64,000 bases of DNA, taken from assembly GCF_040450955.1 (NCBI RefSeq), contig NZ_CP144373.1, positions 1,778,486-1,842,485 of the forward strand. Reading direction: 5' to 3'. This DNA is from Thermodesulfovibrio sp. 3907-1M (GTDB lineage: Bacteria > Nitrospirota > Thermodesulfovibrionia > Thermodesulfovibrionales > Thermodesulfovibrionaceae). Below, one piece after another: positions 1-64,000 of this stretch. A program made the translations under genes and the position numbers. The first letter of the stretch is position 1; each line of letters starts with the position of its first letter. The notes under the pieces are model-generated. The model had not been told where the DNA came from. It did no database searches and saw only the letters and a list, made by a program, of their open reading frames with translations.

Positions 1-1712
1 GAGTTTTCAATTGAGTGGCGTTTTAGTTGATAGGTGTTAATTTCCCTGTTTAGATAGATTGATAATAATTGTCTCAATTTCACAATCTCATGCATCATTC
101 CTATTGGAAATGCTCCTGACCCAACAGCAGGGTCGCAAACTTTAATATCAGCAAGAAGTTTATCAATGAGTTCTGCGTTTTGAATGATACTTTCTGGCAT
201 TTTATGTTCGTACTTTGTTTCTTTCTGATATCCCATCTCAATTTTTTCTTTCTTTTCAATGGCGGTTCTTTCGTGCTCTAAAATTAAATCAGCATATTTA
301 ACAAACTCTTCTATGTCTTTCTTTGTACAGACAAGAATGTCTGTGCTACACAAGTAACTTATTAAACTCTCCTGACACATATAATGGACAATTTCTCTTG
401 GTGTATAATAAACACCGTATTCTTTATTAAACTTTGTCTCTTCTCCCTTTTTACCCGACTTCAAAACCTTTACATACTCATCAAAATTATCAGGTCTGAT
501 GGCATTTAATTTCTCATAGATTTTTCCAAGAAGCTCTGGGTCAAGGGCAACCTCTTTTTCAAGTGGCTCTTCTTCATTAACTGTGAAGTTGTATCTATCA
601 AAAACATCTAAAATTCCATCGCCAATATCGCCTTCTTTTGTTCTGTTGCTATTTGAAAAAAGTTCATTTGGTAAAAGCAAATCAACATTTTCCCAGTCAA
701 AATCATTTATTGGGTCAAAAAGCCCACCATTTAAAAATGGAATCTTACAATTAAATCTGTTGTAATAATGGTCATATGCAGTTCTATCAGTTCTTAATGC
801 CTCATAAAAGAGTGGTTCAAGTATATCGTTATAAAAGTTTTTGTAATCTCCGAATTCCCTATTAAATAATCTTCTTATGAAATCCTTTGGGCCTGTTCCC
901 CAAAGTTTTCCTCTTTCAACTCCAAACCATCCTTTTTTCTGAAGAAAATATAAAAATACAATTTGACCGAGAAGTTTTTTTGCAAAGTCAACGGTATTGA
1001 TGTTTTTATTTTGGAACTCCCGCTGAACAATTTGGCTATTTTTTACGATTTTATCGAGTTCTAATTTTGTTCTTATGAACAGGTCTCTATACTTTTCAAA
1101 AAATTCTTTTGTTACAACCTCTATATCAAAGGCTTTTTCTAAATCTTCAAGGGTTGGCTTTAGCTCATCATTTTCAAGTATTGGTAAAAATCTACTTTGG
1201 GCAGTATGGCTTTTTTCATTTTTGCCAACCAAAAATGACCATCTCTTTGCAGGTGTGAATTCTTCTTTGACTTTTACTTTGCCAACTGGTGTTTCCTCAA
1301 AGCGATAATCCATCTTAACGAGAGAAAAACGCCAATCCTCTTCATCTGGTGAGACAAAGGCAACAAGGGCTGCGTCTTTTTCAGTGGTTGTCCCGAGTCT
1401 TCCCCTTAAGTATTCAGCAACAAAATTTCTCTGAGCAGTTCTTGCTCTGTAAAGGGATGTTCCTCTTTTTAAATTCACAACCAATATATCAATCTTATTA
1501 CCAATTTTGTCCTCATACCTACCAACTCTTTCCCAGGAACTTATAAAATTAAGGTATCTTTCAGTGACCCCCTGTATGCCAGACCTTGGTTCAAGGGCTT
1601 TTGTTCTGTTATAACTTTTCAGTAGATTGGTAACGAAATTAACAAAGTTAGATTTGTTAAAAGGATTTTCAAATGTTTCAACTATAATTTTTTTTGCCTG
1701 TTCTCTATTCAT
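1..1712 (-). CDS. Eco57I-like N6-adenine DNA methyltransferase (partial, C-terminus off window)
   Basis: The reading frame stays open from an ATG at 1712 to the left edge, giving about 570 residues with the C-terminus missing. The SAM-binding motif I (DPAVGSGAFPIGM) lies near residue 524, following the N-terminal region typical of large Eco57I/type IIG-like methyltransferases (an RARTAQRNF stretch near residue 90 and YYTPREIVHYM near 445). The catalytic NPPY motif would lie beyond the edge. It is the last visible gene of an operon with a PLD-helicase and a nucleotidyltransferase, which suggests a restriction or anti-phage role in which this enzyme marks self DNA. The start is uncertain because the ribosome-binding site is weak. 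The general class is confident; specificity and the presence of a nuclease domain cannot be judged. Confidence 0.85.
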   Translation of the reverse strand, partial: MNREQAKKIIVETFENPFNKSNFVNFVTNLLKSYNRTKALEPRSGIQGVTERYLNFISSWERVGRYEDKIGNKIDILVVNLKRGTSLYRARTAQRNFVAEYLRGRLGTTTEKDAALVAFVSPDEEDWRFSLVKMDYRFEETPVGKVKVKEEFTPAKRWSFLVGKNEKSHTAQSRFLPILENDELKPTLEDLEKAFDIEVVTKEFFEKYRDLFIRTKLELDKIVKNSQIVQREFQNKNINTVDFAKKLLGQIVFLYFLQKKGWFGVERGKLWGTGPKDFIRRLFNREFGDYKNFYNDILEPLFYEALRTDRTAYDHYYNRFNCKIPFLNGGLFDPINDFDWENVDLLLPNELFSNSNRTKEGDIGDGILDVFDRYNFTVNEEEPLEKEVALDPELLGKIYEKLNAIRPDNFDEYVKVLKSGKKGEETKFNKEYGVYYTPREIVHYMCQESLISYLCSTDILVCTKKDIEEFVKYADLILEHERTAIEKKEKIEMGYQKETKYEHKMPESIIQNAELIDKLLADIKVCDPAVGSGAFPIGMMHEIVKLRQLLSIYLNREINTYQLKRHSIEN

Positions 1713-1797
1713 TTTCGTTTATTTCTTCAATCATCTTTTTGATAACTTCTTAAAATTCCGGTATTTTTTCTTTAATGACTTTCCACAAAACTCTCAT
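1705..1797 (-). pseudogene. Relic of a HEPN (HepT/DUF86-like) toxin gene C-terminus
   Basis: Directly after the nucleotidyltransferase, with an ATGA start/stop overlap, a short frame reads [15 protein letters not shown], then a TAA stop, then EVIKKMIEEINENE and TAG. This resembles the tail of HepT-like proteins, whose ends commonly read like VWKIVKEDLPEL followed by a lysine/glutamate-rich helix. The N-terminal part, including the RX4-6H RNase motif, is gone, and a single base change could have turned a Lys codon into the internal stop. The adjoining MNT gene is the usual partner of HepT, which supports the reading. Only about 30 residues remain, so homology rests on a short match. Confidence 0.5.
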
Positions 1798-2087
1798 ATA
1801 TAAACCACCTCTTGCAAGATAATCTTCCCTATATATGGTTTCAGTGCAGATTTCATAACAAGATCAACTTTAACTTTCAACTTCTTTGATAAAAAATCTT
1901 TAAGCTCAATGTAAGTCCAGAGGTCAGGAACTTCGTAAAAATCAACAAGAATATCAAGGTCGCTTCTCTTTCTCTGCTCCTCTTTTATATAAGAGCCAAA
2001 AATTCCTATCTCGCTAACCTTGTATTTTTCTTGAAGCAAAGGCTTTAATTCTCTTAATTTTTCTTTTATCTCTTCAATTTTTTTCAT
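1794..2087 (-). CDS. MNT-type nucleotidyltransferase (MntA-like antitoxin family)
   Basis: A 97-residue minimal nucleotidyltransferase. The GSY motif followed by SDLDILVDF (residues about 30-50) is the metal-binding signature of the MNT fold. Family members often pair with a HEPN RNase and silence it by adding AMP. Here only a scrap of the HEPN partner remains downstream. The chosen ATG at 2087 sits 9 nt after a GAGG sequence; an in-frame ATG six bases upstream has poor spacing. It overlaps the end of the helicase gene by 14 nt. With its toxin gone, the gene may be a leftover or may have a new role with the flanking defence genes; that is inference. Confidence 0.85.
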
Positions 2088-5000
2088 CTTCATCGCCCTC
2101 AAGATAAAGTGATAGAATGACCTCCCTTTTCCCTTCTGTTATAGCAGAGGTTTCCGCATAGTGGCTTTTAAGAAAAGCAGGTGGAATCTCTCGCTGGAGT
2201 GTTCCGATAACTTTTATTGGATTTTGAAGCTCGTTGCCAAGGGTATTCAGTGCTTTAAGAGTCTTCTGGACTGTCTTTTTAGGCAGTGAGCCTTCTTCAA
2301 GTCGGGTTATTACTTTTCTAAGATATTCTTCCTGCTCTTCTGTTAATTGACTGCTATTCTTTTGGGTCACCTTCAAGATTTTCAGGAGTTCATCATAACT
2401 ACTTCTTCCACCTCGCCTTCGTGTTTCGATTATTCCCTCAATGGTTGAATTAAAAAAGGCAGTTTTATTTTTATCAAGCAGCTCGTAATATTCCTTTAAA
2501 GGCAGTTTTGCCCTTTTTGCATCAGTTGAGCTTTCAAGAATCTTTGCAGCACTTAAAAAGTCAAGTTCAACAGTTTTTCCCTTATTTGATAAAAAGAATT
2601 TCATAAGTTTCCCTTTTCTAAAAAATGTGAGCAATGCATCAGGAGAAACATAATCTTTCAAATCTTCAGAAAATATCTTTGCTGAGCGAGCCTTTTTGGG
2701 AAGTCTTTTTATTCTTTCAAAAAGCTCTGGATTATTATTACGAATATCTTCAATGATTTTTAAATACTTAAGCTCACTTTCTTCTTCCTCATCATCTCCT
2801 GTAATGGTCTTCTTTGAAAGGAGTTTATCAAATAATTCATGAGATGAAACAGGCTCTCCTTCTGTAAGAATTGCTGAATCGCCTCCAAGTAAGGTCAAAA
2901 AAGCCTCTATCTTTGAGCGGGCAATGTTTGTTAGTTCAATTTCAGAATCCGCCCTGCTTGTTGGAAAGAAGTTAAAGGTATATATTTTATCAAATTTTGT
3001 ATCTACACGATTTACTCGCCCAATTCTTTGCATTAGCCGAGTTGGATTCCAGGGGATGTCATAGTTTATAACGATATTTGAACGATGAAGGTTAACACCC
3101 TCTGAAAGGACCTCGGTTGAGATAAGTATTCTGTAATCGTCTTTTTTGTTTCTTGCCCTTGCATCAAAATTCTCTATGACTTTATCTCTGATGCTTCCAG
3201 AAGACCCCCCATGAAAAAGTAGTGCAATTTCGCCAAACTCTTTATTTATGTTTTGGGTCAAATACTCTGCGGTCTCTTTTGATTCAGTGAAAATGATTAT
3301 TTTGTCGCTTCCTTTCAAAACATGGTGAGATTTCAAATTTTTAAGAAGTGTTTCAAGCTTCGGGTCACGCTTAATTTCTTCCCACATGGATTTTATTTTT
3401 TTCAAAATTTCAAGATCATTCTTTAAGTCTTCTTCAAAATCAGGGTTGAAATCCTCGCTTTTATATCTCTCTGCTTTACCTTCTTCTATCAACCTCTGAA
3501 TTTCTTCATCATCACCCTGTTCCAGTAGTTCAAAGATTTTATTTATATATTTCTTGCTAATATATACATTTCCCTTTTCATACTCTTGAATAAACATTTT
3601 GTAAGACCTGATAAATCTATCAATACTTTTCCTAAAGGCGTAAAAACTGCTTTCAAGGCGTTTTACAAGCAAAACTTTCATAAATCCACCCATATTTCGC
3701 TGGGATTGCCGTTCAAGTGGAGTGATGGGCTTATTTAAATAGAGTAACGGCATATAACGAGCATATTTAAAATCTTGAGTTATCATTTTCACAGTTTCCA
3801 TGAAGATTTTATCTTCTTTATCGCTTAATTGATAATAAAATGGCTTGGGATCTTCAACTTCTGGGAATTTGACATTGTTTATCTTTAAATCCTCTGCAAA
3901 ATATTTTTCAATCTCTTTTCTTGTCCTTCTAACCATCAGATGTTTTAAAACTTTATCACGGATTTCTTTTGCATTATTTTTTATTAATTCAAGGTACTCC
4001 TCGTAGTCTTCTTGACGGTCAATTCCTATTAATCTCCCTTCAAGTCCTACAAAGAATAGTTCAAGGTTTGGAATCCCTGGAATATTACTCTTTTTTGTAT
4101 TCTGAAAAAGTTTAATCTGGGCAATAATGTCTCTTGGTGAATTATTATATGGCGTTGCAGATACCAAAATCACTCTTTTTCCTCTACAGATTTCAGCAAT
4201 ATCTTCATAACTTATCGTTGTTTCTGTCCTGAAGCGGTGCGCTTCATCTATGATTATGTTTTTTACGGGATGTTCTGTGTTTTCATATCTTTCCACAAAT
4301 GCCTTCGCTTCATCAAGCTTCCCAATAGAGCAACATTTGGCGGGAATGTGAAAGTCGCGGATTACATTTGTCCATGAGCCTGGGTTGTTTTCATTAAGAA
4401 GTGCTGGCGGTGCAATAACAAGAGTCCTTCCATCAAGTTGTCCTGCAAGCATAGTGGCAACATAGGTTTTCCCAAGACCCACCACATCAGATATGAAAAC
4501 CCCTCCATATTCTTCAAGGATCTTCTTTGCATTTAAGACAGCCTGCTCCTGATATTTTAATTTTTTGAAGTCCTCCGGTAGATATTTAGCAAAAATCTCA
4601 TCAACTCTGCTGAGTTCATCCTTAAAATATTCATACAAAAATTTAAGATAGAGCTCATAGGGTGTAATGTTCTGATTGAGCCAGGTCTTCTCTTTTATCG
4701 TTTCAACATATTTTTCACTAACATCAACAGCATCTTTCCATAACTCCTCAAATTTTTCCTTTGCAAATTCATAATCTGCACGGCTCTTAAGCTCAACATT
4801 AAATTCAAGATTATCGTTAAGCCCAGATTGAGTAAAATTACTTGAACCTGTGATGACCCTTCCTACATCCCTGTCTCCTTCCTTAAAAGTCATAATGTAT
4901 AGCTTTGCATGAAGGTTTTGAGAGGGATAAGCTCGTATCTCAAGTTTCCCGGAGTTTATCCATTCAATAAACTTCTGCACGCCTGATTCAACATTATCAC

Positions 5001-5304
5001 TGTCTTCTGATTCAGCCATCTCATCTTCAATCAGTTTTTCTATTGTCTGCTTTGCCTCGTAATGGGATAGCCTCTCTTGTTCTGTCTTCTTTATCAGATC
5101 GTAGGATTCTTTTGACATGCCAATTCCCACAAGAATTCTCAGCTTTTCAGTATTTTCCAGTGCTTCATAAATTAAATGAAATCCGCTTACATAAAAGTAA
5201 GCTACAAGGCAATCAAAGAATTTGCAGTCTTTTATTAGCTGTTTAAAGCGATCTTTAAGTGTCTTACCATCTTCATTTAGTATAAATGTCAGGTCAAGAT
5301 TCAT
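2074..5304 (-). CDS. PLD-nuclease / SF2 (Snf2-like) helicase fusion, defence-type
   Basis: About 1,076 residues from the ATG at 5304; a TTG at 5322 is possible but too close to its AGGAG. Counting from that TTG, residues 1-200 form a phospholipase D-like nuclease domain with HAK at 138-140 and GSSN at 159-162. A superfamily 2 helicase follows: Walker A DVVGLGKT (279-286), DEAH (359-362), SAT (388-390), then a C-terminal helicase domain with [11 protein letters not shown] and [10 protein letters not shown] motifs. The C-terminal third is unassigned. PLD-helicase proteins beside Eco57I-like methyltransferases are recurrent in defence islands, and here the methyltransferase lies downstream. The likely role is ATP-driven cleavage of unmodified DNA, inferred from domains and neighbours. 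A single PLD motif suggests dimerisation. Confidence 0.88.
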
Positions 5305-5314
5305 TCCCCCATTA

Positions 5315-6166
5315 TCAATCAAGCTCCTGCCTTAAGTTTTTTGCTTCCTCTATAAATTTTTTGACTCTTTCAAGCTCTTTTCTATAAAGCATCTGTTTGA
5401 CCTCTTCAAGCTTTTTTGTAAAAATTTCAAGGCAGTGTAAGACATTTTTATCATTCATTGCGAAAATATCAGCCCAGAGTTCTGGAGAGCTTTTAGCAAT
5501 TCTCGTTGTGTCTTTAAATCCAGAGCCAGCGTATTTTATAAGATTTTTATCCATCTCCGCCACAGTGTTTACAAGGCAGAAGGATACCAGGTGGGGAAGA
5601 TGACTTACAAGAGCATAAATTCTGTCATGTTCTGAAGGAGTCATGAACTCAACCTGGGCTCCTGTTTTAGTCCATAGTTTCGCAATTCTTTCTAAGGCAG
5701 ATTTGTCAGTTTTCTCTGTGGGAGTAATGACGACCTTTGAACCCTCAAAAAGATGAGCTTTTGCATGCTCAAATCCTGTTCTGTCTGAACCAGCAATAGG
5801 ATGTGTTCCAACAAAGTAAACGCCTTGTGGCATTAATCTTTCAAGTTTATTAACCACTTCTTCCTTAACACTTCCCACATCAGTAATCACTGTTCCTCTT
5901 TTAAGATAAGAAACCATTTCTGAAGTAATTTTTTCAAATACTCCCAGAGGGGTTGCAAGAACAATGAGTTCTGCTTCGCAAGCCTCTTTAAGAGAATCTG
6001 TATAGGTATCTATTATGCCAAGCTTAAGAGCTTTTTTAAGCCTTTCCTCGTTTCTTCCATATCCAATAATTTTATCAGCTAAGCTTTTTTCTTTTAATGC
6101 TAAGGCTAATGAGCCTCCAATTAACCCAACTCCAATAATTGATACAGTTTTAAATCCATCCTCCAT
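5315..6166 (-). CDS. tyrA: Prephenate dehydrogenase
   Basis: A 283-residue cytoplasmic enzyme that converts prephenate to 4-hydroxyphenylpyruvate for tyrosine synthesis, using NAD(P)+. The N-terminal Rossmann fold has GVGLIGGS (glycines 12, 14, 17). GTHPIAGSDRTG carries the conserved catalytic-region His, and SHLPHL lies in the helical dimerisation domain. There is no ACT or chorismate mutase domain, so it is the simple monofunctional type. Its ATG overlaps the stop of the DAHP synthase gene (last gene of pheA-hisC-aroF-tyrA). Its own stop at 5315 abuts the defence helicase start, so the two operons may be transcriptionally joined. Confidence 0.93.
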   Translation of the reverse strand: MEDGFKTVSIIGVGLIGGSLALALKEKSLADKIIGYGRNEERLKKALKLGIIDTYTDSLKEACEAELIVLATPLGVFEKITSEMVSYLKRGTVITDVGSVKEEVVNKLERLMPQGVYFVGTHPIAGSDRTGFEHAKAHLFEGSKVVITPTEKTDKSALERIAKLWTKTGAQVEFMTPSEHDRIYALVSHLPHLVSFCLVNTVAEMDKNLIKYAGSGFKDTTRIAKSSPELWADIFAMNDKNVLHCLEIFTKKLEEVKQMLYRKELERVKKFIEEAKNLRQELD

Positions 6167-7191
6167 TACACTTCCCTGCCAATAGCCTCTGCCACAGCTT
6201 TGACTTTTTTCATCACTTCTTTAAACTGCTCTGGAGTTAAGGATTGTTCTCCATCAGATAGAGCTTCTTCAGGATTTGTATGAACCTCAATTAAGAGCAT
6301 GTCAGCACCTGCAGCAACAGCTGCAACTGCCATTGGACCAACAAGCTCACGCTTTCCTACTCCATGACTTGGGTCCACTGCAACAGGTAAGTGGCTGACT
6401 GACTTAAGAAGTGGAACAGCGCTCAGGTCAAGGGTATTTCTCGTTGCTGTTTCAAAGGTTCTGATTCCTCTTTCACAGAGTATGACCTTTTCATTTCCTC
6501 TTGAAAGAATATACTCTGCTGCCATAAGAAGCTCTTTTATTGTGGCAGACATTCCTCTTTTAAGTAAAACAGGCTTGTCCACTGAACCAACTTCCATAAG
6601 AAGCTTAAAATTTTGCATGTTTCTTGTGCCAATTTGAAGAATATCAACATAATCAAGCATTACATCAATGTCTCTTGGATCCATGATTTCGCTAATAATT
6701 GGAAGTCCTGTTCTTTCCTTTGCCTCTTTGAGATATTTAAGTCCTTCAACACCAAGCCCCTGAAAGGAGTAAGGTGATGTGCGAGGCTTAAAGGCACCAC
6801 CTCTTAAGAACGTTGCTCCAGAAGCCTTAACTTTTTCAGCAATATCAAGAAGTGTAACCCTGTTTTCCACAGCACACGGACCTGCTGCAATGTGAACTCT
6901 TTTGCCTCCTATCACGGTATTATCAACCTGAATTACTGTATCAGTCTTTTTGAAGTCTCTGCTTGCCAGTTTGTAGGGCTTGAGAATTCTTACAACATCC
7001 TCAACTCCTGGAATTGCTCTTATAGCATTTTCCTCATCTTCTGTTACCTTTGATGTGTCTCCAATAACTCCGATGATTGTTCTTTCTGCTCCTCTTGAGA
7101 TGTGGGGCTTAAGTCCCTTTGCTTCAAGTTTTTTTACAATCTTTTCAATCTGCTCATCAGTTACATCAGGTCTTAATACAATAATATCCAT
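6166..7191 (-). CDS. aroF: 3-deoxy-7-phosphoheptulonate synthase (DAHP synthase)
   Basis: 341 residues, the first committed enzyme of the shikimate pathway, condensing phosphoenolpyruvate with erythrose 4-phosphate. Residues 1-70 form a ferredoxin-like regulatory domain ([19 protein letters not shown]) seen in the Thermotoga-type enzymes. The catalytic barrel follows with AAGPCAVEN (Cys106), [12 protein letters not shown] and DPSHGVGKR. The N-terminal domain is the known site of Tyr/Phe feedback control in related enzymes. It lies between hisC (3-nt gap) and tyrA (overlap), consistent with co-regulation of aromatic amino acid synthesis. The letter of the gene symbol is conventional. Confidence 0.92.
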
Positions 7192-7194
7192 GCT

Positions 7195-8304
7195 TTAACC
7201 TCCAAAAAATTTTTTTAAACTTTCTATAAAAGCTTTATTTTCTTCAGGTAAACCAATTGTGACTCTTATCTGTCTTGGTCCTACAGGTCTTATAATAACT
7301 CCCTGCCTGAGAAGTGAGTCAAAAACTTCCTTGGATGAAATACTCTCTGGCAGTATTATGTAAATAAAGTTTGTCTGTGTGGGAAGATATTGAATTTGTC
7401 TGATTTTATCAAGCTCAGAATAAAGATATTGTTTGCCCTTTTCGTTGATTTCAAGCACTTTTTTCAGATGCTCCTCATCTTTTAAAGCAGCCTCTGCAGC
7501 AATCTGAGCAATGGTGTTTGTGTTAAAGGGTTCTCTTATTCTGTTCATCTCTGTAATGATCTCTTTTTTCGCAACTCCATAACCTATTCTCAGGCTTGCT
7601 AATCCATAGGCTTTTGAAAAGGTTCTTAAAATCAGTATATCCCTGCCATCTTTGAAATATTTTAAGGTGTCAGGATAATCTGGTTCTGTCACATACTCAT
7701 AATAAGCTTCATCTACCACAACGAGTATGTCTTCTCGGAGAGCTTTCATGAAGCTATCAAACTCATCTCTGTAGTTCATTGTGCCTGTTGGATTATTGGG
7801 ATTGGCTATGAATACGATTTTTGTTCTGTCTGTTATCTCCTTGAGCATTCCTTCAAGATCATGTCTCCACTCTTTAAGTGTTACTTCCTTTGCCACTCCA
7901 CCTTGTGCTGTCACGCTCATTGCATAGACAACGAAAGAAGGAGTAGCCATAACTGCTTCATCGCCTGGACCAATGTAAGTTTTTACTGCAATATCAATAA
8001 GCTCATTTGAGCCATTGCCCAGAATGATTTCATCATGTGTAAGATTTACTCCTCTTGTTGCAAATAATTCACATAAAGCATTTTTAAGATAAAATCCACT
8101 TCCTTCAGGATACCTCGCAAGTTCTGCAGGATTTGATAAAAAATCCATGATGCTCTCTACAACCTTTGGTGAAGGTCCAAGAGGATTTTCATTGGAAGCA
8201 AGCTTAATGCATTGCTTTATACCAAGCTCTCTTTCAACCTCTTTAATTGGTTTACCCGGAATGTAGGGCTGAATTTTTTGCACATATGGTAATGGTTTAA
8301 TCAT
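7195..8304 (-). CDS. hisC: Histidinol-phosphate / aromatic amino acid aminotransferase
   Basis: A 369-residue PLP-dependent class I/II aminotransferase of the HisC family. SNENPLGPSP (residues 38-46), NPNNPTG (168-174), a DEAYYEY segment and the Schiff-base lysine in TFSKAYGLASLRIGYG (Lys231) are all present. HisC normally converts imidazole acetol phosphate to histidinol phosphate. No other histidine genes are nearby; the gene sits between pheA and aroF, so it may chiefly transaminate phenylpyruvate and 4-hydroxyphenylpyruvate, closing Phe and Tyr synthesis. The family is confident, the substrate is inferred from context. Confidence 0.88.
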   Translation of the reverse strand: MIKPLPYVQKIQPYIPGKPIKEVERELGIKQCIKLASNENPLGPSPKVVESIMDFLSNPAELARYPEGSGFYLKNALCELFATRGVNLTHDEIILGNGSNELIDIAVKTYIGPGDEAVMATPSFVVYAMSVTAQGGVAKEVTLKEWRHDLEGMLKEITDRTKIVFIANPNNPTGTMNYRDEFDSFMKALREDILVVVDEAYYEYVTEPDYPDTLKYFKDGRDILILRTFSKAYGLASLRIGYGVAKKEIITEMNRIREPFNTNTIAQIAAEAALKDEEHLKKVLEINEKGKQYLYSELDKIRQIQYLPTQTNFIYIILPESISSKEVFDSLLRQGVIIRPVGPRQIRVTIGLPEENKAFIESLKKFFGG

Positions 8305-8315
8305 AAAGCCTCCCT

Positions 8316-9389
8316 TTATTCAAACATTGGATATGAGCCAAGATGGACAAGCTCTATGCAGTAATCTTTTACTTTTTCAAGGGTTTTTTTCACTTCTTCA
8401 TCTTCTATATGTCCTATGAAGTCAACAAAAAATATATATTCCCACTTACGCATCTTTGCCGGTCTTGATTCTATTTTGGTAAGATTTATGCTGGCATCCT
8501 TGAATGGTTTCAAAGCATTATAAAGAGCACCGGGCTTGTCCTGAAGGGAGAACATTATAGAAGTCTTATCAGAACCTGTTTTACCTGGGAAGCTTTTCCC
8601 GATTATAAAGAATCTTGTGTAGTTGTTTTTGAAGTCTTCAATGTGTTTTGCAACAAATTTAAGTCCGTAGATCTGCGCTGCAAATTCGCTTGCAATGGCT
8701 GCAATTTCCTCATCAACGCAGGCTTGTCTTGCTGCCTCAGCAGTTGATGCCACATCATACACAGGAATACCGAGCATGTTTTTGCTAAGCCATTCTCTGC
8801 ATTGAGCTCTTGCATGTGGATGGGAGTAGATTTTCTTTATTTTTTCCTTTTGACCTGTAAGAGAGAGAAGGTGAAGGGTTATAGGAATTATTATCTCTCC
8901 AGAGATTTTTACTGCATACTGCATGAACATATCTAAAGTATATGTAACAGTTCCTTCATTGGAGTTTTCTATTGGAACAACGCCAAATCTTGACAGTCCC
9001 TTTTCAACGGACTCAAAAATGGATTTAATGCTATCCTGAGGTTCAAACTGAGCAAAGCTTCCAAAATACTTTATTGCAGCAAGATGGGTGAATGTTCCCT
9101 CAGGTCCGAGATAAGCCACTTTTTGTGATTCCTGAAGTGCGAGTGTGGCTGAAACAATTTCTCTGAAAAGAGTTTTAATTACATCATCAGAAAAGGGTCC
9201 TTCATTTATTTTTAAAACTTTATCAATGATATTTTTTTCTCTTACAGGGTCATAGAATGAAAGTCCTTTAGCCCGTTTTATTGTTGCTATTTCTATAGCA
9301 ATTTTTGCTCTCTCATTCAAAAGTTTGAGAATTTCTCTGTCAATCTTGTCAATCCTATCTCTTAGATTTTTTAACCTTTCATTTTCCAT
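8316..9389 (-). CDS. pheA: Bifunctional chorismate mutase / prephenate dehydratase (P-protein)
   Basis: 357 residues in three parts. An AroQ-type chorismate mutase helical domain occupies about 1-88 (LRDRIDKIDREILKLLNERA). A prephenate dehydratase domain occupies about 90-265, with GPEGTFTHLAA and the catalytic TRF motif at 258-260. A C-terminal ACT domain has the phenylalanine-sensing ESRP at 307-310. It converts chorismate through prephenate to phenylpyruvate and is expected to be inhibited by phenylalanine. It is the first gene of the aromatic operon and is transcribed divergently from the decarboxylase at 9429; the 39-nt AT-rich gap must hold both promoters. Confidence 0.95.
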   Translation of the reverse strand: MENERLKNLRDRIDKIDREILKLLNERAKIAIEIATIKRAKGLSFYDPVREKNIIDKVLKINEGPFSDDVIKTLFREIVSATLALQESQKVAYLGPEGTFTHLAAIKYFGSFAQFEPQDSIKSIFESVEKGLSRFGVVPIENSNEGTVTYTLDMFMQYAVKISGEIIIPITLHLLSLTGQKEKIKKIYSHPHARAQCREWLSKNMLGIPVYDVASTAEAARQACVDEEIAAIASEFAAQIYGLKFVAKHIEDFKNNYTRFFIIGKSFPGKTGSDKTSIMFSLQDKPGALYNALKPFKDASINLTKIESRPAKMRKWEYIFFVDFIGHIEDEEVKKTLEKVKDYCIELVHLGSYPMFE

Positions 9390-9428
9390 TTCTTATTCTA
9401 TCATAGAATATGATAAAATTTTAAAATT
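9390..9428. promoter_or_regulatory. Divergent promoter region, pheA operon / decarboxylase
   Basis: A 39-bp AT-rich spacer between divergent starts. On the plus strand TATGAT (9409-9414) and an overlapping GATAAAAT are -10-like, and no Shine-Dalgarno sequence precedes the ATG at 9429. The spacer is so short that any -35 element must lie inside the opposing gene. Confidence 0.35.
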
Positions 9429-10544
9429 ATGAAAAAACAGAATCTTCTTATGGACAGAGTTTTAAACTGGATAGCTTCTCATGATGATGAACCTCCATAT
9501 CTTCTTATTGATAGAGAGACTCTAAAAGAAAAAATCTCCCTTATCGGGAAAGGAATCAAAAATTCAAAGATTTTCTACGCAGTCAAAGCCAATCCAGATG
9601 TGGAAGTTCTCAGATATTTAAATAGTTTTAATGTGGGCTTTGAGATAGCATCAGAGGGAGAGCTGGCAATCCTTAAACAGCTTAATGTTGAGCCTGAGCG
9701 AATAATAACAAGCAATCCAGTAAAGACATTTAAATTTCTTAAAGAGGCAGTGCAGTACGGAATTGACTACTATGCCTTTGACTCTCAGGCAGAAGTTGAA
9801 AAAATGGCGAAATATGCACCTGAAAAAAAAGTCTATGTAAGACTGTCTGTTCCGAATGAAGGAAGTGAATGGCCTCTCAGTAAAAAATTTGGTGTTGAGA
9901 TGGAAGAAGCTGTACAGTTACTTATTTATGCAAAACAGAAAGGACTTGACCCTGTAGGTATTACCTTTCATGTGGGTTCACAGTGCAGCAATATATATAA
10001 CTGGCACACTGCCATAGATAAAGCAAGACAGGTAAAAGAGCTTGCCAGAAAGGCAGGGATTGAAATAAAAATGCTTAATATTGGAGGTGGATATCCTATT
10101 GAATACACTAAAAGAGTGCCTCCTATAGAAACAATAGAGGCAAAAATTAACTCGCTTCTTGAAGAATATTTTCCTGATACCGAGATTTTTATAGAGCCTG
10201 GTAGAGCAGTGGTGGGAGATTCTGGAGTTTTTGTCTCAAGAATTATTGGCAAAGCTCAAAGAGGAGATGAAAACTGGCTTTACATAGATGTGGGTGTTTT
10301 CAATGGGTTAATGGAAAGCATAGGAGGAATTAAATATCAGTATATTGTTGGAAGCAGAGGAGAGCAAAAGCAGTGGACAATTGCAGGACCAAGCTGTGAT
10401 AGCTTTGATGTCATAGACAGGGAAGTTCTGCTACCTGAACCAGATGTGGGAAGTCTTATACTTATTCTTTCTGCTGGAGCATATACCATATCCTATGCTT
10501 CAGAGTTCAATGGATTTTCTATACCAAAAACATTTTTAATTTAG
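9429..10544 (+). CDS. Fold-III PLP-dependent amino acid decarboxylase (ornithine/lysine decarboxylase family)
   Basis: 371 residues. The alanine-racemase-fold PLP barrel has the Schiff-base lysine in FYAVKANPD (Lys53), HVGSQ (181-185), NIGGGYP (217-223) and EPGRA (256-260); GPSCDSFDVI carries the active-site Cys323-Asp324 across the dimer interface. This places it with ornithine, lysine and related decarboxylases rather than diaminopimelate decarboxylase. It is followed 9 nt later by spermidine synthase, so putrescine (or cadaverine) production for polyamine synthesis is the best reading. Substrate preference cannot be told by eye. An in-frame ATG at 9450 is an alternative start; neither has a good ribosome-binding site. 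Confidence 0.86.
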   Translation: MKKQNLLMDRVLNWIASHDDEPPYLLIDRETLKEKISLIGKGIKNSKIFYAVKANPDVEVLRYLNSFNVGFEIASEGELAILKQLNVEPERIITSNPVKTFKFLKEAVQYGIDYYAFDSQAEVEKMAKYAPEKKVYVRLSVPNEGSEWPLSKKFGVEMEEAVQLLIYAKQKGLDPVGITFHVGSQCSNIYNWHTAIDKARQVKELARKAGIEIKMLNIGGGYPIEYTKRVPPIETIEAKINSLLEEYFPDTEIFIEPGRAVVGDSGVFVSRIIGKAQRGDENWLYIDVGVFNGLMESIGGIKYQYIVGSRGEQKQWTIAGPSCDSFDVIDREVLLPEPDVGSLILILSAGAYTISYASEFNGFSIPKTFLI

Positions 10545-10553
10545 GAGGATGCT

Positions 10554-11390
10554 ATGATTAAATTTTTTGAGAAGGACCCTTATGCCCCAATACAGTATGT
10601 GTATGATGTAGAAAAGGTTCTTTATAAGGGCAAAAGTAAGTTTCAGGAGATAATGGTTTTTGAAAATCCCTATTTTGGAAGAATTCTTGTTCTTGATGGT
10701 GTTGTTCAGCTCACTGAAAGAGATGAGTTCATATATCATGAAATGTTAACCCATGTCCTCTTGCACGCTCATCCAGAAGCAAAAACAGTTGCAGTTATAG
10801 GAGGCGGAGATGGTGGTGCAGTAAGAGAGGTTCTCAAGCATGACTGCGTAAAAAAGCTTTATTTTATAGAGATTGATGAAGAAGTGATAAATGTTTCAAA
10901 AAAATTTTTCCCCACTGTATCATGCTCCATAGATGATCCAAGAGTAGAGATAAGATGTATGGATGGAGCAGAGTTTATAAAGGAGATGAATAATGCTCTT
11001 GACATTATAATTGTTGATTCCACTGATATAATCGGTTTTGCTAAAAGTCTTTTTACCGTTGAGTTTTTTAAATCAGTAAGAGATGCCCTTACTCAGGATG
11101 GAATGTTTGTAACCCTTTCAGAATCCCTCATCTTTCATAAAGAGCTCGTTTATGAAGTTCAAAACTCAATGAAGCTTATTTTCCCCATTGTTGACCTTTA
11201 TACGGCTTCTATTGCAACCTATGCTGGAAACTGGTGGAGCTTTTCCGTTGGCTCAAAATCGCTGGATCCCAGGGAGATAAGAAAGCAGGTGAAAGTATCA
11301 ACAAAACTTTATACAGAAGATTTACACAGAGTTTGTTTTCTGCCTCGTGATATTTATGCAAAACTTCTTAATAAAGAACTTGATTGGTAA
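10554..11390 (+). CDS. speE: Polyamine aminopropyltransferase (spermidine synthase)
   Basis: 278 residues, transferring an aminopropyl group from decarboxylated S-adenosylmethionine to putrescine. It has an N-terminal beta domain (FGRILVLDGVVQLTERDE), the Rossmann motif VIGGGDGGAVREV (glycines 83-88) and the IIVDSTD acidic active-site segment. An AGGAGG sits just before the ATG. It pairs with the upstream decarboxylase; the SAM decarboxylase (speD) that it needs is not in the window. Confidence 0.93.
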   Translation: MIKFFEKDPYAPIQYVYDVEKVLYKGKSKFQEIMVFENPYFGRILVLDGVVQLTERDEFIYHEMLTHVLLHAHPEAKTVAVIGGGDGGAVREVLKHDCVKKLYFIEIDEEVINVSKKFFPTVSCSIDDPRVEIRCMDGAEFIKEMNNALDIIIVDSTDIIGFAKSLFTVEFFKSVRDALTQDGMFVTLSESLIFHKELVYEVQNSMKLIFPIVDLYTASIATYAGNWWSFSVGSKSLDPREIRKQVKVSTKLYTEDLHRVCFLPRDIYAKLLNKELDW

Positions 11391-11395
11391 GATAT

Positions 11396-11423
11396 TTGAC
11401 TTTTTTAAAGTTTTCATGATAAT
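11396..11423 (+). promoter_or_regulatory. Vegetative-type promoter of the hrcA operon
   Basis: TTGACT at 11396-11401 and GATAAT at 11418-11423 are separated by 16 bp, a good sigma-70-type match. The predicted transcription start falls around 11430, at the left edge of the CIRCE operator. Confidence 0.65.
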
Positions 11424-11432
11424 TTTTAAATG

Positions 11433-11459
11433 TTAGCACTTAATGATGGAGAGTGCTAA
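11433..11459 (+). promoter_or_regulatory. CIRCE operator (HrcA binding site)
   Basis: Arms TTAGCACTT (11433-11441) and GAGTGCTAA (11451-11459) are separated by exactly 9 bp. This matches the CIRCE consensus TTAGCACTC-N9-GAGTGCTAA with one mismatch in the left arm. It lies between the promoter and hrcA, so HrcA should repress its own operon. The right arm also contains the hrcA ribosome-binding site. Confidence 0.95.
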
Positions 11460-11460
11460 A

Positions 11461-12507
11461 ATGAGAGATATAATGCTTGATGAGAGAACTAAGAAAATAC
11501 TCTGCGCAGTTGTAGAGAGTTATATTGAGAAACCAGAACCTGTTGGCTCCCGTTATATTATGAAAAAATACAGATTTGATGTTTGCTCTGCAACCATAAG
11601 AAATATAATGTCAGATTTAGAGGATGCTGGTTTTCTCTTCCAGCCTCATACTTCAGCAGGACGAGTGCCAACTGACAGAGCATATAGATTTTATGTTGAC
11701 TACATATTTAAGGAAGCCTTAGTTATCCATTCAGCGGAAATTAAAAAATTCATAGAAAACTTAACGAAAAAATTGAGAAAACTAAGAAACAATATGAATT
11801 CACTGTTTCTTGAGGCAACTCAGAGTTTGTCTCAGGCTACTCAATATCTGGGGCTGGCTGTTTTACCGGCCACTGAAAAAACTGCACTTCATAGAGTGGA
11901 TTTTATAAAGTTTAAAGATGACCTTGTAATTGCGGTTGTTGTAAACGATAAAGGCATTGTTAAAAACAAAATTATAAAAGCCTATCCTGAAATAACTCAG
12001 AACGAACTTAACAGCCTTGCGGATTTTGTCAATAGAAACTATCATGGAAAAACTATTGATGAAATAAGAGAAGACCTTCTCGTAAGAATAAAAAAGGAAA
12101 AACTTTTCTGGGATAAACTGATTACAAAGATTTTAAAGATGTGTCAGGAAGCATTGTATTTTTCCGTAGAAGATGTCTATGTATCAGGATTGTATCACAT
12201 TATGCATTTACCTGATTTTTCCGATATAGAAAAGCTCAGAGAAGTTGCTAAAACAATACAGAACAAGCATCTTTTGCTCAAACTCTTTGAAAACATCTCT
12301 GAAGATGAGGATGTAAAGGTTATAATAGGAGAGGAAAATCCTGTGGAAGAATTCCGAAGCTTTAGCATAATTGCTTCACCATATAAAGAAAAAGATAAGT
12401 CACTCGGTGTTATTGCTCTTGTTGGCCCGAAGAGAATGGACTATCAAAGAGCAATCGTTTTAGTTAATGCCTTTGCAAGGGTGTTGACAAGAACACTTTC
12501 AGATTAG
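11461..12507 (+). CDS. hrcA: Heat-inducible transcription repressor HrcA
   Basis: 348 residues from the ATG at 11461. It has an N-terminal winged-helix DNA-binding domain (KKILCAVVESYIEKPEPVGSR, then a recognition region with CSATIRNIMSDLEDAGFL and PHTSAGRVPTD), followed by the GAF-like domain. HrcA represses chaperone operons through CIRCE and relies on chaperonin for folding, so heat releases repression. An upstream in-frame ATG at 11443 lies inside CIRCE; the chosen start has GGAGAG (11448-11453) seven bases upstream. It is the first gene of hrcA-grpE-dnaK-dnaJ. Confidence 0.96.
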   Translation: MRDIMLDERTKKILCAVVESYIEKPEPVGSRYIMKKYRFDVCSATIRNIMSDLEDAGFLFQPHTSAGRVPTDRAYRFYVDYIFKEALVIHSAEIKKFIENLTKKLRKLRNNMNSLFLEATQSLSQATQYLGLAVLPATEKTALHRVDFIKFKDDLVIAVVVNDKGIVKNKIIKAYPEITQNELNSLADFVNRNYHGKTIDEIREDLLVRIKKEKLFWDKLITKILKMCQEALYFSVEDVYVSGLYHIMHLPDFSDIEKLREVAKTIQNKHLLLKLFENISEDEDVKVIIGEENPVEEFRSFSIIASPYKEKDKSLGVIALVGPKRMDYQRAIVLVNAFARVLTRTLSD

Positions 12508-12517
12508 GGGGAGAAAA

Positions 12518-13129
12518 ATGGAGGAGATAAAAAAGGAAGAGATAACTGAGAATAGAGAAACCGAAGAAATTTCCTATGAAGGCTCAGCCCTTGAAGACAA
12601 ACCAAGGGATATTATTGAAAATCTTCAAAATGAGTTAAATCAGCAAAAAGAGAAGTATTTGAGATTGTATGCCGAGTTTGAGAACTATAAAAGGATGATT
12701 CAAAAAGAAAGAGAGGAACTGATAAATTATGCAAACGAAAGACTGATTAAGGATTTACTGCCAGTCATAGACAATTTTGAACTGGCTATCAAACACGCAG
12801 GGAATGAACTGAATTCCCAATGGCTTGAAAGTATGAAACAGGGAGTGGAAAACGCACTTAAAGAGTTTTTACGCATTTTAGAGAAGTATGGAGTAAAGCA
12901 GATGGAGACAGTTGGGCAGGCTTTTAATCCTGAACTGCATCATGCAGTCTCTACAGTTGAAACAGCAGACATGGATGATAACATTATCGTAGAAGAATTG
13001 CGGAAAGGATACATGTATAAAAATAAACTTTTGAGAGAACCTCTGGTGGCTGTTTCTCGTAAATCTAAACCCTCAGAGGAGGGTATGCACCCCTCGGGTG
13101 CTCAAGACACAAATAAAAAGGAGGATTAA
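12518..13129 (+). CDS. grpE: Nucleotide exchange factor GrpE
   Basis: 203 residues. An acidic N-terminus (1-35) leads into a long coiled coil (about 35-100, NELNQQKEKYLRLYAEFENYKR). The compact beta domain (about 140-182) has FNPELHHAVSTVE and LLREPLVAVS. It speeds ADP release from DnaK. The 20 residues after the beta domain are low complexity. GGGGGAG precedes the start. It lies between hrcA and dnaK in the standard order. Confidence 0.95.
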   Translation: MEEIKKEEITENRETEEISYEGSALEDKPRDIIENLQNELNQQKEKYLRLYAEFENYKRMIQKEREELINYANERLIKDLLPVIDNFELAIKHAGNELNSQWLESMKQGVENALKEFLRILEKYGVKQMETVGQAFNPELHHAVSTVETADMDDNIIVEELRKGYMYKNKLLREPLVAVSRKSKPSEEGMHPSGAQDTNKKED

Positions 13130-13132
13130 ACA

Positions 13133-15022
13133 ATGGGAAAAGCAATAGGAATAGACCTGGGCACAACAAACTCTGTTGTTGCAGTAGTTATCGGTGGTGA
13201 GCCAGTTGTAATACCAAATCAGGAAGGACAGAGAACAACTCCTTCTGTGGTTGCTTTTACTGATAAAGGTGAAAGGCTGGTTGGACAGGTGGCAAAGAGA
13301 CAGGCAATAACAAATCCTGAAAATACAATATTTTCCATAAAAAGATTGATGGGAAGAAAGTATAACTCTCCTGAAGTGCAGGAGGCTAAAAAAAGACTTC
13401 CCTATAAAATTGTTGAAGCTCCCAATGGAGATGCTCATGTGGAGATAATGGGTAAAAGATACTCTCCACCTGAAATCTCTGCAATGATTCTTCAGAAACT
13501 TAAACAGGCTGCTGAGGACTATCTTGGAGAGCCTGTTACAGAAGCAGTAATTACAGTGCCTGCCTATTTTGATGATAGTCAGCGTCAGGCAACAAAAGAC
13601 GCAGGCCGTATTGCAGGATTAAATGTCCTGAGAATCATCAATGAACCAACAGCTGCAGCACTTGCATACGGGCTTGACAAGAAAAAAGAAGAAAAAATCG
13701 CTGTTTATGACCTTGGTGGTGGAACTTTTGACATCTCCATACTTGAGATAGGAGAAGGTGTAATTGAAGTAAAGGCTACGAATGGAGATACTTATCTTGG
13801 TGGTGATGACTTTGATATAAGAATTATGGACTGGCTCATAGAAGAATTCAAAAAACAGGAAGGCATTGATTTACGCAAAGACAGAATGGCTCTTCAGAGG
13901 CTTAAAGAAGCTGCTGAAAGAGCAAAAATAGAGCTAAGCTCAGCAATGGAAACGGAAATAAATCTTCCCTTTATAACAGCTGATGCATCAGGTCCGAAAC
14001 ATCTTCTTATGAAGCTAACCAGAGCTAAACTTGAACAGCTCGTTGATGATTTAATCCAGAAAAGTCTTGAACCATGCAGGAAAGCTCTTGCTGATGCTGG
14101 ACTTTCTCAGAGTCAGATAGATGAAGTAATACTTGTTGGTGGACAGACAAGAACTCCAAAGGTTCAGAAAGTTGTTCAGGATTTCTTTGGGAAAGAGCCT
14201 CACAAAGGCGTTAATCCTGATGAGGTTGTTGCCATAGGAGCAGCAATTCAGGCAGCAATTCTTAAGGGAGAAGTAAAAGAAGTTCTCCTTCTTGACGTTA
14301 CACCTCTTTCCCTCGGAATTGAAACACTTGGCGGAGTATTTACGAAAATTATTGAGCGCAATACAACAATACCAACCAGAAAGTCTCAGATATTCACAAC
14401 AGCCGCTGATAACCAGACAGCTGTTACAATCAAGGTATATCAGGGCGAAAGAGAAATGGCTGCTGATAACAAGCTTCTTGGAGTATTTGAGCTGGTTGGA
14501 ATCCCTCCTGCACCAAGAGGAATTCCTCAGATAGAGGTTACCTTTGACATTGATGCGAATGGAATTCTACATGTTTCTGCAAAGGATCTTGCCACAGGTA
14601 AGGAACAGTCAATCAGAATTACAGCTTCAAGCGGTCTTACAGAGGAAGAGATTAAAAGAATGATCAGAGAAGCTGAAGCTCACGCAGAAGAAGACAGGCG
14701 TAAAAAACAGCTTGCTGAAGCAAGAAATGATGCTGACAACATGATTTATACAGTGGAAAAAACTTTAAGAGAGATGGGTGACAGAGTTCCAGAGGATGAA
14801 AAGAGAAGAATTCAGGATGCCATTGAAAAGTGCCGTAGAATTAAAGACACAAGTAATGACATAAATGAGATAAAGGCTGCTACAGAAGAGCTTGCCAGAG
14901 CTTCACACAGAATAGCAGAAGAGCTCTACAAGCGTGCAGGTGCATCACAGAGTGCTTCTTCAGAGACTAAAAAAGAGGAAGATGTGATAGAAGCTGAAGT
15001 AGAGGACAAAGACAATAAATGA
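13133..15022 (+). CDS. dnaK: Chaperone DnaK (Hsp70)
   Basis: 629 residues. The actin-like ATPase domain starts with [15 protein letters not shown] and has [21 protein letters not shown] and the phosphate-2 motif [12 protein letters not shown]. The hydrophobic linker [13 protein letters not shown] lies near 384-396, followed by the substrate-binding beta domain and helical lid. The tail is acidic without a eukaryotic EEVD. It has a strong AGGAGG ribosome-binding site, follows grpE by 3 nt, and overlaps dnaJ by 4 nt, so expression is coupled. Confidence 0.97.
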
Positions 15023-16116
15023 AGGACTATTACAGCATTCTCGGAGTAAGCCGGAACGCCTCTCAGGAAGAAATAAAAAAGGCGTTCCGGCGCCTTGCAA
15101 GACAGTATCATCCTGATTTAAATCCTGGTAACAAAGAGGCTGAAGAGAGATTTAAAGAGATAAATGAAGCTTATGCATGTCTTAGTGACCCAGTAAAAAG
15201 AGCAAACTATGACAGATATGGAACTGCAGAAGGAGCAGCTACAGGATTTGGATACGAAACTTATACAACCTTTACAGACATATTTGAAGACATATTTGAA
15301 GGATTTTTCGGCAGCTTTGGATTCAGGAAAAACAGACCTAAAAAAGGAGCTGATTTAAGATATGATATTACAATTACCCTTGAAGAGGCAGCTAAAGGCG
15401 TTGAAAAAGAAATTAAATTCTTCCGCTGGGAAATATGTGAAACCTGTAATGGTTCTGGAATAAAACCAGGCAGTGAGCCAATTATATGCTCATCCTGCGG
15501 TGGAACCGGATATATCAGATACAATCAGGGATTTTTCTCAGTATCAAAGACATGTTCAAAGTGTGGTGGAACTGGAAGAATTATTAAAGAGCCATGTCTT
15601 GATTGCTCTGGAAATGGTAAGGTAAGGATAGAGAGAGAGTTAAAAATTCATATTCCTCCTGGCGTTGATACAGGCACTAAATTGAAGGTTACTGGAGAAG
15701 GAGAAATTGGAGAGTTTGGTGGTCCCCGTGGCGATCTTTATATTTATGTCAATGTTAAAGAGCACGAGTTTTTCAAAAGAGAGGGGATAAATATTTACTG
15801 TTCTATTCCCATTTCATTTGTCAGAGCAGTTTTTGGCGGAGAAGTGGAAGTTCCAACAATTGATGGCAAAGCAAAGATAGAAATACCTCCTGGGACACCA
15901 TCTGGTAGAGTTTTTAAGCTCAAGGGTAAAGGACTTCCAAGAGTTGGGAGCACCCACAGAGGAGATCAGATTGTAACAGTTTACATTGATGTTCCAAAGA
16001 AGCTTAATGAAAGACAGAGAGAACTTCTTGAAGAGTTTGCAAGAGTCTCTGGCGAAGAAATCAAAAAAACTTCAAAGGGACTAAAAGATAAAATAAAAGA
16101 CATCTTTTCAATGTAG
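15019..16116 (+). CDS. dnaJ: Chaperone DnaJ (Hsp40)
   Basis: 365 residues. The J domain (1-68) has the HPD motif at 31-33, which stimulates DnaK ATPase. A Gly/Phe-rich linker follows, then four CxxCxGxG-type zinc motifs from about residue 140 ([32 protein letters not shown]) and the C-terminal peptide-binding domains. It is a full type I DnaJ and binds two zinc ions. The ATG overlaps the dnaK stop. A metal-uptake operon begins 8 nt after its stop. Confidence 0.96.
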
Positions 16117-16124
16117 AGGTATTT

Positions 16125-17009
16125 ATGAAAAGAAACATAATTTTCCTTTTTCTAATCTGCTTTATGATAGTTTTTTCATCGTGCAGTCAAAAGCCTGAGA
16201 AAATATCAAAGTCTATTGTAGTTTATACGAGTCTTTATCCCCTTGCAGAGTTTACAAAATGGATAATTCCAGAAGCTCAGGTTGAGAGTGTAATGCCTCA
16301 GGGAGTTGATCCCCATAATTTTGAGCCTTCTTTAAAGGACATTCAAAAACTTTACAGGGCAAACATGATAGTGTATCTTGGAAATACAGATATTGACCGA
16401 TGGATTGACAAAATAAAAGATGAACTTACTCAAAAGGGCGTAAAGGTAGTCAGACTCCAGGATAGCATTCAATTTAAAAAATACTCTTCAGGCAATGAAA
16501 TAGACCCTCACATATGGTTAGATCCTATTTTAACAGCAGAAATTATAAAAGTCATAAAAAATGCAGCCACAGAGATTACACCAGAAAAAAAAGATTTATA
16601 CGAGAAAAATTTCTCCATTTATGAAACAAAATTAAAAGAGCTTGATAATTCCTACAGGCAAGGACTGTCAAATTGTTCTTTGAAAGATGTGATAATTACC
16701 CATGAATTTTTAAACTACCTCAGTTCAAGATATGGTTTTACTTCTTACTTTATCGTTCATGAACCAGAACAGGAGCCTTCTTTGAAGAGAATTAAAAAAC
16801 TCAAGGATCTCATGAAGCAGAGCTCCATTGAGTATATTGTTTCAGAGCCTGAAGGAGAAAGAATCGCAAAAGCTCTATCAGAAGAAACAGCAGCAAAAAT
16901 ATTAACATTTAACACTCTTCACAGAGCAGATACTCAACATAGACTTGACTACTTTCAAATAATGAATGAGAACCTTAAAACTTTAAAAACCGCTTTAAAA
17001 TGCCACTAA
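16125..17009 (+). CDS. znuA: Zinc/manganese ABC transporter substrate-binding lipoprotein
   Basis: 294 residues of the cluster 9 metal-binding family. A hydrophobic signal ends in a lipobox with Cys20 (IVFSSC), indicating a lipid-anchored protein outside the inner membrane. Likely metal-ligand histidines lie in GVDPHNFEPS, DPHIWLDP and IITHEFLNYL. The long His-rich loop of many ZnuA proteins is absent, so zinc versus manganese is not settled. It starts 8 nt after dnaJ and overlaps the ATPase gene, forming znuA-C-B. Confidence 0.87.
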   Translation: MKRNIIFLFLICFMIVFSSCSQKPEKISKSIVVYTSLYPLAEFTKWIIPEAQVESVMPQGVDPHNFEPSLKDIQKLYRANMIVYLGNTDIDRWIDKIKDELTQKGVKVVRLQDSIQFKKYSSGNEIDPHIWLDPILTAEIIKVIKNAATEITPEKKDLYEKNFSIYETKLKELDNSYRQGLSNCSLKDVIITHEFLNYLSSRYGFTSYFIVHEPEQEPSLKRIKKLKDLMKQSSIEYIVSEPEGERIAKALSEETAAKILTFNTLHRADTQHRLDYFQIMNENLKTLKTALKCH

Positions 17010-17719
17010 AAGCCATAACATTAACGAATCTTTACTACTCCTTTGACAGCATTTTTGTGCTTGAAGACATTAATCTTGAGATACCTGAAGGCTGTTATCT
17101 CGGAATTATAGGACCAAATGGAGCAGGTAAAACAACTCTGCTGAGGTTAATACTGGGCATAATAAAACCTCAAAGAGGTCAGGTATTGATTTATGGAGTG
17201 ACTCCAGAGGAGTATTTAAAATCAGAGCCTATTGGATATCTGCCTCAGAGAATATCCCAGACAATATATGAGTTTCCATTTACAGTAGAAGAACTTGTTA
17301 GAAGCGGGCATGAAAAATTTAAAAAAGACAATATTGAATGGGCGCTGGATGTTTTTAAGATTTCCCATTTAAAAAAGAAATTAATTAGGGAACTTTCTGG
17401 AGGTCAGAGGCAGAAGGCATTTCTTGCAAGAGCAATTGCTTGCAGACCAAGAATTTTACTGCTTGATGAACCAACTACAGGTATTGATCCTTACTCAATG
17501 GATGAGCTGCTTCAGATACTTGAGAGTCTTAATCAGGATTTTGGAATTACAATAGTTGTGGTTACTCATGATATAGCAACTTTTGCCCATGAAGCAAAAT
17601 GTATTCTATGTCTGAACAGAAAGGTTGTATGTCTCGGAGAGCCTCAGAGGATTCTAAAAGATGAATATATGGGCATGTTATATCCTGAACATACTGTTTT
17701 TCCCCATAAAAATGCTTGA
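17000..17719 (+). CDS. znuC: Metal ABC transporter ATP-binding protein
   Basis: 239 residues. It has Walker A GPNGAGKTT (38-46), Q-loop YLPQRI, signature LSGGQRQ near 132, Walker B ILLLDEPT near 153 and the switch His in VVVTHD. It is the motor subunit for the lipoprotein and permease on either side. It overlaps znuA by 10 nt and the permease by 8 nt, a typical co-translated transporter operon. Confidence 0.9.
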   Translation: MPLKAITLTNLYYSFDSIFVLEDINLEIPEGCYLGIIGPNGAGKTTLLRLILGIIKPQRGQVLIYGVTPEEYLKSEPIGYLPQRISQTIYEFPFTVEELVRSGHEKFKKDNIEWALDVFKISHLKKKLIRELSGGQRQKAFLARAIACRPRILLLDEPTTGIDPYSMDELLQILESLNQDFGITIVVVTHDIATFAHEAKCILCLNRKVVCLGEPQRILKDEYMGMLYPEHTVFPHKNA

Positions 17720-18509
17720 AATATTTGAGTTAAGCGTCATAAAGAGAGCTTTTCTGGTTATAACATTTGTAGCTCCACTGGCTCCTGTGTTTGGAGTATT
17801 TCTACTTTTGCGTAGATATGCCTTTTTTGCCGATACTCTTGCTCATGTTGGTTTTTTAGCACTGGCATTGAGCCTTTTTTTTAAGATAAATTCTCTTGTT
17901 TTGCTTATTTTATTGAGCCTTATTGTCTCTATTTCTGTTGAGCAGCTTAGAGCAAAAGACAGGCTTCCCGCAGAGGGTTCTCTTTCCTTTTTTCTCTATG
18001 CAGGTGTTTCACTGTCAGTAGTTTTTATAGCATTATCTGGTAGTACAGGTTCAATAATGAATATACTTTTTGGAAGTCTTTCCACTGTAACGAAGGAAGA
18101 TTTTTATCTTATTCTTGCCGGGGCTTTAATCTGCGGAGCTTTCCTGCTCAAATATCATAAAAAAATATTAAATCTCTGCATTGATGAAGAGATTGCTCAT
18201 GCCTCTGGAATTAATACAACAGAAACTAAAATGCTTTTTGCCACTACAGTAGCATTGTCAATTTCCATATCAATAAAAACAATGGGAGCACTTTTAATTG
18301 GTGCTCTTATGATTATTCCTCCTTTAACTGCGATGCAGCTCTCTAAAAGCCTTAAAACTACGGTAATATTCTCAATTATTATTTCTCTTTTTTCATCCTA
18401 TACAGGAATTTTTCTTTCCTTTTACTCAGGAATTCCGCTTGGAGCATCAATCTCAACAATTTTAATCTTTTTCTTTTTAATCTCCACTGTTTTTAAAGCC
18501 TTTAAATGA
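17712..18509 (+). CDS. znuB: Metal ABC transporter permease (ZnuB/MntB family)
   Basis: 265 residues, almost entirely hydrophobic, with about 7-8 transmembrane helices; the conserved family stretch ALLIGALMIIPPLTAMQL lies near the C-terminal third. The ATG at 17712 is chosen because residues from MLEIFELSVIKRAF match the family's normal start; an upstream ATG at 17661 lies deep in the ATPase gene. It ends 5 bp from the convergent Lon-family gene. Confidence 0.88.
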   Translation: MLEIFELSVIKRAFLVITFVAPLAPVFGVFLLLRRYAFFADTLAHVGFLALALSLFFKINSLVLLILLSLIVSISVEQLRAKDRLPAEGSLSFFLYAGVSLSVVFIALSGSTGSIMNILFGSLSTVTKEDFYLILAGALICGAFLLKYHKKILNLCIDEEIAHASGINTTETKMLFATTVALSISISIKTMGALLIGALMIIPPLTAMQLSKSLKTTVIFSIIISLFSSYTGIFLSFYSGIPLGASISTILIFFFLISTVFKAFK

Positions 18510-18513
18510 TTTT

Positions 18514-20922
18514 TTATTTCTCATTCTTTTTTTCCTCTTCTTTTTCCTTCTGCTTAAGCAACTCTGACATCGCATCAAGCTTTTTCATAACAAGATAGTT
18601 TATCGTTCCTTCTGGATATGTTCCATCCTGCTGAAGCTCACCTGCTGGCATATCTGTAAGTATTTCAAGCCCTTCCTCTGCATAATCAATGGCGTAAATA
18701 TGGAAAGCTCCGTCTTTAATAGCTTTTTGAATCTCCTCCTTCAGCATCAAATGTTTCGTATTTCTTCTTGGAATTATTACTCCGTGAGTTCCATCAAGTC
18801 CTCTGATTTTACAGAGTTCAAAAAATCCTTCAATTTTCTCATTTATTCCACCAACTGGCTGAACTTCTCCTTTTTGATCCATTGAGCCTGTAACAGCAAT
18901 ATTTTGTTTTAAAGGTATTTCGGCAATGCTGCTTAAAAGTGCATAAAGTTCAGCACATGTAGCACTGTCACCTTCTATCATCTCATATAGTTGCTCAAAT
19001 GTAAGGGAAGCACTCAGACTTATTGGCTTTTTTATGGCGTATTTACTCCACAGGTAGCTTGAAAGAATCATAACTGCCTTTTCATGAATCTTGCCAGACA
19101 TCTTTGTTTCTCTTTCAATATTCACTATTCCAGCCTTACCAAGATAGACTCTTGCAGTAATACGGGAAGGCTTGCCAAAGCTGTAGTCTCCAAGATCAAT
19201 AACAGCAAGTCCGTTAATCTGTCCCACTTTTCTGCCAGATGTCTCCACGATTAAAACATCTTCGACAATCAGCTCCCTTAGTTTTTCCTCTATGCTTGCT
19301 GATCTGTAAACCCTCTGTTCAAGGGCTTTATTGACATCTTCTTCATAAACCTGCGTTTTTCCATCTTTTTTTGCCCAGAAATGGGATTCTCTTATAAGGT
19401 CTGCTATACTACTGAATTGAGTAGAAAGCTTTTCCTGATGCTCTGCCAGCCTTGAACCATATTCAACAATCTTTGCAACCGCTGATTTATGGAATGGAAG
19501 AAGTCCTTCTTCTTTTTGACAGAGGGAGACAAACTGAGCATATTTTTTTATGTTCTCTTCAGTTCTTGGCATTCGTATATCAAAATCTGCCTTAACTTTA
19601 AAGAGTTCCCTGTATTCCTCATCATAGTTGTAGAGAATGTAATAAAGAAAGGGCGTTCCAGTAAGAATAACTTTAACATTTAATGGAATTGGTTCTGGTC
19701 TTAATGTAGTAGTGGTTATGAGTCTGTATTGTTCCCATACGTCTTCAATTCTGATTTCTTTACTTCTTAATGCTCTTTTTAAAGAATCATAGGAAAAAAG
19801 ATTTTTTATTAAAGCCATCGCATCTATTACAAGATATCCTCCATTTGCCTTATGAAGCGAGCCAGGCTTAATCATTGTAAAATCAGTAATTGCCATTCCA
19901 TACTGGATTTTATATTCAATCCTTCCAAAAAGATTGAGATACGTAGGATTTGGTTCATAAACAACAGGAGCACCTTCTGTCGTAGAGTTGTCAACAAGAA
20001 CATTTACACTGTATTTAGCAAAAGAAACCTCCCTCTGAATTTTCATAAAAGGAGGCACTGCAGGCACTTCTTCCTGAATCTTAAAATCCTGAATATTGTT
20101 AAGTATATCTTCCTTGACAGCATCAAGATAATTTACAATTTTTTCATTGAAAGAGTATTTTTTCTTGAGTTCTTCAATAGGTTGCTCTATTACATCAAGT
20201 GCGATCTGCCGTTCAAGCCTCGCAAGCATGTCCTTAACGATTTTCTCAGCTTCTTTAACTGCTCTTACAACATCATCAAGTTTGTCCTGAAGCATTTTAC
20301 CAAGTTCATCAATTCGTTTTCTTGTATCGGGATCAAGAGCCTGAAACTCTTCCTCTGTAAGAGGCTCACCATTTCTTTTTACGGGAACAATTATTAATCC
20401 TGCAAGAGCTTTACGAATTGCAAAGCCTTTTGCTTTTGCTTCTTCTTCAACTGTGGAAAACCATTCTCTCTGCTTTTGCTGAAAATCCTCAAGGATTTTG
20501 TTTCTCTGTTTATCATACTCCTTTGACTCAAAGGCTTTCGGAATTTCTACTTTTAGTGTATTAATAAGATTTTCCATGTCTTTCTGAAATTCCGTTGCTC
20601 TGCCTGCAGGTAAACTAACAGCCACTGGAGCATCAGGATTTTTAAAGTTATAAAGATAGCACCAGTCAGGTGGAACAGGCTCTTTTTTTACTTTTTCAGA
20701 AAGAAGTGTTCTTATTGCACGCATCTTACCTGTGCCCTGTTCACCAAGAGCATATATGTTAAAACCTTTAGCTGGCAGATTTAAACCAAACTCTAAAGAA
20801 GCAACTGCTCTGTCCTGCCCGATTGTTCCTTTAAGAGGTGAAAGCTCTTCAGTTGTTTCAAAATCAAATATGCTATGTTCACATTTTTTATAGACCTCTT
20901 CTGCCTGAAGCTTCCTTACCAT
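18514..20922 (-). CDS. Lon-family (S16) ATP-dependent protease, LonB/YcbZ-like
   Basis: 802 residues. An AAA-type ATPase region has an unusual Walker A, GEQGTGKM (60-67), in which the usual Thr/Ser after the lysine is Met. An insert with coiled coil spans about 170-270. The C-terminal S16 protease domain has the Ser653-Lys696 dyad (EGDSATCAE and GGINEKIEG), spaced 43 residues apart as in Lon. The family is soluble or membrane-associated; no transmembrane helices are seen. The start is fixed by AAGGAGG (20930-20936) seven bases upstream of the ATG; a frame extension to 20952 lies before this site. It probably degrades damaged proteins, and its promoter region has a CIRCE-like palindrome. Confidence 0.87.
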   Translation of the reverse strand: MVRKLQAEEVYKKCEHSIFDFETTEELSPLKGTIGQDRAVASLEFGLNLPAKGFNIYALGEQGTGKMRAIRTLLSEKVKKEPVPPDWCYLYNFKNPDAPVAVSLPAGRATEFQKDMENLINTLKVEIPKAFESKEYDKQRNKILEDFQQKQREWFSTVEEEAKAKGFAIRKALAGLIIVPVKRNGEPLTEEEFQALDPDTRKRIDELGKMLQDKLDDVVRAVKEAEKIVKDMLARLERQIALDVIEQPIEELKKKYSFNEKIVNYLDAVKEDILNNIQDFKIQEEVPAVPPFMKIQREVSFAKYSVNVLVDNSTTEGAPVVYEPNPTYLNLFGRIEYKIQYGMAITDFTMIKPGSLHKANGGYLVIDAMALIKNLFSYDSLKRALRSKEIRIEDVWEQYRLITTTTLRPEPIPLNVKVILTGTPFLYYILYNYDEEYRELFKVKADFDIRMPRTEENIKKYAQFVSLCQKEEGLLPFHKSAVAKIVEYGSRLAEHQEKLSTQFSSIADLIRESHFWAKKDGKTQVYEEDVNKALEQRVYRSASIEEKLRELIVEDVLIVETSGRKVGQINGLAVIDLGDYSFGKPSRITARVYLGKAGIVNIERETKMSGKIHEKAVMILSSYLWSKYAIKKPISLSASLTFEQLYEMIEGDSATCAELYALLSSIAEIPLKQNIAVTGSMDQKGEVQPVGGINEKIEGFFELCKIRGLDGTHGVIIPRRNTKHLMLKEEIQKAIKDGAFHIYAIDYAEEGLEILTDMPAGELQQDGTYPEGTINYLVMKKLDAMSELLKQKEKEEEKKNEK

Positions 20923-20929
20923 TTTCTTT

Positions 20930-20958
20930 CCTCCTTTTCTGTATTTTTTCATATTATA
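20930..20958 (-). promoter_or_regulatory. -10 element and Shine-Dalgarno of the Lon-family gene
   Basis: On the minus strand TATAAT (20958-20953) is followed by AAGGAGG (20936-20930) and the ATG at 20922. No strong -35 is seen. The short leader implies initiation near 20946. Confidence 0.6.
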
Positions 20959-20974
20959 CCATCAAATTTTGCCT

Positions 20975-20986
20975 TTAGCGTGCTAA
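20975..20986. promoter_or_regulatory. Palindrome TTAGC-GT-GCTAA in the divergent Lon/phosphomutase promoter
   Basis: Five-base arms TTAGC and GCTAA surround a 2-bp centre, just upstream of the -10 of the protease gene. The arms match the outer bases of the CIRCE half sites found at 11433, but the 9-bp spacer is missing. It may be an operator; this is speculative. Confidence 0.3.
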
Positions 20987-21022
20987 GATATTTATAATTA
21001 AATAAAACTCTGGAGGAAATCA

Positions 21023-22630
21023 ATGAAGGCATCCAATTTATGGAAAGAGATTCTCAAAGACCCCAGAAATAAAAGACAACTTCTCACAGAGATAGAAAAA
21101 CTGGCAAAGGAAAATACTGAGCCTGCGGAGATTCATTTTGGCACTTCTGGATGGCGTGGAGAGATTGGCTCTGATTTCACAATGCAGAATGTGAGAGTGC
21201 TAACAAAAGCAATCATTGAGGCAGTAAAAAGCGAAGACCGCAGGATTTTAAATGCCTTGGGAGTGAACTCCTTCAATGAATTCAAAGACAGAGGAGTCAT
21301 TGTTGGACATGACAACAGAATTCTCGGAAAAGACTTTGCCTGGGAAGTAATAGGATTATTTCAGTCAGAAGGAGTTAGATGCCTCTATGCAGGCGAAGCA
21401 GCAACTCCAGAGTTTTCAGCAGGAATAGTTGAACTTAAAGCAGCAGCGTCGGTGAATCTTACTCCAAGTCACAATCCAGCAAACTATGGAGGATTGAAAC
21501 TAAATCCTGCAGATGGAGGACCTGCTCCAGAAGAGCTCACAAAACCAGTTGAGGCTATTGCAAATGAAATAATGAAAAAAGCTCAGGATGTAAAAAGCAT
21601 AAAACCAAAAAACATTGAAAAAATAGACCTGACAGAACTTTACATAAAATTTATCAAAAAAAGAGCTGTGTTGGACCTGGAAAAAATTAAAAATTTCATG
21701 GAAACTGAAAAACCTGTCTGCGCAATTGATCATATGTATGGAACAAGTAGAGGCAAGCTGGCAAGAATTCTTTCATTAAAGCCAGGAACTTTTGTATGTT
21801 TAAGAAAAGAGGATGATCCCCTCTTTGAAGGTCTTCCTCCAGAGCCAAGCGAGACTAATTTAAAGCTTGCCCTATCATATTTAAATAAAAACTCCTTAGG
21901 ATTTGCAGCCATAATTGACCCTGATGCAGACAGAGTTCGTTTTGCAGACCTCAGGAGGCAGATTCCTATGAACTATTTCGGTGCAATGGCATTACATTAC
22001 CTTTATACTTATAAAAGGATGCGTGGAGTTGTTGCAAAAAGTGTTGGCACAAGTAACTTTGTAAATGCTATTGCAGCAGTATTAGGAGTTGAAGTTATTG
22101 AAACAAAAGTAGGATTCAAGCATTTTAGACCATATCTTCTGCCAGAAGCAACAAAAAAAGCCATTGTAGCATTTGAAGAATCTGACGGAATTTCAGCTCA
22201 GAATCATGTGCTTGAAAAAGATGCTATCTTTGGTTGTTTGCTTGCCCTTGAGATGATGGCTACGCTCAATAAAAACCTGAGCGATTATCTTGAAGAGATT
22301 GAATCCATTTATGGAAGATACTATTCAGAAAGAACGGGTATTGAGATACCACGGGAAAAGTTCAGTCCCCACATAAAAAAGCAGGCACATGCATTGAAAG
22401 AATACTTTAAAGCTGGTGATTTATTTAAAATAGGAACACTCAATAAAAAAATTCTCCACATAACAGACATTGACGGTATTAAAATTGTTTTTGATGACCT
22501 ATCATGGATTATGATAAGACCATCAGGAACAGAACCAAAAATTCGTATATATGTAGAAACAAAGAATCTTGAAGAGAAAAAATATCTTCTTGAAGAAGCT
22601 AAAAAACTGGCAGAGAGAATATGGCAGTGA
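21023..22630 (+). CDS. Phosphoglucomutase/phosphomannomutase family protein
   Basis: 535 residues of the alpha-D-phosphohexomutase family. The phosphoserine active site is in TPSHNPANYGG (Ser149), the metal loop is DPDADR near 299-304, the sugar-binding segment is EESDGIS, and the phosphate-binding loop RPSGTEPKIR lies near the C-terminus. It interconverts hexose 1- and 6-phosphates for glycan or storage metabolism. GGAGG lies upstream of the ATG. It is divergent from the Lon-family gene and probably co-transcribed with the kinase downstream (12-nt gap). Confidence 0.9.
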   Translation: MKASNLWKEILKDPRNKRQLLTEIEKLAKENTEPAEIHFGTSGWRGEIGSDFTMQNVRVLTKAIIEAVKSEDRRILNALGVNSFNEFKDRGVIVGHDNRILGKDFAWEVIGLFQSEGVRCLYAGEAATPEFSAGIVELKAAASVNLTPSHNPANYGGLKLNPADGGPAPEELTKPVEAIANEIMKKAQDVKSIKPKNIEKIDLTELYIKFIKKRAVLDLEKIKNFMETEKPVCAIDHMYGTSRGKLARILSLKPGTFVCLRKEDDPLFEGLPPEPSETNLKLALSYLNKNSLGFAAIIDPDADRVRFADLRRQIPMNYFGAMALHYLYTYKRMRGVVAKSVGTSNFVNAIAAVLGVEVIETKVGFKHFRPYLLPEATKKAIVAFEESDGISAQNHVLEKDAIFGCLLALEMMATLNKNLSDYLEEIESIYGRYYSERTGIEIPREKFSPHIKKQAHALKEYFKAGDLFKIGTLNKKILHITDIDGIKIVFDDLSWIMIRPSGTEPKIRIYVETKNLEEKKYLLEEAKKLAERIWQ

Positions 22631-22642
22631 GATTATACCATC

Positions 22643-24214
22643 ATGGAGACAATGAAGATGATTAACTGGGCAGAGGAGCTTAAAAGAGAGGCTTTTCCAG
22701 ATAAGCCGCAGGAATTAAAAATTTTACAAACACATATTTCCTATGTTTTTCTTGCTGATGAGGTGGTTTATAAGATTAAAAAGCCTGTAAACTTTGGTTT
22801 TCTTGATTTCACAACCCTTGAGTTAAGAAAGCTTTACTCAGAAAAGGAAGTGGAACTTAACAGAAGACTTTGCCCTGAGATTTATCTTGGAGTCGTGCCT
22901 GTTTCCCGAACAGAGAATGGCTATAAAGTTGAGGATAATTCAGATGTTGTAGAGTATGCTGTAAAGATGAAGAGGCTTCCAGAGGATGGAATGATGCAAA
23001 AAATATTGAAAGATAAAGCATTAACAGAAAAACACATTGATTTAATTGTGGATTTATTAGTTCCTTTTTATAAATCAGCCAAAACAGGAAAAGGAGTTGA
23101 TGAGTATGGCTCTATTGATACAGTTTCCTTTAATACTGAAGAAAACTTCAGCCAGACAGAAAGCTTTGTAGGCATTGCCCTTAATAAATGGAGATATAAT
23201 GAGATTGTTAGCTGGACAAGAAACTTTATAAAAGAAAACAGAGCACTCTTTGAAACCCGTATTAAGGAAGGATTTATCCGTGAAGGTCATGGAGACCTTT
23301 ACTCAGCCAACATATGTTTTGATAATTTAAAAAAAGTTTACATATTTGACTGCATTGAGTTCAATGAAAGATTTAGATGCGGTGATGTTGCCTCTGACAT
23401 AGCTTTTTTAAGCATGGATCTGGATTTTCATAGCTATAAAAAGCTTTCAGAATACTTTGTTAAAACCTATGTGGAAAAGGCTGGCGATGGAGATTTGTTA
23501 AAACTTTTAAATTTTTATAAATGCTACCGTGCCTATGTGAGGGGGAAAATCGGATGTTTTACCTCAGAGGATACTGCTTTATCTGAAGAGACAAGACAGT
23601 CTGCTTTACAGGAGTCACGGAGATACTTTGACCTTGCCTATATTTATGCTGATGGTAAACCTAAGGTCTTTGTTGTTTTCGGACTTTCTGGAACAGGGAA
23701 GTCAACCTTTGCAAGAGCTCTTGCTCAGAAGACCCTTGCAGAATGGATTGCATCTGACATAGTTCGCAAAAGCCTTGTTGGGATTGCACCAACAGAGCAT
23801 CACTATGAGCCCTTTGAAAAGGGTATTTACAGTAAAGAAATTACAGAGAAGACCTATATGAAAATGATAGAAATTGCAAGGGAGCATCTACTGAGAGGCA
23901 GGGATGTTATTTTAGATGCCACTTTTCGTGAAAGAGTCTTCAGGCAGGCAGTCTCGAGAGAGCTTAACTTTGCTGAGATTTACTTTATATGGTGCACTGC
24001 AGAAGACAGCGTTGTTAAGGAAAGATTTATGAAAAGGAAGGAAGCAGAAGATATTTCAGATGCCCGATGGGAAATATATTTAGCGCAGAAGCGAAAGTTT
24101 GAACCTCCCGATGAAATAGAAGGTGAAAGGTTGATAAGAGTTGATACTTCCGAGTTTAAAGATTTAACTGAAATAGTGCTCAAGAGAATTTACGCTGATT
24201 TTTTACCTCAATGA
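22643..24214 (+). CDS. Two-domain protein: aminoglycoside-phosphotransferase-like domain plus P-loop kinase
   Basis: 523 residues. The N-terminal part (about 1-330) is a choline/aminoglycoside kinase-like fold with EGHGDLYSANICF near 212-224 and DCIEF as the likely metal-binding Asp. The C-terminal part is a P-loop kinase with GLSGTGKST near 347-355 and a nucleotide-binding Arg-rich lid (RFMKRKEAEDISDARW). This fusion is widespread but its substrate is generally unassigned. Placement after a phosphohexomutase hints at sugar phosphorylation. The start could be the third in-frame ATG (22658), which has GGAG nine bases upstream. It converges with mqnA and overlaps it by 12 bp. Confidence 0.8.
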   Translation: METMKMINWAEELKREAFPDKPQELKILQTHISYVFLADEVVYKIKKPVNFGFLDFTTLELRKLYSEKEVELNRRLCPEIYLGVVPVSRTENGYKVEDNSDVVEYAVKMKRLPEDGMMQKILKDKALTEKHIDLIVDLLVPFYKSAKTGKGVDEYGSIDTVSFNTEENFSQTESFVGIALNKWRYNEIVSWTRNFIKENRALFETRIKEGFIREGHGDLYSANICFDNLKKVYIFDCIEFNERFRCGDVASDIAFLSMDLDFHSYKKLSEYFVKTYVEKAGDGDLLKLLNFYKCYRAYVRGKIGCFTSEDTALSEETRQSALQESRRYFDLAYIYADGKPKVFVVFGLSGTGKSTFARALAQKTLAEWIASDIVRKSLVGIAPTEHHYEPFEKGIYSKEITEKTYMKMIEIAREHLLRGRDVILDATFRERVFRQAVSRELNFAEIYFIWCTAEDSVVKERFMKRKEAEDISDARWEIYLAQKRKFEPPDEIEGERLIRVDTSEFKDLTEIVLKRIYADFLPQ

Positions 24215-24988
24215 ATTAATGTATGAGCCAAAGAGTTTTAGACTTTTTTTATGGGTCTCTGTAAGATTATAATCCATGTTTTCTCTCCAGTAAAATAAAA
24301 TCTCATCCTCACTCATAAAATTTTTTAAGTAGTAATCTTTCAACATCTCCTGAGCATAAGCTATCCATTTATCTTTTGCATAAAGAAGTTTTTCCCTGAA
24401 TTTTGTATAAACTCCGTAAAGTTCATTTTCAGGTTTAGTAATCTCTTTTCTTACAATCCATAAGGCAAAAACAAATGGAAGCCCTGTATTCTGATACCAT
24501 ATATTTGCAAGGTCGTAAACTTTCTTATTTTTAAGAATTTTTCTATATCTGAGTGCATCATCGCCTATTAACAAAAAAGATTCCCCTGTAAAAGGCGCAG
24601 CTGAAATATCATACTCTGGTTTTAATCCCAGGAATTTCTCCAGTATGACTCTTAACAATAAATGAGAAGTGGCTGATTGGTCTGTAAGAAGTATTTTTTT
24701 GCCATCAAGGGCTTTTAATTCATAATCACTGAAAAAAAGCACGCTTCCTACATACTCTTTTGAGCTTATGCAGATTCCATCAACATAGTCATAAAGCTCC
24801 TGATTTAGGAGATATTCCACTGAAGATGAAGGGCTCACATCAATCAAATCATTTCTTAATGCCCAGTTAAGCTGAGATGGAACTCCTTTTACAAAATGAA
24901 TCTCTTCTGTAATTAAACCCTCTTTTTCAAGAACATAGAATATGGGATAAACATTGGCATACTGAATCCATCCTACTTTTAACTTCAC
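24203..24988 (-). CDS. mqnA: Chorismate dehydratase MqnA (futalosine menaquinone pathway)
   Basis: 261 residues of the MqnA/MqnD periplasmic-binding-like fold. VGWIQYANVYPIFYVLE at the start and the central DQSATSHLLLRVILEKF stretch match the family; MqnA removes water from chorismate to give 3-[(1-carboxyvinyl)oxy]benzoate. mqnC and mqnE lie nearby at 28.7-31.1 kb, which supports this over MqnD. A GTG start overlaps the original rtcB stop as GTGA, so it was once translationally coupled to rtcB. GGGGG lies about 9 nt upstream. Confidence 0.87.
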   Translation of the reverse strand: MKLKVGWIQYANVYPIFYVLEKEGLITEEIHFVKGVPSQLNWALRNDLIDVSPSSSVEYLLNQELYDYVDGICISSKEYVGSVLFFSDYELKALDGKKILLTDQSATSHLLLRVILEKFLGLKPEYDISAAPFTGESFLLIGDDALRYRKILKNKKVYDLANIWYQNTGLPFVFALWIVRKEITKPENELYGVYTKFREKLLYAKDKWIAYAQEMLKDYYLKNFMSEDEILFYWRENMDYNLTETHKKSLKLFGSYINSLR

Positions 24989-26431
24989 CCTTTTATTACC
25001 CCCATTGGTCTTAATTTTACAACTTTACGAGCAATTCCTGCATTATGAACAATGTCAACAACATTTGATACATCTTTGTAAGCATCTGGCATCTCCTCTG
25101 CGAGAGTTTCCTTACCAGCAGATCTTAACTATGCCTCTCTGAGCAAGCTCCTCTTTGATAGCTCTTCCCTTTGCCTGCTTTATTGCCTGTGTTCTGCTGA
25201 GAAGCCTTCCAGCTCCGTGACATGTTGAACCAAAGGTCTCATCCATTGCTCTTTGAAGCCCTACAAGGACAAAGGAAACTCTTCCCATATCTCCAGGAAT
25301 AATAACAGGCTGTCCAATAGAAGCGTAGCAATCAGGCAGTTCAGGATGTCCCTCTGGAAAGGCTCTGGTTGCTCCTTTTCTATGAACAACAACTCTTCTT
25401 CTTTTGCCGTTAATAATGTGGAATTCTTCCTTTGCAATGTTGTGTGCCACATCATAAACAACTCTCATGGCAAGCTCCTTTGGTGAAACTTTAAAGACTC
25501 TCAGAAAAACTTCTCTTGTCCAGTGCATAAGACACTGCCTGTTTGCCCATGCATAGTTAGCTGCTCCTTTCATTGCAGAAAAGTATCTCTGTCCTTCTTT
25601 ACTGAGGAAAGGAGCACATGCAAGCTCTCTATCAGGAAGCTCTATTCCGTATTTTTTTGCTGCCTGTAACATATCTCTCACATAGTCATCGCATATTTGA
25701 TGACCAAAACCACGAGAACCGCTATGTATCATCACAGTGACCTGATTTTTGAACAATCCCATAGCCTGAGCAATTTCTGGCTCATAAACTTCATCCACAT
25801 ACTGAACCTCAAGAAAGTGATTACCTGAACCAAGAGTTCCTAACTGATCTTTACCGCGTTCATAGGCTTTTTTACTTATAACTTCAGGGTCTGCTCCATC
25901 AAGGCATCCATGAGATTCAATACGCTTAAGGTCATCAGCATCGCCATAACCATGCTCAACTGCCCATATTGCACCTTTGCGAACAACTTTTTTTAGCTCT
26001 TCATAATTAAGTCTAATTTTTCCAGTGGAACCAACTCCTGAGGGAATGTGAGTATAAAGTAAATCAACAAGCTCTCTGATTTTTGGCTCCACCTCATCTT
26101 TTGTAAGATTACTCTTGAGAAGTCTTACGCCACAGTTAATATCATATCCGACGCCTCCAGGAGAGATAATCCCTTGTTCTGCATCAAAGGCTGCAACACC
26201 ACCTATAGGGAATCCATATCCTGTATGAATATCTGGCATTGCAAGGGATTTGCCCACAATTCCTGGCAGTGTTGCCACATTTGCTACCTGTTTTACTGAG
26301 TCAAACTCAAGCTCCTGCTCAAGGATTTCATCAACAAAGATAATTCCCTCGGTTTTCATTCCTTGGACAAATCCCTTTGGCACTCTGATTCTGTATGGGT
26401 CTATTCTTTCTGTCCCTTCTATTTTAGGCAT
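24985..26431 (-). pseudogene. rtcB: RNA-splicing ligase RtcB, frameshifted near the C-terminus
   Basis: The first frame gives 439 residues with the RtcB core: MPDIHTGYGFPIGG, GVGYDINCGVRLL (Asp97, Cys100 manganese ligands), GNHFLE, HSGSRGFGH, VAHNIAKEE and the STCHGAGRLLSR segment with His405, equivalent to the guanylylated His. Translation then leaves the family at about 25126-25129 and stops at 25112. The other frame continues exactly as RtcB should, with RSAGKETLAEEMPDAYKDV and the terminal LRPMGVIKG, ending at 24985. The net shift is one base. The lost tail includes the conserved C-terminal Lys region that contacts GMP. This could be an inactivating mutation, programmed frameshifting or a sequencing error. 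AGGAGGTG precedes the start; archease is upstream. Confidence 0.85.
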
Positions 26432-26475
26432 AGGACACCTCCTTTGAGGCAGGCTTTAATTTTATTATTATATCC

Positions 26476-26886
26476 TTAAATATCAAAAATTATCTCTGCT
26501 ATCCAGTGGGAGTTTTCCCTTTTAAGAACAAGATTATGATATGTGGCTGCTTTTACAAGGAGTTTTCTTTCATGCTTTTCTGCATTAAAGTGCTCGCCAA
26601 AAAGAGCTGCTTCAAGAGTATTTCCCTTAATTTCCAATTTTATATCTCTGCCAATAAATCCATAAGCATCAAACTGAAAAATAAGTTCATTGAGAAAGCT
26701 TACGAGCATGTCTTCAAGAGTCTCTTCTGTCAGTGAGAACTCTCTTTTTTCTCCTGCAGTTACGAGACTTATATCAGTAATGAGGCTATAAAGCCCTAAG
26801 CCTGCATTTACAAAGCATTCTTCAACTGTTTTTCCCTCTGCTCTTAAACCTACATCTCCTGCAACATCAATAACTCTGTAACTCAT
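26476..26886 (-). CDS. Archease (RtcB activator)
   Basis: 136 residues, the usual archease size. The N-terminus YRVIDVAGDVGLRAEG aligns with the family's DHTADVG motif, although the usual His is Val here. Archease speeds RtcB guanylylation and turnover. Gene order archease then rtcB, 44 nt apart, fits that role. Its ATG overlaps the stop of the HEAT-repeat gene. With rtcB frameshifted, the partner may be lost or shortened. Confidence 0.85.
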   Translation of the reverse strand: MSYRVIDVAGDVGLRAEGKTVEECFVNAGLGLYSLITDISLVTAGEKREFSLTEETLEDMLVSFLNELIFQFDAYGFIGRDIKLEIKGNTLEAALFGEHFNAEKHERKLLVKAATYHNLVLKRENSHWIAEIIFDI

Positions 26887-27311
26887 CTTATGCTTTTTAA
26901 GGCATCTTCAATGAACTCCTTTACCTGAGCGTCATCTTCCTTTGATAAGGCTTCAATTAATGCTGGTCTGGCTTTTTCATCGCCAATTATCTCGAGAGCA
27001 TAGGCAGCATCACCGCGAATATTTTTCTCTTTTGAATTTAAAAGTTCAACAATGCCTGGAATAATTTCCCGTAGCAGCCCGGGATTTTTTGTTTTCATTT
27101 CTTCAATTATTGCAAATGCTCCAACCTTAACTCTTAATCTCTCATCGGCAAGCATTCTCGGTATTAACTTAATCTGCTCAGGCTCATGCTCAAAGAAGGT
27201 TATTATGTTTTCAAGGTATCCATTGTCAAGGTAGTCAAAAAGCATTTCTTCAAAAGCTTCGCCTTCCCAATTACTAAAACTACTATCATTTCCACTCATA
27301 CTCTCACCCAT
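26883..27311 (-). CDS. Small HEAT-repeat protein
   Basis: 142 residues. After an acidic N-terminus, helical pairs with recurring patterns (RVKVGAFAIIEEMKTK, NIRGDAAYALEIIGDEKARP, ALIEALSKEDDAQVKEFIEDAL) indicate about three HEAT or PBS-lyase-type repeats. Such proteins are usually binding scaffolds. It overlaps trxB by 8 nt upstream and archease by 4 nt downstream, so it belongs to this operon. A partner is not identifiable. Confidence 0.75.
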   Translation of the reverse strand: MGESMSGNDSSFSNWEGEAFEEMLFDYLDNGYLENIITFFEHEPEQIKLIPRMLADERLRVKVGAFAIIEEMKTKNPGLLREIIPGIVELLNSKEKNIRGDAAYALEIIGDEKARPALIEALSKEDDAQVKEFIEDALKSIR

Positions 27312-28245
27312 GCCAGTCAGTTTTTATACGGCTTCTTCCTCTTATGTATTTTTCAGCAGAAAGTGCTGCAATAGCTCCCTGAGCACAGGCTATAACGACC
27401 TGTCTTGCATGAGGGCTTGCCACATCTCCTGCTGCAAACACGCCCTGAATATTTGTCTGCATAAAATTATCTACCAAAATAAAACCTTTTTCATCAAACT
27501 TTAGAGCCTCTCCAAGAAAATCTACCACAGGTTGAGAACCCTGCAGATAGACGAAAACTCCTGTAACCTCAAGATTTTTTTCATTACCCACTGAGTCTTT
27601 CAATAGAACTCCTGTAACAAAATCTTTGCCTGTGATTTCCTTTATTGAATGAGATGTGAGTGTCTCAACTTTTGCATTCTGGTAAACGGGATGTTCAGGC
27701 TCTACCTTTAACTTTGATGAAGAAGTTATTAAATAAACCTTTTCAGCAAATTCTGTTAAATAAATTGCCTCTTTTACAGCTTCTTCACTGTCACCAAGCA
27801 CAGCTACAGTTTTTCCTCTGAAAAAAGGAGCATCGCATACAGCACAGTAACTTACTCCTCTTCCAAGAAGTTCACCTTCACCCTTAATTGTCGGCTTTCT
27901 TCCCATGGAGCCTGTGGCAACAATAACGGTTTTTCCTTTATAGCTATCACTCATTGTTACCACTTCCTTTGTTTCTGATGTTAAATCCACTCCCACAACC
28001 TGCTCCTCTTTGTATTTAACTCCAAAAGATAGTGCCTGTGACCTGATTCTTTCAAGAAGCTCCTTGCCCGGCAAGGGTTTTTCAAGCCCGGGATAGTTTT
28101 CAATCAAAGAAGCGTAGGCTAAAGCTCCTGCTGTTTTAGATTTATCAAGAATTATTGTTTTAAGGTTTGCCCTTGCTGCATATATCCCTGCTGTAAGTCC
28201 TGCTGGTCCACCGCCGATTATTATTACATCATAAACTTCACTCAT
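27304..28245 (-). CDS. trxB: Thioredoxin reductase family flavoprotein
   Basis: 313 residues, the normal low-molecular-weight TrxB length. An N-terminal FAD motif GGGPAGLTAGIYAARA, the redox-active pair CAVC (Cys134/Cys137) in the NAD(P)H domain, and a C-terminal FAD motif GVFAAGDVA are present. The second nucleotide motif reads VAVLGDSEEAVKEA, lacking the canonical GGGNSA glycines, so NADPH preference is uncertain; ferredoxin- or other donor-linked relatives exist. It is the first gene of trxB-HEAT-archease-rtcB-mqnA, with AAGGAGG ahead of the ATG. Confidence 0.87.
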   Translation of the reverse strand: MSEVYDVIIIGGGPAGLTAGIYAARANLKTIILDKSKTAGALAYASLIENYPGLEKPLPGKELLERIRSQALSFGVKYKEEQVVGVDLTSETKEVVTMSDSYKGKTVIVATGSMGRKPTIKGEGELLGRGVSYCAVCDAPFFRGKTVAVLGDSEEAVKEAIYLTEFAEKVYLITSSSKLKVEPEHPVYQNAKVETLTSHSIKEITGKDFVTGVLLKDSVGNEKNLEVTGVFVYLQGSQPVVDFLGEALKFDEKGFILVDNFMQTNIQGVFAAGDVASPHARQVVIACAQGAIAALSAEKYIRGRSRIKTDWHG

Positions 28246-28706
28246 TGTGACCTCCTTATAAAAGTAAGACTGTTTAAAAACTCACAAGCCCTTGAAAGTC
28301 AAAAGTTTGTAAACATCTTTAAATTTCAATTACTCCAAATGTCATTCCGCGCACCCTCACCATTTTATATCATTTTAAGCGTTTTTTCATTTGTCATTCA
28401 ACCTTTTTTGTCATTCCGACTTTTTCCCCTGTCATGCCGAGTCTGTCCATCCTTTGTCATTCCGAGCCTGCCAGAGGCAGGCGAGGAATCTCCTTTGTTC
28501 TCACTATTTCAGAGATTCCTCGGGTGGAATGCCACCCTCGGAATGACAGAAAGAGAAGTTCTGGATGACAGGAAGAGAGCCCCTCGGGATGACAGATTAA
28601 GGTAGCAGAGGAGATTGCCACGCCTTCGGCTCGCAATGACAAAAAAGAAGGGAATGACAAAAAATGAGCCCTTGATGTCAGTGATTCCTGTTTGGACTAA
28701 TCCCAT
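28246..28706. repeat. Gene-free spacer with palindromic repeat family members
   Basis: No gene is seen. Next to trxB (about 28267-28315) is a degenerate copy of the stem-loop found at 49474. From 28338 several GTCATTCCG units lead into a palindromic element (28455-28550: GTCATTCCGAG...CGAGGAATCTC, GAGATTCCTCG...CTCGGAATGAC). A different family follows, reading GAGGAGATTGCCACGCC and GGCTCGCAATGAC near 28606-28640. A reverse, diverged copy of the linker GTCCAAACAGGAATCCCTGA lies at about 28668-28699. Short open frames here are repeat translations. Confidence 0.8.
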
Positions 28707-29759
28707 TTAATTTTCATCAAAGAATTTCAAAATTCTGTAATATGTATCCCTCTGTGCTGGTCTGAATCCTGCGCTTTTTATAGCCTCTATTATCTCATCC
28801 ATACTTACACGGTAGCAGACTCCTGCTGCCCTTACAACATTTTCTTCAAGCATTGTTGAGCCAAAGTCATTAGCACCAAATCTGAGTCCTACCTGAGCAA
28901 CTTTTATCCCCTGAGTAACCCAGGAGACCTGAATATTGGGAAAGTTGTCAAGATAAATTCTGCTTAACGCGAGAACTTTAAGATATTTCACAGAGCCTGC
29001 TGCATGAAGCTCTGGAAATTCTCTTTTAAGCTCTGTATTGGAAGGTTGAAAACTCCACGGAATAAAGGCAGTAAATCCACCTGTGTCATCCTGTAGTTGT
29101 CTTAGTGCATCTAAATGTTCAATTATATCCTCCTCTGTGTCAATGCTTCCGAACATCATTGTGGCTGAAGTTTTCATGCCGAGAAGGTGTGCCTCACGCA
29201 TTACCTTGAGCCACTCAGACGACTTAATCTTGTTTGGTGACTGAATCTGTCTTACTCTATCACTTAAAATCTCTGCTCCACCACCGGGAATTGAATCAAG
29301 ACCTGCTTCTTTCAGTCTTTCAAGAACCTCCTTTATTGACAAACACTCCTTTTTACTTAAAAAGGAAATCTCCGGAGGTGAAAATCCATGAACATGAATC
29401 ATGAAGTTGCTCTTTATAAATTTAAGCATATCAATGTAAAAATCTAATCCGAGCTCTGGATGCACTCCACCCTGAAGAAGTATCTGGGTTCCGCCTTTTT
29501 CAATGGTTTCTTGAATTTTCTGCGCGAGCTCTTCTTTTGTAAGAATATATGCTTCAGGATGTCCTGCTGGTCTCCAGAAAGCGCAGAATTTACAGCGGTT
29601 AATACAGATGTTTGTATAATTTATATTTCTGTCAACAACAAAGGTGACAATGCCCTCTGGATGAAGCCCTTTTCTTATGCTGTCAGCAATTCTGCCCAGT
29701 TCATAAATTGAGGCTTCTTTGAGCATCTCAATAGCTTCTTTTTTGTTAACTCTTACCAT
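28707..29759 (-). CDS. mqnC: Cyclic dehypoxanthine futalosine synthase MqnC (radical SAM)
   Basis: About 350 residues. Counting from a possible TTG at 29768, the radical SAM cluster motif is Cys55-x3-Cys59-x2-Cys62 (NICINRCKFCAFWRP), followed by the family stretches LLQGGVHPELGLDFYIDML and PGGGAEILSDRVR. MqnC cyclises dehypoxanthine futalosine in the futalosine menaquinone route. The FWRPAGHPEAY segment distinguishes it from the related MqnE downstream on the map. The ATG at 29759 is preferred, though its ribosome-binding site is weak. Confidence 0.88.
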   Translation of the reverse strand: MVRVNKKEAIEMLKEASIYELGRIADSIRKGLHPEGIVTFVVDRNINYTNICINRCKFCAFWRPAGHPEAYILTKEELAQKIQETIEKGGTQILLQGGVHPELGLDFYIDMLKFIKSNFMIHVHGFSPPEISFLSKKECLSIKEVLERLKEAGLDSIPGGGAEILSDRVRQIQSPNKIKSSEWLKVMREAHLLGMKTSATMMFGSIDTEEDIIEHLDALRQLQDDTGGFTAFIPWSFQPSNTELKREFPELHAAGSVKYLKVLALSRIYLDNFPNIQVSWVTQGIKVAQVGLRFGANDFGSTMLEENVVRAAGVCYRVSMDEIIEAIKSAGFRPAQRDTYYRILKFFDEN

Positions 29760-29816
29760 GATAATCAAACCATCAAAATTTTTATCTCTACTCTTAATAT
29801 TTCATCACATTGAATT

Positions 29817-29977
29817 TTATCTGAGGAGTAAACCTTTTATTAATTTTTCAAATTCTTCAAATCCAATATTATACTTGTTTTCAAAAAGTCTTATTTTCTC
29901 TTGCACTCTGTGTAGTTCATGTAAAAGGTTAAATTGTACAACTCTAAAATTTTTTCCTTACTAATCAAGCTCCTCAT
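29817..29977 (-). pseudogene. Remnant of a small coiled-coil (antitoxin-like) gene
   Basis: Between mqnE and mqnC a frame reads MRSLISKEKILELYNLTFYM, then a neighbouring frame reads HELHRVQEKIRLFENKYNIG and FEEFEKLIKG and ends at 29817. The pieces look like one short helical protein broken by a frameshift. The FExKYxxxFEEFEK pattern is common in small proteins that accompany toxins. No toxin is adjacent. The assignment is weak. Confidence 0.3.
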
Positions 29978-29986
29978 TTTGGTTCC

Positions 29987-31063
29987 TTAATCAAATACTC
30001 TCTTTACATTATAAAAGCTGTCTCTTTCCACAGGGATTTTGCCTGCTTCCCTTATAAGGTGAACAAGTTCTTCAATGGTGTTTCCCTTTTTTGAGCGAGC
30101 ACCGGCTGAATGGGCAATCTTTTCTTCAATTACAGTTCCCTCAAGGCAATCAGCACCATAAAGCAGGGCAAGTTGTGCAAGCTTCTCTCCGAGCATTATC
30201 CAATAGGCCTTTATGTGTGCAATATTGTCAAGCACAAGCCTTGAGACAGCAATTGTCTTTAGATCATCTATTCCACTTGGATAGGGAACTTTAATATCCG
30301 TATTTTCAGGCTGATAACTGAGAGGAATGAAAGCAAGAAATCCTCCTGTTTCATCCTGAAGCTCTCTCAATTTCATCAAATGCTCAACCCTGTCCTCATA
30401 TGTTTCTACATGACCATAAAGCATGGTAGCATTTGTTTTTATCCCGAGCCTGTGAGCAGTTCTTATTACCTCAAGCCATCTTTCACCAGAGATCTTTTCT
30501 GGACATATTCTATTTCTTACCTCAGGATTGAAGATTTCTGCACCGCCTCCCGGCATAATATCAAGTCCTGCTTCCTTCAGTTTCATGAGTGTCTGCTCTA
30601 TGCTCAAACCAGATTTTCTTGCAAAGTAATCAATTTCAACAGCTGTAAATGCCTTAATTCCAATTGAAGGGAACTCTTTTTTTATTGTTGAAATCATCTC
30701 AAGATAGTATTCAAACTGCCATTCAGGATGAAGTCCTGAAACAATATGAACTTCGCTTATGTAGCCAGTAGTCTTCTGAGCTTCCCTAAGTTGAGCAATT
30801 ATGTCATCAATGCTTAGTTCATAGGCGTATTCCTCTCCCTTTGAACGAGAAAAGGCACAGAATCTGCAACGATTAACGCATATATTGGTGGGATTAATGT
30901 GCCTGTTTACGATAAAATAGACCTTATTTGAATTAAATCTTCTTGATACTTCATCTGCAAGTTCACCAAGCTTGTGAATATCATCTGTATTAAAAAGTTC
31001 TAATGCTTCATCTCTATTAATTCGTTCTGCATGTATGATTTTTCTTTTAATTTCATCAAACAT
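29987..31063 (-). CDS. mqnE: Aminodeoxyfutalosine synthase MqnE (radical SAM)
   Basis: 358 residues. The radical SAM motif is Cys62-x3-Cys66-x2-Cys69 (NICVNRCRFCAFSRSKG), with HIVSGLHPEWQFEYYLEM and PGGGAEIFNPEVR typical of the MqnE/MqnC/CofH group. MqnE joins the MqnA product to adenosine from SAM to give 6-amino-6-deoxyfutalosine. The SRSKGEEYAYELS segment separates it from MqnC. Together with mqnA and mqnC it shows a futalosine menaquinone pathway; mqnB and mqnD are not in the window. Confidence 0.88.
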   Translation of the reverse strand: MFDEIKRKIIHAERINRDEALELFNTDDIHKLGELADEVSRRFNSNKVYFIVNRHINPTNICVNRCRFCAFSRSKGEEYAYELSIDDIIAQLREAQKTTGYISEVHIVSGLHPEWQFEYYLEMISTIKKEFPSIGIKAFTAVEIDYFARKSGLSIEQTLMKLKEAGLDIMPGGGAEIFNPEVRNRICPEKISGERWLEVIRTAHRLGIKTNATMLYGHVETYEDRVEHLMKLRELQDETGGFLAFIPLSYQPENTDIKVPYPSGIDDLKTIAVSRLVLDNIAHIKAYWIMLGEKLAQLALLYGADCLEGTVIEEKIAHSAGARSKKGNTIEELVHLIREAGKIPVERDSFYNVKRVFD

Positions 31064-31142
31064 AAACTTATTATAGCACTGCTAATTGATTTATTTTAAG
31101 TTTTCATTTAAAATTTTTATATTTACCTTTGAAAGGCAGGCT

Positions 31143-32558
31143 ATGTTTAAAAAAGTTTTAGTTGCAAACAGAGGAGAGATTGCATTAAGAATAATTCGTG
31201 CCTGTAAAGAGCTTGGAATTCGCACTGTTGCCATATACTGCGAGCCCGATGCAACAGCAAGATATGTTAAAAAAGCTGACGAAGCTTATCTTGTCACTCC
31301 AGGTCCTCTAAGAGGTTACCTCAATATTTACGGAATAGTGGAGCTTGCAAAAAATGTTGGGGCTGATGCAATTCATCCAGGATATGGTTTTCTTGCTGAA
31401 AATCCTCAGTTTGCAGAAGCCTGCACGCAGGCTGGAATAACTTTTATAGGTCCAAATCCTCAGGCAATAAGAAAAATGGGACTTAAAGACGAAGCCCGCA
31501 GAATTGCTCAAAAGCTTGGCATTCCTCTTTTGCCCGGGACACCTCCTCTGCACAGTATAGATGAAGCAGTGAGTGCAGCCAGACAAATCGGTTATCCAGT
31601 CATGGTTAAAGCTGTTGCAGGAGGTGGTGGAAGAGGCTTGAGAATCTGTTATGATGAAGAATCTTTACGGAGACAGATACCAATTGCCATGTCAGAGGCA
31701 AAAAAAGCCTTTGGTGACGAGAGAGTTTTTATTGAAAAGTATCTTGAAAGACCTCATCACATTGAAATACAGATAATGGCTGATAAATACGGAAAAATTA
31801 TTCATCTTGGAGAAAGGGATTGCTCAATTCAGAGAAGACATCAAAAGCTTATAGAGATTGCACCTTCACTCTTACTTACAGAAAAAGTAAGATGCCAGAT
31901 GGGAGAGGCGGCAAAGAGACTTGCCTATGAAGTTGGTTACGATAATGTTGGAACAGTTGAGTTTCTCGTTGATGAAAATCTCAACTACTACTTTCTTGAG
32001 ATGAACACGAGAATCCAGGTGGAGCACACAATTACAGAGGAAATCACAGGAATTGATCTTGTGCAAAATATGATAAAAATTGCCTATGGCGAGCCTCTTG
32101 AAATAAAGCAGTACGAGGTGACACTCAATGGATATGCCATTCAGTGCAGAATTAATGCTGAAGACCCTCTGAACGATTTTCTTCCTTCTACAGGTACTGT
32201 TACAGCTTATTATTCTCCTGGTGGCTTTGGAATCAGAATTGACGGACATGTAACTGAGGGCTATAATGTGCCACCCTATTATGACTCTCTTCTGGCAAAG
32301 CTTGTTGCCAGAGGAAGAACATGGGAAGAGACTGTAAGAAGAATGCATCGCGCTTTGAGTGAATACATTATAAGAGGAGTTAAAACAACAATTCCTCTTT
32401 ACATAAAAATCATGGAAGATGAAGATTTCCGTAAAGGAAACTTTAGCACAAAATACATTGAAGAAAAGCTTCCAAGCCTTCTTTACAGTGAGGAAAAAGA
32501 TCCCTTTGATCTGGCAGTGGTACTGTCTGCTGCCATTGTTGCTCATAGCAGAGTTTAA
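31143..32558 (+). CDS. pycA: Biotin carboxylase subunit (pyruvate carboxylase subunit A)
   Basis: 471 residues from the ATG at 31143, where MFKKVLVANRGEIALRII is the canonical start and GGCAGG lies just upstream; the open frame extends to 31086 without family similarity. The ATP-grasp fold has KAVAGGGGRGLRI, ERDCSIQRRHQK and the EMNTRIQVEHTITE biotin/ATP site. It carboxylates the biotin on its partner using bicarbonate and ATP. The immediate downstream gene encodes the transferase/biotin subunit with a pyruvate-carboxylase-type barrel, so oxaloacetate formation is more likely than acetyl-CoA carboxylation. Confidence 0.9.
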   Translation: MFKKVLVANRGEIALRIIRACKELGIRTVAIYCEPDATARYVKKADEAYLVTPGPLRGYLNIYGIVELAKNVGADAIHPGYGFLAENPQFAEACTQAGITFIGPNPQAIRKMGLKDEARRIAQKLGIPLLPGTPPLHSIDEAVSAARQIGYPVMVKAVAGGGGRGLRICYDEESLRRQIPIAMSEAKKAFGDERVFIEKYLERPHHIEIQIMADKYGKIIHLGERDCSIQRRHQKLIEIAPSLLLTEKVRCQMGEAAKRLAYEVGYDNVGTVEFLVDENLNYYFLEMNTRIQVEHTITEEITGIDLVQNMIKIAYGEPLEIKQYEVTLNGYAIQCRINAEDPLNDFLPSTGTVTAYYSPGGFGIRIDGHVTEGYNVPPYYDSLLAKLVARGRTWEETVRRMHRALSEYIIRGVKTTIPLYIKIMEDEDFRKGNFSTKYIEEKLPSLLYSEEKDPFDLAVVLSAAIVAHSRV

Positions 32559-32579
32559 ATAAAATTAAGAGGTGTAGAG

Positions 32580-34403
32580 ATGTCAAAATCATCACCTATT
32601 AAAATAATGGACACTACATTAAGGGATGCCCATCAAAGTCTTCATGCTACAAGAATGAAGCTTGAGGATATAGTTCCTATTGCCGAGAAGTTGGATCAAG
32701 TCGGGTTTCACTCCCTTGAAGTATGGGGAGGTGCAACTTTTGACAGCTGTTTAAGGTTCTTGAGAGAAGACCCCTGGGAAAGATTGAGAACCATAAAAGC
32801 GCTCGTTAAAAATACAAAGCTTCAGATGCTTCTAAGAGGACAGAACATTGTCGGATATAGACACTATCCTGATGATGTTTTGGAAAAATTCGTTGAGAGA
32901 GCTCGTGCAAATGGTATAGATATTTTCAGAATTTTTGATGCTTTAAACGACTTAAGAAACATGGAAAAAGCTATAGAGGTTACATTGAAGTATGGTGGAA
33001 TTGTTGAGGCTTCTTTTTGTTACACAATAGGACCAATTTATACAATAGATTTCTTTGTCGGACTTGCAAAAAACCTGGAAAGCCTCGGAGCGCATATAAT
33101 CTGCATAAAAGACATGGCAGGACTTCTTGATCCTTACACTGCCTATGAGCTTATAAAAAGACTAAAGGAAGAAATAAATCTACCAATACATCTTCATACC
33201 CATGATACAGCAGGAATGGCAGTGGCAACAACAATTAAGGCAATTGAAGCAGGAGTTGATATAGTTGACACTGCAATATCAACAATGGCAGGAGGAACAT
33301 CTCAACCTCCTGTTGAGACAATATGCCATATACTTAAAGGAACTGAAAGAGACCCAAAATTCAATATGGAGCTTCTTGATGAGATTGCTGACTATTTTTA
33401 TGAAAAACGGAAAAAATACAAACATCTTGAAAGCGAATACATTGGACCTGATCCAAAAGTAATTGTTTATCAGGTTCCTGGAGGGATGTTGAGCAATCTT
33501 GTAAATCAGCTAAGGGAACAGAATGCTTTACATAGAATAAAAGAAGTTCTTGAAGAAATTCCTCGTGTAAGAGAGGACTTTGGATATCCTCCTTTGGTTA
33601 CTCCTTCAAGCCAGATTGTAGGAACACAGGCTACTTTGAATGTGCTTACAGGTGAAAGATATAAAATGGTTACAACAGAGACGAAAAACTACTTTAAAGG
33701 ACTGTATGGTAAGCCCCCTGTGCCGGTAAATGAAGAGATTAGAAAAAAAATACTCGGAGACGAAGAATTTATCACATGCAGACCTGCAGACCTTCTTGAG
33801 CCTGAGTTTGAAAAAGCAAAAGCAGAGTTAAAAGACAAAGCTCGCTCAGAGGAAGATGTGCTCAGTTATTGCCTCTTTCCAAAGATTTTCCTCGAGTTCC
33901 TTGAAGCAAAGGAAAAAGGGATTAAAGAAGAACCTCAGCCAAAGAAAGAAGAGGTAAAACCTGCTCCAAGCCTTGCACCAACAGAGTTTGTCATAAATCT
34001 TTATGGAGAGTCCTATCATGTAAAGGTAGGAGGCAAAGGGCATAAAGTTGATGGTAAAAGACCCTATTTTCTCTATGTAAACAATCAACTTGTTGAAGTC
34101 ATTGTTGAACCTCTTCAGGAGATTGTTCCCAGTGAGGAAGGAAAAGTGGAAATAAAGCCAAAAGAATCAGTAAGGCCAAGACCTTCAGAACCTGGTGACA
34201 TAGCCTCCCCAATGCCTGGTACAGTAGTAAAAATTAAGGTTAAAAAAGGTGATAGAGTCAGTGCTGGAGACACGGTTGTAATAGTTGAGGCAATGAAGAT
34301 GGAAAATGAGATTCACTCACCAGTTGATGGAACAGTTGAAGAGATTTATATTAAAGAAGGTGACATGGTCAACCCTGATGAAGTAATGATAAGGATAAGA
34401 TAA
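32580..34403 (+). CDS. pycB: Pyruvate carboxylase subunit B / oxaloacetate decarboxylase alpha (biotinylated)
   Basis: 607 residues. The N-terminal carboxyltransferase barrel has MDTTLRDAHQSLHATRM, MLLRGQNIVGYRHYPDD and IHLHTHDTAGMA. A Pro/Lys/Glu-rich linker follows at about 440-460, and the C-terminal biotinyl domain has VEAMKMENE with biotinyl Lys573. No membrane subunits of an oxaloacetate decarboxylase pump are adjacent, so with pycA this is best read as anaplerotic two-subunit pyruvate carboxylase. It sits 21 nt after pycA. Confidence 0.9.
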   Translation: MSKSSPIKIMDTTLRDAHQSLHATRMKLEDIVPIAEKLDQVGFHSLEVWGGATFDSCLRFLREDPWERLRTIKALVKNTKLQMLLRGQNIVGYRHYPDDVLEKFVERARANGIDIFRIFDALNDLRNMEKAIEVTLKYGGIVEASFCYTIGPIYTIDFFVGLAKNLESLGAHIICIKDMAGLLDPYTAYELIKRLKEEINLPIHLHTHDTAGMAVATTIKAIEAGVDIVDTAISTMAGGTSQPPVETICHILKGTERDPKFNMELLDEIADYFYEKRKKYKHLESEYIGPDPKVIVYQVPGGMLSNLVNQLREQNALHRIKEVLEEIPRVREDFGYPPLVTPSSQIVGTQATLNVLTGERYKMVTTETKNYFKGLYGKPPVPVNEEIRKKILGDEEFITCRPADLLEPEFEKAKAELKDKARSEEDVLSYCLFPKIFLEFLEAKEKGIKEEPQPKKEEVKPAPSLAPTEFVINLYGESYHVKVGGKGHKVDGKRPYFLYVNNQLVEVIVEPLQEIVPSEEGKVEIKPKESVRPRPSEPGDIASPMPGTVVKIKVKKGDRVSAGDTVVIVEAMKMENEIHSPVDGTVEEIYIKEGDMVNPDEVMIRIR

Positions 34404-35059
34404 TGGACTTTACAGGAATCCTGAGACAGATTATAATTTCAACACCTGCAATACTTATTGCAATCGTTTTTCACGAGCTTGCTCATGGATGGGTAGCTTA
34501 CAGGCTTGGTGACAACACGGCAAAGCTTTCAGGAAGGCTGACTCTCAACCCAGTATCCCATATTGACCCTTTTGGAACGATAATTATGCCATTCGTTCTT
34601 CTAATTCTTACAAATGGGCAGTGGGTATTCGGATATGCAAAACCAGTTCCAGTAAATCCTTACAACTTCAGAAATCCCCGATCTGGTATGGCACTTACAG
34701 CAGCAGGTGGTCCTGCGGCAAATCTTATGGTTGCAATAATCTGCACTATTTTGATTAAGTGGATTGTTTTACCTTTAATGGGCGTAATTCCTGATTATAT
34801 TTTTGAACCATTGATTTTAATTCTCAGAGCCACAATAATGATAAACATAGTTCTTGCAGCATTTAATCTCATTCCCATACCACCTCTTGATGGAGGAAGA
34901 ATTCTAATGGGGGTACTACCTTTACAGTATGCTCAGATGATGGAGAGAATTGAGCCTTTCGGTTCTCTAATCGTCATTTTTATGATTATCACAGGTTTAA
35001 CAACTGTTTTTGTATGGCCCATAGTCAAACTTTTTTTTAATATACTCTCACTTTTTTAG
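34403..35059 (+). CDS. Site-2 protease-like (M50) membrane metalloprotease
   Basis: 218 residues with about 5-6 transmembrane helices. HELAH (zinc ligands His24 and His28, catalytic Glu25) lies in the first membrane segment, and NLIPIPPLDGGRILMG supplies the third ligand Asp. There is no PDZ domain, so it belongs to the short M50 group (YwhC/Rip3-like) whose substrates are generally unknown. It overlaps pycB by one base and is followed by trpS, an arrangement seen in several bacteria. Confidence 0.88.
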   Translation: MDFTGILRQIIISTPAILIAIVFHELAHGWVAYRLGDNTAKLSGRLTLNPVSHIDPFGTIIMPFVLLILTNGQWVFGYAKPVPVNPYNFRNPRSGMALTAAGGPAANLMVAIICTILIKWIVLPLMGVIPDYIFEPLILILRATIMINIVLAAFNLIPIPPLDGGRILMGVLPLQYAQMMERIEPFGSLIVIFMIITGLTTVFVWPIVKLFFNILSLF

Positions 35060-35068
35060 GAGGCATAA

Positions 35069-36055
35069 ATGGACAGAGTATTAAGTGGAATGCAGCCAAG
35101 CGGACCACTTCATCTTGGAAATCTTATTGGAGCTCTTTCAAACTGGGTGAGGCTTCAGGACAAATATGAATGCTATTTTTTTGTTGCGGACTGGCATGCA
35201 TTGACAACAGGATATGGAAATCCTTCCCAGATAAAGGAATGGACAGTTGACCTTCTTATGAACTTTATTGCAGCAGGGCTTGACCCAGAAAAATCAACCA
35301 TATTCATTCAGTCACAAGTACCTCAGCATGCAGAACTTCATATATTTTTAAGCATGATTACACCACTTGGTTGGCTTGAAAGAGTCCCCACTTACAAAGA
35401 AAAAAAAGAGCAGATTAAAGATAAAGACCTTGATACCTATGGATTTCTCGGGTATCCGGTGCTTCAGACAGCAGACATCATAATTTATCGGGCAAAGTAT
35501 GTGCCTGTTGGAGTTGATCAGGTGCCTCATCTTGAAATTTCCCGTGAAATTGCAAGAAGATTTAACTATCTATATGGAAAAGAGTTTTTCCCTGAACCAC
35601 AAGCTTTGCTTACAGAGTTTCCAAAGGTGCCGGGGACCGATGGAAGAAAGATGTCAAAGAGCTATGGAAATGCCATATATCTCAGCGATGATGAAAAAAC
35701 CGTTACAGAAAAAATAAGAACAATGGTAACTGATCCAGCACGAAAAAGAAGAACAGACAAAGGAGACCCCAAGAAATGCCCTGTATTTGATCTGCATAAA
35801 ATATTTTCCACAGAGGAAGAAAAAAGAGAAGTCATTGAAGGCTGCAGCCAAGCAAGCATTGGCTGTATTGACTGTAAAAAGGTTCTTATAAAACATGTAA
35901 TTGATACTTTAAAACCCATATGGGACAAAAGACAGCATTTAATTGATAACCCTTCAGTGCTCATTGAAATTGCCCGTGAAGGCTCTAAAAAGGCAAAAAA
36001 GGTAGCTAGTGAGACTCTTAAAGAAATGAAGGAGGTCATTGGATGGATTTCTTAA
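35069..36055 (+). CDS. trpS: Tryptophanyl-tRNA synthetase
   Basis: 328 residues, the standard short bacterial TrpRS. The HIGH-type motif is PSGPLHLGN (residues 10-18) and the KMSKS loop is KMSKS (194-198). GYPVLQTADIIIYRAKYVPVG binds Trp/ATP. It charges tRNA-Trp. AGGAGG precedes the ATG. Its stop overlaps the next gene's start by 13 nt. Confidence 0.95.
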   Translation: MDRVLSGMQPSGPLHLGNLIGALSNWVRLQDKYECYFFVADWHALTTGYGNPSQIKEWTVDLLMNFIAAGLDPEKSTIFIQSQVPQHAELHIFLSMITPLGWLERVPTYKEKKEQIKDKDLDTYGFLGYPVLQTADIIIYRAKYVPVGVDQVPHLEISREIARRFNYLYGKEFFPEPQALLTEFPKVPGTDGRKMSKSYGNAIYLSDDEKTVTEKIRTMVTDPARKRRTDKGDPKKCPVFDLHKIFSTEEEKREVIEGCSQASIGCIDCKKVLIKHVIDTLKPIWDKRQHLIDNPSVLIEIAREGSKKAKKVASETLKEMKEVIGWIS

Positions 36056-36762
36056 GATACAGTCGTCAGATGCTAATAGATGGATGGGGTGAGGAAGGTC
36101 AAAAAAAGCTAAAAAATTCCACTGTATTCATTGCTGGTGCGGGTGGTCTTGGAAGCCCGGTTTCAATTTATCTTACTGTTTCTGGAGTTGGAAAAATAAT
36201 CATATGTGACTTTGACAGCGTAGAAATTACAAATTTAAACAGGCAGATACTGCACAGCCATACAAGAATTGGAATTAACAAAGCCCTTTCAGCAAAGATT
36301 ACCTTGAGTGCAATAAATCCTGATGTAGAGGTAATTCCTGTTACTGAGAAGATTACAGCTGAAAATGCCTCTGCAGTTGTTGGAGATTCACATATAATCA
36401 TGGACTGCATGGACAATCTTGAGACAAGATATATTCTTAATGAAGCGGCAATAAAAAAAGGGATTCCCCTTGTTTTTGGTGCAATTTATGGAGTACAGGG
36501 AATGCTCAGCTTTATTCAGCCTCCGGAGACACCCTGTCTTAAATGCCTCTTTCCTGAAGCACCTCCAAGAGAGACATTTCCTGTGGTAGGTGCAACTCCT
36601 GGAGTAATAGGAGCACTTCAGGCACTGGAAGCAATAAAATACATAGTGGGAATTGGTAAACTTCTTAAAAACAAGCTTCTTGTATGGGATGGAATGAGCG
36701 GAGAGTTTAAAACCTTCAAAGCCAGGAAAGACTCAGCTTGTCCTGTATGTGGTAAAAGATAA
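36043..36762 (+). CDS. ThiF/MoeB/HesA-family E1-like adenylyltransferase
   Basis: 239 residues. The nucleotide-binding Rossmann motif GAGGLGSPVSIYL lies near 31-43, with the family NRQILH segment and DCMDNLETRYILNEA; a structural zinc site is formed by CLKC and CPVC near the C-terminus. These enzymes adenylate the Gly-Gly tail of sulfur carriers such as MoaD or ThiS. No MoaD/ThiS gene is adjacent, so the pathway is not settled. It overlaps trpS by 13 nt and is followed 4 nt later by an unknown protein. Confidence 0.85.
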   Translation: MDFLRYSRQMLIDGWGEEGQKKLKNSTVFIAGAGGLGSPVSIYLTVSGVGKIIICDFDSVEITNLNRQILHSHTRIGINKALSAKITLSAINPDVEVIPVTEKITAENASAVVGDSHIIMDCMDNLETRYILNEAAIKKGIPLVFGAIYGVQGMLSFIQPPETPCLKCLFPEAPPRETFPVVGATPGVIGALQALEAIKYIVGIGKLLKNKLLVWDGMSGEFKTFKARKDSACPVCGKR

Positions 36763-36765
36763 CCT

Positions 36766-37212
36766 ATGGAATATGTAAACGATTTTGTTTATTTTGTAGT
36801 AAAACCTCTGGAAGATGGAAAGCACATTTATTGTTCAGGTGTAAATCTAACAAAGTTTGCTCCAATTACAAAGGGCAGACACAGACTGGGACAGAATCCT
36901 GCTGTTAAGGGACTCCAGAGCCTGAACAACGACATCAGAGCAATCATAATTGAAAACAAAGCTACCCCTGAGACAGTGAAAAATCTTTTCTGTCAGTATG
37001 TAAAACCTATAAAAGAAGACTTATGGTATACAGAGTCTTTTTTAATTCTCAACTATTCAGAATCTCTTGGAGAGAAAATAAAAAACTATGCTCCTTCTGA
37101 ATTACTGCGCAAAATGTTCAGAGCAATGTTAATAAATGAACCTGTTTTTGATGCCTTTTCACCAGAGAAACTTCAGGACTATCTCTATGGTCTTATCCAA
37201 AAACTTTCATAA
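36766..37212 (+). CDS. Hypothetical protein, downstream of the ThiF-like enzyme
   Basis: 148 residues, not recognised. It has no signal peptide, no membrane segment and no obvious motif. It contains a single Cys near position 23 and another in FCQYVKP; the middle reads NNDIRAIIIENKATPET and the end is helical. It starts 4 nt after the ThiF-like gene, so it is probably co-translated and might be its partner or substrate, although it lacks a C-terminal Gly-Gly. The gene is likely real given codon use and tight spacing. Confidence 0.65.
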   Translation: MEYVNDFVYFVVKPLEDGKHIYCSGVNLTKFAPITKGRHRLGQNPAVKGLQSLNNDIRAIIIENKATPETVKNLFCQYVKPIKEDLWYTESFLILNYSESLGEKIKNYAPSELLRKMFRAMLINEPVFDAFSPEKLQDYLYGLIQKLS

Positions 37213-37310
37213 AGATAAGCCAATTGACCACACTGCGGCACTTGTCAGGAATCTTGTGTTTGTCTATATAGTTTGATTTTTTAACCTTTATTGTTTAAAA
37301 ATATTGAAAG

Positions 37311-37457
37311 ATGAAGGCAGAACTTGTTAATAAAATAAAGAATGTTTTATCGGAAAATAAACAGATCGTATTTGCCTATTTATTTGGTTCTTTCACAAAT
37401 GTTGAAATAAAAAAATTTTTAAAAAAAGGAGGTTGTCATGTATTTACCGCTCAATAA
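37311..37457 (+). pseudogene. Truncated MNT nucleotidyltransferase remnant
   Basis: A 48-residue frame starting MKAELVNKIKNVLSENKQ reaches IVFAYLFGSFTNVE, which matches the start of MNT nucleotidyltransferases up to the GSF motif. It then runs into unrelated codons and stops at 37457; the SDIDIAV metal-binding part is missing. Its 3' end overlaps the ribosome-binding site and start of the next gene. It appears to be the stub left by a deletion. Confidence 0.55.
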
Positions 37458-37998
37458 AACGCCTGAATCTCCAGAACAAAGGAAGGAGCTTATTGGAGAT
37501 ATTATCAAGCAACAGGAAGAACTTTTTGCCCAAAGCATTGGATACATTCAGAGATTGGTAATTCAATATTTAATTGAGCGTGGCTATAGCTCAGATGATA
37601 TAGAGCTTAACAGAGGCTATGAAGTTGTTGTTTCTGAGAAAGAAAAGTTTGTAACCAGTGTTGATATAGTTGTCAGGCTACAGGAAAAGGTTTTATATGC
37701 AATTAAGTGCACTCCCGCATCCATTGATTCGTGGGAAAGGTTTATGCTTGCATTTTGCAGGGTTGTTGAGCCATATCAGATTCCATTTGCTATGGTCACT
37801 GATGGAAGAGAGGGAAGACTGATAGATGTTCTTACAGGAGAAGTAAAAGAGACAATGGATATTCCGAAGAAAGAGGATTTACTCAGGCTATTGCCATCAA
37901 TAAGTTTTATCCCCTACAGCGAAGAAAAACTACCGAAGGAAAGAAGAATTCTTTATGCCTTTGATGCAATAAAATGCTGTCCAACCTGTAATATATGA
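37438..37998 (+). CDS. HsdR N-terminal-like (type I restriction enzyme R-type) orphan protein
   Basis: 186 residues resembling the stand-alone HsdR_N-type domain, a PD-(D/E)XK-like fold. A helical N-terminus leads to a core with SVDIVVRL (Asp76) and LYAIKCTP (Lys90). The acidic residue expected two positions before the Lys is Ala88, so the nuclease site looks incomplete and a binding rather than cutting role is likely. AAAAGGAGG precedes the ATG. Its stop overlaps the nadE start (ATGA), so the two are translationally coupled. The function is unknown. Confidence 0.65.
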   Translation: MYLPLNKTPESPEQRKELIGDIIKQQEELFAQSIGYIQRLVIQYLIERGYSSDDIELNRGYEVVVSEKEKFVTSVDIVVRLQEKVLYAIKCTPASIDSWERFMLAFCRVVEPYQIPFAMVTDGREGRLIDVLTGEVKETMDIPKKEDLLRLLPSISFIPYSEEKLPKERRILYAFDAIKCCPTCNI

Positions 37999-39710
37999 GA
38001 AGCTTAAGATTAGCAGTATGCCAAATAAATCCTATTGTTGGAGACATTGAGGGAAATCTTGAAAAGATTCTTTTTTACATTGACAAAGCAGTAGCTGAAA
38101 AAGCAGAGATTATCATATTTCCAGAGCTTGCAATAACTGGATACAATCCTGAAGACCTTCTTTTTTATCCAACCTTTATAAAAAAAGCAGAGGAAGCTTT
38201 ATACGAGATAGTTAAAAAAGTTAAGGATTTTATAGTAATTGCTGGTTTGCCAGTAAAAAAGGACGATCTTTATAACTCTGCTGCTATTGTTGCAGATCAA
38301 AACCTGATTGATATTTATCATAAGATTTATCTTCCCAACTACAGTGTCTTTGATGAGATGAGATATTTTAAGCCAGGAAGCAGAACCCCTGTTTATGAAT
38401 ATGATGGAGTGTTTTTTTCTGTGAATATATGTGAAGACATCTTTCATCCTTCCCTTCCCGGGCTTATTCAGGCAGCAGCTGGTGCAGAATTGATAATAAA
38501 CATAAGTGCCTCACCCTTTTATGCTGGAAAGTATCAGAGAAAAATGAGAATGCTAACAACAAGAGCCTATGACATGGGGGTTTATGTCTGCTATTTAAAC
38601 ATGGTTGGTGGACAGGATGAGACAGTATTTGATGGAAGAAGTCTCATTATCTCGCCATCAGGTGAGATTCTTGTAAGAGGTAAAGCCTTTGAGGAAGATT
38701 TTATAGTTGCTGAGATTGACATGGAAGAGGTAACAAGAACAAGACTTCGTGAACCAAAGATAAGATGGGAAGGTGATTTTGAAGGCGGCGAAGTTATTAA
38801 AGTTCCATTGAAAAGAAAAGCAAAAAATAAACTCATTCCGAGCTCTGAAAAGCCTTCTTCTGACCATGAAATGACAGAAGAAGAGGAGATTTTTAAGGCT
38901 CTTACCACAGGGTTGAGAGATTATGTTAACAAGAATGGCTTTAAAAGGGTATGTCTTGGTTTAAGTGGAGGAATTGATTCTTCCTTTGTGGCATTGATTG
39001 CAGTAGAGGCACTGGGTAGAGATAGAGTTATCGGTGTTTTTATGCCATCAAGATATACATCAAAGGAAAGCAGAGAAGATGTGTATGAGCTCGTAAAAAA
39101 TCTCGGGATTGAATTAATTGAGATATCCATTGATGAACTCTTTGAGGAGTATCTTAAATTCCTTTCAGATACATTTAAAGACCTGCCTCAGGATGTGACT
39201 GAAGAAAACATCCAGAGCAGAATTCGTGGTAACATTCTTATGGCAGTCTCAAACAAGTTTGGCTGGCTTGTGATAACAACAGGAAATAAATCAGAGCTTT
39301 CCGTGGGTTATGCCACTCTGTATGGTGACATGGCAGGTGGATATGCTGTAATTAAAGATGTTTATAAAACTCAGGTTTACAAAGTTGCGAGATGGGCATC
39401 CCGTGGAAGAATCCCTGAGAGGGTATTTACAAAGCCACCATCTGCAGAGCTTAAACCAGGACAGACTGATCAGGATACTCTCCCTCCCTATGAAGTGCTT
39501 GATAAAATTCTTTATTTACACATTGAAAAATGTATGGGAGAGCAAGAGATTGTTGAGTACGGGCTTGAAAGAAGCACGGTTCAAAAAGTATTGAAAATGG
39601 TAAAAAAAGCAGAGTTCAAAAGAAGGCAGGCTCCCTTAGGTATAAAAGTATCTTCCGTATCCCTCGGCAAAGACTGGAGATTCCCTATTACGAACAGATT
39701 TGGAGGTTAG
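37995..39710 (+). CDS. nadE: Glutamine-dependent NAD+ synthetase
   Basis: 571 residues. The N-terminal nitrilase-type glutaminase has Glu in FPELAITGYNPED, Lys in YHKIYLPNY and Cys in NICEDIFHP. The C-terminal synthetase has the ATP-pyrophosphatase loop LGLSGGIDSSF and TTGNKSELSVGYATLYGDMAGG. It makes NAD+ from nicotinic acid adenine dinucleotide using ammonia channelled from glutamine. It overlaps the upstream HsdR-like gene by 4 nt. Confidence 0.94.
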   Translation: MRSLRLAVCQINPIVGDIEGNLEKILFYIDKAVAEKAEIIIFPELAITGYNPEDLLFYPTFIKKAEEALYEIVKKVKDFIVIAGLPVKKDDLYNSAAIVADQNLIDIYHKIYLPNYSVFDEMRYFKPGSRTPVYEYDGVFFSVNICEDIFHPSLPGLIQAAAGAELIINISASPFYAGKYQRKMRMLTTRAYDMGVYVCYLNMVGGQDETVFDGRSLIISPSGEILVRGKAFEEDFIVAEIDMEEVTRTRLREPKIRWEGDFEGGEVIKVPLKRKAKNKLIPSSEKPSSDHEMTEEEEIFKALTTGLRDYVNKNGFKRVCLGLSGGIDSSFVALIAVEALGRDRVIGVFMPSRYTSKESREDVYELVKNLGIELIEISIDELFEEYLKFLSDTFKDLPQDVTEENIQSRIRGNILMAVSNKFGWLVITTGNKSELSVGYATLYGDMAGGYAVIKDVYKTQVYKVARWASRGRIPERVFTKPPSAELKPGQTDQDTLPPYEVLDKILYLHIEKCMGEQEIVEYGLERSTVQKVLKMVKKAEFKRRQAPLGIKVSSVSLGKDWRFPITNRFGG

Positions 39711-39712
39711 GA

Positions 39713-40565
39713 GTGCCCACATGGCATAAATTGATAATCGGGAATGCTATCAGTATGCGTGAGATTGAAGATGAATCAGTTCATCTGATGTTAACATCAC
39801 CTCCATATTTTAATGCTCCCTTTGACTACAAGGATATGTTTAAAAGCTATGAGGAGTATCTTGAACTTATAGGTAAAGTTGCTGAAGAAATCTACAGGGT
39901 GCTTAAAAATGGACGGGTAGCGGTTGTCAATATTGATGACATGCTCATTAATGGTGAAAAATTTCCCATTGTGGCTGATGTAACAAAAATTTTTCAAAGA
40001 GCTGGTTTTAGATACAGAGACAGGATAATATGGAAAAACCTGATGGATACTTGAGAATAAGCAGAAGAAGTGGAGTGATCCTTCAAAACCCCTATCCCAT
40101 GTATTTTTATCCTGATAATCTTCTTGAAAGCATTCTTATCTTTCAAAAGGGAAAATTCAACTATGCTTCAATACCCAGAGAAATAAAAGAAGCTTCAAAG
40201 ATTGATACTAAGGAGTTTTTAGACAATAAATGGTATTCAACTCTATGGGATATGGTCAATGTTTTACCAAACTCAGTACTGGAGAAAAATATCGCAGCTT
40301 TTCCTGAAGAGCTACCATATAGAATAATTAAACTTTTTTTCATACAAAGGAGAGACAGTGCTTGACCCATTTGCAGGCTCGGGGACAACAATGAAGATGG
40401 CAAGATTGCTTGGCAGAAACAGCATAGGCATTGAGATAAATGAGTCTCTGATTCCTAATAATAAAGAAAAAACTCGGCTTTGAAGGTCAGCTTTCTATTG
40501 ATGGGGAAAAAGACACATTGGAAATAATAATCAGAGAGGGAAGAAAAGTTGAATCTCTTTGCTGA
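39713..40565 (+). pseudogene. Beta-class DNA methyltransferase broken by three frameshifts
   Basis: Three frames together make one site-specific amino-methyltransferase. The first (39713-about 40034) has LIIGNAISM and the catalytic TSPPY. The second (about 40036-40347) has YLRISRRSGVILQNPYP and the target-recognition region. The third has VLDPFAGSGTTMKMARLLG, SAM motif I. Motif IV before motif I marks the beta class (N4-cytosine or N6-adenine). The breaks lie at an A-run near 40032, a T-run near 40335-40341 and AATAATAAAG near 40460; each is a one-base change at or near a homopolymer. It overlaps the adjoining restriction-type gene by 17 nt. Confidence 0.8.
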
Positions 40566-41625
40566 AATAGAGGGGATAAACTATACTCCATTTTTATGCC
40601 GACAATTAAATGAATACTGCCTATCAGACCTGCAAAGAGCTTTTGAAAAAGATGGTACTTTTATTTTAACACTGAATAAAAATAATAAATTTGCCATAAG
40701 CTGGTGGGTATCTCCAAAAAGAACGAGGTCATATCCCTATGCAAGAGTTTATGATTCTTTATTTTTTCAGGGGAAAAGAGTTACAGTTATTCCAGTATTA
40801 AAAGATGAAGGCAAGGATGGAGACCGTGATTTTCTTCAATGGGATACGATTTCTTTGATGAGTTTGCTGGGAGTGTATGTTGTTATTGCATTTTACAAAG
40901 ATACTTATAAAAATCCAAGATTTAAAAACAAAATTACTAATCAGAGGTTTGATTTTAAATATTTAAAAACCGAAATTGAACGATTATCTTTCTATCAATC
41001 TGATGCCTTCCATTGGAACATGGAGCAGATTAAAAAAATATCAGAACTTACAGAAAATGCTCTGCAGTGTTATGAAAAAATCTCTAAGAAACTTAAAGTT
41101 CAACTTCATTCCGATGAGGAAGTAAATAAGAGAATAAACGAAATTCTCAATGAAAAGAATTCATTTTTAAATTTTTCCCGAAATCTGGCAAAGTGTGCAC
41201 AGATTAGACAAACCCATACAGTTCAGCCTAAGGAAAAGCTTTCAGGGAAGAAGGCTTCTCTCACAATCAAAAACTATCTTGGAGGTTGCTATTTCTTTAC
41301 CTCCGATGAAGTCATCATTAAAGAGCCTGATACAGCTTTCCTCATAGAGAGCAGACACTCAAAAAACTCCATTTTGCCATCAATGAATGACATAGAAGAT
41401 GGTCTTATAAAGATGATACTTTATACAAATTTGAAAAATCTAAGAATTAACGACAAGGAATACCGAAATATAAGTATGCTGAAGCTGACTTCGGAAAAAT
41501 CTCTTGAGATTGATAAAATTAAAAATCAAAATCTGTTGAACTCGCTTTATGAAGAAGCTAAGAAAAATAATTTTTTCGTGCGATTAAATGACAGAGATTT
41601 AAAAGAGATTGTAAATATAGAATAA
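40549..41625 (+). CDS. Putative type II restriction endonuclease
   Basis: 358 residues from a TTG inside the methyltransferase tail. The likely catalytic segment is DTAFLIESRHSKN with Asp261 and Glu267-x-Arg269, followed by NDIEDGLIKMILYTNLKNL, a layout seen in PD-(D/E)XK restriction enzymes. The usual catalytic Lys is Arg here. The N-terminal half, with ISWWVSPKRTRSYPYARVYD, may bind DNA. Its position directly after a methyltransferase strongly suggests an R-M pair. The frame is intact while the methyltransferase is broken, so it is expected to be inactive, silent or tolerated. No exact family is assigned. Confidence 0.6.
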   Translation: MNLFAEIEGINYTPFLCRQLNEYCLSDLQRAFEKDGTFILTLNKNNKFAISWWVSPKRTRSYPYARVYDSLFFQGKRVTVIPVLKDEGKDGDRDFLQWDTISLMSLLGVYVVIAFYKDTYKNPRFKNKITNQRFDFKYLKTEIERLSFYQSDAFHWNMEQIKKISELTENALQCYEKISKKLKVQLHSDEEVNKRINEILNEKNSFLNFSRNLAKCAQIRQTHTVQPKEKLSGKKASLTIKNYLGGCYFFTSDEVIIKEPDTAFLIESRHSKNSILPSMNDIEDGLIKMILYTNLKNLRINDKEYRNISMLKLTSEKSLEIDKIKNQNLLNSLYEEAKKNNFFVRLNDRDLKEIVNIE

Positions 41626-41642
41626 GCAATTCTGGAGGAGCT

Positions 41643-41894
41643 ATGAGAAAATTATTCATAATCACATCTTTATTTTTGTTTTTAGCATTTGCATTTTCTG
41701 ACATCTCTTTTAGCCAGACACAGGTTCAGGTTACGAAGGATAAGTCGCTTCAGTATGCAAAGCCAAAGAAACCAGTTAAGATAAAACTTCATCGTGATAA
41801 AAAGGGTGAATACTCGTGGGATATTACAGGTGAGAGTGTTGACGATATAATAAAGGCTGATAAGAGACTAAGGCAGTTATTGAAAGAGGAGTGA
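41643..41894 (+). CDS. Small secreted protein of unknown function
   Basis: 83 residues. A clear N-terminal signal peptide (MRKLFIITSLFLFLAFAFS, probable cleavage after about residue 24) leaves a mature part of about 59 residues. That part is basic in the middle (AKPKKPVKIKLHRDKKGE), has a YSWDITGESVDDIIKADKRL segment and no Cys. TGGAGGAG precedes the ATG. It lies 22 nt before rsmI, probably in the same transcript. The function is unknown; an exported or envelope location is inferred. Confidence 0.7.
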   Translation: MRKLFIITSLFLFLAFAFSDISFSQTQVQVTKDKSLQYAKPKKPVKIKLHRDKKGEYSWDITGESVDDIIKADKRLRQLLKEE

Positions 41895-41916
41895 TAAATT
41901 CCCAGGAGGATGAAAG

Positions 41917-42747
41917 TTGCAAGGAAGGCTTTACATAGTGTCAACGCCAATTGGTAATCTTGATGACATAACATTAAGGGCAATTGAGACACTTAAAAAA
42001 GTTGACTATATTGCCTGTGAGGATACAGAGCACAGTCTAAAACTTCTCAATCATTTCGGAATAAAAAAGCCTCTTATAAGTTACTGGTCAGAGAAAGAAA
42101 AGGTGCGTGCTGAGGAGATAATTGAAAAAATTCGCTCAGGACACTCAGTGGCTTTAATAACTGATGCAGGAACTCCTGGAATTTCAGACCCCGGAGCAGT
42201 GGTTATTGGAAGGGCAATTGAAGAGGGAATAGAACTAATACCAATCCCGGGGGCTACAGCATTGATTACTGCATTGAGTATTTCAGGACTGAACACAGAT
42301 GAATTCACCTTCATAGGCTTTCTTCCTGTCAAACAGTCTCAGAGAAGAAAGAAACTTCTTGAGCTAAGCACAGAAAAGAGAACCCTTGTTTTTTATGAAG
42401 CTCCTCACAGAATACTCCAAAGCCTTGTTGCCTTGCTTGAAGTCTTTGGAGACAGAAGAGCCTGTGTTGCAAGGGAGCTTACAAAGATGTTTGAGGAGGT
42501 TGTAAGAGGCAGGCTTTCAGAAATTATTGAAAAGCTTGAAAATTCTAAGATAGCAGGTGAATATGTTATAGTAGTTGAAGGTGCTCATGAAGCTTTTCAG
42601 AGCTTTGAAGAGGCTCTGAAGGAAGTAAAGGAGCTCATGAAAAAAGGAAAAGGAAGAAAAGAAGCTGTTAAAATAGTATCAGAGCTTTATAACTTAAGCA
42701 AAAAAGAGCTCTATGAAAAAAGCCTGAAAATGGATGAAATACAATGA
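41917..42747 (+). CDS. rsmI: 16S rRNA (cytidine-2'-O)-methyltransferase RsmI
   Basis: 276 residues of the tetrapyrrole-methylase fold. LYIVSTPIGNLDDITLRA at the N-terminus, CEDTEHSLKLLNHFGI, ALITDAGTPGISDPG and FIGFLPVKQSQRRKKL match RsmI, which methylates C1402 of 16S rRNA. A TTG start is used: AGGAGG (41904-41909) lies seven bases upstream, and the preceding ATG is out of frame. It overlaps the dehydrogenase gene by 4 nt. Confidence 0.93.
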   Translation: MQGRLYIVSTPIGNLDDITLRAIETLKKVDYIACEDTEHSLKLLNHFGIKKPLISYWSEKEKVRAEEIIEKIRSGHSVALITDAGTPGISDPGAVVIGRAIEEGIELIPIPGATALITALSISGLNTDEFTFIGFLPVKQSQRRKKLLELSTEKRTLVFYEAPHRILQSLVALLEVFGDRRACVARELTKMFEEVVRGRLSEIIEKLENSKIAGEYVIVVEGAHEAFQSFEEALKEVKELMKKGKGRKEAVKIVSELYNLSKKELYEKSLKMDEIQ

Positions 42748-43751
42748 AATCAGCTTATTTAATAGAACCAAATAAAATTGAAGTTTTAGAAAAACCTGTT
42801 CCCACAATAAATGAAGGAGAAGTTCTGGTTCGTATCAAAGCAGCACTTACTTGTGGCACTGACCTGAAAGCCTATTTAAGGGGACATCCTCTTATTCCCA
42901 TGCCAGGACCTTTTGGACATGAGTTTTCTGGAGTGATTGAGGATGTTGGCAAAGGTGTAAATGGTTTTAAAACAGGAGATGCAGTTATGCTTGTTCACAC
43001 AGCACCCTGTGGAGAATGTGCTTATTGCAAAAGAGGTCTTTTCAATCTCTGCGATACTCTAACAAAGGAAATGATGCTTGGTGCTTTTGCTGAATACATT
43101 GTTGTAAAGGAAAGAGTTGTAAGGCAGAACATGTTTCACAAGCCAGAAAACATAGATTTTGAAGAGGCTGCTTTTTTAGAGCCTCTTTCCTGTATAGTTC
43201 ACGGAGTAAAGGCTCTTAATCCAAAGAAAGAAGAAAGAATTCTCATAATTGGAACAGGTCCGGTAGGGCTTCTTTTTCTTCAGGTTTTAAAGAGTATGGA
43301 TATTAATGTAGCGGTTATAGGTAGAAATAAAAATAAGCTTGCTCTGGCTGAAAGCCTCGGTGCTGATAAAGTTTACAGTTCAGAACAGAACCCCCTTGAT
43401 TTTACAGATGGATTTGGTTTTGACAGTGTTGTTGAATGCACAGGACAGAAAGAAATATGGCTTAAATCAGTAAACTATGTGAGAAAAGGTGGCACAGTTT
43501 TGCTTTTTGGAGGACTCAAGACTGGCACAGAGGTATGCTATGATGCAGGCAGACTTCACTATGACGAAATAACTCTTAAAGGAGCTTTTCATTATAATCC
43601 CGATGATGTTAAAGAAGCTGCGGCTCTTATAAAATCTAAAAAACTCAGACTTAAAGAGCTTATATCAGACAGGTTTCCACTTTCTGAGATTTCTCTGGCT
43701 TTTGAAAAACTATCAAGAGGGGAGGGTATTAAGTATTTAATTGAGATATGA
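42744..43751 (+). CDS. Zinc-dependent alcohol/sorbitol-type dehydrogenase
   Basis: 335 residues of the medium-chain dehydrogenase family. Catalytic zinc ligands are in LTCGTDLKAYLRG (Cys) and GHEFSG (His-Glu); the structural zinc lobe CGECAYCKRGLFNLC has four cysteines; the NAD motif is IGTGPVGLLFLQ. The substrate is not predictable, and the family includes threonine, sorbitol and sugar-alcohol dehydrogenases. It is linked by 4-nt overlaps to rsmI and the fumarase alpha gene. Confidence 0.87.
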   Translation: MKSAYLIEPNKIEVLEKPVPTINEGEVLVRIKAALTCGTDLKAYLRGHPLIPMPGPFGHEFSGVIEDVGKGVNGFKTGDAVMLVHTAPCGECAYCKRGLFNLCDTLTKEMMLGAFAEYIVVKERVVRQNMFHKPENIDFEEAAFLEPLSCIVHGVKALNPKKEERILIIGTGPVGLLFLQVLKSMDINVAVIGRNKNKLALAESLGADKVYSSEQNPLDFTDGFGFDSVVECTGQKEIWLKSVNYVRKGGTVLLFGGLKTGTEVCYDAGRLHYDEITLKGAFHYNPDDVKEAAALIKSKKLRLKELISDRFPLSEISLAFEKLSRGEGIKYLIEI

Positions 43752-44590
43752 GAAAAATCAGCAAGGAAGAGATAGTAAAAACAGTTAAAAAACTTTACAT
43801 GGATGCAGCAATTTCTCTCCCACAGGATGTTTCAGAAGCATTGAACTCTGCATATGAAGCTGAAACAGGGTTAGCAAAGGAGATACTTAAACAGATTATT
43901 GATAATCAAACAGTAGCACTTGAAGACAGAATTCCACTGTGTCAGGACACAGGCATTGCTGTTATTTTTGTTGAATGGGGCAGTGAGGTGGTGTATGAAG
44001 ATGAAGACCCCATTGAAGCCTTCAATGAGGGAGTAAGGCTTGCAGTGAAAGAGGGATACTTGAGGGCTTCTGTAGTTGATGATCCTATATTTGAAAGAAG
44101 AAATACGAAAGATAACACACCCTGTATTGTTCATTTTGAACTGGTAAAGGGTGACAGGGTAAAAATCATAGTTGCACCAAAGGGTGCAGGAAGCGAAAAT
44201 ATGTCTGCTCTTCGGATGCTTAAACCTGCGCAGGGATTGAAAGGAGTGAAGGAGTTTGTTATTGAAACAGTTAAAAACGCAGGAGGTAATCCCTGCCCAC
44301 CAATAATAGTTGGAGTTGGAGTTGGAGGAAACTTTGAAAAGGCTGCAATCATTGCTAAAAAAGCACTCTTGAGGAAGGTTGGACAGCCCAATAAAAATCC
44401 ATCTTATGCTCAACTTGAAAGAGAGTTATTACAGCAGATAAACTCTCTTAACATTGGTCCTATGGGTATAGGAGGTAAAGTTACTGCACTGGCTGTTCAT
44501 ATTGAGTATGCACCGTGTCATATTGCATCACTTCCTGTTGCAGTAAACATTCAATGCCATTCTGCAAGACACAAGGAGGCAGAGATATGA
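43748..44590 (+). CDS. Class I fumarate hydratase, alpha subunit
   Basis: 280 residues equal to the N-terminal half of iron-sulfur class I fumarases. RIPLCQDTGIAVIFVEWG holds a conserved Cys ligand, PKGAGSENMSALRML and the later GVGVGGNFEKAA are family hallmarks, and HIASLPVAVNIQCHSARH ends the domain. With the beta subunit it forms a [4Fe-4S] enzyme interconverting fumarate and malate. Its stop originally formed ATGA with the beta start; a HicBA cassette now separates them. Confidence 0.92.
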   Translation: MRKISKEEIVKTVKKLYMDAAISLPQDVSEALNSAYEAETGLAKEILKQIIDNQTVALEDRIPLCQDTGIAVIFVEWGSEVVYEDEDPIEAFNEGVRLAVKEGYLRASVVDDPIFERRNTKDNTPCIVHFELVKGDRVKIIVAPKGAGSENMSALRMLKPAQGLKGVKEFVIETVKNAGGNPCPPIIVGVGVGGNFEKAAIIAKKALLRKVGQPNKNPSYAQLERELLQQINSLNIGPMGIGGKVTALAVHIEYAPCHIASLPVAVNIQCHSARHKEAEI

Positions 44591-44592
44591 TA
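44573..44592 (+). repeat. 20-bp direct repeat, left copy, flanking the HicBA insert
   Basis: AAGGAGGCAGAGATATGATA spans the end of the fumarase alpha gene. An identical copy at 45083-45102 is the ribosome-binding site and start of the beta gene. The distance between copies is 510 bp. Confidence 0.9.
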
Positions 44593-44608
44593 TTTAAGGA
44601 GGACAATT

Positions 44609-44836
44609 ATGAGAAAAATAAAATTAACAGCTGAATTGATCCCCGCTGAAGAGGGAGGATATGTAGTTTATTGTCCTGAACTTGACATCACCACAGAAGG
44701 AGAAACTATTGAAGAGGCAATTGCTATGCTTAAGGATGCTGCAGAGGGTTATATTGAAGTTGTGGGCTTAGAAAATATTCCCCACTTTTCAAGTAAGATC
44801 AGTAAGCAGGAGCTGGAACTTGTAATAAATGAGTAA
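44609..44836 (+). CDS. hicB: HicB-family antitoxin
   Basis: 75 residues with the partial RNase H-like fold of HicB: LTAELIPAEEGGYVVYCPELDITTEGETIEEA then a helix with LKDAAEGYIEVV. The C-terminus is short, with no room for a full ribbon-helix-helix or HTH domain, so promoter binding may be weak or need another partner. AAGGAGG precedes the ATG. It overlaps hicA by 8 nt. The antitoxin-first order is the reverse of classic hicAB but is common. Confidence 0.87.
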   Translation: MRKIKLTAELIPAEEGGYVVYCPELDITTEGETIEEAIAMLKDAAEGYIEVVGLENIPHFSSKISKQELELVINE

Positions 44837-45077
44837 ACTACCATCAGTTTCTGGTAAGCAACTATGTAAAGCTCTTGAAAAGGATGGTTTTGTTTTGATA
44901 AGACAAACGGCTTCACATAGGATATATCAGAAACAAACCGAAGAAGGAACAATAACAATCCCTGTCCCTGTTCATGCAAATAAACCATTAAAAAGGGGAA
45001 CTTTACATAACATACTCAAAAAAGCAGGGATATCAAAGGAGAAACTTAAATTTTTACTGACTTTGTTGTTTAGTTAA
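44829..45077 (+). CDS. hicA: HicA-family mRNA interferase toxin
   Basis: 82 residues with a double-stranded RNA-binding-like fold. SGKQLCKALEKDGFVLIRQ leads to the conserved catalytic His30 in TASHRIYQK, followed by ITIPVPVHANKPLKRGTLHNILKKAGIS, the usual HicA tail. The active-site His is intact, so it is predicted to be a functional RNase kept in check by HicB. It lies inside the fumarase operon. Confidence 0.88.
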   Translation: MSKLPSVSGKQLCKALEKDGFVLIRQTASHRIYQKQTEEGTITIPVPVHANKPLKRGTLHNILKKAGISKEKLKFLLTLLFS

Positions 45078-45082
45078 TCTTA

Positions 45083-45102
45083 AAGGAGGCAGAGATATGA
45101 TA
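45083..45102 (+). repeat. 20-bp direct repeat, right copy, flanking the HicBA insert
   Basis: Exact copy of 44573-44592. It supplies AGGAGG and the ATG (45097) of the fumarase beta gene, preserving its translation signals after the insertion. Confidence 0.9.
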
Positions 45103-45627
45103 AAGATTGAAACGCCGCTTACAGATGAGGTAGTGGAAAATTTAAAAGCAGGGGATATTGTTTTAATAAATGGATATGTTTACACAGCAAGAGATGCTGC
45201 ACACAAAAAACTTGTAGAATTGATAAACGATGATGCACCTTTACCCTTTGACCTGAAAGGACAGGTAATATACTATGTGGGACCAACACCAGCACCTCCG
45301 GGAAAGGTGATAGGCTCAGCAGGTCCAACAACTTCATCAAGGATGGATTCATACACTCCCCTTCTTCTTTCATTAGGACTTAAAGGCATGATAGGAAAAG
45401 GACAGCGAGGTGAGGAAGTAAGGGAGGCTATAAAAAAATATAAAGCCGTTTATTTTCTTGCAACAGGCGGAGCAGGAGCTCTCCTTAGCAGACACATTGT
45501 TTCAGCAGAGGAGATAGCTTTTGCTGAACTGGGGACAGAATCAATCAAAAGATTGCTACTTAAAGATTTTCCTGCTATAGTGGCAATTGACTGTCACGGA
45601 GGAGATATTTTTAAGAGATCAATTTGA
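45097..45627 (+). CDS. Class I fumarate hydratase, beta subunit
   Basis: 176 residues matching the C-terminal half of class I fumarases. GDIVLINGYVYTARDAAHKK, GPTPAPPGKVIGSAGPTTSSRMD and the ending VAIDCHGGDIF are family signatures. It combines with the alpha subunit encoded before the HicBA insert. AAGGAGG precedes the ATG. Downstream the sequence becomes repeat-rich and gene-poor. Confidence 0.92.
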   Translation: MIKIETPLTDEVVENLKAGDIVLINGYVYTARDAAHKKLVELINDDAPLPFDLKGQVIYYVGPTPAPPGKVIGSAGPTTSSRMDSYTPLLLSLGLKGMIGKGQRGEEVREAIKKYKAVYFLATGGAGALLSRHIVSAEEIAFAELGTESIKRLLLKDFPAIVAIDCHGGDIFKRSI

Positions 45628-45709
45628 TTTCAGACTTTTTAAAAATCTCTCCTTCACTCCCATTAATGTAAGCCCTACAACTTCTCCTATTGATTCAATA
45701 TACCTTAGT
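45619..45709 (-). pseudogene. Truncated C-terminal coding fragment, family unknown
   Basis: On the minus strand LRYIESIGEVVGLTLMGVKE and RFLKSLKSN end at a stop at 45619, inside the fumarase beta end. Upstream the frame runs into the repeat array. It looks like the tail of a protein whose body was displaced by repeats, but it is too short to assign and may be chance. Confidence 0.2.
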
Positions 45710-45746
45710 CCAAACAGGAATCCCTGACGTCAGGGGCTCTTTGTTT

Positions 45747-45896
45747 GTCATTCCGAGCCTGTCCATACTTTGTCATTCCAAGCTTGCCCATACTCTGTCA
45801 CTCCGAGCTTGCCCATACTTTGTCATTCCGAGCATACCCATACTTTGTCATTCCGAGCCTGCCCATACTCTGTCATTCCGAGCGAAGCGAGGAATC
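45747..45896 (+). repeat. Six tandem 25-bp repeats
   Basis: Units start at 45747, 45772, 45797, 45822, 45847 and 45872, each beginning GTCATTCCGAGC or a close variant and ending CCCATACTTT or similar. The last unit is the left arm of the first palindromic element. Shorter runs (three starts each) occur at 46620 and 46809. They look like slippage expansion of one arm. Confidence 0.85.
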
Positions 45897-46008
45897 TCCT
45901 TTGTTTTTTTCGGCATTGAAAGACTCAGAGATTCCTCGGGTGGAATGCCACCCTCGGAATGACAACCCTAAGGTCCAAACAGGAATCCCTGACGTCACTC
46001 TTTTTTTT

Positions 46009-46605
46009 GTCATTCCGAGCGAAGCGAGGAATCTCCTTTGTTTTTTTTCGGCATTGAAAGACTCAGAGATTCCTCGGGGCATCGAGCCCCTCGGAATGAC
46101 AACCCTAAGGTCCAAACAGGAATCCCTGACGTCAGGGGCTGAGACTTAAAAGGCGTTTAAAATGTGGCATAATATTTATAAGGATCTATGGAAAAATCTC
46201 CCGGCGAATGGCTGAGAGGTTGCCTGGACCTCAAAAAGGGGGTTGAAGCAAATGCGCAGACCCACAGAGGTGTAAACCTCTTTCAGCGGGTTATGGGAGT
46301 CCGCTGCATAGGTCCCACAGGGCTACCAGGCGCAGCCCTCTATAATTCATTTTTTATTACTCTTCCCTTTTTGATTATTTTTTGAATATCTTCTTTTTTT
46401 TGCCAGCCCCTAGTCCAAACAGGAATCCCTGACGTCACTCTTTTTTTGTCATTCCGAGCGAAGCGAGGAATCTCCTTTGTTTTTTTCGGCATTGAAAGAA
46501 CTCAGAGATTCCTCAGGGCATCGAGCCCCTCGGAATGACAATGAAAATGGCATCGAGCCCCTCGGAATGACAACCCTAAGGTCCAAACAGGAATCCCTGA
46601 CGTCA
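46009..46605 (+). repeat. Approximately 849-bp-period duplication, copy 1
   Basis: This segment repeats nearly exactly at 46859-47453. It includes a palindromic element, the linker, the candidate RNA gene and a second element. Inside the RNA the visible difference is C versus T (GAAGCAAAT versus GAAGTAAAT), pointing to recent duplication. Confidence 0.85.
46176..46350 (+). ncRNA. Candidate structured RNA, copy 1
   Basis: About 175 nt between repeats folds on paper as a long rod. AGAGG (46215-46219) and GCCTGG (46222-46227) pair with CCAGGC (46326-46331) and CCTCT (46337-46341). Inside are hairpins AGAGGT-GTAA-ACCTCT (46266-46281) and CAGCGG/CCGCTG (46284-46306), and a purine-rich unpaired stretch follows 46232. 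CATAAT (46168-46173) is a possible -10, and a T-run near 46350 a possible end. Size and rod shape recall 6S RNA, but no diagnostic 6S sequence is recognised. It is not a tRNA, tmRNA, SRP or RNase P RNA. The 65-residue open frame across it is probably meaningless. Confidence 0.4.
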
Positions 46606-46858
46606 GGGGCTCTTTGTTTGTCATTCCGAGCCTGCCCATACTTTGTCATTCCGAGCATACCCATAATTTGTCATTCCGAGCGAAGCGAGGAATCTCCTTT
46701 GTTTTTTTCGGCATTGAAAGACTCAGAGATTCCTCAGGGCATCGAGCCCCTCGGAATGACAACCCTAAGGTCCAAACAGGAATCCCTGACGTAAGGGGCT
46801 CTTTGTTTGTCATTCCGAGCTTGCCCATACTTTGTCATTCCGAGCATACCCATAATTT

Positions 46859-47453
46859 GTCATTCCGAGCGAAGCGAGGAATCTCCTTTGTTTTTTCGGC
46901 ATTGAAAGACTCAGAGATTCCTCGGGTGGAATGCCACCCTCGGAATGACAACCCTAAGGTCCAAACAGGAATCCCTGACGTCAGGGGCTGAGACTTAAAA
47001 GGCGTTTAAAATGTGGCATAATATTTATAAGGATCTATGGAAAAATCTCCCGGCGAATGGCTGAGAGGTTGCCTGGACCTCAAAAAGGGGGTTGAAGTAA
47101 ATGCGCAGACCCACAGAGGTGTAAACCTCTTTCAGCGGGTTATGGGAGTCCGCTGCATAGGTCCCACAGGGCTACCAGGCGCAGCCCTCTATAATTCATT
47201 TTTTATTACTCTTCCCTTTTTGATTATTTTTTGAATATCTTCTTTTTTTTGCCAGCCCCTAGTCCAAACAGGAATCCCTGACGTCACTCTTTTTTTGTCA
47301 TTCCGAGCGAAGCGAGGAATCTCCTTTGTTTTTTTCGGCATTGAAAGACTCAGAGATTCCTCGGGGCATCGAGCCCCTCGGAATGACAATGAAAATGGCA
47401 TCGAGCCCCTCGGAATGACAACCCTAAGGTCCAAACAGGAATCCCTGACGTCA
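46859..47453 (+). repeat. Approximately 849-bp-period duplication, copy 2
   Basis: Near-identical to 46009-46605, with only a few single-base length differences in T- or A-runs, so the offset drifts from 850 to 848. After 47453 the copies diverge: this copy continues with a further palindromic element. Confidence 0.85.
47025..47199 (+). ncRNA. Candidate structured RNA, copy 2
   Basis: Same as copy 1 shifted by 849 bp. All predicted stems are identical. The difference seen, C to T in the GAAGYAAAT unpaired stretch, does not affect pairing. The promoter-like CATAAT and T-run are also kept, so both copies could be expressed. Confidence 0.4.
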
Positions 47454-47654
47454 CTCTTTTTTTGTCATTCCGAGCGAAGCGAGGAATCTCCTTTGTTTTT
47501 TTCGGCATTGAAAGACTCAGAGATTCCTCGGGGCATCGAGCCCCTCGGAATGACAATGAAAATGGCATCGAGCCCCTCGGAATGACAACCCTAAGGTCCA
47601 AACAGGAATCCCTGAAGTAAGGGGCTAAGACCAAGGTAAATCTAAACCATGATG

Positions 47655-48217
47655 AATGGGGATAGACCTTCAGGGGCAGAAGGATATCTATGGATTTTAT
47701 GAGTTTTTTGGCTCAGAGAGTAAGGAAGGCTGAGAGCATCAGTTGTGTTTTGTGCATTTAAAGAGAAACATAAGGAGGAATATGGGAAAGGAGGCATCCA
47801 AGGAGTTTCTCAAAAAGCTTCATCAGATAAAACAATTCAGTGCAGGTCTTGAGGAGGCTGTAGAGAGGTTTAAAGCCCTCTGAGATAGATACCAGAGAAG
47901 TTATCCTTATTTTATGAAAGAACTGAAGGAGAAGGCAGAGAAGTATTTTAATTTCCTTAGATATCCTGAAAATATAAAAAAGACACATATACACAACCAA
48001 TGCAGTAGAGAACTTTAATCGGAGGATAGAGGAGATAAGGCTCAGGCTTGGAGGATACTTTCAATCAGTTGAAATACTTGAGATGAATCTGTTTTTGCAG
48101 AGGGAGCGATTATTACAGGGCAGATGGAAAAAACCCGTCCCTATACTCAAGGCTAATGCCTATGAACTCAGACAGATTTTTAACAGAAAATTCTATGGCC
48201 AGACACAAAACTCTTGA
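47655..48217 (+). pseudogene. Decayed IS256-family transposase
   Basis: Scattered frames recover the C-terminal half of a mutator-type transposase: GIDLQGQKDIYGFYEFFGSE, then a stop, then FVHLKRNIRR, KYFNFLRYPENIKKTH, a frameshift, and TTNAVENFNRRIEEIRLRLG with GYFQSVEILEMNLFL. TTNxxExxNRxIexR is the family hallmark. The N-terminus with the first catalytic Asp is missing, and there are at least two stops and one frameshift. No clear terminal inverted repeats are seen. It abuts the repeat array. Confidence 0.75.
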
Positions 48218-48245
48218 CAAGTGCCTCATTCTTGGTGAAGGTTTT

Positions 48246-49451
48246 TTATTTTAAAATAAATCTCTTTTTAATCTCCTCAATTGCCTGCTCTTTGTTTGAG
48301 ATTTTTCCTGCTAAAACAAGGGTTTCTATTCTTTCAACTATTTCGCCAACAAGCCGAGAAGGCTCAAACCCCAGTGAAATTATATCTTCGCCTTTCAGAA
48401 TGGGAAGCTTTTTTTTGTTTTTTAAGTAAACTTTTTTATAAAACTCCTCAATCTCATCGTAAAACCATCTTTTTGATGTTTTTAATGGGTCTTTACTCAT
48501 TCCATATAAGAGGGCTGGATAAAGAATGCTTTCAAACTCTCTTATGAATCTTACTTTATCAAGTAAGGTCTCTATTTTTCTTATTCTTACACCTGCCTCA
48601 ACTAAATCTTCAACAAATCTTTGTTCTTTTCTTGCAGGTTTTATTTGCTTTATCAGTTCAGAGGCATGGAAATCAAAGAGACAGGCAAACTTAAAACAAC
48701 TTAAATTCTTCACTTCTTTTTTTGAATTCATTAAGATTTCTTCAGCAGTCTTAAGGGTTTCAATATCAGGCTTTATTTCAAGAAAATCACGGGTTTTAAA
48801 AATGGCTTTAAATATCTCATCTTCAATCATGAGTTGAACGGTTTTGAAACTCTCAGATACTGAAAGAATTTTCCATAACTCATCTTTTACTCTTTCTCTT
48901 GCAGTAACTTTCATTAGATGGGCATTTCTCTTTAAAGCTTCTCGGGTGTTTTCCTCAATATCAAAATCCAGTGTGGCATGAAATCTGTAAGCCCTGAGCA
49001 CTCTGAGCGGGTCTGCCTTGAGGTTTTCTTCCTTAACCATCCTTATTAATCTGTTTTTCAAATCTTGCTTACCATTGAAAGGATCAATCAAAGTATCTAA
49101 ATTTAGAGTTACTGCCATGGCATTTATGGTAAAGTCTCTGTCTGCTAAGTCAGCCTCAATTGAATTCCCCCTTAATTGTGCAAAATCTATTGTTACATAA
49201 TCCTTTACAATTCTTCCAATAAAAAAGACTTCATCAAGTAAGACAAAACTTCCATTGACCTTTCTTGCAAACTCTCGTGCAAGCTCAATAGTATCACCCT
49301 TTATTGCAAAGTCAATATCTTTTAATTCACGTTCAAGCAGTATGTCCCTTACACTTCCGCCAACGAGGTAGGAGCTTTCATAAAGATTTTTTTGGTTTAA
49401 AAATTCCACAGCTTCTTTAAAATGTGGATTTTCTTTTAATTTCTCAAACAT
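48246..49451 (-). CDS. cca: tRNA nucleotidyltransferase / poly(A) polymerase family (CCA-adding type)
   Basis: 401 residues of class II nucleotidyltransferases. LVGGSVRDILLERELKDIDF carries the GG motif (31-32) and metal-binding Asp45/Asp47. DLADRDFTINAMAV and DPLRVLRAYRFHATLDFDIE are the later conserved motifs, and the C-terminal half is helical. It adds or repairs the CCA end of tRNAs; consistent with need, the tRNA-Ser gene in this window lacks an encoded CCA. Some bacteria split A- and CC-adding roles between two such proteins, so the exact activity is open. GAGGTGA precedes the ATG. Confidence 0.87.
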   Translation of the reverse strand: MFEKLKENPHFKEAVEFLNQKNLYESSYLVGGSVRDILLERELKDIDFAIKGDTIELAREFARKVNGSFVLLDEVFFIGRIVKDYVTIDFAQLRGNSIEADLADRDFTINAMAVTLNLDTLIDPFNGKQDLKNRLIRMVKEENLKADPLRVLRAYRFHATLDFDIEENTREALKRNAHLMKVTARERVKDELWKILSVSESFKTVQLMIEDEIFKAIFKTRDFLEIKPDIETLKTAEEILMNSKKEVKNLSCFKFACLFDFHASELIKQIKPARKEQRFVEDLVEAGVRIRKIETLLDKVRFIREFESILYPALLYGMSKDPLKTSKRWFYDEIEEFYKKVYLKNKKKLPILKGEDIISLGFEPSRLVGEIVERIETLVLAGKISNKEQAIEEIKKRFILK

Positions 49452-49473
49452 GGCTCACCTCGTATTTAATATA

Positions 49474-49522
49474 AGAGACTGTTCAAAAGCCTGCAAGTTC
49501 TTGAAAATCAAGAATTTGCAGG
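49474..49522. repeat. Stem-loop upstream of cca, related to one upstream of trxB
   Basis: CCTGCAAGTTCTTGA (49490-49504) and TCAAGAATTTGCAGG (49508-49522) form a near-perfect 15-bp inverted repeat with a 3-nt loop. The preceding GACTGTTCAAAA is shared with a degenerate copy at about 28267-28315. It may be a small repeat element or an insertion-sequence end. Confidence 0.6.
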
Positions 49523-49579
49523 TCTATTTAATTTTACATAGCTTTACTCGTTATTGCTTGCTTTTTTTATTTCTCCTTT

Positions 49580-49836
49580 GTCCTTCCGAGCTCCTTCTCT
49601 GTCATTCCGAGCCTGCCCATACTTTGTCACTCCGAGCTTGCCCATACTTTGTCATTCCGAGCGAAGCGAGGAATCTCCTTTGTTTTTTTCGGCATTGAAA
49701 GACTCAAAGATTCCTCGGGGCATTGAACCCCTCGGAAGGCGAGGAATCTCCTCCTTTCTCACTATTTCAGAGATTCCTCGGGGGGATGCCACCCTCGGAA
49801 TGACAATGAAAATGGCATTGAGCCCCTCGGAATGAC
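49580..49836. repeat. Palindromic repeat cluster between cca and dtd
   Basis: GTCATTCCGAG-type units at 49580, 49601, 49626 and 49651 are followed by a palindromic element whose right half is partly duplicated (GAGGAATCTCC and GAGATTCCTCGG near 49740-49780), ending CTCGGAATGAC at 49836. The 49452-49857 gap otherwise holds the stem-loop at 49474 and no gene. Confidence 0.85.
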
Positions 49837-49857
49837 AAAATAAAGCTTTTATTCATA

Positions 49858-50298
49858 TTAAACAGCCTTTAATATAAATGTGACAGGTCCTTCATTTACA
49901 AGGGATACATGCATATAGCTTCTGAATACTCCTTCTTTTACAGGGATGCCTCTTTTTTTAAGGGCATCCACAAAATATCTATAAATTGTTTCAGCTTCCT
50001 CTGGTGGCATTGCTCTATCAAATGAGGGGCGATTTCCTTTTTTACAGTCTCCTGCAAGGGTAAACTCTGATACAACCATAATTTCACCGCCCACATCTTT
50101 TACTGAGAGGTTCATTTTACCATTTTTATCTTCAAAAATTCTTAAGTTAACAATCTTGTTTGCAAGATATTGAGCATCTTTTTCAGCATCTTCCTTTTCT
50201 ATACCAATAAAAACGACAATACCTCTGCCAATTTCTGATACTTTTTTACCTTCAATTTCTACACTTGCCTTTATTACTCTCTGCAAAAGTGCTATCAT
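49858..50298 (-). CDS. dtd: D-aminoacyl-tRNA deacylase
   Basis: 146 residues, the standard DTD length. MIALLQRVIKASVEIEGKKV is the typical start, SEFTLAGDCKKGNRPSF carries the SQxT-like active-site motif (SEFTL here), and EEAETIYRYFV and the GPVTFIL end match the family with its cross-subunit Gly-Pro motif. It removes D-amino acids and glycine from mischarged tRNAs. It is divergent from the response regulator gene. Confidence 0.94.
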   Translation of the reverse strand: MIALLQRVIKASVEIEGKKVSEIGRGIVVFIGIEKEDAEKDAQYLANKIVNLRIFEDKNGKMNLSVKDVGGEIMVVSEFTLAGDCKKGNRPSFDRAMPPEEAETIYRYFVDALKKRGIPVKEGVFRSYMHVSLVNEGPVTFILKAV

Positions 50299-50319
50299 TT
50301 TATGTTAATATATCATACC

Positions 50320-51384
50320 ATGTTTGAAGAAATTTCAAAAATTTTAGTAGTTGATGATGAAAATGTAAATCTGGAATTAATATCTGCTGTTTTCATAGAC
50401 TCTCCAAATATTATGGTTATTACAGCAAGGGATGGGCTGGAAGCACTGGAAGTTCTAAAAGAACATACTCCTGATGTTATTGTTCTTGATATAAGAATGC
50501 CAAGAATGAATGGAATAGAAGTTTTAAATGTTTTAAAGTCTGACCCCAATACGTCACACATTCCTGTTGTGGTTCTTTCAGGAGATGAAAAGGAGAGAAA
50601 AAATGCTTTAAAAAACGGAGCTAACGATTTTATTCCAAAACCTTTTGATGCTGAAGAGTTAAAGCTCAGGGTAATCAATAACCTGCAGGTAAAAAAATAT
50701 CAGGATTTAATAAAAGACATAAACGAAGTTTTGCAGAAAGAGGTAATGAAAAAAACAAAAGAACTCAGAGAAGCACTGGAACTTGCGAAAGAAGCAGAGT
50801 ATGAGATGGTTTTAAAATTTGGTATGATTTCTGAGTTCAGAGACGAAGAAACAGGACAGCATATACGAAGAATCAGTTACTATTCCCGATTGCTTGCTCA
50901 GCTTGCAGGCTTGCCAGAGTCTGAGCAAAATATTATATTTTATGCCTCTCCTTTACATGATGTTGGCAAGGTTGGAATCCCGGATAATATTTTAAGAAAG
51001 CCAGGACCTTTGACTCCTGAAGAGTTTGAAATTATGAAGCTTCATACTATCATAGGTGGAAAAATTTTAACCTCTGATACGAGATTTATAACACTTCATG
51101 CAGGGAAAATCATAGCTCTGCAGCATCATGAAAAGTGGGATGGTTCTGGATATCCTAAAGGACTTAAAGAGCAGGAGATACATCCTTATGCAAGAATTGT
51201 AGCAGTATGCGATGTATTTGATGCAATGACATCAGATAGAGTTTACAGACCAGCTTTTACTGTTGAGCAAACGATTGACATTATGAAAAAAGGCAAAGGA
51301 AGCCATTTTGACCCAGAACTTTTAGAGCTTTTCATGGAAAATCTTGACAGTTTCTTAAAAATCAAGGAAACATTTAAAGATTAA
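50320..51384 (+). CDS. Response regulator with HD-GYP phosphodiesterase domain
   Basis: 354 residues from the ATG at 50320; an ATG at 50302 sits only 3 bp from the divergent dtd start. The receiver domain has acidic pocket DD (12-13) and phosphoacceptor Asp57 in VIVLDIRMPRMNG. A coiled linker (about 125-165) leads to an HD-GYP domain with PLHDVGKVGIPDNIL, an LQHHEKWDGSGYP motif and CDVFDAMTSDR. It likely hydrolyses cyclic-di-GMP in response to a sensor kinase. A GGDEF cyclase at 57.4 kb would be the opposing activity. No kinase is adjacent. Confidence 0.9.
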   Translation: MFEEISKILVVDDENVNLELISAVFIDSPNIMVITARDGLEALEVLKEHTPDVIVLDIRMPRMNGIEVLNVLKSDPNTSHIPVVVLSGDEKERKNALKNGANDFIPKPFDAEELKLRVINNLQVKKYQDLIKDINEVLQKEVMKKTKELREALELAKEAEYEMVLKFGMISEFRDEETGQHIRRISYYSRLLAQLAGLPESEQNIIFYASPLHDVGKVGIPDNILRKPGPLTPEEFEIMKLHTIIGGKILTSDTRFITLHAGKIIALQHHEKWDGSGYPKGLKEQEIHPYARIVAVCDVFDAMTSDRVYRPAFTVEQTIDIMKKGKGSHFDPELLELFMENLDSFLKIKETFKD

Positions 51385-52226
51385 ACTTCAACAAGAAGAT
51401 TGTCAATTAATCTTGTCTCTGCAATTTTTAAAGCAATTGCAAGCAAATATTTTTTCTGTTTTTCCTTAACTTCTTCAAGTGTCAATGGATCAAAAACACC
51501 GGCATACTGAATTTCTTTAACAAGAGGTTCATTTTTAAGAATTTCCATCATGTTTAAATTTACATCTACTGGCTGAGCACCCTGTTTTAAAAGCTTTTCA
51601 CCTTCCTGCAAGGCTTTATATATAACAGTAGCTGCTTTTCGTTCTTCTTCATTTAAATAAAGATTTCGTGAGCTCATTGCAAGCCCATCCTGCTCTCTTA
51701 TTGTTGGACAGACAATAATCTCAATGTCAAAGTTTAAGTCCTCAACCATTCTTCTGATTATTAATGATTGTTGATAATCCTTCTGTCCGAAATATGCTTT
51801 TGCAGGCTTTATAATATTAAAAAGCTTGCAGACTATTGTGGCAACTCCTCTGAAATGACCAGGTCTAAACTTTCCGCAAAGTTTATCACTAAGTCCTTCT
51901 ACTGTAACATAAGTGCTGTATCCCTGTGGATAAAGAGATTCAACATCAGGCAAAAATAAATAATCAATTTCAATTTTCTGGAGTTTTTCTTTATCAGACT
52001 CAACATCTCTTGGATATCTATCATAGTCTTCTCCCTGAGCAAACTGTGTTGGATTTACAAAAATGCTCACTACAGTAAAATCATTTTCTTCCTTTGCTCT
52101 CTTAATCAAAGAAAGATGTCCTTCATGAAGTGCACCCATTGTGGGAACAAATCCTATGGATTTTCCCTTTGCTCTTAACTCTCTGGATATCTCTCTCATT
52201 ATTCTTGGAATTCTTATTATCTCCAT
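51381..52226 (-). CDS. panC: Pantothenate synthetase
   Basis: 281 residues. GFVPTMGALHEGHLSLIKRA holds the HIGH-like nucleotide site, VSIFVNPTQFAQGEDYDRYPR and FGQKDYQQSLIIRRMV bind pantoate and ATP, and AMSSRNLYLNEEER is the KMSKS-like loop. It joins pantoate and beta-alanine to make pantothenate for coenzyme A. It converges with the HD-GYP regulator (4-bp overlap). panB and panD are not nearby. Confidence 0.95.
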   Translation of the reverse strand: MEIIRIPRIMREISRELRAKGKSIGFVPTMGALHEGHLSLIKRAKEENDFTVVSIFVNPTQFAQGEDYDRYPRDVESDKEKLQKIEIDYLFLPDVESLYPQGYSTYVTVEGLSDKLCGKFRPGHFRGVATIVCKLFNIIKPAKAYFGQKDYQQSLIIRRMVEDLNFDIEIIVCPTIREQDGLAMSSRNLYLNEEERKAATVIYKALQEGEKLLKQGAQPVDVNLNMMEILKNEPLVKEIQYAGVFDPLTLEEVKEKQKKYLLAIALKIAETRLIDNLLVEV

Positions 52227-52284
52227 TGCTGTTTATTATAACCTAATTTTGCATGAAACAGGCAATTTTGCTATACTTATTTTC

Positions 52285-52992
52285 ATGTTTTTTTTGAAAA
52301 AATTTTTAACTTCCATGATTTTACCACCAGGCATTCTGATACTTATTTTTCTTTTCATGGCAGTCTTGGAGAAAAAAAAGAAATTTATTCGTTTTTTAGC
52401 AATTTTATCAGCTTTATTCGTTTATTTGATATCTATTGAGCCTGTAAAGGATTTGTTGTTGTATCCTCTTGAGAAAAACTATACTGTTACTGAGAAATTA
52501 AATGCCGATGCTATTGTTATACTTGGGGGCGGTATATATTCTTTAAATTCGTTCACTGAAGACACATCAAATAGATTATTAGCTGGGTATAGAGTTTATA
52601 AAAAGACCAGACTTCCTATTATTGTTTCAGGTAGTGCTTTGGAAGGAAAAACTCCAGATTCAACTGCAATGGCTGAGATGTTAAAAGAACTTGGAGTTGA
52701 ATCAGATAAAATTATTGAAGAGAGTAAAAGTAAAGATACAGCTCAAAATGCCAGATATGTTAGTGAAATATGTAAAGAAAAAAATTTTAAAAGAGTAATA
52801 CTTATTACATCAGCATATCATATGGAGAGAGCAGTTAAACTTTTCAAGAAAACGGGGCTTGTGATTTTGCCTTATCCTGCAGATTTCAAAAGAAGTAACC
52901 ATTACAATATTTACAGCTTTTTACCCAAATTTGGTAATTTTTCGCTTTCATCAAAGGCAATAAGAGAGTATATAGCTTTATTGGTTATTTAA
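52285..52992 (+). CDS. YdcF/ElyC-family (DUF218) membrane protein
   Basis: 235 residues from the ATG at 52285; the frame extends to 52141 but then overlaps panC. Two N-terminal hydrophobic helices (about 10-25 and 35-52) anchor a DUF218 domain with DAIVILGGGIY, LLAGYRVYKKTRLPIIVSGS, DTAQNARYVSEICKEK and VILITSAYHMERAVKLFKK. Relatives ElyC and SanA act in envelope or lipid-carrier homeostasis. The catalytic activity is unknown. Confidence 0.85.
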   Translation: MFFLKKFLTSMILPPGILILIFLFMAVLEKKKKFIRFLAILSALFVYLISIEPVKDLLLYPLEKNYTVTEKLNADAIVILGGGIYSLNSFTEDTSNRLLAGYRVYKKTRLPIIVSGSALEGKTPDSTAMAEMLKELGVESDKIIEESKSKDTAQNARYVSEICKEKNFKRVILITSAYHMERAVKLFKKTGLVILPYPADFKRSNHYNIYSFLPKFGNFSLSSKAIREYIALLVI

Positions 52993-53000
52993 AGTCTTCA

Positions 53001-53110
53001 AGGAGGAGATTCCTCGGGGCATTGAGCCCCTCGGAATGACAAAGTATGGGCAGGTTTGGAATGACAGGGAAAAGGGTTCGGAATGATAGGGAAAAATCCT
53101 CGGGATGACA
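53001..53110. repeat. Partial palindromic repeat element
   Basis: GGAGATTCCTCGGGGCATTG, then GAGCCCCTCGGAATGAC form the right half of the palindromic family, followed by degenerate, inverted arm copies (GGAATGACAGGG, GGAATGATAGGG, GGGATGACATAA). The left half is missing. The rest of 52993-53188 holds the promoter of the next gene. Confidence 0.75.
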
Positions 53111-53151
53111 TAAAAATTTTTAAAAGGACCGCAAAGGTGTAATTCAGAACC

Positions 53152-53185
53152 TTGACATAATTTTGTAAAAAATACTTAATATAAT
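53152..53185 (+). promoter_or_regulatory. Promoter of the metallo-hydrolase gene, possibly leaderless
   Basis: TATAAT (53180-53185) lies only 3 nt before the ATG at 53189, so transcription would start at or within the start codon and no Shine-Dalgarno is present. TTGACA at 53152-53157 is 22 bp away, longer than the usual spacing. Confidence 0.4.
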
Positions 53186-53188
53186 AGA

Positions 53189-53929
53189 ATGATTTACAGG
53201 ATTCATCCAATTTTAGTAGGAGCAAAAATTTTTGACAAAGGTATGATGACATATCAGCATGACTATGGTAAACCCTTTGTTATACCTATATTTTCGTGGT
53301 TAATAGAGGGAAGCGATAAGAATATCCTTATAGATACAGGGGAGCTAAGCCCCCGCACATCTGTTGAGATTGAACAGACGATCGGAAAGGTCTATAAGTT
53401 TGAAGAAGGTCTGGCAAAATATGGATTACAGCCTGAGGACATTGATATAGTGCTTCATACACATCTTCATAATGACCATTGTGAAAATGATTCAAAATGC
53501 GTGAATGCCACATTTTATGTTCATGAAAAGGAGCTTAAGCAAATACATAATCCCCATCCCCTTGATTTTAGATATAACGAAGACTTTATTACAGAGATTG
53601 AAAGCAATGGGCAGATTATAAAATTAAAGGAAGACACAGAAGTTCTTCCAGGAATAAAAATGATTCATACGCCAGCCCATACTCCGGGCGGTATGTCTGT
53701 TCTCATAAATACTGAAAAAGGCGATGTTTTAATAACAGGATTTTGCATAATTGAAGAAAACCTTAATCCTCCACCAAAAATTCTTGGTATGGGGATGGAG
53801 GTAATTCCTCCAGGAACCCTTATAAATTCCTATGAAGCCTATGACATAGTTTTAAAAGTTAAAGAGATGGCTCAAATGGTCATCCCTCTTCATGAACCAA
53901 AGTATGCATTTATTGAGACAATCCCTTAA
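53189..53929 (+). CDS. Metallo-beta-lactamase-fold hydrolase (AHL-lactonase-like)
   Basis: 246 residues. HTHLHNDHCEN is the zinc-binding HxHxDH motif, with HTPAHTPGGMSV for the next His ligand and LHEPKYA for the last. The LIEGSDKNILIDTGE and ILGMGMEVIPPG segments resemble quorum-quenching lactonases and related family members, but no signalling genes are nearby, so the substrate is open. The first ATG is the natural start (IYRIHPILVGAKIFDKG). Confidence 0.82.
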   Translation: MIYRIHPILVGAKIFDKGMMTYQHDYGKPFVIPIFSWLIEGSDKNILIDTGELSPRTSVEIEQTIGKVYKFEEGLAKYGLQPEDIDIVLHTHLHNDHCENDSKCVNATFYVHEKELKQIHNPHPLDFRYNEDFITEIESNGQIIKLKEDTEVLPGIKMIHTPAHTPGGMSVLINTEKGDVLITGFCIIEENLNPPPKILGMGMEVIPPGTLINSYEAYDIVLKVKEMAQMVIPLHEPKYAFIETIP

Positions 53930-53962
53930 TTATTTGACAAATAAATAATTTTTAAGGTATTT

Positions 53963-53968
53963 TATAAT
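53963..53968 (+). promoter_or_regulatory. -10 element of the rplM-rpsI operon
   Basis: TATAAT at 53963-53968 with AT-rich flanks; TTGACA near 53934 is about 23 bp away, so the -35 assignment is unsure. AGGGGTGAGGG just before the rplM ATG is the ribosome-binding site. Confidence 0.45.
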
Positions 53969-54008
53969 TTTAGCTCAATAATTAAAATTTTAGGGGTGAG
54001 GGATAAAA

Positions 54009-54440
54009 ATGAAAACCGCTTTTGTAAAAAAAGAAGAAGTTAACAGACAGTGGTATATTGCTGATGCAAATGGGCAGACTCTCGGGAGATTTGCATCAAG
54101 AATTGCAAAGATTTTGATGGGTAAGCACAAACCAACTTATACTCCCAATGTAGATAATGGAGACTTTGTTATAGTTATCAATGCTGAGAAGATTAAGGTA
54201 ACCGGTAAAAAACTTACTGACAAATTTTACTATCGTCACACGGGTTTTATGGGCAATCTCAAAGCAGAAACTCTTAAAGAAAGGCTTGAAAAAGAGCCTG
54301 AGGAAGTTATCGTTGATGCTGTCTGGGGCATGCTTCCAAAAACAAGACTGGGCAGAAAAATGATAAAAAAACTGAAAGTTTACAAAGGTTCAGAGCATCC
54401 TCATGTTGCACAGAAGCCTGAACCTCTGAAAATAAGTTAA
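54009..54440 (+). CDS. rplM: 50S ribosomal protein L13
   Basis: 143 residues, standard length. [45 protein letters not shown]-like [11 protein letters not shown] and [14 protein letters not shown] are diagnostic. It is a primary assembly protein of the large subunit, followed by rpsI in the universal L13-S9 pair. Confidence 0.98.
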
Positions 54441-54457
54441 TTTTTGAGGTGAAGATA

Positions 54458-54844
54458 ATGGCTGAAAATTTAGCTACAGGAAGAAGAAAAAGATCAATCG
54501 CTAGGGTAATCCTAATGCCCGGCTCAGGGAAAATCACGGTTAATGAAAAACCAGTGGAAGAGTACTTTCCAAGAGAAACTCTGAGAATGATACTTATGCA
54601 ACCCTTTCATGTAGCTGGTGTGACTGGCAAGTATGATGCAATTGTAACAGTTGATGGAGGTGGTTTAAGTGGTCAGGCTGGAGCAATAAGGCATGGAATC
54701 GCAAGAGCCCTTGTAAATCTTAATCCAGATCTTAAGCCAAAACTCAAAAAAGAAGGACTTCTTACAAGAGACCCAAGAGAAGTAGAAAGAAAGAAATACG
54801 GACAGCCAAAGGCAAGAAAGAGATTCCAGTTCTCCAAGAGATAA
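54458..54844 (+). CDS. rpsI: 30S ribosomal protein S9
   Basis: 128 residues from the ATG at 54458, which has GAGGTG six bases upstream; a GTG at 54449 lies inside that signal. [39 protein letters not shown] and the C-terminal [17 protein letters not shown] are diagnostic; the tail reaches the P-site tRNA. It ends 1 bp before argC. Confidence 0.98.
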
Positions 54845-54845
54845 A

Positions 54846-55886
54846 ATGCTTAAAGTTTTCATATGCGGAGGAAGTGGCTATACAGGAAGTGAGCTTTTAA
54901 GAATTCTTGCTTTGCACGACGAAGTTGAGATAGTCGGAGTAACTTCTGAAAAATCAGCAGGGATGAAAGTTTCAGAGCTTTTCCCTGCTTTTTTTATTTA
55001 TAAAAAGCTTAAATTTGAAAGCCTTAATACAGAAGCTATCAAAAACAGGGCAGATGTCTATTTTCTTGCACTTCCCCATGGAAAATCTCAACAGGTTGCA
55101 GCAGAACTTCTTCAGGCTGGCAAGAAAGTAATTGACCTTTCTGCTGATTTCAGAATTAAGGATGTCAGGATTTATGAACAATGGTATAAAACTCAACATC
55201 TGTTTCCGGAGCTACTTAAAGAAGCAGTCTATGGATTGCCCGAAATTTACAGGGAAAAGATAAAAAAAGCAAGACTCATAGCCAATCCAGGATGTTATCC
55301 TACAAGTGTGATTCTTCCCCTTTATCCTTTTTTAAAAAAGAAACTTATTGATACATCCACAATCATTGTTGATTCCTGCTCAGGTGTTTCTGGAGCAGGA
55401 AGAAAAGCTGATATCACCTTAAGCTACTGCGAGGTAAACGAAGATTTCAGAGCATACAATGTGGCAAAACACAGACACACACCTGAGATAGAGCAGGAAG
55501 TTGGCTTTGCCTCTGGCAGTTCAATAACAATTGATTTTACAACCCATCTGTTACCCTTAAACAGAGGAATTCTTTCAACAATATATGCCAGTATGAAAAA
55601 AGATTTATCCACTGCTGAGGCATTAGAAATTCTTAAAGAGCAGTATCAGAATGAGCCATTTATTCAGATTATGCCAGAAGGTGAACTTCCGAGTATGAAG
55701 TATGTAAGGGGAACAAACTACTGTTACATTGGTGCAGTTGTAAATCCCAGAACAAAAAGGCTTATTCTTGTCTCTGCTATTGACAATCTCGTAAAAGGTG
55801 CATCAGGACAGGCTGTGCAGAACATGAACATTATGTTCGGAATTGATGAGGCGAAGGCTCTCAGAAGCCTTGCACTGTCTCCGTAA
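54846..55886 (+). CDS. argC: N-acetyl-gamma-glutamyl-phosphate reductase
   Basis: 346 residues. The NADP motif GGSGYTGSELLRIL starts the protein, the catalytic Cys is in ANPGCYPTSVILPL, and KHRHTPEIEQE and GASGQAVQNMNIMFG are conserved. It reduces N-acetylglutamyl phosphate in arginine synthesis. It follows rpsI by one base, so it is probably co-transcribed with ribosomal protein genes. It converges with mnmA, overlapping by 26 bp. Confidence 0.95.
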   Translation: MLKVFICGGSGYTGSELLRILALHDEVEIVGVTSEKSAGMKVSELFPAFFIYKKLKFESLNTEAIKNRADVYFLALPHGKSQQVAAELLQAGKKVIDLSADFRIKDVRIYEQWYKTQHLFPELLKEAVYGLPEIYREKIKKARLIANPGCYPTSVILPLYPFLKKKLIDTSTIIVDSCSGVSGAGRKADITLSYCEVNEDFRAYNVAKHRHTPEIEQEVGFASGSSITIDFTTHLLPLNRGILSTIYASMKKDLSTAEALEILKEQYQNEPFIQIMPEGELPSMKYVRGTNYCYIGAVVNPRTKRLILVSAIDNLVKGASGQAVQNMNIMFGIDEAKALRSLALSP

Positions 55887-56889
55887 TTACTCCTCCACCT
55901 AAAACAACTTCATCATTATAAAAAACAGCACTCTGACCTGGGGTTGGTGCAAACTGAGGCTCATCAAAAGTTACCTTGACTCTATCTTCATCAATTAGTG
56001 TGATTAATGCTTTTTCTGGATTCATGGCATAGCGAATTTTTACTTCACAGGTGAAAATATTAGTTTCAGGCATAACAAGCCAGTTCAGTTGTTTCACATA
56101 AAACTTTTTCATAAAAGCCTTTTCCTTTGAATCAACATAGACTGCATTAATAGCAGGCTCTATTTTTACCACATAAAGAGGATGGGAAGATGAAACTCCC
56201 AGTCTTTTTCTCTGCCCAATGGTAAAAAGATGTATCCCTCTATGCTGCCCAATAATTTTGCCAGTTGATGCTTCAACTATGGGTCCATAAGATGCTGGTT
56301 TAAGAATCTCATAGTATCTTTTGTTTTTGAGAAAGCAGACTTCTGCACTTTCCTCTGCAACCTTAGAGGGAATTTGAGCCTGCTCAGCAATGTCTTTAAC
56401 CTGCTGTTTTGTGTATTCTCCAAGAGGCAAGACAAGCTGATTAAGAAATAACCTGTTTATTCCATAAAGGAAGTAGGACTGATCCTTTTTCTTGTCAGTT
56501 CCTTTAAGAAGAAAGCATTTGCCGTTTTTTTTCAATACTCTTGCATAATGTCCTGTGGCAAAAAAATCTGCAGATACTTTATCAGCAATTCTTTTAAGAG
56601 CGGGAAACTTTATGTATCTATTGCAGAGAATACATGGATTTGGTGTGAGCCCTTTTTTGTATCCTTCAAAAAATGGATTGATAACATATTTTTTAAAATC
56701 TTCTCTTAGGTCTTCAATATGAAGCTTTATTTTGAGAAAATCTGCGGTTTTCTTTGCCAGCTCTATATTTGGTGGCTCATCAAAGAGAATAAAGAATACT
56801 CCTTCTACAGCCTTATTTTCTTTAGTGAATAAATAGGCTGTAACTGCTGAATCAACGCCACCACTCATTGCAACAACTACTTTTTCCAT
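55861..56889 (-). CDS. mnmA: tRNA-specific 2-thiouridylase MnmA
   Basis: 342 residues. The PP-loop SGGVDSAVTAYL is near the start, the first catalytic Cys is in NPCILCNRYIKF, the second in SAEVCFLKNKRYYEIL, and the C-terminal barrel has HRGIHLFTIGQRKRLG. It thiolates U34 of Lys, Glu and Gln tRNAs. It is divergent from the tRNA-Ser gene, with a 34-nt gap. Confidence 0.94.
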   Translation of the reverse strand: MEKVVVAMSGGVDSAVTAYLFTKENKAVEGVFFILFDEPPNIELAKKTADFLKIKLHIEDLREDFKKYVINPFFEGYKKGLTPNPCILCNRYIKFPALKRIADKVSADFFATGHYARVLKKNGKCFLLKGTDKKKDQSYFLYGINRLFLNQLVLPLGEYTKQQVKDIAEQAQIPSKVAEESAEVCFLKNKRYYEILKPASYGPIVEASTGKIIGQHRGIHLFTIGQRKRLGVSSSHPLYVVKIEPAINAVYVDSKEKAFMKKFYVKQLNWLVMPETNIFTCEVKIRYAMNPEKALITLIDEDRVKVTFDEPQFAPTPGQSAVFYNDEVVLGGGVITETVQGF

Positions 56890-56901
56890 TTTTGTAAGTG
56901 A

Positions 56902-56907
56902 TATAAT
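56902..56907 (+). promoter_or_regulatory. -10-like TATAAT upstream of tRNA-Ser
   Basis: TATAAT at 56902-56907 precedes the tRNA 5' end by 16 nt, consistent with a short leader removed by RNase P. The -35 would lie in the mnmA 5' end. Confidence 0.4.
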
Positions 56908-56923
56908 TTATTATAAACCTTCT

Positions 56924-57008
56924 GGAGAGGTGCCAGAGTGGACGATTGGGGCGGTCTCGAAAACCGCTGTGGGTAACACCACCGGGGGTTCGAATCCCTC
57001 CCTCTCCG
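56924..57008 (+). tRNA. tRNA-Ser (anticodon CGA)
   Basis: Acceptor GGAGAGG pairs with CCTCTCC (57001-57007), with discriminator G. The anticodon loop CTCGAAA between GCGGT and ACCGC gives CGA, reading UCG. A long variable arm (TGTGGGTAACACCACC region) and T-loop TTCGAAT are typical of class II tRNA-Ser. The T-stem has one G-U pair. No CCA is encoded, so the CCA-adding enzyme is required. Confidence 0.97.
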
Positions 57009-57377
57009 TTATTCTATGAATTTTTTTATTATTTTGTCTTCGTATTCAGGGAAGTCTTCAAGATAAAAGGGACGCTTTCTTCCAATATTGAATTTCAGCA
57101 GTTTAAAATTGAGCTCTCTAATTTTTTTAATTCTCTCTTCGTCTTCATCAATTGTTTTAAGCAGTTCTTTTAAATCTATAATTTCCTTCCTTATCTCCAT
57201 CTCTGGAGGAATGCATCCAGCATTTTTAAGAATCTTGTAGGCAAGTCTTAAATCTTCAGGAACCCAGCTAAGGTCTTCCAGCTCTAAAGGCTTTCCTTTG
57301 TTGGGAAGGTTATCAAAAACTCCCTGCTCAATTGCTTCCCTGATTTTTTCTTCAGCGATTTTTTCAAATATGTTCAT
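57009..57377 (-). CDS. DUF1992 (DnaJ-related) small protein
   Basis: 122 residues. IFEKIAEEKIREAIEQGVFDNLPNKGKPLELED is the DUF1992 signature, a domain also found fused to J domains. The rest is helical and highly charged. Its cellular role is not established. It lies back-to-back with tRNA-Ser, its stop touching the tRNA 3' end, and is divergent from the GGDEF protein. Confidence 0.85.
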   Translation of the reverse strand: MNIFEKIAEEKIREAIEQGVFDNLPNKGKPLELEDLSWVPEDLRLAYKILKNAGCIPPEMEIRKEIIDLKELLKTIDEDEERIKKIRELNFKLLKFNIGRKRPFYLEDFPEYEDKIIKKFIE

Positions 57378-57431
57378 TAATTTTATGATGCCAGAAAAAA
57401 TTATGGAAATGTCAAATTTTCTCTTTCATTT

Positions 57432-58610
57432 ATGTTAGAATTTTTTATCCCCATGTCCATAACGAAGAAAATAATTCTTATTTATTGTTTTTGCAGTGGG
57501 CTTGTTATTGGGGTAAATGCACTGATTTCCGGGGTATATATTAAACAAGATGTGAAGCTCTTATTACTGTTAAATTTAACGGTTTGGATTTTATCTGGAG
57601 TACTTCTTTATTTTATCGTTAGACGAAATATAATAAAAAGAATCTCAAAGATTATATCAAAATTATATGAAGAAGAGAAGGACAAAGGCACTCCATTAGT
57701 AATAGGCTTTTATAAAGATGAGATAGATTATTTTCAAAAAATGATAAACCAATACATAGAAGCTTTAAAAACTCGTATTTCAGAAGTTGAAGAAGCTCGC
57801 AAGATTTATCAGCTTATAGCTGACAGATCTGAAGAAATAATAATAATTTTCAATAAAAAAGGCGATATAGTTTTTGCAAATCCTAAAGCCATTGATTACT
57901 TGGGTAATGAGCAATGTACTCTTTCTCAGGAGAAACTGAAGCCTTTTATACAGAATATTCTTCAACTAAAAGATGAGGAAATTACAGCATGGCAGGAGAT
58001 AAAATTGCCTGACGGAACTTTCTTAAGCGCATGGATAATTCCAGTCGACAGCAAAACAGGAACAATGCTCTTTATTGCTCATGATATAACTTTATTCAAA
58101 AAAGAAAGGGATAAACTCTTTGAAATTGCTACAAAAGATTTGTTAACTTCACTGTATAACAGAAATTTCTTTGAAGAAACATTAAAAAATACAATAGAAT
58201 CAGCCAAAAGAGGGGAAATTTATTCTATTCTTTTTATTGATATGGATAATTTAAAGAAAATTAATGATAACTTTGGTCATTTAGTAGGTGATGATACAAT
58301 AAGAGCTGTGTCAAGGGCTATTCAAAATAGCATTAGAGCAAGCGATATTGCTGCAAGATGGGGTGGAGATGAATTTGTTGTTTTATTAAAAGGAAATGTT
58401 GAAAATGCGAAAACTGTTGCAGAAAGAATTCAGTCAAATCTCAGGAAAATAAATTTAAATCTTGGTAATCATACAATCAATCCCTCAGTAAGTATAGGAA
58501 TAACGATTATTGATGGGACGAAAGATATTGAAACACTGATAAAAGAAGCTGACCAATGCGCTTATTTAGCTAAAGCGGAAGGGAAGGGTAAAATTAGATT
58601 TACGATTTAA
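57432..58610 (+). CDS. PAS-GGDEF diguanylate cyclase, membrane-anchored
   Basis: 392 residues. Two hydrophobic helices (about 10-32 and 38-57) flank a very short extracytoplasmic loop, followed by a HAMP-like/coiled linker. A PAS domain lies at about 120-225 (RSEEIIIIFNKKGDIVFANP), and a GGDEF domain at about 238-392 with the active site WGGDEF (GGDEF at 311-315). The site is intact, so it should make cyclic-di-GMP. No RxxD inhibitory site is obvious upstream of GGDEF. The start could be the ATG at 57453. It converges with the glycosyltransferase gene, overlapping by 11 bp. Confidence 0.9.
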   Translation: MLEFFIPMSITKKIILIYCFCSGLVIGVNALISGVYIKQDVKLLLLLNLTVWILSGVLLYFIVRRNIIKRISKIISKLYEEEKDKGTPLVIGFYKDEIDYFQKMINQYIEALKTRISEVEEARKIYQLIADRSEEIIIIFNKKGDIVFANPKAIDYLGNEQCTLSQEKLKPFIQNILQLKDEEITAWQEIKLPDGTFLSAWIIPVDSKTGTMLFIAHDITLFKKERDKLFEIATKDLLTSLYNRNFFEETLKNTIESAKRGEIYSILFIDMDNLKKINDNFGHLVGDDTIRAVSRAIQNSIRASDIAARWGGDEFVVLLKGNVENAKTVAERIQSNLRKINLNLGNHTINPSVSIGITIIDGTKDIETLIKEADQCAYLAKAEGKGKIRFTI

Positions 58611-59634
58611 TTAATGACTCCAATGCTGACTTTACAATTGAAGCATCAATATCTTTTAAACATTTAAAATCAAGCCCAGATTCGCACCTTAGAGGTTCTG
58701 GAGAGTAATAGAAACAGGGAGAACAATTTAAATTAACTCTTACTATTCTGTGTTCTACAACCCATGGATAAACCCATTTTGGGTTTGTAGGACCAAAAAT
58801 AGCCACAACAGGCACTTTTACCGCTGCAGCAAGATGCATAAGCCCTGAATCATTGGAGACAAATGCATTAAGATGAGCAATAATTGATGCAACTTCACGA
58901 ATAGGTTTATTCTCAACAAGGATTACATTCCCATGTTTTGCATTTTTTAGTATAAATTTATTTTCCTGCTTTTCTTCTATTGTGCCAAAGAGGAAAAAAT
59001 CTACATCAGGCAGACTATTTATAAGTTCCAGAAATTTCTCCTTCTGCCATCTTCTCTGTCTGTGTCCCTTGAAACTACTCGTTCCTGTATGAATTCCCAC
59101 CTTAAATGTTTTTTTAGATGAAGCATTTACAAATGCCTTTCCCTGTTCAATCTCCTTTTCGTCAAGATAAATCTTCATTTCTGGGGTATTATCTGTTTTT
59201 ATCCCAAGAAGCTCAAGAATTCTGAGATTTTCTTCCACATTATGTAGATCAGGGTTTTCCTTTAATGTCCGATTTTTAAGAAAGTTAAGCTCACTTAAAT
59301 CTCTTTTTAAATATCTATGTCCCAGTCTGATTTTTGCTCTGGTAAGAAAGCTTAATATGTTATACTGCTTTCTGTTTGAAGGATAAAAGTTTATTGCACA
59401 GTCAAATTTTCCAAGAGAAAAAATGAATTTCAATGAATTCCATAACCCCTGCTCTAAAAAAGGAAAATAGACAAGCTCATCAATGAATGGATTTTTTTTA
59501 AGAACCTCACAGGTAGTTTTAAACATGCATATATTGACAATCCTGCAGTCAATGGATCTTTTCAGAGTCTCAATTGCCGGTGTTGTCATCAATGTATCGC
59601 CTATTCCGTAAAGTGGTAAAATAAGAATTTTCAT
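58600..59634 (-). CDS. Glycosyltransferase family 9 (heptosyltransferase-like)
   Basis: 344 residues of the GT-B fold. ILPLYGIGDTLMTTPAIETL is the GT9 N-terminal motif; FKVGIHTGTSSFKGHRQRRW and VSNDSGLMHLAAAVKVPVVAIFGPTNP form the nucleotide-sugar site. Family members add heptose or related sugars to lipopolysaccharide core. It is clustered with two membrane proteins, consistent with envelope glycan assembly. Donor and acceptor are unknown. Confidence 0.87.
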   Translation of the reverse strand: MKILILPLYGIGDTLMTTPAIETLKRSIDCRIVNICMFKTTCEVLKKNPFIDELVYFPFLEQGLWNSLKFIFSLGKFDCAINFYPSNRKQYNILSFLTRAKIRLGHRYLKRDLSELNFLKNRTLKENPDLHNVEENLRILELLGIKTDNTPEMKIYLDEKEIEQGKAFVNASSKKTFKVGIHTGTSSFKGHRQRRWQKEKFLELINSLPDVDFFLFGTIEEKQENKFILKNAKHGNVILVENKPIREVASIIAHLNAFVSNDSGLMHLAAAVKVPVVAIFGPTNPKWVYPWVVEHRIVRVNLNCSPCFYYSPEPLRCESGLDFKCLKDIDASIVKSALESLIKS

Positions 59635-59637
59635 GGT

Positions 59638-60276
59638 CTATGCATTATAAAGTCCTATAATCCATAGGCTAAAAAACAGTATGAAACCTGTCAACCCCCA
59701 TAAGAGATATCTTTTATTTATTGGAGTTTTAAGTCCTTTAAGAATTATAAAGCAAACAGAACAGATCCATGCAAAAAGAGACAAAACAGACACCATGCTC
59801 CAGAATACAGATGGAGAACTATCATATTGCATGATTTCAATATTATAATTGTAAAGACGCTGATAATCCTTCTCTGAAAGATTATTATACTTCCATTGAA
59901 TCATCTCATATGTCTTAAGCTCTGCAATAAGAGGTTCAAGCTTTTTAATTTCCTCTCTGTAGGGCTGATAAAAGCTTCTTACTTGATAAAGAGCACTTCT
60001 TAATGTTTCATAACAGTAAAGTTTCTGTTCATCATCGCCAGTTTTTTTGCATTTCTCAAGGATTCCATTAACTGCTTCCCTGCTGTAGGGGCTAAATGGA
60101 ATATAGGAAAGAATAACTCTTTCATAATATGTGATTGCTTTTATTGAATCATTGCTATGCTTTGCTTTATTCATAAAATCTTTTTGCTGTAAAAAAAGTC
60201 TCAGATAAAAAATTAAAAGCATTATCAGGATTAATATGAGAAAAAATAAGCTAATTCTTTTCATCTTCCTTCCCAA
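59638..60276 (-). CDS. Membrane protein of unknown function
   Basis: 212 residues. An N-terminal helix (about 6-28) and a C-terminal pair of helices (about 155-210, SVFWSMVSVLSLFAWICSVCF and ending WGLTGFILFFSLWIIGLY) enclose a soluble helical middle with Tyr-rich repeats resembling TPR-like packing (KAITYYERVILSYIPFSPYS). It overlaps the large DUF2723 gene upstream by 26 nt and precedes the GT9 gene by 3 nt, so it probably works with them. Not recognised. Confidence 0.7.
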   Translation of the reverse strand: MGRKMKRISLFFLILILIMLLIFYLRLFLQQKDFMNKAKHSNDSIKAITYYERVILSYIPFSPYSREAVNGILEKCKKTGDDEQKLYCYETLRSALYQVRSFYQPYREEIKKLEPLIAELKTYEMIQWKYNNLSEKDYQRLYNYNIEIMQYDSSPSVFWSMVSVLSLFAWICSVCFIILKGLKTPINKRYLLWGLTGFILFFSLWIIGLYNA

Positions 60277-62149
60277 GCAGGTAAAATTTATTCATTTTAT
60301 TGTATTTTTTAACTGCATTGTAGATGTTGAGATATTTCTCATTTTCACTGTTAACTTTAAGCTTCATCTTAAAGGGTGCTGTAAAATCGCCATAGCTTAA
60401 TTTCTGATCAAATGCAACTTCTGCTGTGTCTTTATCAGATGCTTTTTCATATGCCTTGGCAATGCTTATATATCCAATTGTAGAGAAATTACACAGCTGA
60501 AGCGTATAAACATCGTCTGTTCTATGGGTAAGGCAGTCTTCATAGTTTAAAAAGGGTTCAACTTTTTTCATTCTTTCCATGAAAAATTCATCAAAATCCC
60601 TTTTATCCGATTGTTTTCCAATATAAATGAAAATATAAAAATAAGGGTAACTGTCAACCACGGTATAAAGGGGATGTTCTTCTGATAAAGCGATGATTGA
60701 GTAATATCTGTATTTTTCAGTGAGCTCTATCAAATTGCCACCAAAAAATTCAGGGAAAATTCTTTTGTAAAGGCTATAGGGTTTGCAGCCATGAAGTGCC
60801 CAGACCATGGTTTTATAGTCATCAAGAACAATATGACATATGTCTTCTCTGTATCTTCCAACAAGCTTTAAATACCATCCCTGAAAAGCATGATTGTCTC
60901 CGTAGGTCATATAAATTGATGCTACTGGCAGAGATGTGAAAATCCCTTTAGTATGCGAATAGGGAACATAGTTTTTCCCCTGATACTGATCAGTGAGTCT
61001 GTCAAAAATCATTAGTAAAGGAAAGAAGATTACAATAATGGGAACGATTCTTTGAAGGGAATAAAAGCCATATTTTTCAAAAATGCTGTATATAAAATAA
61101 ACTCCCAGCCCGACTATACCACAGTAAATGGCAAAGGATGGAATAAAATATTGATGTCCTATTACATAAAGCTCATGGCTGTCAGGATTTTGCATTGAAA
61201 ATGTTAACTTTGCAAGAAAAATTGAATAGATAAAAAAGGATGTTAAAACAAATACAAGAAGTTTTTTTGATTTTTTAAAAAGCCATACAACTCCAAGAAT
61301 GAAAAAAGGTATAGAAAAAAAAGTAAAGTTTTTTTCAATAAGGTAAAGATAGTTTTTAAAAGCATAAAAATATCCATAAAGATTAAAAAACCCTGATGCC
61401 GTAACATCAATTGATGAACCTGCTCCGTAGTTTTTTCTTAAAAAAACCTTTAAAAAAGAATCCAGGTCAGTTACAGGTATCATGCTGAAAAGAGTTCCTT
61501 TCATGTCTCTAATAAAAAAATAAAAATTCACTGAAAAGCCAAGGGAAAAAAAGAGAAAACTCAATGGAAGATTTCGTAAAAAATTTCTGCAATAAAAAAA
61601 TCCAACAACACCAAGAGGCACAATCATCATAAATCCTGTATGATGTGCTGAAAGCGTAAGTCCCAGAATAAATGATGCAATAAATTGAATTCTTCTGTCA
61701 TATCCTTTTAAAACTAAAATTATCCCACAAAAAACTAAAAACATAACAAAAAAAGAGTTTAAAGTATAAAACTTTGCCACAATGCTCTGTCCAAAAAATG
61801 AGTAGGAAAGGGCAAGAAAAATAACTGATGCAATAGCAGCAAAGGATGCCTCACGATTCTGCCCTGAGAGTTTAAAAACCACTGAGTATACAAGAAGAAG
61901 TGTAAGCATTGAGAAAAAAACTGAGATTAACTCAACTCTGATTCCAATGTTTCCAGCGGGAAGGAAACTGAAGATTTTACCAATCTGAACATAAAGAGGA
62001 TAGCCTGAGGGATGGGGACTGCCAAGTCCGTATGATGCTGCTATAAGTTCTCCTCCATCACCTGTTGAAAGAACAGGAGGAAGGGAGAAAATATAAAGAG
62101 ACATAATGAGAAAAAGAGAGATGGAGAGAGGAAAGTTTTTAGAACTCAT
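60251..62149 (-). CDS. DUF2723-family multi-spanning membrane protein (GT-C glycosyltransferase-like)
   Basis: About 632 residues from the ATG at 62149; the frame extends to 62194, inside the pilin terminator. The first TM helix precedes STGDGGELIAASYGLGSPHPSGYPLY, the DUF2723 signature with acidic residues placed like the GT-C catalytic Asp. About 10-12 helices follow, then a soluble C-terminal domain (about 410-630). Relatives are proposed lipid-linked sugar transferases (protein O-mannosyltransferase-like). Its location between a pilin and a GT9 enzyme suggests glycan transfer to surface proteins, perhaps the pilin; this is inference. Confidence 0.8.
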   Translation of the reverse strand: MSSKNFPLSISLFLIMSLYIFSLPPVLSTGDGGELIAASYGLGSPHPSGYPLYVQIGKIFSFLPAGNIGIRVELISVFFSMLTLLLVYSVVFKLSGQNREASFAAIASVIFLALSYSFFGQSIVAKFYTLNSFFVMFLVFCGIILVLKGYDRRIQFIASFILGLTLSAHHTGFMMIVPLGVVGFFYCRNFLRNLPLSFLFFSLGFSVNFYFFIRDMKGTLFSMIPVTDLDSFLKVFLRKNYGAGSSIDVTASGFFNLYGYFYAFKNYLYLIEKNFTFFSIPFFILGVVWLFKKSKKLLVFVLTSFFIYSIFLAKLTFSMQNPDSHELYVIGHQYFIPSFAIYCGIVGLGVYFIYSIFEKYGFYSLQRIVPIIVIFFPLLMIFDRLTDQYQGKNYVPYSHTKGIFTSLPVASIYMTYGDNHAFQGWYLKLVGRYREDICHIVLDDYKTMVWALHGCKPYSLYKRIFPEFFGGNLIELTEKYRYYSIIALSEEHPLYTVVDSYPYFYIFIYIGKQSDKRDFDEFFMERMKKVEPFLNYEDCLTHRTDDVYTLQLCNFSTIGYISIAKAYEKASDKDTAEVAFDQKLSYGDFTAPFKMKLKVNSENEKYLNIYNAVKKYNKMNKFYLLGKEDEKN

Positions 62150-62183
62150 TGAGAACAATTTTTGAGGGATATGAAAACTGAAA

Positions 62184-62205
62184 AGGGCAGGCATAAGCCT
62201 GCCCT
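62184..62205 (-). terminator. Intrinsic terminator of the pilin gene
   Basis: Arms AGGGCAGGC and GCCTGCCCT (9 bp, loop of 4) are followed on the minus strand by TTTTC, just 7 nt past the pilin stop. It probably separates strong pilin expression from the membrane protein genes behind it. Confidence 0.85.
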
Positions 62206-62211
62206 ATTAAA

Positions 62212-62649
62212 CTATTTAACTTCACACTTAAATCCACCAGCAGAAACAGAGCAGTATGCTTGATAGGCAGTAACACCAGCTAAAGAGCCTGTTACAGCTC
62301 CAGCGGTAATTGAACCTGTAGAATCACATGTAATATTATCATTTCCAGACAATATAACTGCTCCACCGGGAGTTGTAATTGTAATATTTGCTTGTGAGCA
62401 GTTTTTAAGACTTGCCACAGGAATGGTGTAACCGTTTCCTGAAGTATCAGGATTTTCAACGCAGTATGCAGTTGCATCCATCATGCATGCTCTTGCCATT
62501 GGTTCTGCATAAGAGGATACCTTTGCTTTTTGCTGATACTTCATATACTGAGGAATGGCAATTGAGGCAAGAATTGCAATAATTGCGATGACGATTAGTA
62601 GTTCAATCAGGGTAAAACCTTTCTGGTCTCTTAAAAATACTCTTTTCAT
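62212..62649 (-). CDS. Type IV major pilin-like protein (PilA family)
   Basis: 145 residues from the ATG at 62649, with GGAGG seven bases upstream; the frame extends to 62682 without support. The prepilin leader MKRVFLRDQKG is cut before Phe12 in GFTLIELLIVIAIIAILASI, with Glu5 of the mature protein present. The head domain has six Cys, of which the final two (CSVSAGGFKC) could form the usual C-terminal disulfide loop. Its own terminator suggests high, separate expression. Pilus assembly genes are not in the window. Confidence 0.92.
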   Translation of the reverse strand: MKRVFLRDQKGFTLIELLIVIAIIAILASIAIPQYMKYQQKAKVSSYAEPMARACMMDATAYCVENPDTSGNGYTIPVASLKNCSQANITITTPGGAVILSGNDNITCDSTGSITAGAVTGSLAGVTAYQAYCSVSAGGFKCEVK

Positions 62650-62733
62650 AGTTAAACCTCCATAAGATTTTTCAGGCTTCAAGGAAGCCTTTTAAAGAAA
62701 TTATAAACAAAAAGTTTAAATAAGTTGTGAAAA

Positions 62734-63546
62734 CTATGTGAATTTTAAAACTACAATAAATTTATTCTCCTTTGCTCGGTATTTTAGTTTAAATCCCTGT
62801 TTTTTTGCAAGAGCCTCTGTAATTTTCAAACCTACTCCAGAGCCTTTTTCTTTCTCTGAAATGTCATTTCCTATTGCAAGAAAGTTTTTTGTCAGCCTTA
62901 TATGAATTTTTTCGTCGGAATACCTTATAGCATTATCTATAAGTGAAAATACAATATTGTCCACCATCTGCCTGTTTGCATAGATAAAAACATCTTTTAG
63001 ATTAAGTATGAGTTTTTGATTTATCTCAAATATTGAAAGATTTTTTTCTACTGTTTCCTTTAAATTAACTTTTTCTTTGCTGGATGAAAAGCTTTTAAAA
63101 CGATTTATTGTTTCTAAAATTTTACAAAAATCATTTTGAATGTAGTTATAACTGGTCTCAAGTCTTTGAATGGCTTTTTCATCGTATCTGATTTTTAAAA
63201 TCTCTATATTGCCTTTATGAGTGGCTAAAAAATTGCCAAATTTGTGAGAGATATTTAAAAGAATTAACTCTAAAAAATCCATGTAGTCTCTTTCCTGCTT
63301 AAGCATTTTCTCAATAATCTTGTATAAAATGAGCATTAAACTTAAAACAAGCAAAAACTCCCATAACAGTATATTCTTTACATATTCCTGAAACTTCTGC
63401 TCAACAAAATTTTTTCCAGTTAAAGATTGCAATGCATACTCCTCTTTAAAAGAATCCAGAAAACTCAACACCACTGTGTTTAAATAGAAAAGAATCAAGG
63501 CTAAAACCAGAGAAAAAACGATGATTATTTTAATCTGGAATTTCAA
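62734..63546 (-). CDS. Sensor histidine kinase
   Basis: 270 residues. TM helices at about 5-27 and 59-78 enclose a small sensor loop of about 30 residues. The dimerisation domain has the likely phospho-His in NISHKFGNFLATHKGN; the ATPase domain has the N box LIDNAIRYS and G box GSGVGLKITEALA. The H-box lacks the usual E/D directly after the His (HK), a trait of some unorthodox families. The gene overlaps the upstream response regulator by 4 nt. It lies 52 nt beyond the pilin upstream end, so control of the pilin is possible. Confidence 0.88.
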   Translation of the reverse strand: MKFQIKIIIVFSLVLALILFYLNTVVLSFLDSFKEEYALQSLTGKNFVEQKFQEYVKNILLWEFLLVLSLMLILYKIIEKMLKQERDYMDFLELILLNISHKFGNFLATHKGNIEILKIRYDEKAIQRLETSYNYIQNDFCKILETINRFKSFSSSKEKVNLKETVEKNLSIFEINQKLILNLKDVFIYANRQMVDNIVFSLIDNAIRYSDEKIHIRLTKNFLAIGNDISEKEKGSGVGLKITEALAKKQGFKLKYRAKENKFIVVLKFT

Positions 63547-64000
63547 CGGATTCTGTATCCCCTTCCTGGATAGGTTATTATGCTGTCTGGTGGTAGTGCT
63601 TTTCTCAGTTCTTTAATATAGGCTCTCACAATCTCATCTCCCACTGCTTTTTCTGGCCAGACATAGTTCAGGATTTTTTCAGAACTTACAATTTCTCCTC
63701 TATTTTTAAGAAGAAACTCAAGAAGTTGCCATGCTTTTTTTGAAATCTTTATTTCTTCACTGCCTCTGTAGATTGTTTTTGCATCAATATTTACAGTAAC
63801 ATCACCAATGGTAAAAACACTGGGTAAATGCTTTCTCTTGCTTAGTGCTTTTAGCCTGAGAACAAATTCTTTGAATTCAAAAGGTTTTGTAAGATAGTCA
63901 TCTGCTCCTCTCAGGAAACATTCTTCTTTGTCATTTAGAGTTTTTTTCGCAGTAATTACTAAAATCGGAGTTTTAATGCCTGCTTTTCTCAATGCAGCGA
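63543..64000 (-). CDS. OmpR/PhoB-family response regulator (N-terminus off window)
   Basis: The visible 152 residues begin inside the receiver domain (ALRKAGIKTPILVITAK), so the phosphoacceptor Asp lies beyond the right edge. The switch Lys is in DYLTKPFEFKEF. The winged-helix DNA-binding domain (about the last 95 residues) has ISKKAWQLLEFLLKNRGE and IVRAYIKELRKAL, ending YPGRGYRIR. The apparent TTG start at 63992 is only an artefact of the window edge. It pairs with the histidine kinase by overlap. Confidence 0.92.
   Translation of the reverse strand, partial: AALRKAGIKTPILVITAKKTLNDKEECFLRGADDYLTKPFEFKEFVLRLKALSKRKHLPSVFTIGDVTVNIDAKTIYRGSEEIKISKKAWQLLEFLLKNRGEIVSSEKILNYVWPEKAVGDEIVRAYIKELRKALPPDSIITYPGRGYRIR

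Follow-up and report, generated by a model that had tools for sequence, protein, structure and literature searches.

A candidate structured RNA family of Mu-like phages, with two copies lying between CRISPR repeats in a Thermodesulfovibrio genome

Background

The packaging RNA of phage phi29 is a phage RNA with a loop-loop contact. Other cases include the Racr RNAs, accessory small RNAs that phages use against CRISPR (PMC10651486), and the hammerhead and twister ribozymes, which show enrichment close to the genes of Mu-like phages (PMC10085705). Here we examine a candidate structured RNA in a 64,000-nucleotide stretch of the genome of Thermodesulfovibrio sp. 3907-1M (hereafter the window). Comparative sequence evidence indicates that it belongs to a structured RNA family, new to Rfam, that is carried by Mu-like phages.

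Results

Two copies of an RNA gene in a repeat island

A repeat island of the window contains an RNA gene of about 162 nt twice, each time within a duplicated unit of about 300 nt, with the copy starts spaced by 849 nt:

46181 to 46342, plus strand: RNA gene copy 1 (199.9 bits with covariance model R1, see below)
47030 to 47191, plus strand: RNA gene copy 2 (200.3 bits)
46146 to 46173, plus strand: copy 1 promoter, TTAAAA-16-CATAAT, from a promoter scan; its counterparts in other members occupy the same place with unlike sequence

As an earlier note on this DNA had observed, the copies are nearly identical (one mismatch in 281 aligned bases); a search of the entire 1.94-Mb genome revealed no third copy. 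The CATAAT that the note had called promoter-like is the -10 element of a sigma70-like promoter with a TG 5' of the -10, the sole promoter that the scan returned in 46100-46420 (shuffles give 0.3). Copy 1 folds at -66.2 kcal/mol, beating 200 of 200 shuffles (z -2.8), though this energy is weak support by itself and the reverse strand folds well too; the reality of the candidate is thus argued chiefly from comparison, through the compensatory changes in homologues. The palindromes flanking the copies had been taken as repeats capable of mobilising the RNA. The adjacent one is instead the 36-nt CRISPR repeat of the host itself, while the others in the island are indeed palindromic repeats, namely REP-like units (GTCATTCCGAGCGAAGCGAGGAATCT). 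Tandem duplication along with flanking repeats is evident, but the presence of just two genomic copies lends no support to any further mobility.

Homologues in bacteria and Mu-like phages

DNA searches recovered a copy with 79% identity in a genome from another family within the order (G026) and a shorter homologous copy in one of the same genus (G005), both with promoters that differ in sequence and hold the same position relative to the closing stem. The covariance model R1, derived from these three Thermodesulfovibrionales sequences (window, G026 and G005), was searched against 177 genomes of the order and clearly matched just three of them, namely the host, G005 and G026; its clear matches among 396 genomes of the phylum were limited to the same three. 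Searching IMG/VR with R1 recovered Mu-like contigs with e-values of 3e-31, 1e-24, 2e-22 and 5e-13, the scores being 129 bits for L045, 104 for L046 and L048, 93 for L093 and 58 for L039. Model R2 added L195, L200 and L201/L202 (E<=2e-9), bringing the total found by covariance models to nine IMG/VR contigs (seven distinct sequences) and the two other Thermodesulfovibrionales genomes; the L048 RNA is identical to that of L046, and L104 is the same contig as L039. A pattern search returned 43 genome-contig matches, among which solely L084, from the G005 genome, was a full match; L076 has the 3' hairpin part alone and the remainder were rejected as chance. Named phages and plasmids yielded no homologue of the RNA in blastn searches.

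In the eight phage contigs examined (L048 was left out) the RNA is situated in the interval that separates gene G from the head gene F, antisense to F, and in the examined IMG/VR members its 3' end abuts the F stop codon. Pfam tests on four contigs identified the neighbours as Phage_Mu_F (PF04233) and Phage_tail_S (PF05069), and G was placed by tblastn in the remaining contigs. F functions in head morphogenesis and G in virion morphogenesis. These genes overlap in Mu and DMS3, where the RNA model found no match; given that F and G touch in these and many other phages, the RNA is dispensable for the phage cycle. In all three bacterial genomes the RNA is detached from intact phages, and we consider its spread between lineages better explained by phages than by repeat mobility.

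A fold with two predicted tertiary contacts

The elements of the fold, as they occur in copy 1, are:

46182 to 46190, plus strand: 5' strand of the closing stem P1, pairing with 46307-46315; compensatory change in 6 of 9 pairs
46198 to 46202, plus strand: CUCCC pseudoknot strand, whose partner is GGGAG in the P3 loop (46295-46299)
46216 to 46232, plus strand: hairpin P2, whose loop UGCCUGG (46221-46227) kisses 46326-46332
46284 to 46306, plus strand: hairpin P3; compensatory change in 6 of 6 pairs
46319 to 46339, plus strand: 3' hairpin, whose loop ACCAGGCGC kisses P2

The homologue search and test of the stems that the earlier note had proposed bear out its suggestion of an undescribed structured RNA class: homologues exist and their conserved stems show compensatory changes. 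Across the covariation set of 11 distinct members, 97.4% of 465 base-pair cells are paired and 31 of 48 pairs have changed on both sides, as against 16.2 +/- 2.3 in shuffles (0 of 500 as high) and 5-14 in slid-alignment controls, with the proviso that the alignments were fitted to a model shaped by three founder sequences and the pair counts accordingly lean towards that model. The covariation score is 0.489 versus 0.157, and the covarying helices comprise P1, P2, the middle stems, P3 and the 3' hairpin.

Neither tertiary contact formed part of the model to which the alignments were fitted. The strand-loop pseudoknot is CUCCC/GGGAG in most members, CUCGC/GCGAG in L104, L200 and L201, and CUGGA/UCCAG in L195, with a single mismatch in G005. 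The kiss between P2 and the 3' hairpin spans 7-8 nt and is present in all members; UGCCUGG/CCAGGCG becomes UGCCUGA/UCAGGCG in L200 and L201, and the contact is retained though relocated to another hairpin in L104, L195, L200 and L201. These patterns point to a fold in which a loop-strand pseudoknot covaries and all family members conserve a kiss between two loops, so that the long purine-rich strand previously described as unpaired is mostly paired via the two pseudoknots. The nested helix GCUGA/UCAGC of the minimum-energy fold finds no support in the homologues. What had been described as a 3' T-run is a T-rich stretch that is largely the complement of a phage F gene relic, with no U-run directly after the 3' hairpin. 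The family offers a well-supported and unusual fold, with two tertiary contacts that are either covarying or strictly conserved.

Comparison with described RNA families

The covariance search that the note had proposed, with RF00013 and all of Rfam, produced no match to the candidate: the 6S model was silent on it even at E<=10, while detecting a genuine 6S RNA of the host at C1:15424-15600 (74.3 bits) and 6S RNAs in nearly all relatives, and nothing in Rfam 15 attained the gathering cut-off on the RNA when the window and phage members were scanned. A match to CRISPR-DR45 on the minus strand (21.5 bits against a cut-off of 37) was judged to be chance. Neither ARAGORN nor Rfam matched the family to tRNA or tmRNA, no Rfam ribozyme was recovered in the window or the scanned phage loci, and we found no description of the family in the open-access literature (the subscription literature lay outside our scope).

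A phage piece among CRISPR repeats

The surroundings of the two copies contain the following features:

46110 to 46145, plus strand (crRNA sense): complete host CRISPR repeat, GTCCAAACAGGAATCCCTGACGTCAGGGGCTGAGAC, immediately preceding copy 1
46146 to 46160, plus strand: what remains of the final codons of phage gene G (LKGV*; the window has DLKGV*, and G of L139 and L193 ends YLKGV*)
46340 to 46412, minus strand: relic of the 3' end of gene F (Mu_F family), KKEDIQKIIKKGRVIKNEL*, with 58% identity over 19 aa to the C-terminus of L045 F
46413 to 46437, plus strand: truncated CRISPR repeat, the next after copy 1 (repeat comparison)
46959 to 46994, plus strand: full CRISPR repeat upstream of copy 2 (repeat comparison)
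47189 to 47261, minus strand: second F relic, as in the first copy
47262 to 47286, plus strand: truncated CRISPR repeat after copy 2 (repeat comparison)

A phage piece of 267 nt (46146-46412) thus occupies the spacer position between host CRISPR repeats and comprises the RNA together with its promoter, flanked on one side by four codons of G plus the stop and on the other by some 20 codons of F, which run on the opposite strand. The F stop codon is in register, and the order and orientation are those of phage L045. The 36-nt repeat upstream is identical to the repeat of the host array at G000:C1 ~315.5-318 kb, beside which is a gene that reads as Cas6-RT-Cas1 (Cas1 was tested; Cas6 and RT were read from the translation), and REP-like units interrupt the window island and the true array alike. 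More of F survives beside the G026 copy (68% identity over 53 aa), which lies about 600 bp from an array; no F relic accompanies the G005 copy, and the host genome lacks a Mu_F gene. The sequence arrangement indicates that a piece of phage was left between host CRISPR repeats and duplicated with them.

Some additional observations concern the same regions. The locus with the host array (L154 5400-10933; host genome ~315-321 kb) is type III-like, with a predicted Cas6-reverse transcriptase-Cas1 fusion, and the array contains duplicated spacers as well as interrupting REP-like units. The F relics of G026 (L004 1400-1480) and of the window (46389-46412) have in common a run of eight A that shifts the gene out of the reading frame seen in intact phages. 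A transposase-like gene has copies (L160, L177 and L178, at 285, 749 and 1030 kb of the host) that appear to be interrupted at one place by a CRISPR repeat fragment and REP units, and the end of the window island (47630-48220) corresponds to the downstream sequence common to these interrupted copies.

The F-G gap in other Mu-like phages

IMG/VR F loci collected with a protein profile, together with the earlier loci, provided 87 measurable F-G distances. These are bimodal: 27 fall at -14 to +30 nt (all but one at or below +7), 52 at 79-170 and 8 are longer. When the top-scoring promoters of the two strands are compared, the strand opposite F outscores the other in 46 of 46 distinct gaps (mean z 2.2 versus -0.2; Wilcoxon p 5e-12), and in 17 of 17 when one gap is taken from each of their 17 sequence clusters. 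Folding z-scores did not separate the strands of the gap, so that strand assignment is based on promoters and covariation.

The clusters include the new RNA family, a second RNA class and tRNA-like RNAs. The second class has the core ACACGGUGA...CUCCC...GGGAG, with a pseudoknot displaying compensatory changes, and may share this core with the new family; we used the pseudoknot alone here because MAFFT misaligns the closing stem. It too is without homologues in named phages and plasmids by blastn. A tRNA-like occupant is seen in L257 (RF00005, 35.5 bits), and E. coli E2855 has a RefSeq tRNA-OTHER in the F-G slot, in the same orientation as the RNA; a stretch related to the E. coli occupant is found in 161 of 5,426 E. 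coli genomes.

Candidate antisense small RNAs of the 17 unrelated clusters are located in the F-G gaps of IMG/VR L190-L268, and in E. coli at L269 1499-1578. Two Thermodesulfovibrionales prophages have small protein ORFs opposite F in the gap (L138 465-782 and L139 2733-3023), and a Mu-like phage contig codes for sRNA-Xcc1 (L234 5497-5578; RF02221, 65 bits) about 1.6 kb past it.

Discussion

We consider it probable that the element is a phage RNA gene of a new family with an accessory role. A small-RNA gene of Mu-like phages, on the strand opposite F and with its own sigma70-type promoter, would give a transcript of ~125-175 nt that is predicted to adopt a closed, multi-hairpin structure. Two tertiary contacts would hold it together, one joining CUCCC to the P3 loop and the other joining the P2 loop to the 3' hairpin loop. 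Its own promoter, place opposite F, dispensability, solitary copies and replacement by unrelated RNAs or proteins suggest that it acts in trans as an accessory gene expressed in lysogeny (an "RNA moron"). Its likeliest action would be to tie up a factor of the host that binds or cleaves RNA, as a means of counter-defence; that step, taken by itself, is tentative and is suggested by the variety of occupants of the F-G slot, which resembles an arms-race locus in containing numerous RNA folds unrelated to one another, RNAs that look like tRNAs, and genes for small proteins. What the window retains of such a phage is a 267-bp piece, left between host CRISPR repeats and duplicated along with them. 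The presence of the RNA in just three of the order's 177 genomes, detached there from intact phages, speaks against taking a benefit to the host for granted.

Of the alternatives, the one with the most in its favour pertains to the window copies and is compatible with the above explanation for the phages: the copies could be a dead phage fossil, passively duplicated by the repeats and devoid of present function. The reduction of F and G to stubs and the many truncated repeats of the island speak for such decay, and we accord it a real, if lesser, chance; however, both copies retain an undamaged promoter, all helices and both tertiary contacts, and the conservation of the RNA in phages would be left unexplained.

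Regarding what the RNA does, we infer that an accessory trans-acting RNA ranks above cis-regulation, and the latter above a ribozyme. Transcription against F and G might tune late prophage genes, with the fold serving chiefly for stability, as could be expected from an RNA that lies opposite F, touches its stop codon in the phages examined and is oriented like the tRNA-like occupant in E. coli. Yet the extensive covariation and two tertiary contacts suggest that the fold has a function in its own right, promoter and structure persist in the solitary G005 copy without F or G, and the slot is taken by many unrelated folds, making such a cis-acting or antisense regulator unlikely. A new class of self-cleaving ribozyme is a serious rival on account of the ribozymes recurring close to Mu-like phage genes (PMC10085705) and the compact, doubly pseudoknotted fold, but in view of the RNA's own promoter, opposite to the late mRNA, and the absence of Rfam ribozyme matches from the window and scanned phage loci, we regard it as improbable.

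The exact start of the window piece after a full host CRISPR repeat, the array ~600 bp from the G026 copy and the type III-like host locus with its RT-Cas1-like gene also bring to mind an anti-CRISPR that consists of RNA, or else an oversized spacer taken up by the reverse-transcriptase CRISPR system of the host. Against this, the RNA shares at most 8-mer matches with the repeats of G000, G005 and G026, far from repeat mimicry, and is unmatched by the host spacers examined; the piece measures 267 nt compared with spacers of 31-39 nt and is followed by a truncated repeat, rather than 30-40 nt lying between complete repeats; and the phage and G005 copies lie outside repeats, leaving a CRISPR-linked role or origin improbable. 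Finally, the divergent 6S RNA of the earlier note, a reading prompted by size and first impression, can be practically dismissed, with a true 6S gene elsewhere in the genome, no RF00013 match, a multi-hairpin, pseudoknotted fold in place of a rod with a central bubble, and linkage to phages.

Returning to the accessory phage RNA, we cautiously raise the possibility that the F-G junction is a slot reserved for quickly diversifying genes for RNAs that disarm different RNA-based or tRNA-directed host defences, the new family being one that bacteria have kept in CRISPR-repeat islands. If so, the slot would be an RNA counterpart of an anti-CRISPR locus, stocked with pseudoknotted RNAs, tRNA mimics and other folds. 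With a recurrent slot for RNA genes in a common group of temperate phages, comparison of F-G gaps could reveal host-acting phage RNAs, and the tRNA-like occupant in Mu-like prophages of E. coli makes the slot testable in laboratory strains.

Among described RNAs, 6S RNA (RF00013) resembles the new RNA in length but differs in fold, sequence, genomic location and phylogenetic pattern. The tRNA-OTHER or tRNA-like RNA of E. coli Mu-like prophages has the same F-G slot and orientation, but a tRNA fold and unrelated sequence. The ribozymes near Mu-like phage genes (PMC10085705) are likewise structured RNAs that recur at particular places in Mu-like phages, whereas the new RNA matches no ribozyme family and has its own antisense promoter. 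Unlike the packaging RNA of phi29, the new RNA is dispensable, as it is not found in Mu or DMS3, and its loop-loop contact is predicted to be intramolecular. The Racr RNAs (PMC10651486) are similar in being small, non-coding, accessory and expressed from their own promoter in a phage intergenic region; however, Racrs mimic a CRISPR repeat, whereas the new RNA is unlike any host repeat, is larger and is predicted to possess two tertiary contacts.
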